From positions 1 through 36,801 of the forward strand of contig CALXTL010000020.1 in NCBI GenBank assembly GCA_944391445.1: DNA of 36,801 nucleotides. The letters are read 5' to 3'. Below the pieces are notes generated by a model. The model saw only the letters and a program-made list of their open reading frames with translations, was not told the DNA's origin and searched no databases. The stretch's first letter is position 1, and each line of letters opens with the position of its first letter. This document shows, piece after piece, positions 1 through 36,801 of the stretch. The stretch is from an uncultured Alphaproteobacteria bacterium. GTDB taxonomy: Bacteria; Pseudomonadota; Alphaproteobacteria; RF32; CAG-239. The position numbers and the translations under genes are program-made.

Positions 1-119
1 TTGGTATCCAGACACCGGCCGACGCCGATGGTCTGTTTGCCGCGGGTACAAAAATAGGGCTTTAATCTCAAGCCCTCGTGTATCTGCAACCGCTGCGAAA
101 TCGTATATAAATCAAGCAT
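1..119 (-). CDS. Endolysin, GH24 (T4-lysozyme-like), 3' end outside window
   Basis: The first 39 residues of a phage lysozyme are visible; the rest lies beyond base 1. The N-terminus has the GH24 layout: HEGLRLKPY, then CTRG, then QTIGVGR. The catalytic Glu (of HEG) is present, and nine residues later the usual Asp is a Cys, followed six residues later by Thr, giving the Glu-Cys-Thr arrangement seen in part of this family. The ATG follows an AGGAG sequence inside the end of the preceding small membrane-protein gene. It would degrade host peptidoglycan at lysis. The family call is firm; activity cannot be judged from a fragment. Confidence 0.85.
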   Translation of the reverse strand, partial: MLDLYTISQRLQIHEGLRLKPYFCTRGKQTIGVGRCLDT

Positions 120-123
120 TGCC

Positions 124-270
124 TTAAACTCCTATCAGCAGCATCAGGCCGTTAATCATCGCCTGCCAGCCGCGACCGACGGTCTCGGCCTGTTCCGGCC
201 AGATAAAACAAACGGCGGAGTAAACCAACACCGCCGCCAAAATTAAGTATTTGATATATTTTTTCTTCAT
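124..270 (-). CDS. Small membrane protein in lysis cassette, holin candidate
   Basis: A 48-residue ORF begins with a basic MKKKYIKY, then one hydrophobic segment (about residues 9-24), a short polar stretch and a second weakly hydrophobic end (GLMLLIGV). Its ATG overlaps the stop of the upstream coiled-coil membrane gene (ATGA) and it has a GAGG ribosome-binding site. It lies directly before the endolysin, where holins or holin accessory proteins are usual. The holin role is inferred from size, topology and position only; no specific holin family is recognised. Confidence 0.65.
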   Translation of the reverse strand: MKKKYIKYLILAAVLVYSAVCFIWPEQAETVGRGWQAMINGLMLLIGV

Positions 271-512
271 GGTTTCTGCCTCATTTTCTTTTCACTGAAC
301 AACATATCCAACTTGACCTTGACTTCGGTCAGCAGGTCGTTTTGTTTGGACAACAGTCGGGTCAGGTTTTCCATACGCAAATCATGACTATCATAAATTT
401 TTTCCAATGTTGACACCCTGGTTTCAATATTGCCTTGCCAACGGCCAATACGGATAAAATTAACAATAACCCCGCATATGGCTGCTAATCCTGTAACTAA
501 TCCCCAATCCAT
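267..512 (-). CDS. Membrane-anchored coiled-coil protein, lysis-cassette accessory
   Basis: An 81-residue protein has one N-terminal hydrophobic segment (about residues 4-20) followed by a heptad-rich helix (about residues 28-72) with regular Leu/Ile/Val spacing. This matches small phage holin-associated proteins of the XhlA/hemolysin type in architecture, though no signature residue proves it. AAAGGA lies six bases before the ATG. It is translationally coupled to the next small membrane gene and precedes the endolysin. It could be a holin, a spanin-like protein or a tail-end membrane protein. Confidence 0.6.
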   Translation of the reverse strand: MDWGLVTGLAAICGVIVNFIRIGRWQGNIETRVSTLEKIYDSHDLRMENLTRLLSKQNDLLTEVKVKLDMLFSEKKMRQKP

Positions 513-526
513 TTAATTTCCTTTCA

Positions 527-1087
527 TCATTTTCCTTTATAAACGATTTTAACATAACCAGATACACCACTGTAATTAACACCCATTTGTCCAACACCTC
601 CTGCTCCATAGCCATTATACAGGCTTGCACCGCCGGCAACGGGACCGCTTCCAGCTCTACGTTCGCCCGGATTTCCTGCTGAATTCAAAGTTGTAGATAT
701 AATTGTAGCATTAATCGTAGGCTGAGCACCGGCCGCACTACTTGTACTTCCGCGACCTCCGCCATAGGTTATTACCAAATTGCCAATTGATGATCCTGCA
801 CCATCATAACTTTGATACCTACCTCCGGCTCCTATAGATACGGATATTGTTGAAGCCTCAATTTTAATGATGCCAATAAAACCAGAGCCAGAACCGCCGC
901 CAGCGACGATCCTGTTATTTCTATTGTAATATCCGCCGCCACCACCGCCGATACAATAAACCTCATATTTTCCTTTGCCCAAAATTTCGACATTATAGGT
1001 TCCCGGTGTTGAGCTTTCAAAAATAACCTGGTCTTTCTTATACGGACCAGATTTTAATAATAAACCCTTACTCCATAATTCCATCAT
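527..1087 (-). CDS. Glycine-rich tail tip adhesin (gp38-like), paralog 3
   Basis: This 186-residue protein is one of three paralogs. The first ~45 residues (WSK..LLLK, PYKKDQVIFESSTPGTYNVE, GKYEVYCIGGG) are nearly identical in all three, so they are probably the attachment part. The rest alternates conserved glycine-rich blocks (GGGSGSGFIGII, GGASLYNGYGAGG) with highly divergent loops and ends GYVKIVYKGK. This architecture resembles T-even gp38-type adhesins, where glycine motifs form a scaffold and variable segments contact the receptor. The function is inferred from that resemblance and from position behind the tail fibre. Its start ATG lies in a folded leader downstream of a 9-G tract. Confidence 0.75.
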   Translation of the reverse strand: MMELWSKGLLLKSGPYKKDQVIFESSTPGTYNVEILGKGKYEVYCIGGGGGGYYNRNNRIVAGGGSGSGFIGIIKIEASTISVSIGAGGRYQSYDGAGSSIGNLVITYGGGRGSTSSAAGAQPTINATIISTTLNSAGNPGERRAGSGPVAGGASLYNGYGAGGVGQMGVNYSGVSGYVKIVYKGK

Positions 1088-1150
1088 CGGCCTGCCCTCC
1101 TAAAGGACAACCCCCGATGTCTTGCCGGCCTTAGGCCTTTACCCCCCCCC
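1081..1150 (-). repeat. Poly-G leader repeat, copy 1 (9 G), before adhesin paralog 3
   Basis: Reading leftward, nine G are followed by TAAAGGCCTAAGGCCGGC and then a segment ending CCGATGATGG at the adhesin start. The segment can fold CATCGG with CCGATG and TCCT with AGGA, which would cover both the AGGAGG ribosome-binding site and the start codon. The copy at 1829-1899 differs by one base and by one G. On the + strand the tract is nine C at 1142-1150. The shared region also continues into the first codons of the two adhesin genes. Confidence 0.85.
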
Positions 1151-1180
1151 GTTCGCTATTTTCATATAAAAATCAAACAT
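1139..1180 (-). CDS. Leader mini-ORF running into poly-G tract, copy 1
   Basis: A 13-codon ORF (MFDFYMKIANGGG) starts seven bases after GAGG and stops at the TAA immediately after nine G. If the tract had 8 or 11 G, the frame would stay open through the whole leader and stop in a TGA overlapping the adhesin ATG (ATGA). It is therefore more likely a regulatory leader peptide than a functional protein. Evidence is the frame geometry, repeated at the second copy; translation is not shown. Confidence 0.45.
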   Translation of the reverse strand: MFDFYMKIANGGG

Positions 1181-1196
1181 TTATTGCCTCACTTTA

Positions 1197-1835
1197 TCAT
1201 TTTCCTTTATAAACAATTTTAACGTAACCTGCGGTACCGGCATGAGCGCTTAAGTCTGCAGAAGCAGTTCCGCCTGTTCCATAACCATTATAAACAGAAG
1301 CACCGCCAGCATAGCCGCGACCAGAAGAACCAGTACCTGTTTGTCCTACATTTCCTGCAATATTTAATTCTTGTGATAATGGCACTATAGATATCTCAGG
1401 GATGGGCGCCGCGTAGGACTCGCAATAGCTGGGGTAAGATCTAACCACTGAGGCAGGAGCCCCATAAGATATTACAAAATCTTGGATTTTACTATCTCCA
1501 CCAGGATAACCAGTAAGTAAGGCTGTAGTACTAGGAACCCTTAAAGGGGCACCCCCATTTCCTACTACACAAGATAATGTAGATTTTTTTAATTTAATAA
1601 TACCCACAAAACCAGAACCAGAACCTCCTCCAGCTCTAGAGTAACGTACGTTTCCACTTATTCTTTCTGAAGTATGAGCAGCTCCGGCACCACCACCGAT
1701 ACAGTAGACCTCATATTTGCCATCGGCCAGAAGTTCGACGTTATATGTCCCTGGGGTTGAGCTTTCAAAAATGACCTGATCTTTCTTATACGGATCATAT
1801 TTTAATAATAAATTCTTACTCCATAATTCCATCAT
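1197..1835 (-). CDS. Glycine-rich tail tip adhesin (gp38-like), paralog 2
   Basis: At 212 residues this is the longest of the three adhesin paralogs. It keeps the common N-terminal ~45 residues and the C-terminal GYVKIVYKGK, but its middle (about residues 50-170) has a longer insert and quite different loops, including a YPSYCESY stretch. Conserved blocks are GGGSGSGFVGII and GGASVYNGYGTGG. Two paralogs with one mounting segment but different loops suggest alternative receptor specificities. The start codon is in a leader repeat with a 10-G tract. Binding specificity is inferred. Confidence 0.75.
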   Translation of the reverse strand: MMELWSKNLLLKYDPYKKDQVIFESSTPGTYNVELLADGKYEVYCIGGGAGAAHTSERISGNVRYSRAGGGSGSGFVGIIKLKKSTLSCVVGNGGAPLRVPSTTALLTGYPGGDSKIQDFVISYGAPASVVRSYPSYCESYAAPIPEISIVPLSQELNIAGNVGQTGTGSSGRGYAGGASVYNGYGTGGTASADLSAHAGTAGYVKIVYKGK

Positions 1836-1899
1836 CGGCTTGCCCTCCTAAAGGACAACCCCCGATGTCTTGCCGGCCTTAGGCCTTTACCCCCCCCCC
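1829..1899 (-). repeat. Poly-G leader repeat, copy 2 (10 G), before adhesin paralog 2
   Basis: This is the second copy of the adhesin leader: ten G (1890-1899), TAAAGGCCTAAGGCCGGC, the foldable CATCGG...CCGATG segment with an internal TCCTTTAGGA hairpin over the ribosome-binding site, and the ATGATG start. It is nearly identical to the copy at 1081-1150, so it was duplicated recently together with the 5' end of the gene or is kept identical by recombination. Confidence 0.85.
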
Positions 1900-1923
1900 T
1901 ACGAACTTAAGCATTTCAAGCAT
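1879..1923 (-). CDS. Leader mini-ORF running into poly-G tract, copy 2
   Basis: A 14-codon ORF (MLEMLKFVGGGVKA) starts at an ATG overlapping the end of the tail fibre assembly gene and stops at a TAA shortly after ten G. With 8 or 11 G it would read through to the same ATGA overlap with the downstream adhesin as copy 1. Its upstream sequence and first codons differ from those of copy 1, so the convergence of both on the same open frame is notable. Confidence 0.45.
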   Translation of the reverse strand: MLEMLKFVGGGVKA

Positions 1924-2308
1924 TTTCGGTATTTCCCTCCGTTATTTCCGGTTTCGGGTACTCGGCCTTAATAGCGGCAATTGTCTGTCGCCAGATGTCG
2001 GTTCCGTTAACCTGATCCCAATAAATCATATCCAACTGATCACCGACCGGCGGATATGCCGCCTGCCGCAATTCGATATAAGTCGGCTCTTGCATCGGCG
2101 GTATATCAACAAAATCAGGTACAATCCGGCTATTTTCAATCTTACAGCCCGTCTGCTGTTTTCCTTCAGGTGCCGCCGTAAAATCAACCGGCAGGTAACC
2201 GGCCGCCAGCACATTCGCCTCATTTAGCCCCCAATTGGAAACACCGGGAATATCTCTAGGAGCATATTCAAGAGTTCCGTTTTCTAAAATCTTAGCATAT
2301 TCTGTCAT
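1916..2308 (-). CDS. Tail fibre assembly-like protein
   Basis: A 130-residue protein begins MTEYAKILENGTLEYAPRD, typical of small proteins encoded next to tail fibres, and carries a C-terminal segment YPPVGDQLDMIYWD followed by a helix with AIKAEYPKP. That YPxxGDQLDxxxW pattern recurs in phage tail fibre assembly or chaperone-like proteins. AAAGGA lies eight bases upstream of the ATG. Lying between two adhesin paralogs, it may help them fold or attach. It could instead be a structural spacer. Confidence 0.65.
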   Translation of the reverse strand: MTEYAKILENGTLEYAPRDIPGVSNWGLNEANVLAAGYLPVDFTAAPEGKQQTGCKIENSRIVPDFVDIPPMQEPTYIELRQAAYPPVGDQLDMIYWDQVNGTDIWRQTIAAIKAEYPKPEITEGNTENA

Positions 2309-2314
2309 TGTCTT

Positions 2315-2866
2315 TTATCCTTTGTAAACAACCTTTATATAACCAGGCTTTCCTGAATTATTCCTAAGAAATTCTCCGTCACCACCAGCTCCGTAGCCCT
2401 CGTATAATGAAGCTCCACCTTTAGCGACACCCCCTCTAGAAGTTTCACCTCTATTTCCTGAAGAATTTAAAGTTGTAGATATGGGGATGACACTAAGGGT
2501 TGGAATAGCACCGCCACCACCTCCGCCAGCACCTCCGCCATAAGTTTTTACAATTCCAGCTATTGCAGAATTATTTCCAGGATAGCTTTGGTATCTGCCT
2601 CCAGCACCCACGGTGACATTTAATGTGCCAGCGTTAATTCTTATAATTCCTATAAAGCCAGAACCAGACCCGCCTCCCTGCATATAATCACGGCTACTAT
2701 CTCCATATCTACCTCCTCCACCTCCGGCAATACAATAAACCTCATATTTTCCTTTACCCAAAATTTCGACATTATAGGTTCTCGGTGTTGAGCTTTCAAA
2801 AATAACCTGGTTTTTCTTATACGGATCAGACTTCAATAACAAATTCTTACTCCACGCTTCCCTCAT
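2315..2866 (-). CDS. Glycine-rich tail tip adhesin (gp38-like), paralog 1
   Basis: A 183-residue member of the adhesin trio. The ATG overlaps the stop of the tail fibre gene and has its own AAGGAG, so this copy is constitutively coupled to the fibre and lacks the poly-G leader of the other two. The N-terminus (MREAWSKNLLLKSDPYKK) is slightly diverged. The body has glycine runs (GGGAGGGGGG about residue 112) and the end reads PGYIKVVYKG. It is most similar overall to paralog 3. Receptor binding is inferred from architecture and position. Confidence 0.75.
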   Translation of the reverse strand: MREAWSKNLLLKSDPYKKNQVIFESSTPRTYNVEILGKGKYEVYCIAGGGGGRYGDSSRDYMQGGGSGSGFIGIIRINAGTLNVTVGAGGRYQSYPGNNSAIAGIVKTYGGGAGGGGGGAIPTLSVIPISTTLNSSGNRGETSRGGVAKGGASLYEGYGAGGDGEFLRNNSGKPGYIKVVYKG

Positions 2867-4074
2867 TCCGCCGCTCCTTTCGGCAAGGCGCCGGCAACCC
2901 AGGCACCCAGCGCATTGTCATAATCAAAATAAAAGTCATAATTCCCGGCTTCGATTTCCGGCGTTTCTTTATTAAAGAAATTGGTTGTTCCCCAGGTTAT
3001 CACCGGTGTACCGGTAACGGCCGCCATCACCTTAATCTGGTTAAAATATCCGCCTGTCACGCTTGTCGGCAGACTGAATGTCGTATCGCCGCTGATGCTC
3101 ATTTGATAGATTTTGGTTGTTTCCAGCGTAACCGTCCCGGAAGTTTCCGCAATCTGAACAATCGGCTGCTGATAATCGGCTATTGCCTCGCCGGCAGCAC
3201 TGACAGCCGCAACAGCGCTGTCTTTAGCGGTATTGATACCGGCAACGGCAGCGGTCTCGGCCTCATCAGCCATGGTTTCAATTGCTGTTTTTTCCGTGGT
3301 CGCCAAAGTGCTGATTTCGCTCTTTGATGTATTGGTAAGCGTGGTAATCTCGCTTTTGGCAGTGCTGACCGTGGTATCAAAATCACCAAGTTCGGTTACC
3401 GCCTGATTAGCCAGATTTTTGGCTTCCTCCGCCGCCGCAGCACTCGCCGAGGCCTGACTTGCAGATGTTTGCGCAGCGCTTTCACTAAGAGATGCGGCAT
3501 TCTGGCTGTTTAATGCCTCAGCAGCCGAAGCAGCCGCGGCATCGGCTTTGTCTTCTGCCCTGTCAGCTTGAGCGGTTACCTCGGCAACGGTATCATCAAG
3601 ATTAATGCTTGAGTTTGTTAAGGCATCACCTTCTTGATTCCACACCAAAGCCTTTCCAGCTGATGGAGCCGGCAAATTAAGATCAACCCCTGTCATACCG
3701 ATGGGAATTTTTGGACTACGCTCACTATCATCTGCCAACTGCTGTGTGATTGCCGTCAGTTTATCAAGGTTTTCTTCTACCCTATTCGCCGGAAATCCGC
3801 TTGATGTTTTATACGGCGTTTCTTGGTTTAACGGTACACTACGCCCGACAACGATATATGTTCCGGCGGCCGGAGCAGTCTTAAACACTACATTACCGCC
3901 GTTTACATCAAACTCAACCGTATATAAGCCAGGATCAACCAGTGTCTGAACACCGTCAGCCTCCTGATAAACAGCTGCATATTCACTGTTAATCATATCA
4001 TACGTAAAAGTAAAGCTTGTGGTAACACCGTTAGCCAATTGTCTTGTAGGATTGTAATTATTTGCTAAAGTCAT
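2863..4074 (-). CDS. Tail fibre with T7 gp17-like N-terminal domain
   Basis: A 403-residue fibre. Residues 1-120 match the pattern of the T7 tail fibre N-terminal domain that docks on the tail tube: NGVTTSFTFTYD, YTVEFDVNGGNVVF, AAGTYIVVGRSVPLNQETPY and FPANRVEENLDKL. Residues ~165-300 are an Ala/Ser/Glu-rich coiled coil forming the shaft, and the last ~100 residues are a beta-rich distal part. It is the first gene after a late promoter-terminator unit and is followed without a gap by adhesin paralog 1, so it probably carries the adhesins at its tip. Confidence 0.88.
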   Translation of the reverse strand: MTLANNYNPTRQLANGVTTSFTFTYDMINSEYAAVYQEADGVQTLVDPGLYTVEFDVNGGNVVFKTAPAAGTYIVVGRSVPLNQETPYKTSSGFPANRVEENLDKLTAITQQLADDSERSPKIPIGMTGVDLNLPAPSAGKALVWNQEGDALTNSSINLDDTVAEVTAQADRAEDKADAAAASAAEALNSQNAASLSESAAQTSASQASASAAAAEEAKNLANQAVTELGDFDTTVSTAKSEITTLTNTSKSEISTLATTEKTAIETMADEAETAAVAGINTAKDSAVAAVSAAGEAIADYQQPIVQIAETSGTVTLETTKIYQMSISGDTTFSLPTSVTGGYFNQIKVMAAVTGTPVITWGTTNFFNKETPEIEAGNYDFYFDYDNALGAWVAGALPKGAAE

Positions 4075-4086
4075 CGTTTTCTCTAT

Positions 4087-4113
4087 AAAAAAAACGCTGT
4101 TCAGACGAACAGC
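4087..4113 (-). terminator. Intrinsic terminator before tail fibre gene
   Basis: Reading leftward, GCTGTTC-GTCT-GAACAGC forms a perfect seven-pair stem followed by G and eight T. It lies about 45 bases downstream of a consensus promoter and just upstream of the fibre ATG, so it should stop transcription unless antitermination occurs. Confidence 0.85.
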
Positions 4114-4121
4114 AGATAAAC

Positions 4122-4152
4122 AAAAAGAGAGCGGCTTTTAATGCCTACTCTC
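4122..4152 (-). promoter_or_regulatory. Leader hairpin of late unit A
   Basis: GAGAG and CTCTC pair, with an inner GGC/GCC, and T5 follows. The surrounding leader (TTTAG-TATGGTGGGAGAGTAGGC then AAAAGCCG) aligns with the leader before the terminase genes. It may be a weak terminator or a recognition element for an antiterminator. Confidence 0.6.
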
Positions 4153-4166
4153 CCACCATACTAAAA

Positions 4167-4196
4167 AATATACCTTAGGGGTGACCCCGTTGTCAA
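4167..4196 (-). promoter_or_regulatory. Late promoter A with GGGGTGACCCC palindrome
   Basis: On the minus strand TTGACA (4191-4196) and TATATT (4167-4172) are 18 bases apart. The spacer holds the palindrome GGGGTGACCCC (4178-4188), which also occupies the spacer of the promoter before the terminase genes. A shared regulator binding site between -35 and -10 is the simplest reading. Confidence 0.75.
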
Positions 4197-4247
4197 GAGT
4201 TTTTTACCACCACCCGACAACCCTGCCGGCAACCGGCATTTCCAAAA

Positions 4248-4352
4248 TCAGGGAAAAGATAAAAAATTAACCATTTGTTTACCCCCCCCCGTATGGTTTT
4301 TAGACAGGCCAAAAGCTAAGAAGACCAAGTAGTACAGCGTTATTATATCCAT
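4248..4352 (-). CDS. Short ORF with in-frame 9-G tract
   Basis: A 34-codon ORF has an excellent ribosome-binding site (AAAAGGAGG, seven bases before ATG). It encodes a hydrophobic start (MDIITLYYLVFLAFGLS), then reads through nine G (4282-4290) as Gly-Gly-Gly followed by Lys, ending FLSFP. The G-tract plus TAAA is the third occurrence of the motif found before the adhesin genes. Slippage would change the C-terminus. It lies in the ~350-base region between a membrane gene and the tail fibre promoter. Function unknown. Confidence 0.45.
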   Translation of the reverse strand: MDIITLYYLVFLAFGLSKNHTGGGKQMVNFLSFP

Positions 4353-4427
4353 TTTGCTACCTCCTTTTGGCCTTGGGATATAATCTTCAGCTTTACCTTT
4401 TCAAGAGCATAAACTCCCAAAGTATCC

Positions 4428-4760
4428 TTATCTTTCTTGCTTGTATGCTTTTTTCCAGTCTAGAAACAATGCTACCATTACAACCGCAAAAACAGCAAAA
4501 CGATATGTAACTATAATAGCAAAAATCCAATTATAATCAGGCAAAAAATAAATTCCATATAACGCCAAAAGGTAAAATATTGCCATATTAAAAGGAATTA
4601 TTAATAGGAAAGCCATAATAAAAGCACATAAAATAAATTCAAAAGAAAACCAGCTATCATGGCCTCCCAATAATTCGTCCAACCCCCAATAAGCAAAAAA
4701 ATACAAAAGTGCTGAAGAAATTAAATAAAACGATGTCGAAAAAAAAGAAAATATCTTCAT
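4428..4760 (-). CDS. Integral membrane protein, about three TM segments
   Basis: A 110-residue very hydrophobic protein has aromatic-rich membrane segments (about residues 5-25, 40-70 and 78-100) and a basic C-terminal tail (DWKKAYKQER). Its ATG overlaps the stop of the upstream membrane gene and AAGGA precedes it. It lies between the internal virion genes and the tail fibre, where accessory (moron-type) genes are often found. No family is recognised. Superinfection exclusion or envelope modification is possible but unsupported by any motif. Confidence 0.65.
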   Translation of the reverse strand: MKIFSFFSTSFYLISSALLYFFAYWGLDELLGGHDSWFSFEFILCAFIMAFLLIIPFNMAIFYLLALYGIYFLPDYNWIFAIIVTYRFAVFAVVMVALFLDWKKAYKQER

Positions 4761-5053
4761 TTTTTATCCTTCCCGGCAAAAAAGACACAAAACAAAATAA
4801 ACAGCACAGTGATAAAATTGATAAATACCCAAACCTCTCGCTCAAAACCAACTTTTATGATTGGATTATACAAAAGGGCGACAAAAAGAAACAGGATATT
4901 CACAAATGAAAGCTGTTCTTGCGGATAACGCAGATAAAAAATATACCCGGCATATCCACAAACACACAGTCTCAACAACGTATAATAGCCATACGGCATG
5001 GGAAGAAAACCTAACACCAATATACAACAAACCATTAAAGTTAAACTTTTCAT
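4757..5053 (-). CDS. DUF6804-like small membrane protein
   Basis: A 98-residue protein from the ATG preceded by GGAG at six-base spacing (an in-frame GTG 15 bases upstream is less likely). The sequence LPMPYGYYTLLRLCVCGYAGY, then LLYNPII and REVWVFINFIT, matches the pattern of the DUF6804 family of small three-helix membrane proteins (P-Y-G-Y-Y, N-P-I-I and R-E-x-W signatures). The biochemical role of that family is not known to me. It is coupled to the next membrane gene. Confidence 0.65.
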   Translation of the reverse strand: MKSLTLMVCCILVLGFLPMPYGYYTLLRLCVCGYAGYIFYLRYPQEQLSFVNILFLFVALLYNPIIKVGFEREVWVFINFITVLFILFCVFFAGKDKK

Positions 5054-5115
5054 CATTTTCTCCACCACTATAAGATTTGTTGTTTACCTTATCCCATGGT
5101 CATAAAATAGTCAAT

Positions 5116-8100
5116 TTATTTCAGTTTCGTTTTGTTCTTTTTCTCCAGTTTGGTGCGGCCGCCGCCCCACCACCAATAATATGGCCGACCGGCCAACGGC
5201 ACATTTTTCCAAGTATTCCAGTCAGCAATCTTTTTATCACTCAAAACATCAACAACTAATTCATCTAACATAACCGGAAACATAAGCTGTTTTTGTAGGG
5301 TTTTGAACAACCCTTCACGTTTGACGTTCATAGCCTGATAACGATTGATAGATCCGCCAATGAAGATATTATCTACCAGTGTATCCGGAACATTAATTGG
5401 CCGACCGAACAGTAAATCTTTTAAAACATCAGCTCCGGCGTTGAACAACATCAGATATCCGGTCAATCTGATCATATCGACCACCGCCTTACGCGGATTT
5501 GTTTTTGCCGTTTCAAAACAAATCCTGCGATATTCATTAAGCTGTTTAATAAAATAAGATTTCATCATATAAAACAGCCTCTTTTTACCACCCTCGGCAT
5601 AATACCGTGGCATCTGGTCGATGGTAATCGGCTGAACATCCATAAGCTGAAACATGGCATATTCCATAATCTCATCAGTTATGGCGCCGGTTTTCATATC
5701 CTCCCTGACATCGACCCATTTTTCGCCAAACTCCTGTCGCAGATAGGCTTCTAACTCCGGTTTTTCGGCTCTTGCATCTGCTCTGGCTTTTCTGATAGCC
5801 GAATTAACCAGCGTTTGTTTGGCAATTTTATCCATTTTTTCAAAGCCGGTATATTTCAACACTTTATCCAAAGCCTTGGACCAGGCGCTCGTGTCTGTAA
5901 AGCTGCCGTCCTGAATAATCTTGCCTAGTCCTAAATCATCAATCGTAATTTCAGACTTTCCTCGCCAAGCCTTCGCATATTCAAATACCGTATTCCACAA
6001 ACCGTTTTTATAGGCTGAGGTTCCGAGGTCGCCGAACTGTGTGATTGCGCTTTCAAAGTTTCCCAGCGTCCAAATATATCCGCCGTCGCGAACAAGACGC
6101 CAAAACTCGTTACCTAAACCCTGATTAGAAAAACGCGCCAATAACAATTCTTTTAAGCGCAATTCCTGTGTATGACTGATCTTTCCCTGTTCTGCCATTT
6201 CCAGAAGCAGATTGCCGACCGAATTTTCAATCGTACTGTCTGCTAAGTCATCTACTTCTTTTTTGACCTGTGCCAGTTCAACTTCCATTCGGTTAATCGC
6301 AATTTCTTTGACCTGTTCGGCTCGGCGGTTGCGCAAAAATTCAACTTCGGCCTCAAGTTTGGTTTTGCGGTCTTGTAATTCGGCCTTAACATCTTTATTA
6401 TAAGTGTTTCTTATTTGCGCCTCTACCGCGCCGATTTTGTAATTACGTGTCTTAATTTCTTTCCATTTTGCTTCTTTCGGCTCCATTGCTTTGTATTCCG
6501 CGATTGTTGTCTCGCGGTTTGCCACCATTCGGCGCAGGTTTTGCAATTCCTTGGTTTCTTTGCCAAAATATTTTTTATTCTCAATCATCTGAACCGCGCC
6601 TGATATATAATCGATCAAAGCATCAGTCGAAACTTTGTAAAAACGATTCATATGCTGATCAACAACATCAATCGAACGTTCTTTGATATTCCCGATTTTG
6701 GCAATACTTATACCGCCGGCATAACCTCTTATTAATGAATTGACAATCTGTGCTTCGTCTTCTTTGGTCCTAATTCGTCCGTCTTTGCGCTTTTCCTCAA
6801 TCATTTTCTGAATGATGGAATATTCCGGCCGACCGCCGAATTCCTGTTCCACATAATCAAGCAACCCATCGGCATTCTTAATCTTACGCGGAAAATAATC
6901 CGGAAGATAAGCAACATCCACACCGACATCAATCATCTGTTCACGCAAATCATCCAAAATATTTCTGACTTCCGCAAAACTATCCTCCAGAGCATATTTT
7001 TCCAACAAACGCTGCACTGTGTCGACATCGCGATTTTTCAAGGCAAGATCAAAAGTGTAGAAATCCGGTGTATCCATTTTCTGCATACCGTCCACAAAGC
7101 CCTTAATCCGCTTATAATACGCGCTTGTTTTCTGCAGCTTGTCAATCTCCAACCGGCGGTTCATATTATACAGCTCCGGTGAAATCTGCTTTATTTCCTC
7201 TTCCAACGGAACAATAGCATCAGACAAATAATTGCGCATGTCGGTATAAACATTTTGTATTGTTTCCCGGCCGCGCTTAAATAACCGTACAGAAGCTTTT
7301 TTTGTTTCAATATTCTGCTTATAAATATCATCCATCGCCTCGCGTTTTGCTTTCCAATATTTTTTGGTATTGCCCAAAACCTCACTAACCGGAGCGTCCA
7401 TATATTTGTCCAAGTCAGCGCCACCTAAAATATCGCCATAAACGCTGCGCACTTCATCGTTCAGCTTAACATTCAGCTCTTTTGCCGTCTTATAAAGCTG
7501 CCGCATCCAGTTCATAAAGGCATCAAACACCCGTTTAAGATAAGTACTTGGCGCTTTGCCTTCGCGCAAATATTGTTCAAACCCGCGGGCAAATTGCTCT
7601 GTCTGTTCTACTGTATAAGTTGCTCCATCGCTTCCTAACCAGTCATTAATCGTTTCTAACATTTTAGCAGATTTTTCGCTGGTCGGCGCAAAGGTCTTTA
7701 ATTCCTCAAAGAAAAAATGCGCAGTCTCGTGCATAAAGGTTGAAGCATCAGCCCGCTCAAACAGTGAAATCACCGCCCGACGGTTTATCCTCTGGCTGTA
7801 TGCGCCTTTGGGATCCCGATATAATGTCTGGTCTTGATATACCGTCTTGACAATATCAGATTTTTGAAGTATATTATTTAAAGAGTTCGACAGAGTTTTT
7901 GCTTGCGGCCGCAATTGGAGCGAGTCAAGCGCCTGGGAACTCGGAGCCTGCACCAGTTGAGCATTGGGTCTCAACGACAGGCTTATTTTTTTATCCTTTA
8001 CATATTTAACGCGGTTATCATCTAAAGCCTTTGAAAACATATTCTCTATTTTATTTTTACCATAAAAGCTGGTAATGAAATGATATTTTCCAGAATCTGT

Positions 8101-10554
8101 CAAAGACAATGCTGCAATCATTTGCTTTCCATCCTTATCCTTAGCATCTAAAATTGCTACATAAGCATTAGGATTGGTTGACTTGTCTGATGATTTTAAT
8201 ATGGCAAGAGGATCAGCAAAAAGTTCCGGTAAACTTTCAACAACATTCATTGGAACATTATGTTTCTTAATTGTGTCTTTGATAATAATCTTTTTATTAG
8301 TTGCCACTTTTCCGGCTGGAATTCCTATTTTTTCATAAACAATAGGCAGTTTTCCTAAACGAATAAAAACATTTTCCCCTATTGCTGACCGCTCGGCCGC
8401 CCGCAAATCATTAATATAAGTACTTTTATCCTGATTTGAAGGCGAAAATGCCGGCTGCTGAAACCAGGCCAAACCATTATCTCCGGTATCTTCCTGTCCC
8501 ATTTCTTCATTATAGGCGCGCTGCCGTTCCATATAGGCATCAACCGCCATCTCAATTTCCGGGGCTTCCATATTGCGCCAGTCAATATCCATGCGATCTA
8601 AATCTTCGGCCAGTTGGTTGACTTCATTTTCCAGATTATGCGGCGCCTCTTTATTATACCGTTTACGTCCACCAAGTTCTTCGTTAATAGCTTCCAGTAA
8701 ATCATTAACCGTCGGCCGTTCGCTGCTTTGCGGAAAATATCCGGCTTCCCACGCCGCCAATGCCATATCGTCGAGATTCAGACCGTTTTTATTGTTAATT
8801 AAGCCAATAACCTGTTTGCCGGCATCCATCGCTTTTAATTCGCCGCCAAAATCTTTTAATCCGCCGTTTTGTTTCAAAAACTGCGTCAGGCTTTGACGGG
8901 TATCTTTGACTTTATGCCCTTTCAGAAGAGCTGGATTTTTTAAAGCCTCATATAAATTGATTTCGGCAACCTCGCCGGCGCGTTTTGCTTCGTTAAAACG
9001 TCTGGCGAAGTCCAGATATGCAACTCTTTCAATCCGAGGAAACCGCTGCTCAAAATATTCAAGAGGCGAAATTCCCAACTCTTGGCTTCCCCATAAAGCA
9101 ACCCCTTGAACAACTTTTGCCTGAGCTGCGGCAACTTTGTCGGTATCACTTGTCTTAATCTGGTCAAATACACGATTATAAACTTCTTCCAAATCAGCTT
9201 TAAGTTGTAAAGATTTTCTCACCTGCTCAGTGTTTCCGTTTTCCTGCGCAAAAGTATTAATATCGTTTATCGTATTCTGTAAATTCTTCTGAAATACGGT
9301 ATTAAAAGCCTCCGGGTGCTGTTTTAGTTTCATCTCGGTAGCGCGACGGTATTTCTCAACCTCCGCCTCTTTGGCGCCCAATTCAACAGCTCTTTGCTTA
9401 GCTCTTTCATAGTTTCTGTTAGCATAATAGGCCGACAACGCCGACGCGCCGCCCATGGCTGCCGCGCCGCCAAGCGCGCCGATCATCGATTCAACAACCC
9501 CCTCAAACAAATCCTGCTCGGCGTCAATCCCGATTTTTCTAACCAGATTTTCCGCAAATGTTTGTTGTAATCCTTCGGTTATCGGCTCTTTTATAGCCGC
9601 TTTGGCTATTTCTTTGCCAACTTCTTTTGCGGTTAATCTGGCACCGGTAGCAATATTTTCCGGCAGCGGTGCAAACCAGCGGTCAATCATATAAGTTGTT
9701 GACGCATTGAGCGCCGCCAGAGTATTTGCTTTTTCCTGGTCGCCGTCTTTTTCCAGGCTTTCTTTAAATACGGCGGCACCGCCTGCCCCTGCCATAAACC
9801 CGTATGCCGCTTTTGCACCGAATAGTCTGGCTATGGGGCTTATAACCACAACCTGCCCAAAACCATGTCCGGCCACACTGCCGATTTTCCCTAATGACAA
9901 TCTTCCGCCTCGGCTTTCGCCGGATTTTGACCTCAGCAAATCAATATCACCCATATATGCCGATACATTGTTAAACATATCCGAAAGCCCCAAAAAGCTC
10001 TCAGCCATATCATTGGTGTTTTTATTGTCCGGATCTTGCATATTTTTACCCAGCCAATAAAAGATATCTGATGCCATTTTAGGTGTGTTTGAAACAATTT
10101 CGCTTGCCGCGCCCTTGGCCGCCTCTTTGGCAAAAGCGCCCCATGTATCGTTTTGATCCGGTGTCGAAAACTCATAAAGCTCTTGCTCTTGTTGTCTTGT
10201 AGCCATAGCCTGGCTCATATTCCGCAAATTTTCCCCTACGGCGGCGCCGGTTCTCAATATTGTTTTGGGAATTTCTGCACCGTACTCACCGATTGTTCCG
10301 GCGTTTGTTACCAGACTTTTACCCATATTATAAGCCAAATTAGACGAAGCTTCCATTGCCGTGTTTTTGGCCAAGCCGGACCATCCGACCATTCCGGCCA
10401 CCGAGTTAACAACATTAAGCAGGGCTCTCTGCGGATTAAAAGAATTTGATATATCTCGTCCTTTCACTTTGGTCAGATCAGGCTGTGCCACGTCAACCAG
10501 CTCAAAAGTGGCTTTTTCTTTGGCTTCGGGTTGCACATCTACAAGTTTAATCAT
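5116..10554 (-). CDS. Large internal virion / ejection protein with HETAH metallopeptidase-like motif
   Basis: This 1812-residue protein is encoded right after two internal virion genes, as the largest ejected core protein is in podoviruses. Visible features are a glycine/alanine-rich segment around residues 330-380, long helical and coiled-coil regions (about 1050-1450), and ADASTFMHETAHFFFEEL with HETAH at residues 942-946, the HExxH zinc-binding pattern of metallopeptidases. Phage large polyvalent proteins often carry such a segment. It probably enters the cell with DNA and helps cross the envelope. Peptidase activity is inferred from the motif alone; a distal third ligand was not identified. 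Confidence 0.8.
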   Translation of the reverse strand: MIKLVDVQPEAKEKATFELVDVAQPDLTKVKGRDISNSFNPQRALLNVVNSVAGMVGWSGLAKNTAMEASSNLAYNMGKSLVTNAGTIGEYGAEIPKTILRTGAAVGENLRNMSQAMATRQQEQELYEFSTPDQNDTWGAFAKEAAKGAASEIVSNTPKMASDIFYWLGKNMQDPDNKNTNDMAESFLGLSDMFNNVSAYMGDIDLLRSKSGESRGGRLSLGKIGSVAGHGFGQVVVISPIARLFGAKAAYGFMAGAGGAAVFKESLEKDGDQEKANTLAALNASTTYMIDRWFAPLPENIATGARLTAKEVGKEIAKAAIKEPITEGLQQTFAENLVRKIGIDAEQDLFEGVVESMIGALGGAAAMGGASALSAYYANRNYERAKQRAVELGAKEAEVEKYRRATEMKLKQHPEAFNTVFQKNLQNTINDINTFAQENGNTEQVRKSLQLKADLEEVYNRVFDQIKTSDTDKVAAAQAKVVQGVALWGSQELGISPLEYFEQRFPRIERVAYLDFARRFNEAKRAGEVAEINLYEALKNPALLKGHKVKDTRQSLTQFLKQNGGLKDFGGELKAMDAGKQVIGLINNKNGLNLDDMALAAWEAGYFPQSSERPTVNDLLEAINEELGGRKRYNKEAPHNLENEVNQLAEDLDRMDIDWRNMEAPEIEMAVDAYMERQRAYNEEMGQEDTGDNGLAWFQQPAFSPSNQDKSTYINDLRAAERSAIGENVFIRLGKLPIVYEKIGIPAGKVATNKKIIIKDTIKKHNVPMNVVESLPELFADPLAILKSSDKSTNPNAYVAILDAKDKDGKQMIAALSLTDSGKYHFITSFYGKNKIENMFSKALDDNRVKYVKDKKISLSLRPNAQLVQAPSSQALDSLQLRPQAKTLSNSLNNILQKSDIVKTVYQDQTLYRDPKGAYSQRINRRAVISLFERADASTFMHETAHFFFEELKTFAPTSEKSAKMLETINDWLGSDGATYTVEQTEQFARGFEQYLREGKAPSTYLKRVFDAFMNWMRQLYKTAKELNVKLNDEVRSVYGDILGGADLDKYMDAPVSEVLGNTKKYWKAKREAMDDIYKQNIETKKASVRLFKRGRETIQNVYTDMRNYLSDAIVPLEEEIKQISPELYNMNRRLEIDKLQKTSAYYKRIKGFVDGMQKMDTPDFYTFDLALKNRDVDTVQRLLEKYALEDSFAEVRNILDDLREQMIDVGVDVAYLPDYFPRKIKNADGLLDYVEQEFGGRPEYSIIQKMIEEKRKDGRIRTKEDEAQIVNSLIRGYAGGISIAKIGNIKERSIDVVDQHMNRFYKVSTDALIDYISGAVQMIENKKYFGKETKELQNLRRMVANRETTIAEYKAMEPKEAKWKEIKTRNYKIGAVEAQIRNTYNKDVKAELQDRKTKLEAEVEFLRNRRAEQVKEIAINRMEVELAQVKKEVDDLADSTIENSVGNLLLEMAEQGKISHTQELRLKELLLARFSNQGLGNEFWRLVRDGGYIWTLGNFESAITQFGDLGTSAYKNGLWNTVFEYAKAWRGKSEITIDDLGLGKIIQDGSFTDTSAWSKALDKVLKYTGFEKMDKIAKQTLVNSAIRKARADARAEKPELEAYLRQEFGEKWVDVREDMKTGAITDEIMEYAMFQLMDVQPITIDQMPRYYAEGGKKRLFYMMKSYFIKQLNEYRRICFETAKTNPRKAVVDMIRLTGYLMLFNAGADVLKDLLFGRPINVPDTLVDNIFIGGSINRYQAMNVKREGLFKTLQKQLMFPVMLDELVVDVLSDKKIADWNTWKNVPLAGRPYYWWWGGGRTKLEKKNKTKLK

Positions 10555-11982
10555 TTATTTAATCTCCTTCAGAACACCGGCGACATAAATTTGGTCACCC
10601 TCTTTCAGCTCACCGCGCAAATAAGCGTCTTCAACTTCAGCCACACTGTCAAATGTCGGCAAATTAAGCATATTACCGTTTGCCATATCAATTAAGCCTT
10701 GTAAAACGGCCTTTTTCTGATCATTATTATACTCACCGCCGTCATTTATCTGGCGAAAATAGTCCAGCATAATTTTATTTCCGTTAGCACCGGAATAATT
10801 TTCCTGAATAAACTTGTCGGCATCTTTGTAAGAAAAATCCCAAAACCGCCAGCCGCTGTCCGTACTTTTTAATTGTTCAAGATTGCCGCCCTGTTTTTTA
10901 TAAATTGTGTTCACAAGGCGCTTTTTATCAGATAATGACAAATTTCCGGAAGCATACTCACTTTCGATTTTGGTTAAAATATTGTTTGTCTGCTTATAAT
11001 ATTCTTCAATCTCAGAAGAATCCGTCGGCAGGGATGCAATATTAAGCATGATCTCGGCTGCCGTTTCAGCTCTGGTTTCGGCCGTAATACCTTTTGCCGA
11101 AAGCAAGGCGTTTTGTCTGGCCTTAAAATATTTTGAACTGACATTGCCTTCATTTTCTTCCAGAAGCTTCAAAGCTTCATCCGGCGGCAAATCATCAAGC
11201 TTTGTTGTCAATTTCTGTTCAGCTAAAAATTCATTGGTTTTGACCTGAAAATTGTGCATTTTTATCTGTTTGTTGACAATTTTCATCATCACATCCTGTG
11301 CGTCACCTGATTTGAACGATGCCGCTATTTCCGGTTGCTTTAAAGCCTCCAATGCCGCCTGCGGATTAACCGATGCCAACCCGTTAATATAACTTTCCAT
11401 ATACTGTTCTTCATAATCGGTCAAAAGCTGGCGTGCATCCGTCTCACCCATATTTTTAGCGGCATAATCGTATAATTGACTGTAAGATTTTGCATAATCG
11501 GAAACAGCAAAACCAATATCGCCGCGCATACCGGCAGACCTTGCCAAACTTAAATTAGCGTTGATATTTTCAGCCACGTCTAATTTGGTGTTTTCTGCCC
11601 GCTGTTTAAAAGCCCAGTCGTTATTGGCCACTTCATAACCTGAAATAAGCTTGTTGGCTGAACGTTCCCAGTCTAACTTGGCTATCGGATCGATTCCGGA
11701 ACCATAATCATTTAATATTTTGCGCATATCCTGCTGCAATTTCAGCTTGGCATCTGGATTATCCGGGTTTCCTTGGTTATTAAGCCTGAATTGATTATTT
11801 AAATTATCCAAATCAATTCTTGCCTTAGTCAAGCTGGTGTCTATTTTAACTTTTTGCTGATCCAAAAGCGTCTGTTTGTACTCTTGCGCAGCCGGCAAAA
11901 GAGCGTTTGCATAGGCGCCGAGAGTATTAACCTTTGGCGCTGTATTATAAAATTTTCTTTCCGTTGTCGGTATTCTGACCAT
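10555..11982 (-). CDS. Internal virion protein, helical (ejection protein)
   Basis: A 475-residue, mainly helical, charged protein with an Asn/Gln/Lys-rich composition and no signal peptide or membrane segment. The N-terminus (MVRIPTTERKF) and the central repeated helical pattern resemble podovirus internal core proteins. It is placed between the small gp14-like protein and the 1812-residue protein, as in T7-like virion cores. The ATG overlaps the previous stop (TAATG) behind GGGGAG. A specific family match cannot be claimed from sequence alone. Confidence 0.7.
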   Translation of the reverse strand: MVRIPTTERKFYNTAPKVNTLGAYANALLPAAQEYKQTLLDQQKVKIDTSLTKARIDLDNLNNQFRLNNQGNPDNPDAKLKLQQDMRKILNDYGSGIDPIAKLDWERSANKLISGYEVANNDWAFKQRAENTKLDVAENINANLSLARSAGMRGDIGFAVSDYAKSYSQLYDYAAKNMGETDARQLLTDYEEQYMESYINGLASVNPQAALEALKQPEIAASFKSGDAQDVMMKIVNKQIKMHNFQVKTNEFLAEQKLTTKLDDLPPDEALKLLEENEGNVSSKYFKARQNALLSAKGITAETRAETAAEIMLNIASLPTDSSEIEEYYKQTNNILTKIESEYASGNLSLSDKKRLVNTIYKKQGGNLEQLKSTDSGWRFWDFSYKDADKFIQENYSGANGNKIMLDYFRQINDGGEYNNDQKKAVLQGLIDMANGNMLNLPTFDSVAEVEDAYLRGELKEGDQIYVAGVLKEIK

Positions 11983-12446
11983 TAGATACTCCCCGTAAAT
12001 AAAGGTTTGCGCGGCTGCACAGGTATTGTTCCGGTAATATTGCCTCCGGATGTCACTGTTTTCACACCTCCCATATCTTCAATTCCACCGCCGCCGGCTA
12101 AAGCACTGACACCGGTTTTGGCGATACTTCCCAGCAGATTAGCCCGCGCCTGCGTCATAATATTTTTAGAGCTTTGATTATAAGCCGATTTAATCTCGTT
12201 AATGTCTTCAAGCCCGGTATTATAGGTGTCATTAATAACAGCCTGCGGCGTTCCCTCCAGTTCCAAGCCTGCCTGCAAATAAGACACTCTTTGCTTTGCC
12301 GCCAACCGCTTAATCTCGTCAGCCCGATTTTGTGCGGCAATAGCGCCTTGTTTGGCCGTATTTCTGGCCTGGCTTTTTGATGAATTAAAATTTCCGACTG
12401 CCGAGGCCAAACTCAGCCCGGCAATAAGAGCTGTTGCAACGCCCAT
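11982..12446 (-). CDS. Internal virion protein B-like (T7 gp14-type)
   Basis: A 154-residue protein has a hydrophobic N-terminus (about residues 2-18), a long Ala/Lys/Arg-rich helix (RNTAKQ...ADEIKRLAAKQ) and the pattern LQAGLELEGTPQAVINDTY..GLEDI, recurrent in small podovirus internal virion proteins. I chose the ATG at 12446 because GGAG lies nine bases upstream; an ATG at 12461 would add five residues and lacks a good site. It probably forms part of the ejected channel. Confidence 0.75.
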   Translation of the reverse strand: MGVATALIAGLSLASAVGNFNSSKSQARNTAKQGAIAAQNRADEIKRLAAKQRVSYLQAGLELEGTPQAVINDTYNTGLEDINEIKSAYNQSSKNIMTQARANLLGSIAKTGVSALAGGGGIEDMGGVKTVTSGGNITGTIPVQPRKPLFTGSI

Positions 12447-12448
12447 TT

Positions 12449-12874
12449 TTACATTCTCCATAAAATAAAATCTCTGCCTTTATAATAATCAGGCAGTTTT
12501 TCCGTTTGCTCAAATCCCAAAAACTCATGCCATTTATTCAAATCTGGTGCATCTTCGCTTATAGTTTTAACCTCATTGATGCCGTATTGATCTATAACGC
12601 AACCTATCAAATATTTCATTTTTATGGCATATTTCGGATTATTACCGAACTTGTCAGATGCGATAATCATACCGTAACAGCTGTTTTTGCCAATTTCCCA
12701 AAAACACAATATTGCCACCGGCTCGTTAATTTTGGTATCAAACAAGGTATAAGAATATTTTTCAGCCAATATTTTTTTTAAGACAGCCAGCTTGCGTTTG
12801 TTTTTATACGGCCATGCCCATTTATTAAACTTCATATTTATATCTTGCGGTTCATAGCGGTAAATCTCTATCAT
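12449..12874 (-). CDS. GNAT-like virion-region protein (internal virion protein A position)
   Basis: A 141-residue protein has the fold pattern of GNAT acyltransferases: a beta segment EPVAILCFWEIG, a helix with IKMKYLIGCVIDQYG, and the C-terminal LGFEQTEKLPDYYKGRDFILWRM typical of the last GNAT strands. It is encoded between the nozzle and internal core genes, where T7-like phages encode gp13. The ATG overlaps the nozzle stop (ATGA). The acceptor-CoA loop is not clearly conserved, so it may be structural rather than enzymatic. Confidence 0.65.
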   Translation of the reverse strand: MIEIYRYEPQDINMKFNKWAWPYKNKRKLAVLKKILAEKYSYTLFDTKINEPVAILCFWEIGKNSCYGMIIASDKFGNNPKYAIKMKYLIGCVIDQYGINEVKTISEDAPDLNKWHEFLGFEQTEKLPDYYKGRDFILWRM

Positions 12875-14889
12875 GACCCGAACTCTATATTATACTGAAC
12901 CATTGTCAAATTCATCGGCAGCGGCAAATCTTGCGTCAGAAATATATACTTTTCTTCAGACGAGGTATCGGCGACCTGTCGTTTTTCGTCGCCGTCCATC
13001 GGCAACGGCGGCAAATCCATAAATCCTTGCGGTGAAAAATACTGCACGACAAACATATCGTTAATATCCGTACCGATATTAACCCCAGCCGAATAAACAA
13101 AACGCAAAATAAACTCCGCTATTCGTTTACGCACGGTCTGCAAATTCTTTCCGTTGGCGGAGAATCCCAAATTAAACGTTTTCAAAAGTCCCTCATAACT
13201 ATAACCAACGACGCAAGACGTCATTTCGCGATCAAAATTAAGCGTTCCTTCAGTTACGGTAAAAGTATTCAAATACCCGCCGTCAGCCACGACCATTACC
13301 TGCTGTCCCTCAAAATCCGTCAGCCCGGTTATTTGATTAAAGCTTATGTACCAATAATTCCACACACTCGGATTATATCCGTTTGATGCCACCCTGACCT
13401 TAACCTGTGTTTCCGATATATATTCGGTTACCTCAAAATAGCCGTATTCCGCTCCGCTGGAAGTTTTATATACGACATAATGTCCGACGTGATTTTGATT
13501 AAACACGGCGTTTTGTGCGGTAATCGTATCAACCCCGTCAAAAGTTATCTGATTGTTTTGCAGGGCGGAAAATTCCGTCGAACCGTCAAGATAATTGCAC
13601 TGCTTCAGCTGTTCGGCAATCAGTCGGTTATAATATTCTTTTTTAGGATCATTTTTAAAGTTTTCCGTTTCATAAAAACCAGTAAACTCAACTTCGTTTG
13701 CCAGTTTTTCAATATAATAAACGCCGTTTCTCAACACTTCCAAAAACAAATCATCTTTTCCGTCCGGCCTTGTTACCGTACAAATATCAATAATATTGCC
13801 GCTTGTTTCTAAAGGAAACCATCCGTTTATACTTTCACTTGATTTATACAACAGCGCAATTGCTTTGCCATCTTCCAGCAAACAATAAATAATATTGTTG
13901 TCGTCCCTTTTATAATATATTTTTTTCAGCCGGCCGCGGGTTACTTCCTGGGACAACATATTTAAATCGTTGGATAAAAACTTTTCGGTCAAAAGGTCAT
14001 AATCAAACATATAGACTTTTCTTTTGTCGTTTGACACATAGAAAACCTGACTGTCTTTTTGGGTAGGAGCGGCTGACGATGCACCTTCTTTATTGGCCAA
14101 ATCGGCATTAACCTCGGTTGCGGTAATCGGAACATCATATCCACCGCCGTTTATCAGACATATTCCCTCCGGATTACCAACATACAAATTATTTTTTCCG
14201 CCCATAAGCCACTCAATCGGATCGGTAATTTCCGATAACGTCAAACTTAAAGGATCATCATCGTCAATATTAGAACCCGGTACAGTAAAATTGCCGTATT
14301 CAGCCACTTCCGAACCGCGCACAGTAAGCGGTTTGTTGGCAAATCCGCCAAACCACAAACGTCCGCCGTAAAAAGCCACTGCCGAAGGATAACCGTCGGT
14401 ATCGTAGTTCATACCTGTGGGATTGGCGTTTTCAATTGAAAAGCTTGTTGCCGATGTCCTTTTTAATACCCGCGGCATCATTCCCGGCGCCGTCAAATAC
14501 ATAGCATCGGCATTTTGCGCTTTTTGCAGTTTTTTTGCCTGGTCCAATGTTATACCGGTATTAAGCTCAATAATATTGTTTTCATCATCTACAACATACC
14601 CGAAGTTTCCGTTGGCGTCATACGTATAAAATCTTAAAATTCCCTCGGTAAACTCCAGCAAATATGACTGCTCGGTATTAAACCTAAACTCCATAATGAC
14701 GGCTTCCTGATTATTTTTTGTTTTTGCCGCATATTCCATACCGGTACGAAATTTGACGTTTCCTTTATAATTAGAAATAAAATTGCGGCAAACCTCAAAT
14801 CCGTTAAAATAAAAAGGCAATTCAAACCGCCCGTTAAGATCATGGTCAAGCTGCCCGCGGGTAAAATTATTAATCACAAGTTGCGGCAT
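12871..14889 (-). CDS. Tail tubular protein B / nozzle (T7 gp12-like)
   Basis: A 672-residue protein whose start MPQLVINNFTRGQLDHDLNG and FRTGMEYAAKTK, plus later SAVAFYGGRLWFGG, follow the pattern of T7-like nozzle proteins. GGAGG lies eight bases before the ATG at 14889, which overlaps the upstream TGA, so the longer in-frame ATG 24 bases upstream is not used. It should form the distal tail tube through which DNA passes and to which the fibre docks. Length is close to that of T7 gp12-type proteins. Confidence 0.85.
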   Translation of the reverse strand: MPQLVINNFTRGQLDHDLNGRFELPFYFNGFEVCRNFISNYKGNVKFRTGMEYAAKTKNNQEAVIMEFRFNTEQSYLLEFTEGILRFYTYDANGNFGYVVDDENNIIELNTGITLDQAKKLQKAQNADAMYLTAPGMMPRVLKRTSATSFSIENANPTGMNYDTDGYPSAVAFYGGRLWFGGFANKPLTVRGSEVAEYGNFTVPGSNIDDDDPLSLTLSEITDPIEWLMGGKNNLYVGNPEGICLINGGGYDVPITATEVNADLANKEGASSAAPTQKDSQVFYVSNDKRKVYMFDYDLLTEKFLSNDLNMLSQEVTRGRLKKIYYKRDDNNIIYCLLEDGKAIALLYKSSESINGWFPLETSGNIIDICTVTRPDGKDDLFLEVLRNGVYYIEKLANEVEFTGFYETENFKNDPKKEYYNRLIAEQLKQCNYLDGSTEFSALQNNQITFDGVDTITAQNAVFNQNHVGHYVVYKTSSGAEYGYFEVTEYISETQVKVRVASNGYNPSVWNYWYISFNQITGLTDFEGQQVMVVADGGYLNTFTVTEGTLNFDREMTSCVVGYSYEGLLKTFNLGFSANGKNLQTVRKRIAEFILRFVYSAGVNIGTDINDMFVVQYFSPQGFMDLPPLPMDGDEKRQVADTSSEEKYIFLTQDLPLPMNLTMVQYNIEFGS

Positions 14890-15500
14890 CAGGCTTTCCT
14901 CCCTACCGGCCACAGTCCGGCTCTGGCGCGCAGCAATCCCGATCGTTCAATCCTTATCGGCTTATTTTCCTGTGCATCCACGCCGCAATACTGCGCCACC
15001 TTAAGCGGCAGAATCTGAGATATTTGAGTAAACTTATTGTCATTTTCGGTTAATTCGATGCAAATGTTATATGCCAAACACCATGACATCAAATCAATAA
15101 AATCAGGCGTATATTTACTTGGATCTTTAATATCCGCCACATACCGAACCGGTAAACCGTTTTCATACTCCCGGTTAGTTAACAAATGCCCGTCCTCAAC
15201 GGCATAATCATTGTATCTTTCATACAAATTGCCGACACCAAGTATTTTCAGGCAACCGTTTTTATATAAATAAGCATATTTATAACCAAACGCGGGAATA
15301 TAATTATCGTCAAGCGGCCAAATTTCTCTTTTTCTGGCAAACGAAGGCATCATCTGCCTCAAAGCCGTTTGCCTCGACACGTCATACCACTTGGCGCAAA
15401 CAATTTCCGCTTGTTTTTCGGGAATATCTATATTTTCCACCGAATTCTTGTCGCCCAAATGGGAAATTGCCAAATTACAAATATCCGTTGCAACCGTCAT
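14889..15500 (-). CDS. Tail tubular protein A / adaptor (T7 gp11-like)
   Basis: A 203-residue protein with the adaptor pattern: MTVATDICNLAISHLGD at the start, then CAKWYDVSRQTALRQMMPSFARKR, and an ILGVG..YERYNDYAVEDG segment. These match gp11-type proteins that sit between portal and nozzle. It follows a strong intrinsic terminator, so its expression is probably lower than that of the capsid genes. It is coupled to the nozzle gene by a TGATG overlap. Confidence 0.85.
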   Translation of the reverse strand: MTVATDICNLAISHLGDKNSVENIDIPEKQAEIVCAKWYDVSRQTALRQMMPSFARKREIWPLDDNYIPAFGYKYAYLYKNGCLKILGVGNLYERYNDYAVEDGHLLTNREYENGLPVRYVADIKDPSKYTPDFIDLMSWCLAYNICIELTENDNKFTQISQILPLKVAQYCGVDAQENKPIRIERSGLLRARAGLWPVGRKA

Positions 15501-15513
15501 CTTTAATCTTTCG

Positions 15514-15541
15514 AAAAAAGGGCAGGTTTTAACGCCTGCCC
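15514..15541 (-). terminator. Intrinsic terminator between capsid and tail genes
   Basis: Reading leftward, GGGCAGG-CGTTAAAA-CCTGCCC is a perfect seven-pair stem followed by six T. It lies between the decoration-like gene and the adaptor gene in an otherwise continuous operon and would reduce tail gene expression relative to capsid. Confidence 0.88.
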
Positions 15542-15548
15542 TGCTGCT

Positions 15549-16070
15549 TTAAGCCTGTTCAATCAAAATATCAAGCTCGATATTTCCGTTGACCGATCCT
15601 TTAGCTACCAGCTTGGCACCGATGGCATAACCTCCGGAGGGAAATTCTCCGGCCGAAGCTTTAACCAAAGTTGCCAAGTCCGCCGTACGGTCAAACGAAG
15701 CTATGTTAGCACCGACAATGTCAACATTGTTCATTGCCGTCGCAAAAGACTGTCCGTCCACCAGACAATCTTCATCAACCGCCACATATTCGGTTGCCAA
15801 ATCAGTGGCTTCCTCGGCAGAAATATTCTTCTGCATTTTGTAAAGGCCGATATCAACCGTACAACCGGTTAGAGCGCTCGATCCTGCCGGCAACATAATG
15901 CGCGCCACTCTTGCCGTGGGAGGAACACCCTTGGCCAGAATAATCACATCATTGTTAGCCGATTCAGCACCGATGGCAATCTGGGCTTGCACAGTACGCA
16001 ACACACGCCCGACCGTAAACATCGGGTCAAGCGGTTTAGCTACTGCATACGGATTTTTATAAGTCGCCAT
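15549..16070 (-). CDS. Probable head decoration / minor capsid protein
   Basis: A 173-residue, mostly beta, glycine- and alanine-rich protein (MATYKNPYAVAKPLDPMF..., VPPTARVARIMLPAGSSALTGCTVDIGLYKM) encoded directly after the major capsid gene, with AGGAGAA before its ATG. Position, size and an even distribution of short beta segments fit a head decoration or stabilising protein. The terminator right behind it implies production at capsid-like levels. No named family is certain. Confidence 0.65.
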   Translation of the reverse strand: MATYKNPYAVAKPLDPMFTVGRVLRTVQAQIAIGAESANNDVIILAKGVPPTARVARIMLPAGSSALTGCTVDIGLYKMQKNISAEEATDLATEYVAVDEDCLVDGQSFATAMNNVDIVGANIASFDRTADLATLVKASAGEFPSGGYAIGAKLVAKGSVNGNIELDILIEQA

Positions 16071-16082
16071 GTTCTTTTCTCC

Positions 16083-17009
16083 TTAAATAGTGGTTTGAAC
16101 ATCAATGACACGGGCGCCTTCAGTCCGCATACCGTTAATCCAGAAGTCAATCGTCAGTTCCTTGGAATTAACGTGCGTTGCAGACTGTTCAACCGCCAAA
16201 CGAGCCAATTCCATGGACACGGCAACAGAATCCGGCGCCAAAGCCATACAGTGGCGAACCGTCGATTCCTCGGGCAAAATCGGATTTGTAACCGTATTTC
16301 CTCCGGAAACCGAACCGGCAAACAGCAACACGTCAAATACACCCGGACGGGCAAAGCCTTTTTCAACCGGATAACCGGGCATATACAGCTGATTAGTGAA
16401 CTGTTCTTCATTCATCAAAGCCGTATTCTCTTTACCGGTAATCAGGAGTTTGGCACTGTTGATCATATCCATCTGGATATCAGCGTTGACAAAGGTCTGA
16501 ATAATTGACGTATACGTCGAATAATTCATACCGGAAGTAGCATCAACAACCTGCACGCCGTCGGATTCGGCCGAAAGCAATGACTGCGGACCATTCGGCG
16601 ATCCAACCAGAACCGGACCGATTGCCGAAGCACAAATAACGCGGTCAATGACGCGATTTTTGGCAGCAATCAAATCACCCATGATATAAGATGTCGGATC
16701 TGCAATCAGTTCGTTGATATCATGTTTTTCATCCAGCAGAACGGTTGCGGTAAAGCGATTTTTACGCAACATTCTGTTGTCTACCGAATAATCGGTATAT
16801 TGTTTAAGCGGGTTACGACCTTCAACCTTGGTCAACTCAATTTTACCCATCCGCGGCAACGTGTTATATTTGCCGTCAGAGGCAAGGTATTTTACAACCC
16901 CTGAAGCCTCCAATTTAGACTGCTTCTGTTGAGCCAACATCAAAAAATTGCGCTCAAACTGAGTTAGAGCAGCCTGGTCAATACCACCGCTTCCTGCAAT
17001 TTCAACCAT
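16083..17009 (-). CDS. Major capsid protein
   Basis: A 308-residue protein in the capsid position, after scaffold and before decoration gene, with GGAG eight bases before ATG. It has the mixed alpha/beta pattern of podovirus coat proteins: an N-terminal helix (QAALTQFERNFLMLAQQK), RFTATVLLDEKHDINELIADPTS, and a later segment VRHCMALAPDSVAVSMELARL. Length is within the HK97-fold range. The call rests mostly on gene order and general composition. Confidence 0.8.
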   Translation of the reverse strand: MVEIAGSGGIDQAALTQFERNFLMLAQQKQSKLEASGVVKYLASDGKYNTLPRMGKIELTKVEGRNPLKQYTDYSVDNRMLRKNRFTATVLLDEKHDINELIADPTSYIMGDLIAAKNRVIDRVICASAIGPVLVGSPNGPQSLLSAESDGVQVVDATSGMNYSTYTSIIQTFVNADIQMDMINSAKLLITGKENTALMNEEQFTNQLYMPGYPVEKGFARPGVFDVLLFAGSVSGGNTVTNPILPEESTVRHCMALAPDSVAVSMELARLAVEQSATHVNSKELTIDFWINGMRTEGARVIDVQTTI

Positions 17010-17138
17010 TATATTTTCTCCAATAAAAAGTTAACGTTTTATCGGAAAGTTGTCCCTTTAAGGGGATTTTCCTGCCGCTTAGAACCCCCGGCCGGGGTTT
17101 TTAATAAACTCGGGTCTTCTAAAAGGTTGTCCGAGCTT
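17010..17138 (-). other. Hairpin-rich leader of the capsid gene
   Basis: This 129-base gap has several inverted repeats: AAAAGGTT with AACCTTTT (about 17112-17147), the palindrome CCCCGGCCGGGG (about 17085-17097) and CCCTTTAAGGG (about 17055-17065). None is followed by a good T-run, so they look more like RNA processing or stabilising structures for the capsid message than terminators. No convincing promoter was seen. Confidence 0.5.
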
Positions 17139-17669
17139 TTAAACCTTTTCGCCGATATCTCTGCCGGAAAATACTTCATCCGCATTTCCTTTATATTCGG
17201 CTCTTTTAACAGCAATATCAGGAATGACAAAATCAATCGCTGCCATAAAATTAAAATCTTCTGCAAGCTTTTGTCCGGCAATTTTGGTGCAATACTGCTT
17301 ATAAGCTATTTCCCGGGCACGTCGCAGATCACCTTCGCGATAAAGCGGAATTTCGCGCAGACTGAACATCATTGCCAAATCCTGCAGCTCATCCCAAGTC
17401 AGGCTTTTAATCTTTTTGCCGCAGCAAGATGGTTTAATTTCCTTACCGTCTTTTGGTTTATAGTCTCTTTCCACGCTGTCCACATAAAGCGAATGGATAC
17501 TGTCAATACGTTTTTTAAATACTTTCTCGGCCATACGGGAAAAACACCGGTTAATACAGTTGGCCTTAATCCACTCATCCGGACAGTCAGGCATAATGAT
17601 TTCAAAATTTTCAAAATCGTTCATTTCTTTGTTGTTACGGAAAGCTCCGCTGCATTTAACTCTCAACAT
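17139..17669 (-). CDS. Hypothetical virion-region protein, Cys-containing
   Basis: A 176-residue protein lying between scaffold and capsid genes, with AAGGAG eight bases upstream of ATG. It starts MLRVKCSGAFRNNKEMNDFENF and has a Cys/Lys-rich centre (SCCGKKIKSLTWDELQDL) and a helical C-terminal half. No family is recognised. The four or more cysteines (two adjacent at about residue 82) could bind a metal, but no classic zinc motif is seen. A role in head assembly is inferred only from position. Confidence 0.6.
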   Translation of the reverse strand: MLRVKCSGAFRNNKEMNDFENFEIIMPDCPDEWIKANCINRCFSRMAEKVFKKRIDSIHSLYVDSVERDYKPKDGKEIKPSCCGKKIKSLTWDELQDLAMMFSLREIPLYREGDLRRAREIAYKQYCTKIAGQKLAEDFNFMAAIDFVIPDIAVKRAEYKGNADEVFSGRDIGEKV

Positions 17670-17681
17670 TTCATAAGCTCC

Positions 17682-18440
17682 TTATTTTATAATCGGAATA
17701 TTGAATTTTGATTTTAAGGCGTCTATATCGGCCGTTTTATGTGGCCGCCGGCTCAATTCCTCAACGGCTTTAATATAGCCGGAATAGTCGGCATCACCGG
17801 AAATACTGCCGCCGGTAGATGCCGAAACGTCACTGTCATTTACCGCATACCGGGTTTGAACCTTATCAACCAGACCGAATACAATTCCCAAAATATTATT
17901 TGGCATAGCATTCAACAGTTCTTTATCTTCTGCGGAACTTTCTTTATTTATAAAATCCACCACCGATTTAACTTTTGCATCGGCCTTATCGCCAAACCGC
18001 TCACTCATCGTTTTCTTGTATCCGTCTTGCGAAAAAAGCGGAGCTTTGGCCTTTTCTATACTTTCTTTGTATCCTTCCACCAAAGCTTTTGCCTGTCTGG
18101 CACTAATGCCGTTTTCATAAAACAATTTTTCAAACAGCTCTTTATCATCGCCCTCAAGCTCAACATTATAATCTTCGGCTTTACCGGGACGCAGCTTCGC
18201 ATAGAAATCGGCAATTTCCTGATCCGTCGATTTTTCGTCTGGAATACCAATTGTCTTCTTACCGATCATTTTCTGCGCGCTGTCAGATGTCTTCCATAAA
18301 TCGTCATAAGATTTCAAATTTCTTGTCCAACCCTCATTTTTATAAGCGTCAGGCACAAAAAAACCGCCGTTGTTATCGGCGGGGTCAACTGGTTGTGTCT
18401 CTGCTCCGGGAGCGGAAACATCAGTATTTACATCTTCCAT
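17682..18440 (-). CDS. Capsid scaffolding protein
   Basis: A 252-residue acidic, helical protein between portal and capsid genes. The N-terminus is disordered and Pro/Asp-rich (SAPGAETQPVDPADNNGG), the centre has long helices (EIADFYAKLRPGKAEDYNVE, GISARQAKALVEGYKESIEKAK), and the C-terminus is Lys-rich (DIDALKSKFNIPIIK). This is the usual scaffold layout in podoviruses, where the basic C-terminus contacts coat protein. GAGGG lies eight bases before ATG. Confidence 0.75.
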   Translation of the reverse strand: MEDVNTDVSAPGAETQPVDPADNNGGFFVPDAYKNEGWTRNLKSYDDLWKTSDSAQKMIGKKTIGIPDEKSTDQEIADFYAKLRPGKAEDYNVELEGDDKELFEKLFYENGISARQAKALVEGYKESIEKAKAPLFSQDGYKKTMSERFGDKADAKVKSVVDFINKESSAEDKELLNAMPNNILGIVFGLVDKVQTRYAVNDSDVSASTGGSISGDADYSGYIKAVEELSRRPHKTADIDALKSKFNIPIIK

Positions 18441-18441
18441 T

Positions 18442-18726
18442 TTATAATCCCTCTATAATTTGAATAAAGACCTTGCGGTCAACAAGGCCGGTTATAAATA
18501 AGTTTACAAAGTCTTTCTGCGCTTGCAGTCTTTGTAATTCATCCGCCGACAAGCTTCTGCCCTCAGCAGTGAAAATCCTGCATGCCCTAAGCATCTGCCG
18601 GGCAAGCACTTTTCCGTCTTCTGTCGAAAACACTCTGTTAGCAACCGGTTTAATCTCTTTCAAGAACTTTTCCGCCGCTAAATCTTCTTTTTTTCGCTGT
18701 TCAACCAGCTTTTCCCATTCATTCAT
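18442..18726 (-). CDS. Bbp19-like small phage protein
   Basis: A 94-residue helical protein between portal and scaffold. The segment VFSTEDGKVLARQMLRACRIF matches the T-x-x-G-x-x-x-L-x-x-x-L-x-x-C pattern of Bbp19-type proteins, encoded at the same place in Bordetella phage BPP-1 and related podoviruses, though the C-terminal half is only loosely similar. Its ATG overlaps the portal gene end, so it is translationally coupled. Function unknown in the family; probably head-related. Confidence 0.6.
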   Translation of the reverse strand: MNEWEKLVEQRKKEDLAAEKFLKEIKPVANRVFSTEDGKVLARQMLRACRIFTAEGRSLSADELQRLQAQKDFVNLFITGLVDRKVFIQIIEGL

Positions 18727-20491
18727 TTTTCAAATCTTTCAAAGCCATGGCGTTTTCTCTGGTCGAACGCGCCTGTGTTTCATTAATCTGCGCCTGCATC
18801 ATCTGCGCTTGTGCCTGCGCCTGAGCTTCAATCTGCGCTCTAAATTCATTTTCTGATACAATATTATCCTTTAAGCCTAAAGCTTCGGAAACATCGGCCA
18901 AAAGCTTATACCAGTTGATCGCCGAAGCTATCTGCGGATTAACCGACATCAACGCCGTAATAACGTTAATTAATTTGAGTAAATCCTCGACTTTTTCACC
19001 CTGTCCGAGTTTGTCCACATCATTATTAAACTTAATCTTATACCACGGCTTCCCTTCTTTGATGCACTCAATAACAGCATCCGGAACAATTCGCTCCTGC
19101 CTTCCGCTCTCAATAATTTCGGCAATCCGCGTTTCATCGGTCGGATCAACACCCAATACGCCTTTTTTCAAACAAATTGATACACAACGCTTTATAAGCG
19201 GCTCAAACAATTCTGTCTTTTGTTGCAGAATCATTCCCGACAAAGAACGTCCGCGAATCGAGAATCGCTGCAGACTTTCGGTTGCGGTCATGTCAGAATT
19301 GGCAGAAAAATCAAGCAGAATATCAATTTTAAAGGCCGTGGCTATCTTTTCGTTAAGATAAGGCACCAGCCAATTAATCAAAGAACTCGGATCGCCCACG
19401 TCATGCATAGGTATAATCGGATTTTGGCCGTTCAACTGCGCGGCATTAAACACCGTCAAACCGTTTTCTGAGGTATCAATCACATCATCGCCGAATAACG
19501 CCGCCGAAAAGACGCCAATCGGCGGGCGCACCATTTTAGCCATCGCTACCATACAATCAGAAACCGCCTGATTAATACAGCGTATGGATGATATAAGCAT
19601 TGTGCCGGAGGCTCTGCCATAAACTTCACCGCGAATTTTAATTGCCCTGGCCACCGGTATCGGCATATCCTGATAATCTTCGGTATGAAAAAATCTGTTT
19701 TCGCTTTTGTCAAACCAATAACCGATATATTTGCATCCTTTTTTGCCCAAAGCCCCCGGTGTAAAGTCATCACGCGGAATAATCCCCTGCACAATGGTGA
19801 AAATCTGGTTAAGATTTTTGGCTTTCCATGCGGATTGAACCTTTTTCGGCAGTCGGCAAAACATTTCCTCGTCAAAACCATCAGCTTTATCGCAAAATTC
19901 AGACACAACGCGATTCGTCCGCCATTGGTATGTATTAAATACAACCTCAACCAGCCCGTTTTTTCCCTCATCGATGCACAGACTGTCAACCCCGTATTCC
20001 TTAAATAACAGCACATTGGTGTCATACCCTCTTCCGTATGCCGAGTTCGGGAAAGCTCCGACACCTGAAGTTCCGAAAGCTTGCTGATCATACAGATAGG
20101 CGCTCAAAGCCGAATTCAACCCGGCATTCGGATGGTTCATCTGACCTAAAAGCTGATTGGTCGCATATTCATACCACGGATCCACCGCCGATTTGTCCAC
20201 CATCTGCAAGATATCATCCGTCGGCTCTAATGATATGGCATTATTACCGTTTCCCCACATAATTCCTTTGAGGTAATCAGCCGATTGCTGAACAGACAAT
20301 GATGCTGTCGGATCTTCGGTAAATTTGTCCAAATCTTCATTGGCATTAACCTGCCCTTCGTTATAATACTGCTGCGGCCGCACGCGGATACCGACATATT
20401 TGGCTGTTTCTTCCCAGCGGCCGACATACCGGTCACGTTCGGCACAAAGCTCATTATAACGTTTTTTAATATTTTCAAAGGTGTTAATCAC
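18719..20491 (-). CDS. Portal / head-tail connector protein (T7 gp8-like)
   Basis: A 590-residue protein with the podovirus head-tail connector pattern: an N-terminal helix (NIKKRYNELCAERDRYVGRWEETAKYV), a middle with WYEYATNQLLGQM and YLYDQQAFGTSGVGAF, and a C-terminal Gln/Ala-rich helix (EAQAQAQAQMMQAQINETQA, about residues 550-572) like the portal barrel. The start codon is GTG, with GAGGG about ten bases upstream. It should form the dodecameric DNA-entry ring. Length is slightly above that of T7 gp8. Confidence 0.88.
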   Translation of the reverse strand: MINTFENIKKRYNELCAERDRYVGRWEETAKYVGIRVRPQQYYNEGQVNANEDLDKFTEDPTASLSVQQSADYLKGIMWGNGNNAISLEPTDDILQMVDKSAVDPWYEYATNQLLGQMNHPNAGLNSALSAYLYDQQAFGTSGVGAFPNSAYGRGYDTNVLLFKEYGVDSLCIDEGKNGLVEVVFNTYQWRTNRVVSEFCDKADGFDEEMFCRLPKKVQSAWKAKNLNQIFTIVQGIIPRDDFTPGALGKKGCKYIGYWFDKSENRFFHTEDYQDMPIPVARAIKIRGEVYGRASGTMLISSIRCINQAVSDCMVAMAKMVRPPIGVFSAALFGDDVIDTSENGLTVFNAAQLNGQNPIIPMHDVGDPSSLINWLVPYLNEKIATAFKIDILLDFSANSDMTATESLQRFSIRGRSLSGMILQQKTELFEPLIKRCVSICLKKGVLGVDPTDETRIAEIIESGRQERIVPDAVIECIKEGKPWYKIKFNNDVDKLGQGEKVEDLLKLINVITALMSVNPQIASAINWYKLLADVSEALGLKDNIVSENEFRAQIEAQAQAQAQMMQAQINETQARSTRENAMALKDLKNE

Positions 20492-20566
20492 TTAAATCTG
20501 CCCTCTGCCTTTATTAATACTGTCGCCTTTTTCCTTGGAAGGATAACTGATTACAACTTCTGCCAT
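20492..20566 (-). CDS. Very small ORF before portal gene
   Basis: A 24-codon ORF (MAEVVISYPSKEKGDSINKG and four more residues) starts five bases after the preceding gene stops. The junction (GGAAATTAA then A-rich then ATG) is almost the same as the junction before the preceding gene, which favours real translation. No function is suggested, and it could be only a coupling ORF for the portal gene. Confidence 0.35.
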   Translation of the reverse strand: MAEVVISYPSKEKGDSINKGRGQI

Positions 20567-20570
20567 TTTT

Positions 20571-20810
20571 TTAATTTCCGAAAATATTCCTGCGTCTATT
20601 TCCCAACAAGCCTTGAACATTTTCATCAGAATATGAATATCTTCGGTCCAAAGCCTCGTCCTGAGTGTTAAAAACATTGCCGCGGTAAGCTTCCGTAATC
20701 TGTTCGCCGTGCTCGTTATATTTACCGATATTTTCTTCTCCCGGCACGCGCATATTTGCGTAACGCCGATCGTTTCTCATTCTTTTTCTTGCTAATCCGT
20801 TTGCTATCAT
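20571..20810 (-). CDS. Small basic virion-region protein ending RRNIFGN
   Basis: A 79-residue basic protein with many Arg/Asn/Tyr residues (ARKRMRNDRRYANMRVPGEE) and C-terminus LLGNRRRNIFGN. The neighbouring upstream gene ends SSRGNLFGN, so both share an (I/L)FGN tail. The ATG at 20810 lies just after the previous stop; an upstream in-frame extension would overlap that gene and is not favoured. Small proteins of this kind are encoded between terminase and portal in related podoviruses. Function unknown. Confidence 0.6.
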   Translation of the reverse strand: MIANGLARKRMRNDRRYANMRVPGEENIGKYNEHGEQITEAYRGNVFNTQDEALDRRYSYSDENVQGLLGNRRRNIFGN

Positions 20811-20814
20811 TTTT

Positions 20815-21048
20815 CTAATTCCCGAATAAATTGCCGCGCGAACTTTCGCCGACTTGGTTAACCTCTTGTCCAAGAACGCCGCCTTTGGTTGCATATAAAG
20901 CGCGCCTTTTATTGGCATTCTTTTTTTTGTCATCAGCCACCTGCTCAGCGGCGGTTGTTTCGACTTTCGGCGCGTCGCCTGTTAATCCGACCTTATCAGC
21001 AAGACCTAACGTGATACCGTTGATAAAATCTCCGATGAATCCTCCCAT
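20815..21048 (-). CDS. Small virion-region protein ending GNLFGN
   Basis: A 77-residue protein from the ATG behind AGGGAGA. The first ~22 residues are amphipathic or weakly hydrophobic (MGGFIGDFINGITLGLADKVG), the middle is Lys/Ala-rich, and the end reads RRALYATKGGVLGQEVNQVG then GNLFGN. The FGN tail is shared with the next gene. It may be a minor head or ejected protein, inferred from position and from its membrane-active-looking start. Confidence 0.6.
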   Translation of the reverse strand: MGGFIGDFINGITLGLADKVGLTGDAPKVETTAAEQVADDKKKNANKRRALYATKGGVLGQEVNQVGESSRGNLFGN

Positions 21049-21058
21049 TATTTTCTCC

Positions 21059-22375
21059 CTAAAAACGCGAAACGGAGCGTCTGACAACTCTGCCCGGCGC
21101 TCCGCCATAGTTAATTGTATCTCTCAGACAAGTCTTGATGCAGAACACCGCCATCATCAGGCTGTCAGCCCTGTCCGGCGAATGTATGCCTTCTTTGCGC
21201 ATCTCGTCCTTGCTCATAATTAGTCTTTCGCCGTTGGACTTATATTTGAACCTGATTTGCTCAAGCTCTTTTTCCGTCTCCGGGCTGTTCATAATAATCC
21301 ATTCATTATCAATATACTCTTTAAGCGTATAATAACCCCACGCTCTTTTATTGCCGTATTCCGGCGGAACACCCTGTTGTTCAGCACCGTCAAACGGATT
21401 AATCCGCACGCCAAGCTCCTGCAAGCGGTTATAAACCACATACCCCATACCGCCGATGTCAAGCATTGCCGAAGTCGGCTTAAATTTGCCGATTAAATCG
21501 ACAATCCGGCCGATAGATACCATACTGTCAGGCTCGCTCCAGGCTTCCTGCGCCACGACCTGCCATTGTGTCAAACTCACACGATCAAGCACCGTTGCCA
21601 CCGTCAAATCGCTTCCCTTAGCGGCAAAGTCAATACCCATCACTCTTTGCGGCGCATAAATATCGCCAAAAGATATGATTGATTTCATCCGCGCTATCTT
21701 GTCGGCGTTAAACAAGAAATCATCTGCCTGCGCCAAAGGCTCACCCAGCCAGATATGCCGATAATCGGCTTCATTCAGACTTTTGCATATTTCCGCTTCA
21801 TCAATTAACTCTTTAGAGCAAAACGGATTGTCAAAATAATCAATATGAATATGCAGACAATTCGGCCGGTTCTGGCAAAACTCATATGCCGGATCACTTC
21901 GAATAAAACGGTTCATTGAAAACCAGATAACCGAATTTTCTTTGCGGATGGTCGGAATGACAACATCAATCGTCCTTTTGGTCAAAGTTTGTGCTTCATC
22001 CACCCAAACGATATCAAATCCTTCCATACCTTTGGTATTTTCAACCCCCTGTTCGCGAAACCCTTTAAAAATGATTTCCGAACCGGTCAGGCGATGTATA
22101 ATCTTGCTTGCCGTAACATCAAAATTAAGCTCATAACGCTTAATTAAATCGACCATAAGCCTGTAAACCGATTCTTCAATCGAGTTTTGCGTTTCGCGTC
22201 CACAGCAAACGCGTACTTTGCGTTTCTCACATATATACAAAATAATCCGGCCGAATGCCTGTGATTTACCGCTGCCGCGGCCGCCTTCAGCCAAATAATA
22301 ACGATACTTCCCCAAATTTGTTACAAACGGCAACAATTTCGGCGGCAGATTAAGAATTTCCGGCAGCTCCACCAT
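21059..22375 (-). CDS. terL: Terminase large subunit
   Basis: A 438-residue packaging motor of the PBSX/Terminase_3 type. Walker A is GGRGSGKS (residues 31-38), Walker B is FDIVWVDEAQ with Asp126-Glu127, and the C-terminal RNase-H-like nuclease has acidic residues in GIDFAAKGSD (Asp249), MLDIGG (Asp306) and SPDRADS (Asp401/404). I chose the ATG at 22375, with GGGGA eight bases upstream; a TTG five codons earlier is possible. It overlaps the small subunit gene. It cuts concatemeric DNA and drives ATP-dependent packaging through the portal. Confidence 0.95.
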   Translation of the reverse strand: MVELPEILNLPPKLLPFVTNLGKYRYYLAEGGRGSGKSQAFGRIILYICEKRKVRVCCGRETQNSIEESVYRLMVDLIKRYELNFDVTASKIIHRLTGSEIIFKGFREQGVENTKGMEGFDIVWVDEAQTLTKRTIDVVIPTIRKENSVIWFSMNRFIRSDPAYEFCQNRPNCLHIHIDYFDNPFCSKELIDEAEICKSLNEADYRHIWLGEPLAQADDFLFNADKIARMKSIISFGDIYAPQRVMGIDFAAKGSDLTVATVLDRVSLTQWQVVAQEAWSEPDSMVSIGRIVDLIGKFKPTSAMLDIGGMGYVVYNRLQELGVRINPFDGAEQQGVPPEYGNKRAWGYYTLKEYIDNEWIIMNSPETEKELEQIRFKYKSNGERLIMSKDEMRKEGIHSPDRADSLMMAVFCIKTCLRDTINYGGAPGRVVRRSVSRF

Positions 22376-22859
22376 CGGCGTTTTCCCCAATGTTTATGAA
22401 AAGCTCCTTATCGCCGACCTTAACGGACGGCATAATATGAACATTATTTGTCATGACGACATCACTTTTGTCTTTCCACTCGCCGCCAAAGGCGTTTTTC
22501 AGCACAAAATCCGCCTTGTTGCCGGCCGGTCCCTCAACACATTGCCGCACCAGATATTCTTCCGAGCTCTGCTGCACAAAATCGGTCAGCGGTTTATAAT
22601 CAGGTTTTTTGGCATATTCATAAAAGGTTGTTTTGGTAATGCCGCAAAACCGGCAAAAGCTCTCAATCAACAGCGGTGCCGGCGCCACAACGGTTTCCAC
22701 GCCGTTTTTGGTATAAACCTGCCGAACCCTGAGCTCCGAGGCTTCCAGCCACGCGGCTATTTTCCCGGCCATGTCCTTGGGCGATTTGAAAGACTTCGGC
22801 CGGCCGCCGAGCAGTCCCCATTTCTTAAAATCTGCCAAATATTCTTCTTTTGTCTTCAT
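22350..22859 (-). CDS. terS: Terminase small subunit (gp3-like DNA-packaging protein)
   Basis: A 169-residue protein overlapping the large subunit gene. The N-terminus MKTKEEYLADFKKWGLLGGRP is followed by an HTH-like helix pair (ITKTTFYEYAKKPDYKPLTD) and then EEYLVRQCVEGPAGNKADFVLKNAFGGEWKDKS, a pattern of P22 gp3-type packaging proteins. The frame stays open to 23090, but the upstream part covers a transcription terminator and late promoter leader and is basic and low-quality, so I use the ATG at 22859. It recognises the packaging site. Confidence 0.85.
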   Translation of the reverse strand: MKTKEEYLADFKKWGLLGGRPKSFKSPKDMAGKIAAWLEASELRVRQVYTKNGVETVVAPAPLLIESFCRFCGITKTTFYEYAKKPDYKPLTDFVQQSSEEYLVRQCVEGPAGNKADFVLKNAFGGEWKDKSDVVMTNNVHIMPSVKVGDKELFINIGENADGGAAGNS

Positions 22860-22996
22860 TTTTTGCCCCAAAAACCTCATTTCCTGCCGCTGCGGTAACC
22901 GCACGCAAGCGCTTATTTCTCTGGCAGTTGCGCCTGTATTTTTTCTTCGCGCGCTTGAATATGAGTAAGAAAACCCTTTGTTTTTGCTATATTTTA

Positions 22997-23035
22997 TTAA
23001 AAAAACGCCGGAATCATCACCCCGATTCCGACGTT
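22997..23035 (-). terminator. Intrinsic terminator before terminase genes
   Basis: Reading leftward, AACGTCGGAATC pairs with GATTCCGGCGTT over twelve positions (one G-U), followed by seven T. It lies about 65 bases downstream of a consensus promoter and upstream of the terminase ribosome-binding site, so late transcription must read through it. Confidence 0.88.
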
Positions 23036-23062
23036 CAAAAGAGCCGCGCATCAAAAAATGCC

Positions 23063-23096
23063 GGAAAAATGAACCGCCTTTTGAGCCCACTTTTCC
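23063..23096 (-). promoter_or_regulatory. Leader hairpin of late unit B
   Basis: GGAAAA pairs with TTTTCC around an AAAAGGCGG-containing loop. The leader from TTTAGGTATGCTGG to AAAAGGCGGTTC aligns with the leader before the tail fibre gene; the outer stem is kept there with different bases (GAGAG/CTCTC), suggesting structure is under selection. Confidence 0.6.
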
Positions 23097-23109
23097 AGCA
23101 TACCTAAAT

Positions 23110-23138
23110 TTCTATCACAGGGGTGACCCCTGTGTCAA
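23110..23138 (-). promoter_or_regulatory. Late promoter B with CACAGGGGTGACCCCTGTG palindrome
   Basis: On the minus strand TTGACA (23133-23138) and ATAGAA (23110-23115) are 17 bases apart. The spacer is filled by a palindrome with perfect nine-base arms around one central base (23116-23134). Its core GGGGTGACCCC is shared with the promoter before the tail fibre gene. Confidence 0.75.
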
Positions 23139-23168
23139 GACCTTTTTTTCAAGGCAGCAAAAATTTTA

Positions 23169-23810
23169 TCAATCCGCCTTGTTTTCCAGCAGGCGGACAG
23201 CCTGTTGCTGTTTTTGTTTCAACGCCTGATATTCCGACTGCATGGCGCCGACGGCATGCACCGCCGAAACCGCCCAGTTGGCAAACGGCATACCGGAGGG
23301 ATTGACCTCAAGGCCGCTGCCGGCAAAAACTTTCATGAGCTCTGCCTGCACTATCGCCTTGACAATGCCGCCGATTTCGCTTTTGGCTTTGTCCGAAAGC
23401 ACAATCTCTTTCTTGCCGGAGGGCAAAGACCGGGTGTGTTCTTTGACCGCAACCTCGCCTTTAGCGTCATTCTGAACCGCCGGCGAAGAATCCGTCACCG
23501 CACCCAAAACCTTCAGCACCCATTTTCTGAACTCCGCCGCTTTCGGCGTCCGGGCAAACATCCCTATCAGCCAAGCTCCCTCCCGGTTGAAAATACGCTG
23601 TCTTCTCATCAAATTTCCCGAGCCTATCGTTTCGATAGTCTGGGACATTTCATTATCAAATTCAGATTTATGTTTGCTATAAAGCAAGGTTATTGCATTT
23701 GAATCGCTATAACTTAACGCTTTGGCTATATCCGTTGATGTAAACCATAACTGATTTTTATGATTGATTAATTTTAAATTTTGAGAATTAAATTCAATTA
23801 GATTATTCAT
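23169..23810 (-). CDS. BRO-N domain phage antirepressor
   Basis: A 213-residue protein. Residues ~10-105 are a BRO-N domain: LWFTSTDIAKALSYSDS, then the strand RQRIFNREGAWLIGMFARTPKA and EFRKWVLKVLG. The remainder is a helical C-terminal region that may mediate target binding or oligomerisation. Such proteins inactivate phage repressors and promote lytic growth. It is preceded by a C4-like antisense RNA and a leader ORF, the arrangement that controls ant in P1-type immunity regions. The target repressor is not known; the S24-type repressor at 28.6 kb is a candidate. Confidence 0.88.
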   Translation of the reverse strand: MNNLIEFNSQNLKLINHKNQLWFTSTDIAKALSYSDSNAITLLYSKHKSEFDNEMSQTIETIGSGNLMRRQRIFNREGAWLIGMFARTPKAAEFRKWVLKVLGAVTDSSPAVQNDAKGEVAVKEHTRSLPSGKKEIVLSDKAKSEIGGIVKAIVQAELMKVFAGSGLEVNPSGMPFANWAVSAVHAVGAMQSEYQALKQKQQQAVRLLENKAD

Positions 23811-23824
23811 TTTGCTATTCTTTC

Positions 23825-23926
23825 TTAGAAAATCGCCGTCAGATATGAGGGCGGCGTGGACTCACTAAAAGCAAATAGCAAATGCTTTGGCTGATATTGA
23901 TTATTTTCAGCTCTCATCCACGCCAT
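23825..23926 (-). CDS. Leader ORF of antirepressor, contains antisense target
   Basis: A 33-codon ORF (MAWMRAENNQYQPKHLLFAF, then SESTPPSYLTAIF) ends 14 bases before the antirepressor start. It contains both sequences complementary to the upstream antisense RNA (23866-23880 and 23836-23843). In phage P1 the C4 RNA blocks translation of a short ORF (icd) coupled to ant; this ORF has the same place. No RBS of good quality is visible, so translation is uncertain. Confidence 0.5.
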   Translation of the reverse strand: MAWMRAENNQYQPKHLLFAFSESTPPSYLTAIF

Positions 23927-23942
23927 AAAAGGCATAAAAAAT

Positions 23943-24003
23943 ACACTCTGACGGGGTGTTGAAAGCCGTGCTATTTGTTTTTAGATTTTTAGGTTACCCC
24001 GCA
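23943..24003 (-). ncRNA. c4: C4-type antisense RNA controlling the antirepressor
   Basis: A closing stem GCGGGGU/ACCCCGU (23996-24002 with 23951-23957) encloses a loop bearing AACAAATAGCA. Two segments are complementary to the downstream antirepressor leader: 23969-23983 with 23866-23880 (14 of 15 bases) and 23947-23954 with 23836-23843 (8 of 8). Two target contacts, a GGGGTAACC start and a downstream antirepressor are the known features of phage P1/P7 C4 RNA. The RNA would be cut from the same transcript and repress antirepressor translation. Confidence 0.72.
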
Positions 24004-24037
24004 AAGGTTAAAAAATCAATAATAATTCCGCCGTTTC

Positions 24038-24466
24038 TCACAACCGGCTTTTTGTATGCCAATAAAATTTAACCAGCCGGTCCAACCCGCGGCACAAATC
24101 CAGCCGCTGGGCATACAAATTCTTTTTGATTTCAAGCCTGCCGCCGGCCGCCGCCAGCGGTTCGTCATCAATCGCCACCTTTCTCACCGCCGGCCAAAAT
24201 TCCGCCGGCACCGCGGCAATTGCTTTTTCATACCAGTCGCGATGATGCAGCATTCTGGCCGAGGCTTCCGTCCGGCCGCCGCCGTCAACCCTGATTTTTG
24301 CCACATCAACCGCCGCCCGGCCGGACAATCCGCCCAGATAAAAATCGGCATTGAGCCTTTTGGCGGCGCTCAGCCGGTCAAGCGCCGAAACCATCGGGTC
24401 GCCCAAATCCAAATAACCGCTGGCAAAATATTTTTCCGCCACACTCATCCGATATTCTTTCATCAT
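24038..24466 (-). CDS. DUF6456-like protein, candidate late regulator
   Basis: A 142-residue protein. The pattern LSAAKRLNADFYLGGLSG, ARMLHHRDWYEKAIAAVPAEFWPAV and a C-terminal YAQRLDLCRGLDRLVKFYW is the layout of DUF6456 proteins of alphaproteobacteria, with helices around a final basic helical segment likely to bind DNA. GGAGGG precedes the ATG, which overlaps the upstream stop. It is the last gene of the early-left operon before the antirepressor and late genes, the position of an antiterminator or late activator in lambdoid phages. That role is inference. Confidence 0.6.
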   Translation of the reverse strand: MMKEYRMSVAEKYFASGYLDLGDPMVSALDRLSAAKRLNADFYLGGLSGRAAVDVAKIRVDGGGRTEASARMLHHRDWYEKAIAAVPAEFWPAVRKVAIDDEPLAAAGGRLEIKKNLYAQRLDLCRGLDRLVKFYWHTKSRL

Positions 24467-25581
24467 CTGCCGCCCTCCTCACACATATAGCCGATTTTTC
24501 CCTGGCGGACGGCAAAATTGCCCAACAACCGCCTGAGCCACCACTTGTCATGCTTTTCGCCGCAAAACTTCTTCCGGCAAAACATCTCAAACCCCCGCCG
24601 CAAAAATCTGCTGCCCCTGGCAAAGTCCGCAAACGCCGGGTCAAACAAATCCAGCTCAAAATCATCGCCGATCTTGACCCAGTCCTTGGCGTAGACTGTT
24701 GGCCGCGCCACTATCGGCCGCACATTCTTCTTGCCGAGCTCCGCTCCACCGCTTGAGCGGGGGAGCTGCCCGCAGGGCTGAGGGGGTTTATGAACCGCCG
24801 CAGGCGGAGTTATGACCGGTGTTTCCTTTTCCCGTTCCGCTTTCGGATTTCCCTGTTCATTTTTCCTTATGATTTCATTTTCCTTTACGACCGCGGCTTG
24901 TCCGCGGTTATGATTTCTTATTTCCTGCTTCCAATGCGGCTTCCGCCGAGGTTTTTTCCGCTTTTCCGCGTTTACGACCGCGCCGCAGGCGGGGTTATGA
25001 CCGGTTAGACCGCCTGACCGGTTATGTTTATCTGGTTTCCGGTCGAAGTTATTCACAGCATCGCGCGCGCGCCCGCCATAATTTTTTAAATTTCTATTAT
25101 GTTCATAATATTCATAATTTCTATATTCTGCATCATTCTTCGCTACGCCTTGGCTGATAAGGCTTTGCTCCCTGTGGCTAGAAAAATTATTTTTGACTGC
25201 CGTTTTTTCTTCCGCGCGTTGTTCTTTTCGCTTTTTGTTCAAATTTTTTGAGTTATCCACATACCACCGCCGCTTCTGTTCGCGAATGCGTTTGAGCTTT
25301 TCTTCTTTTTCCCATCTGGCTTGAGCCGCTGACCGCATTTTTTCGCCCTCGGCAACATATTGCCGGTGCCTTTCGTCAACAGCATCGGCCACGGCGTCAA
25401 AATAATTCAACACCGTTTCCGAATATTTGGAAAAATCAAACCCGTCGCCGGAGCCGTGTTCGTCCCACCAGGCGCAATACTGGCTCAAAAGAAACGTAAA
25501 CTCGCCCAGTTTCTCAAACCCGTAGCGAATGACCATCTTGTCAATCATTGCCTGCGGAACCAAAAACATTTCTCTTTTCAT
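24463..25581 (-). CDS. Basic protein with DUF6291-like N-terminus, repeat-interrupted, possible replication factor
   Basis: A 372-residue protein. Residues 1-95 (FEKLGEFTFLLSQYCAWWDEH..., then MRSAAQARWEKE) resemble the small N-terminal domain of DUF6291-type phage replication-associated proteins. Residues ~100-290 are Arg/Lys/Asn-rich, low in complexity and built partly from short palindromic repeats. Residues ~295-372 are compact (ELDLFDPAFADFARGS, KWWLRRLLGNFAVRQGK) and look like a DNA- or protein-binding end. It is the only candidate in the window for a replication initiator or loader. The ATG overlaps the upstream stop. Confidence 0.6.
   Translation of the reverse strand: MKREMFLVPQAMIDKMVIRYGFEKLGEFTFLLSQYCAWWDEHGSGDGFDFSKYSETVLNYFDAVADAVDERHRQYVAEGEKMRSAAQARWEKEEKLKRIREQKRRWYVDNSKNLNKKRKEQRAEEKTAVKNNFSSHREQSLISQGVAKNDAEYRNYEYYEHNRNLKNYGGRARDAVNNFDRKPDKHNRSGGLTGHNPACGAVVNAEKRKKPRRKPHWKQEIRNHNRGQAAVVKENEIIRKNEQGNPKAEREKETPVITPPAAVHKPPQPCGQLPRSSGGAELGKKNVRPIVARPTVYAKDWVKIGDDFELDLFDPAFADFARGSRFLRRGFEMFCRKKFCGEKHDKWWLRRLLGNFAVRQGKIGYMCEEGGR
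24749..25026. repeat. Cluster of short palindromic repeats inside a coding region
   Basis: Several GC-rich dyads lie within the 372-aa gene: CCGCTTGAGCGG (24749-24760), CCGCCGCAGGCGG (24795-24807), CCGCGGCTTGTCCGCGG (24891-24907), CGCCGCAGGCGGGG (24981-24994) and CCGCCTGACCGG (25010-25021). Several share flanks of the form TTTAYGA..CCGC and GTTATGACCGG. They do not break the reading frame. They look like dispersed genomic elements of REP or RPE type that inserted into coding DNA. Confidence 0.6.
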
Positions 25582-26027
25582 CGGCGATTTTCCCTCTCAA
25601 CAATCAGCGCAACCGGTGACACACGCCAAAACGCGGCAAAGTCAAATAACGATTTTACCGTCAGATCGTCCTGCTTGCCGGTGCGCAACTTGTGCAGCGT
25701 GACACAAAGCGAATGAGGCATTGCCTTTTCATACCGCCGCTCCGCTGCCAAACGCAGCAACGGCGCCAAAGAAATATCGGTCGCGGTGGTGGCAGCATCG
25801 CCCTGATGTCCCGTCAGCAGATATTCCGGCGACACCCCCAGCACCGCCGCCATTTTGACCAACCGCCGCACCTTGGGGACAACAAATTGATTTATCTGGA
25901 TGCTCCACCGGTGCGGCCGGCCAAAAATCAAGCGGCTGAACTGCGTTATGCGCAAGCCGCGCGCTTCTCTTGCCGCCTCAATCCGGTCAAGCACCGCCAA
26001 CCCCTGATAATAGCTTTCATCGCTCAT
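25578..26027 (-). CDS. Double XRE-type HTH regulator
   Basis: A 149-residue protein appears to hold two Xre/Cro-like HTH domains. The first, residues ~12-72, reads RIEAAREARGLRITQFSRLI then VLGVSPEYLLTG. The second, residues ~88-145, reads LAAERRYEKAMPHSLCVTLH then FAAFWRVSPVALIV. Both end in the V-S-P hallmark. It overlaps the methyltransferase gene and has GGAG nine bases upstream. It may regulate early-to-late switching or bind the palindromes in the late promoters; neither is shown. Confidence 0.65.
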   Translation of the reverse strand: MSDESYYQGLAVLDRIEAAREARGLRITQFSRLIFGRPHRWSIQINQFVVPKVRRLVKMAAVLGVSPEYLLTGHQGDAATTATDISLAPLLRLAAERRYEKAMPHSLCVTLHKLRTGKQDDLTVKSLFDFAAFWRVSPVALIVERENRR

Positions 26028-27210
26028 TTTTTACCGCTCCTTTAAACAAAGCTCTGGCAATAGCCTCAGGGACCGGCACGCTCACAGCGTTGCCGAGTGC
26101 TTTATACCTGACGCTGTCTGACATAATTTTTCCTGCACCGTCCGATTGCGTCCATTCGTCAGGGAACCCTTGCAAACGCTCGCATTCAAGCGGTGTGAGC
26201 TTACGGATAGCCTGGCCGTCATATATTCCTGGATTATCGCGTGCGGTCAGCGTGAAAGACGGTTCACCGCTATTTTTGAACACGCGGCCATTCTGTTTTT
26301 TATTTGTAAAGCTCGGGGTAATAACGGAGCAAACCATATTGTTTTGCTGGAATGCGTTTGCGGTTATAGTTGGGCACGATCCGGAATGAAAGCCCCCGTA
26401 ATTTTTGCCGCGTGGATATGTAAATATTTTAGGCTCAAGATTGCCGCCGGAGAGCGCATTCAAGCATGGGGCGGATCCATCAACCGAATAAACCCGATCC
26501 TGCTGGTGGTTTTTTGGTGTACGATTTATTTGTTTGACTTTTTGTAGCCGTTGACTTTCAACAACATACGACCCGTTTCCGACGTTGTCGCCGTAAGTGG
26601 CGGTAATGCAGAGAGCCTGCTCGTTTGATACGACAGAAGCCGACGGGTTGCCGCCTCCGAGAGGAAATATTTGGCGGCCGGCGAAGGCTCCAGTACATCC
26701 GACAAAGTAAACCCGCTCGCGATTTTGGGGTAAAAACCAGTCAGTATCGACAAGTTGCCATTGGCACTCATAACCCCCAAGGTCGGCAATCTCTTGCAAA
26801 AATCGGACAAAGTCGCGTCCTCCGTGACTTGTAAACAGCCCTTTGACGTTTTCAAAGATAAAAACATCAGGTCGCAGCTCTCTAATACACCGGATTGCCT
26901 CAAAGAACAAGCCGCTTCGCTCGCCGTCAAGACCTCGTCTTTTTCCAGCAATGGACAAATCTTGGCAAGGAAATCCCGCAGCAAGGACAAGCGGCACACC
27001 TTGCTCTCTTTGCTTAATTCGGGAAAAATCTCTAATTGCTGTGACATCTCCTAATTCCTCCGCGTCTTTGAAGTGTTTTTTATAGATAGAGATCGGACCA
27101 GGCGCAACCTCGGCAAAATAATGCGCTGCAAACTCCAGCCCGGCGCGCCGGAATCCTTCGGCAAAGCCGCCTATGCCCGAAAAAAGGTCAACCAGCACAA
27201 TCTTGGTCAT
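26017..27210 (-). CDS. DNA cytosine-5 methyltransferase
   Basis: A 397-residue C5 methyltransferase with all main motifs: I, VDLFSGIGGF (residues 7-16); IV, GFPCQDLS with catalytic Cys82; VI, ENV (120-122); VIII, QNRERVYFVG (162-171); IX, RKLTPLECERLQGFP; X, YKALGNAVSVPV. The target-recognition region is residues ~185-330. No restriction endonuclease lies nearby, so it probably protects phage DNA from host restriction or affects regulation. Its ATG overlaps the upstream small ORF stop and has AGAGG. Target site cannot be read from sequence. Confidence 0.93.
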   Translation of the reverse strand: MTKIVLVDLFSGIGGFAEGFRRAGLEFAAHYFAEVAPGPISIYKKHFKDAEELGDVTAIRDFSRIKQREQGVPLVLAAGFPCQDLSIAGKRRGLDGERSGLFFEAIRCIRELRPDVFIFENVKGLFTSHGGRDFVRFLQEIADLGGYECQWQLVDTDWFLPQNRERVYFVGCTGAFAGRQIFPLGGGNPSASVVSNEQALCITATYGDNVGNGSYVVESQRLQKVKQINRTPKNHQQDRVYSVDGSAPCLNALSGGNLEPKIFTYPRGKNYGGFHSGSCPTITANAFQQNNMVCSVITPSFTNKKQNGRVFKNSGEPSFTLTARDNPGIYDGQAIRKLTPLECERLQGFPDEWTQSDGAGKIMSDSVRYKALGNAVSVPVPEAIARALFKGAVKNER

Positions 27211-27335
27211 CTTTTCCTCTGTTTAAACGTATAAAATGCCGCCTGCTCCGGTTCTCCCTCTTTAAGCCCCACAAACTTCCCCGAGGTTGGCACCGATTGC
27301 TTGGACCGAAACTTGAGATAAACGACGGGCGGCAT
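27207..27335 (-). CDS. Small hypothetical protein upstream of methyltransferase
   Basis: A 42-residue basic ORF (MPPVVYLKFRSKQSVPTSGK, then FVGLKEGEPEQAAFYTFKQ) with its stop overlapping the methyltransferase start (ATGA). The codon pattern looks genuine, but there is no clear Shine-Dalgarno sequence. A second open frame covering the same stretch is less likely because it has more rare residues and no coupling. Function unknown. Confidence 0.45.
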   Translation of the reverse strand: MPPVVYLKFRSKQSVPTSGKFVGLKEGEPEQAAFYTFKQRKR

Positions 27336-27357
27336 CGCCGCTTGAAAGGTGGGGAAG

Positions 27358-27678
27358 TTAAAGATCCAAGGCCTTGCGATAAGTTTCCAACAGATAATCC
27401 CATGCATCTCTGGTTGCGGCATCGGTGGCGCGCAATTTGATAATGGTGCGCATTATGTTGACATCGAACCCAGCCGCTTTGGCCTCGGCAAACACAGCAG
27501 TAATATCATTTTGCAAACTTTTCTTTTTCTCAGTCAGCCGCTCAATGCGCTCAATCAGCGAGCGCAGACGGTCAACGGCAATTCCTCCGACCTCTTTGTC
27601 TTTTTCTGCGACCGGCGCCATCACCGGTTCCGCCGGATCATCTTTGCGCCGCAAAACTTTACCTATTTGTTCACTCAT
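27358..27678 (-). CDS. GapR-like (DUF2312) nucleoid-associated protein
   Basis: A 106-residue protein. Residues ~25-106 carry the DUF2312/GapR signature: GGIAVDRLRSLIERIERLTEKKK, DITAVFAEAKAAGFDVNIMRTIIKLR, and a C-terminal helix ending LLETYRKAL. GapR of Caulobacter binds overtwisted AT-rich DNA ahead of replication and transcription. AAGGAG lies about eight bases before the ATG at 27678, which overlaps the upstream gene end. A phage copy may act in phage DNA replication, chromatin or promoter control. The family call is strong; the phage role is inference. Confidence 0.9.
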   Translation of the reverse strand: MSEQIGKVLRRKDDPAEPVMAPVAEKDKEVGGIAVDRLRSLIERIERLTEKKKSLQNDITAVFAEAKAAGFDVNIMRTIIKLRATDAATRDAWDYLLETYRKALDL

Positions 27679-28024
27679 CTGTTTTCTCCTTATGTTGATA
27701 TTGTCCGTCAACCCGCACAAACGTCCGCTGCAGGTTCACCGCCATTTTGCACTGCACCGCGCGGTTGATTTCGTTCCAATAAGGATTATTTCGCAAAAGC
27801 TGGCAGACCAAAACACCGGCCGCATCATTAAACCTTCCGGCCAGCGCCGCGTTGGCAATAAAAAAATCGGCCATTTCTTCCATTTTGCCGGGGTACGAGC
27901 GCGCATTAAAATACTCTTTGGCTTCCGCCGAGGCTTTTTCCCGCTGTTCGGCTATTTCAGCGTCAGGAAACGTTCGTTGGTGCCATTCGCTGATACTGTC
28001 CTCATTCCAAAAAAACTTCTTCAC
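27671..28024 (-). CDS. MazG/DUF550-like nucleotide pyrophosphohydrolase-related protein
   Basis: A 117-residue protein with ISEWHQRTFPDAEIAEQREKA, then YPGKMEEMADFFIANAALAGRF. The WHxxTFPD and EEMAD(F/V)FI segments match the N-terminal domain of DUF550 dATP/dGTP diphosphohydrolase-related phage proteins, where acidic residues of the EExxE/EExAD type hold metal. Here the first acidic cluster is weak (EAKEYFNA). It may adjust nucleotide pools or be a non-catalytic relative. The ATG overlaps the previous stop. Confidence 0.6.
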   Translation of the reverse strand: MKKFFWNEDSISEWHQRTFPDAEIAEQREKASAEAKEYFNARSYPGKMEEMADFFIANAALAGRFNDAAGVLVCQLLRNNPYWNEINRAVQCKMAVNLQRTFVRVDGQYQHKEKTDE

Positions 28025-28146
28025 CGCTTAAACACCCCGTATTTCTCGCCGTCCTGGTTAAAATAAACCGATTTTTTCGCCGGCGGCGTCAAAACCAGAT
28101 ACCCCCATTTTTCGACAAGTCGGATAATATATCGCTTTATCATCAT
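28021..28146 (-). CDS. Small basic protein of early-left operon
   Basis: A 41-residue basic protein (MMIKRYIIRLVEKWGYLVLT, then PPAKKSVYFNQDGEKYGVF) with AAAGGAG five bases before a doubled ATG. The frame is open further upstream, but that part overlaps other genes and lacks a ribosome-binding site. It is coupled to the next gene by ATGA. The function is unknown; small early proteins of this sort often modulate host factors. Confidence 0.55.
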   Translation of the reverse strand: MMIKRYIIRLVEKWGYLVLTPPAKKSVYFNQDGEKYGVFKR

Positions 28147-28174
28147 CGCAGCTCCTTTAAGTTGGTTAAAAAAC

Positions 28175-28249
28175 TCACTCTTCGTCAATATCGTCCGGCA
28201 GCCACCAGTCAGCCAGCGCGCCGAGACAAATATGCAAAATCTCAATCAT
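28175..28249 (-). CDS. Very small acidic ORF, coupled to Cro-like gene
   Basis: A 24-codon ORF (MIEILHICLGALADWWLPDD and four acidic residues) starts at an ATG overlapping the last codons of the Cro-like gene. The hydrophobic start and acidic end are unusual for a random frame, but nothing else supports it. It could simply be spacer sequence. Confidence 0.3.
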   Translation of the reverse strand: MIEILHICLGALADWWLPDDIDEE

Positions 28250-28451
28250 CTTTTTTCGCTTCTTCCTCATATCGGCGGATAAAATCAAGAACTCTTTCTT
28301 TGCCGTCTTCTTTGACAGCCTGCCCCGCCATAACTCTTGCCACAAAACTCGGATCATTCTTAGCTTTGGCTCCGAAAGTTGTCGGTGCCATTCCAGTTTT
28401 TTGCAAAAAAGTACAGATTTCTTCTTTAAACTCTGCATTTGATAAAATCAT
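28242..28451 (-). CDS. Cro-like small HTH regulator
   Basis: A 69-residue protein, divergent from the repressor gene. The pattern FKEEICTFLQKTGMAPTTFGAKAKNDPSFVARVMAGQAVKEDGK..RVLDFI matches small alphaproteobacterial HTH proteins with the TxFGxxAxxDPxFVxxVxxG core, where TTFGAKAKNDPSFVARVMAG is the helix-turn-helix. GGAGG lies about seven bases before the ATG at 28451, so the upstream in-frame ATG at 28472 is rejected. It is the first gene from the left early promoter and probably acts as Cro. Confidence 0.7.
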   Translation of the reverse strand: MILSNAEFKEEICTFLQKTGMAPTTFGAKAKNDPSFVARVMAGQAVKEDGKERVLDFIRRYEEEAKKDD

Positions 28452-28472
28452 TTTTGCTACCTCCAAACCCAA

Positions 28473-28499
28473 ATTATAGCAAGTATGCTATAATGTCAA
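28473..28499 (-). promoter_or_regulatory. Left early promoter with operator O1
   Basis: On the minus strand TTGACA (28494-28499) is followed at 15 bases by an extended -10, TGC-TATAAT (28473-28478). The operator TAGCAAGTATGCTA (28477-28490) fills the spacer. The extended -10 compensates for the short spacer. It drives the Cro-like gene and the early-left operon. Confidence 0.82.
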
Positions 28500-28535
28500 T
28501 AGTATTTTTTGCTTAAAATAATAACTTTACTTTTT

Positions 28536-28549
28536 TAGCAGTTATGCTA
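28536..28549. promoter_or_regulatory. Operator O2 in the repressor promoter
   Basis: TAGCAGTTATGCTA has the same TAGCA-N4-TGCTA arms as the operators at 28477-28490 and 31104-31117. It overlaps the likely repressor promoter (TTTACT 28526-28531, TAAAAT 28548-28553, 16-base spacer), consistent with autoregulation. Confidence 0.78.
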
Positions 28550-28575
28550 AAATTTGATTAACAGGAGCAAGCACC

Positions 28576-29265
28576 ATGGATGATAAAATTTATGCGGTCA
28601 AACGGCATGTTGCCAAATTAATTGAGAACAGCGGATTCAACTATTCAACTTTGGCTATTCGCCTGGGAAAAAACCCGACTTATATACAAAAATTCTGCAA
28701 AGAAGATTCGCCACGGCGGCTTGATGAATATGTCCGCCGAGGTCTGGCCGAAATTTTGCAGGTTGATGAACAGGAGTTGACAGATCTTCCCGTAACGCCG
28801 CACTTTACCGGCACGGCATCAGCCGCGGAAAAGCTGGCTTCATTTCTCACCAAAGACGACGTCGTCATCGATATGATCGACGCCACCGCCTGCTGTGGCG
28901 ACGGTATAGATAATTTACCGGAAAAAGTCTGCGGCCACTGGAAACTTCCGGCCGTCGAGTTCAAATCCATTACCGCCGGCCAGCCGGAAAATATAAAAAT
29001 GCTGCGGGTTCAGGGTGATTCGATGATGCCGACCATCAATGAAGGTGATTTCGTCTGGGTTGACATATCCAATAACTTTGCTTCATCCGACGGCATCTAT
29101 CTCATCCGCATGGCCACCGGCCTGGCGGTCAAGCGCCTGCAGGCCGGCTTGTCAGATATTGTTATCAAATCCGACAATTCCCGATATTACGATATCACCG
29201 CCGCTGTCGGCGAAATCCAGATCATCGGCAAAGTTGTTTATATCTTAAACGGACGTAAGGCTTAG
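28576..29265 (+). CDS. CI/LexA-type prophage repressor with S24 peptidase domain
   Basis: A 229-residue repressor. The N-terminal HTH (about residues 5-62) reads VAKLIENSGFNYSTLAIRLGKNPTYIQKF. The C-terminal S24 domain has nucleophile Ser149 in QGDSMMPT and Lys186 in GLAVKRL. The likely self-cleavage site is Cys107-Gly108 in ATACCGDG, the Cys-Gly type seen in UmuD. It would therefore be inactivated by RecA after DNA damage. CAGGAG precedes the ATG. It faces the Cro-like gene and should bind the three TAGCA-N4-TGCTA sites. Confidence 0.92.
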   Translation: MDDKIYAVKRHVAKLIENSGFNYSTLAIRLGKNPTYIQKFCKEDSPRRLDEYVRRGLAEILQVDEQELTDLPVTPHFTGTASAAEKLASFLTKDDVVIDMIDATACCGDGIDNLPEKVCGHWKLPAVEFKSITAGQPENIKMLRVQGDSMMPTINEGDFVWVDISNNFASSDGIYLIRMATGLAVKRLQAGLSDIVIKSDNSRYYDITAAVGEIQIIGKVVYILNGRKA

Positions 29266-29288
29266 GTGAGATCGTAACATTTTGTGTA

Positions 29289-29331
29289 TTGATATTAACC
29301 CAAAATTGACTATAATTAACTTATAGGTTAA
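29289..29331 (+). promoter_or_regulatory. Promoter and inverted repeats of the TAC module
   Basis: TTGATA (29289-29294) and a perfect TATAAT (29311-29316) are 16 bases apart. TTAAC-N6-GTTAA (29316-29331) overlaps the start region, and another TTAACC lies at 29295-29300. These are candidate sites for autoregulation by the antitoxin. The toxin start at 29335 has only a weak ribosome-binding site. Confidence 0.7.
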
Positions 29332-29334
29332 ATA

Positions 29335-29739
29335 ATGAGCATAGATATTGTTTGCAAAGGCAGATGGGAAATAGGTTTTTACAAAGACGGAGACCAATGT
29401 TGCGTTGCAGATTATATTGCTTCAAAATTTAATGAGCGAGCTCGGGCGCATATTTATGCTTGCCTGGATATGCTTGCCGAAAGAGGTCGGACGGCTCTAA
29501 ACACCGATATGTTTCACAGTGCCGCAGACGGATGGGAAATCAGACATAATGAGTATTTATATAAAATGTATGGTTTTCACAAAGGAAAAGAAAGATTATA
29601 TGCCATTTTGCAAGAAGATAAAAAAATCATAGTTTTTACACACGGTGCCATAAAAGGAGGACAAAAAACTGCCAAAGAAGATATTGACAAGTTCACAGAA
29701 ATAACTTGGAAATTGATCACAGAAGGAGCATTACCATGA
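29335..29739 (+). CDS. higB: HigB/RelE-family toxin of a TAC module
   Basis: A 134-residue toxin of the HigB / phage Gp49-like group in the RelE superfamily. The C-terminal part WEIRHNEYLYKMYGFHKGKERLYAILQ, then KIIVFTHGAIKGGQKTAKEDIDKF, carries the typical Arg/Lys-rich strands and K-x-x-Q-K-T-x-x-x-x-I signature. Members cleave mRNA on the ribosome. It is the first gene of three overlapping ones, toxin before antitoxin as in HigBA. A poor ribosome-binding site may keep its level low. It lies just behind the prophage repressor. Confidence 0.85.
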   Translation: MSIDIVCKGRWEIGFYKDGDQCCVADYIASKFNERARAHIYACLDMLAERGRTALNTDMFHSAADGWEIRHNEYLYKMYGFHKGKERLYAILQEDKKIIVFTHGAIKGGQKTAKEDIDKFTEITWKLITEGALP

Positions 29740-30152
29740 ACCAATATGAACAGGAATATCAAGAAGCAAAAAAAACGCCGTATTTTAAGGCTATGCGGGC
29801 AATTTTAGACGTTTTATCAGATGTATCCCGTATTATGGCAGAAAAACATCTGTCAAAAAAAGATCTGGCCGAAAAAATGAACGTATCTCCCGCATATATA
29901 ACCAAAATCATGCGCGGCAATGAGAATCTGTCTATGGAAACAATCGCCAAAATAGCGGTTGCCATGGATTGTGAACTAAAATCGCCAATCATATATGACC
30001 CCCATCAGAGATTCGAGGAAAACTTGTATGATTTCGCTAAGATGAATATCCATGTATCCCAATCTAAAAAGAAAATATCCATTGAAAAAATTGAAAACAT
30101 CCCCGAAACTGAATATGAAGAGATGAAGGAAGCTTACACATGTTGTTGCTAG
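29736..30152 (+). CDS. higA: HigA-type antitoxin with C-terminal chaperone-addiction extension
   Basis: A 138-residue antitoxin from the ATG overlapping the toxin stop (ATGA), with AGGAG upstream. Residues ~25-82 are an Xre-type HTH (HLSKKDLAEKMNVSPAYITK, then MRGNENLSMETIAKIAVAMD). Residues ~85-138 form an extension that plain HigA proteins lack (YDPHQRFEENLYDFAKMNIH and an acidic end with CCC). In TAC systems such an extension makes the antitoxin unstable unless a SecB-like chaperone binds it. The chaperone gene overlaps its 3' end, supporting that reading. Confidence 0.82.
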   Translation: MNQYEQEYQEAKKTPYFKAMRAILDVLSDVSRIMAEKHLSKKDLAEKMNVSPAYITKIMRGNENLSMETIAKIAVAMDCELKSPIIYDPHQRFEENLYDFAKMNIHVSQSKKKISIEKIENIPETEYEEMKEAYTCCC

Positions 30153-30487
30153 ACAAATGGTTTATTGAAAAAATTCAACTGCAATCAGAAATACAGCCCT
30201 CTCAGGGCCCAGAAAAATTAGAGGTAAAAAACTCTATTACCCCATATTTTTTTATATCGAAACACGATGAAGAAAAATACAAGATAACCTTGGAAATCAA
30301 AGCCTATATAAAAGAAACAGGCTTTATATTCAATATGACGGTCAGCGGCTTTTTCACTATTAAAGACGAATCGGAAAAAGCAATTCTGGAAAATGCTCCC
30401 AGTATGTTGCTGACTGCCGCTCAAAGCATTGGCGACATAATTTTAAACAAAACACCCTACCCTAATCTCGAAATTCCACATTTTTAG
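30140..30487 (+). CDS. SecB-like chaperone of the TAC module
   Basis: A 115-residue protein whose ATG lies inside the antitoxin end (13-base overlap) behind AAGGA. The C-terminal half follows the SecB fold pattern: YKITLEIKAYIKETGFIFNM, VSGFFTI, then ENAPSMLLTAAQSIGDIILN and YPNLEIPHF, matching the SecB CPNILFPYAR...PQLNLAPVNF region in order and spacing. It is shorter than general SecB (about 155 residues). It probably folds and protects the antitoxin, as Rv1957 does in Mycobacterium tuberculosis. Similarity is by pattern only. Confidence 0.78.
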   Translation: MLLLDKWFIEKIQLQSEIQPSQGPEKLEVKNSITPYFFISKHDEEKYKITLEIKAYIKETGFIFNMTVSGFFTIKDESEKAILENAPSMLLTAAQSIGDIILNKTPYPNLEIPHF

Positions 30488-30550
30488 TTTCATGTTTGAA
30501 AAACAAAGGTATCAGACGGATTTGTTTTGCATTGGGGGGATAAAAATTCA

Positions 30551-30736
30551 ATGATATTTGATGAATTTGAAAATATAGGAACAAAACATCACGAGATTTA
30601 CGACACTAAAGATTGGGATGAACGGAAGATGCTCCATTTTATAAACTATAATGTAAATAAACGCACGGCAATGTTAGAAAAATATCTGCTTTTTGCTTGT
30701 GTTACTTTGCTTGTTATTCTTTTCAGAATATGGTAA
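30551..30736 (+). CDS. Small tail-anchored membrane protein
   Basis: A 61-residue protein from the ATG at 30551 with GGGGGGA about ten bases upstream. The first ~40 residues are polar and acidic (MIFDEFENIGTKHHEIYDTK), and the last ~20 are one hydrophobic helix (YLLFACVTLLVILFRIW). It lies 63 bases behind the TAC module and may be co-transcribed with it. No family recognised. A membrane-located exclusion or defence accessory is possible but not supported by motifs. Confidence 0.55.
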   Translation: MIFDEFENIGTKHHEIYDTKDWDERKMLHFINYNVNKRTAMLEKYLLFACVTLLVILFRIW

Positions 30737-30759
30737 ATTTTGTTTGACATTTTCCTGAT

Positions 30760-30849
30760 ATGCTTGTCGGATTAGCCAGCCATGCCTGCGCTCCCAATGC
30801 TACTTTAGAACAAAAAAAACTGGCTAAGATTATTGAAAAACAAACTTGA
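30760..30849 (+). pseudogene. Short ORF, possible gene remnant
   Basis: A 29-codon frame (MLVGLASHACAPNATLEQKK, then LAKIIEKQT) has coding-like composition but no ribosome-binding site. It looks like the end of a longer gene that has been lost. Evidence is weak and the parent family is unknown. Confidence 0.25.
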
Positions 30850-30876
30850 TATTTGGCAATTTAAATAAAAAAATCG

Positions 30877-30941
30877 CCCGCTATCCTACCTTCCTTGTCG
30901 GACTCTGCATACTCCGTACGGAGCTGCTTCGGTATAACGGG
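30877..30941. other. Imperfect hairpin element between TAC module and right operon
   Basis: CCCG-C-TAT (30877-30884) pairs with ATA-A-CGGG (30934-30941), and the perfect palindrome CTCCGTACGGAG (30912-30923) lies inside. It could be part of a small RNA ending at the terminator near 31016 or a dispersed palindromic element. The rest of 30850-31040 shows no gene. Confidence 0.45.
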
Positions 30942-30989
30942 CATTTCCATTATTATCATATACTGATATATACTATTTTCCAATTTCTT

Positions 30990-31016
30990 ACCACCGCCTT
31001 CGGGTGGTATTTTTTT
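30990..31016 (+). terminator. Intrinsic terminator behind TAC region
   Basis: ACCACC (30990-30995) pairs with GGTGGT (31003-31008) around GCCTTCG, followed by AT and six more T. It ends transcription from the repressor/TAC side before the right early promoter. Confidence 0.85.
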
Positions 31017-31040
31017 GCACAAAAATTTTTCCTGTTTTTC

Positions 31041-31055
31041 AAATGCTAAGCATTT
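31041..31055. promoter_or_regulatory. Palindrome upstream of right early promoter
   Basis: AAATGCTAAGCATTT is a perfect dyad around one central base, 39 bases before the -35. It contains TGCT/AGCA half-sites similar to, but arranged differently from, the repressor operators, so it may be an auxiliary site for the repressor or Cro-like protein. Confidence 0.4.
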
Positions 31056-31093
31056 ATTTTATCTTTTTGCTAAGAATAAAGCATTTTTTGCTA

Positions 31094-31121
31094 TTGACAA
31101 TTTTAGCAAATATGCTATTTA
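31094..31121 (+). promoter_or_regulatory. Right early promoter with operator O3
   Basis: TTGACA (31094-31099) and TATTTA (31116-31121), with an upstream TGC, are 16 bases apart. The operator TAGCAAATATGCTA (31104-31117) lies in the spacer. The arrangement CTATTGACA..TTxTAGCA-N4-TGCTAT is shared with the left early promoter, so both should be shut by the same repressor. Confidence 0.82.
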
Positions 31122-31154
31122 TTGCTATAACAAAACCAACAGGAGAATACCGCA

Positions 31155-31313
31155 ATGACATTTTTTCATAACTTTATTATGAGCTTTATTCTGGCACTCG
31201 GCCTGTTTATAACCGCCGGCAACTTTCACCTGGCCGCTTTGAGCCTGGACCGCTGCGAGCAGCATATTGCCACCATCAGCGCTGCCGCTGCTCATTTGCC
31301 TCCGGAGGCTTAA
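31155..31313 (+). CDS. Small membrane protein, first gene of right early operon
   Basis: A 52-residue ORF with AGGAG nine bases before ATG. One hydrophobic segment (about residues 8-24, IMSFILALGLFITAG) is followed by a helical tail with His/Cys/Ala (LSLDRCEQHIATISAAAAHL). It is the first gene behind the right early promoter and operator. Function unknown. Confidence 0.6.
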   Translation: MTFFHNFIMSFILALGLFITAGNFHLAALSLDRCEQHIATISAAAAHLPPEA

Positions 31314-31317
31314 AGCA

Positions 31318-31737
31318 ATGCCTTATTCATTTTCCGAACAAATCGAGTGCGTCAAAAGAGAAATCGGCATGCGCAAAACCGTTTATCCCCGCCTGGTTGC
31401 CAAAGGCAGCAAAACCCAAGGCCAGGCGACCAAAGAAATCGAGCTGATGCAGGCGGTCGAACAAACGCTTGTTCTGGCAAGCCGCTCTCACCTTGACAAA
31501 TCTTTCAACCGGCCGCAGCCGTGGCTTGACTGGAAGGCCTGGCCTGACAACAAACCGGAATCGGAGGGACTTTATCTGTTGTGTCTGCCCAACGCACATT
31601 TCATTAACAAACCGGGCTTTCCCAACCGTGTGCCGCCCTATTGTTACCAAATTGCCAACTGGGACTCCATAGCTTTTGACTGCGATCCTTTCACCAAACC
31701 GATTGCCTTCGCCGCCCTGCCCGAATTTAAGGAGTAA
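31318..31737 (+). CDS. Early phage protein with DUF551-like C-terminus
   Basis: A 139-residue protein from the ATG with GGAGG upstream. Residues 1-50 (MPYSFSEQIECVKREIGMRK, then YPRLVAKG..TQGQATKEIELMQAV) match a helical domain common in alphaproteobacterial phages (FxEQxxxVxREIxMRxxVYPRxV). Residues ~70-139 (WPDNKPESEGLYLLCLP, then IAFAALPEF) look like the W...EGxYLV...LPE layout of DUF551. The biochemical role of either part is unknown. Confidence 0.65.
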   Translation: MPYSFSEQIECVKREIGMRKTVYPRLVAKGSKTQGQATKEIELMQAVEQTLVLASRSHLDKSFNRPQPWLDWKAWPDNKPESEGLYLLCLPNAHFINKPGFPNRVPPYCYQIANWDSIAFDCDPFTKPIAFAALPEFKE

Positions 31738-31742
31738 CACCC

Positions 31743-32186
31743 ATGCAGCCGCAACTCAAAGATTTAGCCCTGTGGTACAAAGACTGGACCGGCTTCACTT
31801 TATCCGAGATGCAGTCCGACCTTCGTGCCGTTCTTTCCCGCCGTCAAAAGGCGCTGTACGACGGCCCGACCACGACAATCAAACGTTCCCTGGCTTTTGC
31901 CGAGATTATCAAAGCGGCCATCTGCCTGGAAACCGGCCAGGATTATGAAACATCCTTTTCCGATTATCAGCTGGCGCAATTCCGCCGCTATGCCGATCCC
32001 AAACGGCAGATGTACACTTGCCGCCACTGCGGAAACGAATACCCGGCCTTTGCGTTTGCGCCGGGCAGCAGATACTGCATTCGCTGCGCCGCAGAGATAA
32101 AGCAAATATCAGCCGCCGCGGCAGCCTATAAAAAAGCCGGCGGCTACATCAACCGCAAAGGCGCCATTATCTGCACAGGCATTTAA
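31743..32186 (+). CDS. Zinc-ribbon phage protein
   Basis: A 147-residue protein with a helical N-terminal part (residues 1-85) and a four-cysteine zinc ribbon (TCRHCGNEY at about 96-104 and YCIRCAAEI at about 115-123, CxxC-N15-CxxC). The C-terminus is Ala/Gly/Lys-rich. Such ribbons usually bind nucleic acid or protein; no enzyme motif is present. It is five bases behind the previous gene with AAGGAGTAA overlapping that stop, so it belongs to the same operon. Confidence 0.65.
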   Translation: MQPQLKDLALWYKDWTGFTLSEMQSDLRAVLSRRQKALYDGPTTTIKRSLAFAEIIKAAICLETGQDYETSFSDYQLAQFRRYADPKRQMYTCRHCGNEYPAFAFAPGSRYCIRCAAEIKQISAAAAAYKKAGGYINRKGAIICTGI

Positions 32187-32287
32187 CCTTTCCCCTGGCG
32201 GTTCGCAAAAAAATACCATAGTCACTCGCCGCTCCCCGGTTGTCAAAGTTGCGAATAAGACAACAGCTTTATTTACGGAGGTACCCG

Positions 32288-32542
32288 ATGAAAAACAAAC
32301 TGATTGATTTAAACAATCACTTATTTGCCCAACTTGAGCGCTTGAATGATGAAGAGCTTACCGGCGAAAAGCTGACTGAAGAAATAGAACGCGCCAAGGC
32401 TATAAGCCTGGTCGGCTCACAAATTATCTCTAACGCCTCGCTTGCTTATAAAGCGCAGGAATTTGCCCAAACCGGTGCCAAATTGCCTGAAATGATTAGC
32501 GTTGCTGAAAAGAAAGTTCCCAACTATGGCCAATTTAAGTAA
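32288..32542 (+). CDS. Small helical phage protein
   Basis: An 84-residue protein from the ATG with GGAGG at seven-base spacing (an upstream in-frame ATG lacks one). The pattern [47 protein letters not shown] is a recurrent small early phage family of unknown function, often found near nucleases or regulators. It follows a 100-base gap at 32187-32287 with no clear gene. Its end overlaps the HNH gene. Confidence 0.65.
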
Positions 32543-33143
32543 ATATAGCAAAGAGATGTCAGATTGGCTGAAAAAGCACGCTATCGGCCGGCCATATAAA
32601 GACATTGCCGCTGATTTCAACAAACTGTTCAATACTGATATCAGCCATAAAGCAATTATGCAAAAATGCCATAACCTTGGCTTATTTAACGGACTTACCG
32701 GCGGCCGTTTCACCAAAGGACATATTCCGGTAAACAAAGGCAAAAAAGTATCTGAATATACTTATAGAAAAATTAAAAAGACAATGTTTAAGCCTGGACA
32801 TACCCCAGCCAACCACCGCCCGGTTGGTTCAGAGCGCATCAGCACTAACGGATACACTTATATCAAGACAGCAGAACCAAACAAATGGATGGCCAAACAT
32901 GTTTTCGTCTGGGAACAACATTTTAACCAATTAAACAAAAACGAAGCCTTGGTTTTTCTTGATGGCAATCGTCAGAATTGCGCAATAACAAATCTTTGCA
33001 AAATAACCCGCAGCGAATTAGCGCGCCTTAACCAAAACCATTTGCTGACAGATATTCCTGAGTTAAACAAATCGGCCTTAAGAATCGCCAAACTTCTGGC
33101 CCAAATCGGAGAAAGAAAAAATGGCAATCACCGAACTAAATAA
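32526..33143 (+). CDS. HNH endonuclease-family protein
   Basis: A 205-residue protein. Residues ~1-60 are a helical DNA-binding-like region ([28 protein letters not shown]), and residues ~95-180 are an HNH core: [45 protein letters not shown], where KHVFVWE..H and the D-G-N/N pattern provide the catalytic His and Asn. Proteins of this layout are free-standing phage endonucleases. The ATG overlaps the upstream gene end. It may help recombination or mobility. Confidence 0.8.
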
Positions 33144-33417
33144 GCTGGTACGCAGCCTAAACAAATTCAATAACAGCAGCTGCCGAATACGCGTCCCCAA
33201 AGGAAAACCCGTTATTGATATCGAAACCTTGCAAATTTGGCCAAGCCTGACCGCCTGCGCCGCCCAGTTGCAAACTTCCCCATCTTTTGTCTTTGAGGCA
33301 ATACTCGAAAAAAATAAATGTAAAGGAAGATTATTAGAATATTTTGACGACTGGGTTGTTTGGTCAAATAAAGATAAAGAAAAACACACCAAGAAAAATA
33401 ATATTTATTTTTATTAA
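33121..33417 (+). CDS. Hypothetical protein of right early operon
   Basis: A 98-residue basic protein overlapping the HNH gene end, with GGAG eight bases before ATG. It reads [20 protein letters not shown], then CRIRVPKGKPVIDIETLQIW and FVFEAILEKNKCKGRLLEYF, ending in a Lys/Asn/Tyr-rich tail. The central P-S-L-T-A-C-A-A-Q-L-x-T-S part looks HTH-like, so it could bind DNA, but no family is assigned. Confidence 0.55.
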   Translation: MAITELNKLVRSLNKFNNSSCRIRVPKGKPVIDIETLQIWPSLTACAAQLQTSPSFVFEAILEKNKCKGRLLEYFDDWVVWSNKDKEKHTKKNNIYFY

Positions 33418-33439
33418 CAGAAGTAAAGGAACAAAAAAT

Positions 33440-33673
33440 ATGACTGATTTATCCGAACTCAAGCAAAACTTTGAACAAAACTGGCCGGAAATCATCGCCC
33501 GCGAGGAAGTCCCCAAATACACCGGCGGACTGTATTCCGCCAACACCATGGCCGCTTACGACACCCTGGGCAAAGGCGTCAAAAACCGCCTCAAAGTCGG
33601 CCGCAAAATCGCCTATGCCAAAGCCGATTTGATTGACTTTGTGATCCAAGGCCTTGAACCGGTTAAAAGTTAA
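33440..33673 (+). CDS. AlpA/excisionase-like HTH protein
   Basis: A 77-residue protein from the ATG with AAAGGA upstream. The segment YTGGLYSANTMAAYDTLGKG, then KNRLKVGRKIAYAKADLIDF, is the winged-HTH pattern of AlpA/excisionase-type proteins (YTGG..S..T...D..GKGP...KVGRK.AY...DL..F). Encoded in the operon leading toward the integrase, it is the best candidate for the directionality factor, but it could also be a transcription regulator. Confidence 0.75.
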   Translation: MTDLSELKQNFEQNWPEIIAREEVPKYTGGLYSANTMAAYDTLGKGVKNRLKVGRKIAYAKADLIDFVIQGLEPVKS

Positions 33674-33706
33674 ATCTCGAAAAATCTTAATAAAGGAACC
33701 AAAAAT

Positions 33707-33976
33707 ATGCCACAACCAGATTATGAAAATGATTTAGCTTTTGAACCCCGTATGACTTTTAAGGATTTGTGTACTTGGGTAAGACAGCAAGATTATCCTC
33801 AGGTAACTGTTGAGGACGATATCAAAGATTGCGCAAGCATATACATCGGCAGCGATGAATACAACTCCATAGAGTTTGATATAAGCGGAATCATTGCGCT
33901 TAACGGAGATCTCATAACCGCCGGCCGCTCTCCGGAACAAATGCAAACAATCATTAAAGTGTTATTTGAGGATTGA
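33707..33976 (+). CDS. Hypothetical acidic protein
   Basis: An 89-residue acidic protein with AAAGGA nine bases before ATG. It reads MPQPDYENDLAFEPRMTFKD, then CASIYIGSDEYNSIEFDISG and a helix EQMQTIIKVLFED. No motif or family recognised. It lies 33 bases behind the excisionase-like gene and is followed after three bases by the next gene, so it belongs to the same operon. Confidence 0.55.
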   Translation: MPQPDYENDLAFEPRMTFKDLCTWVRQQDYPQVTVEDDIKDCASIYIGSDEYNSIEFDISGIIALNGDLITAGRSPEQMQTIIKVLFED

Positions 33977-33979
33977 GCG

Positions 33980-34195
33980 ATGACGATTGACGAATTTATG
34001 ACAGATATAGCGCCTAAAATGCGCCCGGGATGGGTGGCTATGGAAGATGGCGGCCGATGGTGTTGGTTCGCATCTAAACCAACAATGGTTGGCTGTATTT
34101 GGATGAGTTTAGATCTTAGCTTTTCTCATTTAAGCAGTTTTGACATCGCCCCCGTTGAAGACTGGACACAATCTTTAAGAAAGGTAGGCAAATGA
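33980..34195 (+). CDS. Hypothetical Trp-rich small protein
   Basis: A 71-residue protein with GAGGA eight bases before ATG. It has several Trp residues (GWVAMEDGGRWCWFASKPTM, then IWMSLDLSF and VEDWTQSL). This resembles small phage DUF-type proteins with a Trp-rich beta core, but I do not recognise a specific family. Its stop overlaps the next start. Confidence 0.55.
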   Translation: MTIDEFMTDIAPKMRPGWVAMEDGGRWCWFASKPTMVGCIWMSLDLSFSHLSSFDIAPVEDWTQSLRKVGK

Positions 34196-34593
34196 TGTCA
34201 TATTTAGGGATGTATTTTTTCACAAAATTAGATGATTTACAGTATTTTTTGGGTTGCGCAGGATCTATCACATTATTCCTCGTTGCGGCTTCATATATTA
34301 TACTTATTGTGGTAGTTGCCGGTATAACAGATGATATGCAAGATTTACCTGCGACATATAAAAAATTAGTCAAAAAATCACATCTGAACACAATCTTGGT
34401 AATTTCAATATTGTTTATCATCCTAAAGGTCCTTTTGCCCACAACCAAGCAAGCGGCATTTATCTATATCGCACCTCAAATAATTGAGAATGGCGAGGTT
34501 AAAGATACTGTGAAAAACATACCTGAGCTCACCAAACTCGGGACAGAATATCTTAAAGAATTGTTAAAAGAAAAAATTGAAAGGCAAAACTAA
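34192..34593 (+). CDS. Two-TM phage membrane protein
   Basis: A 133-residue protein with hydrophobic segments at about residues 20-42 (CAGSITLFLVAASYIILIVV) and 66-82 (NTILVISILFIILKVLL), then PTTKQAAFIYIAPQIIENGE and a Leu/Lys helix. The LPTTKQAAxIYxxPxIxxN motif after the second segment recurs in small phage membrane proteins of unknown function. The start overlaps the previous stop. Confidence 0.65.
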   Translation: MMSYLGMYFFTKLDDLQYFLGCAGSITLFLVAASYIILIVVVAGITDDMQDLPATYKKLVKKSHLNTILVISILFIILKVLLPTTKQAAFIYIAPQIIENGEVKDTVKNIPELTKLGTEYLKELLKEKIERQN

Positions 34594-34640
34594 TGGCTAC
34601 CCCGTCTGCAAAGATGAAGTAACTTTTTATGAGGGTAAGA

Positions 34641-34850
34641 ATGATGACGTTACAAATAAGTAGGGACTTGGGACATTTTACAGGCGGGTTGCTTGGTAAA
34701 TGTATGATTTATCAACTGGGGTTTAATGATGCATTTATGGTTGATAATGAATTTTCGGTTCTTGTTTCCAAAGACCACGCAAGCGTTAAGCAACGAGGGG
34801 AAAAGCGTCTTACGAAATCTATTTTAAGTGAAATCGCAACTGAGAACTGA
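34641..34850 (+). CDS. Uncertain small ORF
   Basis: A frame of 69 residues (MMTLQISRDLGHFTGGLLGK, then DAFMVDNEFSVLVSKDHASV and a Lys/Arg-rich end) with GAGGGTAAG before ATG. Composition is only moderately coding-like. The stretch 34594-34909 otherwise holds only short frames, one of which (ending FYEGKNDDVTNK) could be a remnant. Confidence 0.35.
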   Translation: MMTLQISRDLGHFTGGLLGKCMIYQLGFNDAFMVDNEFSVLVSKDHASVKQRGEKRLTKSILSEIATEN

Positions 34851-34909
34851 TTTTGAAATAAAAAAGGATGGTTCTTGTTTTTATATTTTTGACAAAGGAT
34901 ACAAAGACG

Positions 34910-35137
34910 ATGAGTAAAGTGCCACAGCGGGACGAGATTTGGAAGCATAAAAAAGACGGATATTTAGCACGAATTACTGCTATTGTCGGGGATGCTGTAT
35001 TTTATTTTAGTAATGAAAACGGGTGCAACAATGTCAGAGAAATGGAAGTTGTCAGTTGGCATACATACTTTCAAGAAAATTTCGTTTTCATAGGCAATGG
35101 TAAACCGCTTAATATTTTATTTGAGATGGCAGATTAA
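34910..35137 (+). CDS. Small beta-rich phage protein, possible SH3-like
   Basis: A 75-residue protein from the ATG at 34910 (MSKVPQRDEIWKHKKDGYLA, then RITAIVGDAVFYFSNENGCN and FQENFVFIG). The G-D/E-I-W-x-x-K-x-G-x-x-A-x-I-x-x-I pattern is that of small SH3-like phage proteins. AAAGGA lies about eleven bases upstream. An earlier in-frame start has no ribosome-binding site. Function unknown. Confidence 0.55.
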   Translation: MSKVPQRDEIWKHKKDGYLARITAIVGDAVFYFSNENGCNNVREMEVVSWHTYFQENFVFIGNGKPLNILFEMAD

Positions 35138-35141
35138 CAAC

Positions 35142-35304
35142 ACCGGGGTGCTGCCGAGTAATCAATAAGGCAGGACACTTGAGGGGATTTTGTAACTAAA
35201 CCTCAATGACGGATGCGTACGCCCCGGTTACCAGATGCCGCCGAATATGCCGAATAAGGCGGAGGTTGCTGAAGGACTTCTGTGGTTGTCTGGGGCATTT
35301 TTTT
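35142..35304 (+). ncRNA. Riboswitch-like structured leader with alternative terminator
   Basis: P1 pairs ACCGGGGTG (35142-35150) with CGCCCCGGT (35220-35228). It encloses P2 CTGCC/GGCAG (35151-35155, 35169-35173) and P3 TTGAGG/CCTCAA (35179-35184, 35201-35206), a three-way junction. The P1 strand GCCCC (35221-35225) can instead pair with GGGGC (35292-35296), directly before seven T. The next gene's AAAGGA follows at once. No known riboswitch class is recognised. Confidence 0.5.
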
Positions 35305-35319
35305 GAAAGGATTGAAAAG

Positions 35320-35508
35320 ATGGAAAAAGAAAAACACAAATTTAGAGTTGATTTAGGTGCAACGGCAGATGTTTACGCCGTAGCCTATGTAGAAGCCGCT
35401 GATGAGGACGAGGCAAAAAATCTGGCCGTAAACAATACCGAGGCTTGGGTTGTTGACCTCGTCGACCAAAACAGCATTGAAGTCTTTAATGTAACCTGTA
35501 TGAGATAA
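35320..35508 (+). CDS. Small acidic phage protein behind structured leader
   Basis: A 62-residue protein from the ATG with AAAGGA nine bases upstream. It reads MEKEKHKFRVDLGATADVYA, then VAYVEAADEDEAKNLAVNN, and a beta end (WVVDLVDQNSIEVFNV). The layout (two strands, helix EDEAKNLA, strands) resembles small phage ferredoxin-like DUFs. It is directly controlled by the leader RNA if that acts as a switch. Function unknown. Confidence 0.6.
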   Translation: MEKEKHKFRVDLGATADVYAVAYVEAADEDEAKNLAVNNTEAWVVDLVDQNSIEVFNVTCMR

Positions 35509-35512
35509 AGCA

Positions 35513-35632
35513 ATGACTAAAACACCTGAAGAATTGACAGCAGAGTGGAAAGCGGGAAAACTCCCTGCTGATGATCAGACATTCAGTGCAGCGATTGCCG
35601 CTTTAAACTTATTCGGCGCAAGGTGTGCATAA
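35513..35632 (+). pseudogene. Probable truncated phage gene overlapping integrase 3' end
   Basis: A 39-codon frame starts MTKTPEELTAEWKAGKLPAD, a start found in longer phage proteins, and then runs antiparallel into the last 58 bases of the integrase gene. The homology-like part stops near the integrase end, which suggests that recombination replaced the rest of the gene with the integrase segment. It may also be a real short protein. Confidence 0.45.
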
Positions 35633-36759
35633 CGCATTGTCATCTCAATCGTGTCATGCCCCATCAGCTCTTTGACCGTATACAAATCAACCCCCGCCAT
35701 CACCAGCCAACTGGCATATGTGTGCCGGCAGGTATGAAACACCACCTTTTCCCGCGGATCATCAATATTCTGATTAAAAAGCCTGTCGACAATCCGATAA
35801 TACTGGTCGGATATTTCGGTCAGCGGCTCGCCGTTTTTTTGCCGAAAAATATAATCTTGCGGCTTCAAGCGCAATTCCTCAATCCGCCGCGCAAACATAT
35901 TCCTGACAACATCCGGCATCGGGACGCGTCTGTTTTTAGAGTTTTTCGGATCTTTAATTGATATGAAATTAGTACCGAAATCAATATCATAGACTTTAAG
36001 CTGGCGAATTTCCCCGGCGCGAAAACCGCAATAAACCGAGGCCAAAACCATTTCATAGAGTTGGCTGAGCTTATTCTTTTTATAATAATCGGCGCCGAAA
36101 TCTTTTTTCTGACAAGAAATTTTTTTTAACTCTTTAAGCAAAATGTCGCTTTCTTCTTTGGTAAAAAAGCGGATTCGGCGGTTGTCATATTTCGGCCGCT
36201 TCACCGATGTTAGCGGATTCTTCCCGTCATAGATATTTTCCTGCCGTGCCATATTAAACATATGGCTGAGATGCGCCAAAACCCTTTCGGCCGTGGCCGG
36301 TTGACGGCCGGCATCAAGAACGCTTCTTTTGACTTTTTCGATATCCGCCGGCGTGATATCCCCAAGTCGCTTATCCCCGATAAACGGTTTCGCCCATTTT
36401 TGATAACTGTTCGCTTTGCCGTCGTTCTTTTTAATATAAACCGGATTATATATATTGCAAAAAAACTCATCAAAAGTCATATTTTGAGACTTTTTTCGTT
36501 CCTCAAAGCTGGTATTCCGATATTTTTCGGCCAAAGACGTATAGCCTTCGCCTTTTTTAATATGCTCGCGAATGGTCTCAATTTCGGCGGCGGCTTTGGT
36601 TTCCGTAAACCCTTCCGATTCCCAGCCGAAACCCTCTTCCCGCTGGCGGCCGTTAACAGTATAGCGCAAATAGAAATACCGGTCTTTGCGCACGCCGTTT
36701 TTCCGCGTCGGATGTTCGCGGTAATATACGCCCTTATGCTTACCCTTAATCCTGTCCAT
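35575..36759 (-). CDS. int: Tyrosine-recombinase phage integrase
   Basis: A 394-residue integrase. Residues ~8-70 are an arm-binding AP2-like domain (GVYYREHPTRKNGVRKDRYF). Residues ~95-185 are the core-binding SAM-like domain. Residues ~195-394 are catalytic, with Arg247 (YCGFRAGEI), His342 and Arg345 (HTCRHTYAS), His368 (LMGHDT) and Tyr377 (MTMRYAHLAP). It is complete. It reads leftward against the right early operon, so the two collide at its 3' end. AGGGG before ATG lies inside a tandem repeat. Confidence 0.95.
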   Translation of the reverse strand: MDRIKGKHKGVYYREHPTRKNGVRKDRYFYLRYTVNGRQREEGFGWESEGFTETKAAAEIETIREHIKKGEGYTSLAEKYRNTSFEERKKSQNMTFDEFFCNIYNPVYIKKNDGKANSYQKWAKPFIGDKRLGDITPADIEKVKRSVLDAGRQPATAERVLAHLSHMFNMARQENIYDGKNPLTSVKRPKYDNRRIRFFTKEESDILLKELKKISCQKKDFGADYYKKNKLSQLYEMVLASVYCGFRAGEIRQLKVYDIDFGTNFISIKDPKNSKNRRVPMPDVVRNMFARRIEELRLKPQDYIFRQKNGEPLTEISDQYYRIVDRLFNQNIDDPREKVVFHTCRHTYASWLVMAGVDLYTVKELMGHDTIEMTMRYAHLAPNKFKAAIAALNV

Positions 36760-36781
36760 TTTACCCCTAATTTACCCCTAA
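36760..36781. repeat. Tandem 11-bp repeat at integrase start
   Basis: TTTACCCCTAA occurs twice in direct tandem (36760-36770, 36771-36781), directly upstream of the integrase ATG. One copy provides the ribosome-binding site. Repeats at such places can be integrase or excisionase arm sites that also regulate int. The attachment site itself is not identifiable here. Confidence 0.5.
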
Positions 36782-36801
36782 TTTTTGATATAAATTAATA
36801 A

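What the first reader, a model, noticed from the sequence alone, without database searches (positions are those of the whole stretch)
1081..1923. Poly-G tracts feed a frame-gated translational coupling switch before two adhesin genes
Seen directly: both distal adhesin genes have a near-identical leader of poly-G (9 and 10), TAAAGGCCTAAGG and a segment able to hide the AGGAGG and AUG (CATCGG with CCGATG, TCCT with AGGA). Each tract is entered by a different mini-ORF with its own ATG (1180 and 1923). In both, only a G count of 3n+2 (8 or 11) keeps the frame open for the ~57 bases of leader and ends it in ATGA exactly on the adhesin start. The present counts, 9 and 10, stop early by two different frames. 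Hypermutable poly-G tracts in receptor-binding genes are known from Campylobacter phages. Inference: slippage switches adhesins on or off by opening the hidden start through translating ribosomes, a non-coding-tract version of phase variation.
Basis: partly seen in the sequence, partly recalled or inferred. Interest (0 to 1): 0.85.

Follow-up and report, generated by a model that had tools for sequence, protein, structure and literature searches.

The report
Poly-G gate before phage tail adhesins
Two predicted tail-adhesin genes of a bacterial phage each lie behind a short reading frame, a run of 9 or 10 Gs and a start site predicted to be folded shut, so a one-letter change in the run would likely switch the adhesin on or off; two other phages carry the same layout.

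Summary
On the minus strand, glycine-rich adhesin genes 1197-1835 and 527-1087 each follow a mini-ORF, a G10 or G9 tract and a near-identical 54-nt leader. Only one of three registers stays open across the leader, ending in ATGA on the adhesin start; the present counts stop early; no register fuses to the adhesin. SD and AUG fold into a hairpin stronger than shuffles (z -3.5 and -3.3), with higher opening energy than 20 other starts of the window.

New: two phages in other genera of the same bacterial family have this layout with mostly different leaders. G100 carries G11 and is shut; G061 carries G10, is open and ends exactly in ATGA. A third relative, G025, keeps leader and hairpin but its tract is interrupted. 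A related prophage methyltransferase gene has G8 (open) in one species and G9 (shut) in another, so tracts in such prophages do differ by one.

Best reading: a contingency switch acting through translational coupling, not through the adhesin's coding frame or a promoter. Slippage at these tracts and translation itself are untested; the register pattern alone is weak evidence. A third tract (4282-4290) was missed.

The parts
527..1087 (-). distal glycine-rich adhesin gene 1 (186 aa), gated
   Evidence: Pfam Gly_rich_2 E 2.1e-6; PHROG 863 'tail fiber assembly' E 2.3e-9; model best matches phage fibre and tail-tip chains, Foldseek E 1.3e-5 and 1.3e-4, TM on the query 0.53 and 0.46
1082..1119 (-). 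hairpin that takes in SD and AUG of gene 527-1087
   Evidence: -18.9 kcal/mol, z -3.34, 0 of 200 shuffles as good
1096..1101 (-). AGGAGG Shine-Dalgarno of gene 527-1087
   Evidence: sequence
1088..1141 (-). 54-nt leader between tract and ATG
1142..1150 (-). poly-G tract, G9
1139..1180 (-). mini-ORF 1 at the present count (13 aa, MFDFYMKIANGGG)
1197..1835 (-). distal glycine-rich adhesin gene 2 (212 aa), gated
   Evidence: 59% and 54% identical to its two paralogues; no Pfam match, PHROG 8139 of unknown function E 4.7e-4
1830..1867 (-). hairpin that takes in SD and AUG of gene 1197-1835
   Evidence: -19.2 kcal/mol, z -3.52, 0 of 200 shuffles as good
1844..1849 (-). AGGAGG Shine-Dalgarno of gene 1197-1835
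   Evidence: sequence
1836..1889 (-). 54-nt leader between tract and ATG
1890..1899 (-). poly-G tract, G10
1879..1923 (-). mini-ORF 2 at the present count (14 aa, MLEMLKFVGGGVKA); start overlaps the stop of gene 1916-2308
1916..2308 (-). 130-aa protein upstream of mini-ORF 2, probable source of its ribosomes
   Evidence: PHROG 9114, unknown function, E 1.8e-12
2315..2866 (-). proximal glycine-rich adhesin paralogue, no tract; its start overlaps the stop of 2863-4074 (ATGA)
2863..4074 (-). tail fibre gene
   Evidence: PHROG 1640 tail protein, E 3.7e-15
4248..4352 (-). third mini-ORF (34 aa at the present count) with SD AAAAGGAGG; contains the third tract; role unexplained
4282..4290 (-). third poly-G tract, G9

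Best explanation
The two poly-G tracts likely work as on/off switches through translational coupling: each tract lies in a mini-ORF just upstream of an adhesin gene whose start is predicted to be folded shut, and the G count decides in which frame ribosomes would cross the leader. Shown by sequence: mini-ORF starts with entry sites, the tract, one open register of three, the ATGA overlap, no register that fuses to the adhesin, and the same layout in two unlike phages. Predicted: the hairpin over SD and AUG. Inferred: in the open register the ribosome melts the hairpin, terminates at TGA on the adhesin ATG and reinitiates; in the other two it stops 43-51 nt upstream, short of the helix, and the adhesin stays off. 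Inferred: slipped-strand replication changes the count, so that phage populations are mixed in which distal adhesins they display. At the present counts both distal adhesins would be off, while the proximal one (2315-2866) has no tract.
For: Registers and ATGA overlap. Hairpins, z -3.52 and -3.34. Opening energy of the gated starts 19.5, 19.7 (window), 20.4 (G025), 16.1 (G100), 18.5 (G061) kcal/mol, each above all 20 control starts of the window (mean 9.3, sd 3.3, maximum 15.7); it drops to about 7 in the window leaders if the sequence upstream of -20 is left out. Same layout in G100 (another genus; G11, shut, one register open to 11 nt past the ATG) and G061 (third genus; G10, open, ATGA). 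In the window and in G100 the proximal adhesin copy has no tract. Leaders 53 of 54 identical while the first 150 nt of the genes agree at 129 of 150. Clustering of rare tracts in this contig. Related prophage methyltransferase gene: G8 open in G007, G9 shut in G017. G061 locus: 11 nt for 10 in a contig 99.6% identical over 6.3 kb.
Against: One open register of three without fusion is common in shuffles: 47.8%, 28.9%, 29.6% for window, G100, G061. No second copy of the window loci could be read, so no length change is shown there. In G100 and G061 the opening energy stays high (18.6, 17.7) without the upstream leader, so there only a ribosome that reaches the start itself would open it; the G061 hairpin is no better than shuffles (z -0.64) and that of G025 only slightly (z -1.39). 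G025 has the hairpin but no mutable tract. The deviating tract in L136 contains a T and has a substitution nearby, as read errors do. In G061 the tract also changes the C-terminus of the 445-aa upstream protein, which could be its real target. No covariation in the hairpin. Host MutS is present. 12 of 16 examined genomes with adhesin relatives have no tract.
Confidence: 0.6

Rival explanations
1. The tract acts as RNA in the leader, through length-dependent structure or as the target of a C/U-rich small RNA, as in the tlpB leader of Helicobacter pylori with RepG; the reading frame does not matter.
For: A G repeat in an mRNA leader with graded, length-dependent control is established there (PMC8295292, passages). 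Window tracts of 9 and 10 lie in the range of 7-12 G that paper gives for repression.
Against: All tracts sit in mini-ORFs with entry sites, and the open register ends in ATGA in the window and in G061, which an RNA-only model does not ask for. No small RNA was looked for beyond an Rfam scan of the window, which gave no match.
Confidence: 0.12
2. The tract is only the border at which leader-plus-adhesin cassettes were joined or duplicated; its length has no regulatory meaning.
For: The two window cassettes are alike from the tract onward and differ just upstream of it (family D1). Adhesin modules are shuffled: P0005 joins the G100-type start (MGFRTGLHPLGGG) to a window-type body. DNA around the G100 tract is 85% identical over 38 bases to a G10 site in G087 that I could not tie to an adhesin.
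Against: W2 and G025 share the mini-ORF start and overlap upstream of the tract too. G100 and G061 share DNA on both sides of the tract. The hidden start and open register are unexplained by this view.
Confidence: 0.11
3. Chance or assembly artefact: an ordinary leader with a G run that happens to lie near a frame.
For: One open register of three is common by chance. G runs are read and assembled badly; L137 ends one base before the G061 tract.
Against: Rarity and clustering of the tracts, recurrence at the same place in two further phages, all 5 gated or ex-gated starts harder to open than all 20 controls.
Confidence: 0.12
4. The tract is a promoter spacer whose length sets transcription, as poly-G does in the porA promoter of Neisseria meningitidis.
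For: Among 29 G8TAAA sites read in the host family, 7 have TTGAC within 15 nt upstream of the tract. The window tracts are also followed by TAAA.
Against: None of the three window tracts has TTGAC in the 15 nt upstream, and the sigma-70-type scan lists no site that spans tract 1 or 2.
Confidence: 0.04

Closest known systems
Poly-G phase variation of receptor-binding proteins in Campylobacter Fletchervirus phages (Sorensen et al. 2021, Cell Rep. 35:109214; the paper itself was not available, seen as summarised in PMC11959909, passages)
   Same: Poly-G tracts in receptor-binding modules of phages; proposed bet-hedging of host recognition.
   Different: As I recall it, the tract there lies inside the coding frame. 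Here it lies in an upstream mini-ORF and no register fuses to the adhesin. Variation is documented there, not here.
RepG / tlpB-hp0102 G repeat of Helicobacter pylori (PMC8295292, passages)
   Same: A variable G repeat in the mRNA leader, outside the controlled gene.
   Different: Control there is by a small RNA and is graded with length; the model here is register-dependent and uses ribosomes on a mini-ORF.
Poly-G promoter spacer of porA in Neisseria meningitidis (PMC3639595, start of abstract in a listing)
   Same: Poly-G outside the coding frame controls a surface protein.
   Different: Acts on transcription; no promoter hexamers were found around window tracts 1 and 2.
Translational coupling by overlapping stop and start codons (discussed as a class of frame transition in PMC3711429, passages)
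   Same: ATGA overlap of stop and start; start predicted to be hidden without upstream translation.
   Different: In known cases the coupling is fixed; here a repeat would decide whether it happens. [quoted passage not shown]

Membership tests
Simple-sequence-repeat phase variation (contingency locus) | repeat tract long enough to slip, rare in the genome otherwise | tested here: met
   G9, G10, G9 among 6 tracts of 8 or more G in the genome
Simple-sequence-repeat phase variation (contingency locus) | tract length varies between close copies of the locus | tested here: inconclusive
   No second copy of the window loci was read. G061 locus 10 against 11 nt with a T; related prophage methyltransferase G8 against G9
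Simple-sequence-repeat phase variation (contingency locus) | length changes switch expression reversibly | not testable with these tools
   needs reads and reporters
Campylobacter-phage type poly-G receptor-binding genes | tract inside the coding frame of the receptor-binding gene | tested here: not met
   in-frame stops between tract and adhesin ATG in window, G100 and G061
Translational coupling (termination-reinitiation) | upstream stop overlaps or abuts the downstream start | tested here: met
   in one register of three, ATGA, window and G061; in G100 the stop lies 11 nt past the ATG
Translational coupling (termination-reinitiation) | downstream start inaccessible without upstream translation | tested here: inconclusive
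   predicted only: and one search support it for the window and G100, weakly for G025 and G061
Promoter-spacer phase variation (porA type) | tract between -35 and -10 hexamers | tested here: not met
RepG/tlpB type leader G repeat | small RNA with a C/U-rich stretch that pairs with the tract | not tested
   only an Rfam scan of the window, no match

The most novel reading that the evidence does not exclude
A transferable genetic gate: a unit of mini-ORF, mutable poly-G and start-hiding leader that unlike phages of one bacterial family place before spare tail adhesins, so that replication slippage switches each adhesin through ribosome traffic alone, leaving promoter and adhesin sequence untouched. 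It would be a contingency switch built on termination-reinitiation, a kind I did not find described in searches.
Probability: 0.45. Interest if true: 0.85.

Novelty: new variant of a known kind. Interest (0 to 1): 0.72.

Why it matters
Known repeat-driven switches, as far as I recall and found, change the coding frame of the switched gene, its promoter, or a small-RNA target. A switch that gates reinitiation leaves the adhesin sequence intact in both states, could stand before any gene, and is easily missed by annotation because the tract lies between called genes. It would also extend poly-G bet-hedging of phage receptor binding to phages of uncultured alphaproteobacteria, and it can be tested on existing raw reads.

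Tried and rejected
Promoter-spacer reading: does not fit tracts 1 and 2. Coding-frame fusion: in-frame stops in all four leader types. Host without mismatch repair: MutS frame present. Rfam families and tRNAs in the window: none found. Relatives of the window adhesin in viral contigs: none by one protein or by the three-paralogue profile. A G100 adhesin query gave 3 loci and a wider profile 4, together 4 distinct contigs; in the stretches scanned (L117-L119, L138, L139) no run of 7 or more G. Leader patterns in viral contigs: 11 loci for GGGGGGGTAAAGGCC, judged unrelated by eye; none for two other patterns. Phage records: no match to the G061 peptide; two matches of E 0.5 to the window leader, not used. 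Pattern STAG9 in 153 genomes: 9 places against 5 for the reversed control, so no clear enrichment; 3 of the 9 are the adhesin gates. Pattern GGAGG-ATG-G8: 12 rows in 7 of 153 genomes against 3 control matches; G100 is the only adhesin gate among them. Region 4080-4400 in 153 genomes: only the window itself (a second, 74% copy of part of it) and a 21-base match, so tract 3 could not be compared. Profile of the adhesin against PDB sequences: none. One search was a badly chosen loose pattern (matches in 153 of 153 genomes, controls alike) and is not used.

Full report
What the window is. An integrase-like ORF lies at 35575-36759 and structural genes fill much of the minus strand ('integrase' and 'prophage' are my labels). 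G025, of the same genus, has a 47,641-base contig C24; the genome contigs record of that length is titled 'uncultured Alphaproteobacteria bacterium isolate E04__bin174'. The tail operon runs: tail fibre 2863-4074, glycine-rich 2315-2866, 130-aa protein 1916-2308, glycine-rich 1197-1835, glycine-rich 527-1087. The glycine-rich proteins are paralogues, 59% and 54% identical to the 212-aa one. The model of the 186-aa one (45-row alignment, mean pLDDT 92.7) matches the cyanophage Pam3 fiber and the Bxb1 tail tip best (Foldseek E 1.3e-5 and 1.3e-4; TM on the query 0.53 and 0.46, rmsd about 10). That fits a distal tail protein; adhesin function is inferred.

The observation. Poly-G tracts of 9 and 10 lie at 1142-1150 and 1890-1899. 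The 54-nt leaders agree at 53 of 54 positions, while the first 150 nt of the two genes agree at 129 of 150. At the present counts the mini-ORFs end 51 nt (G9) and 43 nt (G10) before the adhesin ATG. Only register 3n+2 runs on, and its TGA overlaps the ATG. The adhesin frame has a TAG at -15, so no register fuses the two. The genome has 6 tracts of 8 or more G, 3 of them in this 2.5% of it (P about 3e-4), and G9TAAA occurs 3 times in the genome, all here. The third, 4282-4290, sits in a 34-aa mini-ORF with a strong SD. I found no gene start that it gates and have no explanation for it.

How strong is the register argument? In 20,000 dinucleotide shuffles per leader, exactly one open register without fusion arises in 47.8% (window), 28.9% (G100) and 29.6% (G061). 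Asking also that both other registers stop as early as observed gives 3.1%, 4.0% and 2.4%, but that criterion was chosen after seeing the data, and the first 16 nt of the G100 and G061 leaders are related (15 of 16 equal). The pattern supports the model when the leaders are taken together and is weak in any one.

The hidden start. A 46-nt stretch over SD and ATG folds at -19.2 and -18.9 kcal/mol, z -3.52 and -3.34, 0 of 200 shuffles as stable for each. An 8-bp stem takes in the SD, an outer stem the AUG. The energy to open -20 to +15 is 19.7 and 19.5 kcal/mol against mean 9.3 (sd 3.3, maximum 15.7) for 20 other starts of the window, which I picked among minus-strand genes and which are not all of them; it falls to about 7 when the sequence upstream of -20 is left out. 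The shut-register stops lie 43-51 nt upstream, before the 5' arm of the helix, which begins at -32.

Relatives. Of 153 genomes of the order, 17 have a relative of the adhesins at E <= 1e-5. I looked for runs of 7 or more G in the stretches held around the matches for 16 of the 17 (G140 not examined): G000, G100 and G061 have an intact tract, G025 an interrupted one, 12 have none. G100 (another genus): AAAGGAGG, mini-ORF MLENRRNL, G11, 66-nt leader, adhesin. G11 is shut; the one open register ends 11 nt past the ATG; a TGA at -39 excludes fusion. Its start folds at -22.6 kcal/mol, z -3.33 (1 of 200 shuffles as good), opening energy 16.1. As in the window, a proximal adhesin copy in the same operon has no tract before it and an easy start (9.0). 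G061 (a third genus): a 445-aa ORF with an adhesin-like N-terminal part runs through a G10 tract and 85 nt of leader and ends in ATGA on the next glycine-rich gene; the other registers stop 67 and 75 nt before the ATG. P0121, from another contig, is also in the open register up to its end 11 residues past the GERS motif. The G061 hairpin is no better than shuffles (z -0.64, 51 of 200) though the opening energy is 18.5. In G100 and G061 that energy stays at 18.6 and 17.7 without the upstream leader, so only a ribosome arriving at the start would open it. G100 and G061 share DNA around the tract (87% over about 52 bases); a third place, in G087, shares 38 bases at 85% beside a G10 tract, and I could not tie it to an adhesin. 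G025 shares the window cassette: leader of equal length, 41 of 54 positions equal to leader 2, 14 of 15 hairpin pairs kept (z only -1.39), the same overlap of mini-ORF and upstream stop, but GGGGAGG as tract, with its own frame open 50 nt past the adhesin ATG. The G025 adhesin loses its frame after about 80 residues; an intact near-identical protein exists (P0040). There is no covariation: no pair changed on both sides among three sequences.

Do tracts change length? I could not read a second copy of the window loci. (a) L136, a contig of another sample, is 99.6% identical to G061 over 6.3 kb and has 11 nt (G7TG3) in place of G10, with a substitution 15 nt further on; most of the other differences lie in one patch of the next gene. 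A read error cannot be excluded. L137, of a third sample, ends one base before the tract, as happens with mixed counts or poor reads. (b) The C5-methyltransferase-like gene of the window (26017-27210; label mine) has relatives in G007 and G017, same genus, with G8, open for 335 codons, and G9, shut after 99, at one position where the window has no run. These two loci are 95-96% identical. So poly-G tracts in prophages of this genus do differ by one between close copies. (c) The host has a 904-codon MutS frame, which argues for modest rates.

Family context. G8TAAA occurs 59 times in 40 of 152 genomes of the family against 9 for the pattern read backwards, an imperfect control because the reversed string holds ATG. 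I read 29 of the 59 sites; 7 have TTGAC within 15 nt upstream of the tract and look like promoter spacers, and some others lie in reading frames. The window tracts are of neither kind.

Literature. [quoted passage not shown] PMC8295292 (passages) is the closest leader-borne G repeat. PMC11959909 (passages) summarises the Campylobacter phage work; PMC10877375 and PMC11868660 (passages) cite it. Searches for a repeat-driven switch through translational coupling: 5 papers; 53 papers, 15 listed; 0; 13; 7; 0; no listed title describes one, and I opened only the papers named. The library lacks most subscription papers, so priority is not established.

Verdict. Observation confirmed; interpretation partly supported, and strengthened by two further phages. 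I give 0.6 to frame-gated translational coupling. The steps from slippage to expression are inferred.

Noticed in passing
window 4248-4352: Third poly-G tract (G9) in a 34-aa hydrophobic mini-ORF with SD AAAAGGAGG, between two small membrane-protein-like ORFs (4428-4760, 4757-5068) and the tail fibre gene; no gated start found.
   Followed up: partly
window 4080-4400 and 23066-23147: A strong sigma-70-type promoter (TTGACA-18-TATATT at 4196-4167) and its leader upstream of the tail fibre gene have a 74% identical copy at 23066-23147, near the start of the late genes; it looks like a duplicated late promoter.
   Followed up: no
G007:C136 (L143), G017:C2 (L144), window 26017-27210: Relatives of the window's C5-methyltransferase-like gene carry a coding poly-G tract, G8 and open in one species, G9 and shut in the other, where the window has none.
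   Followed up: partly
L039, L043, L055, L056, L057, L059, L060 (host family genomes): Poly-G tracts of 8-11 placed just after TTGAC and before TAAA[AC], like phase-variable promoter spacers.
   Followed up: no
G037:C10 (L120): G10 tract inside a methyltransferase-like ORF (232 aa) next to a long ORF; possible coding-frame contingency gene.
   Followed up: no
G087:C15 (L126, L132): 38 bases at 85% identity to the G100 mini-ORF and tract region, beside G10, with no adhesin recognised nearby.
   Followed up: no
window 5116-10554: 1812-aa virion-size protein with a MuF_C domain (PF18819, E 1e-18).
   Followed up: no
P0005, P0032, P0053 against window adhesins: The G100-type start (MGFRTGLHPLGGG) is joined to a window-type adhesin body in P0005: start modules seem to be swapped between adhesins.
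   Followed up: no
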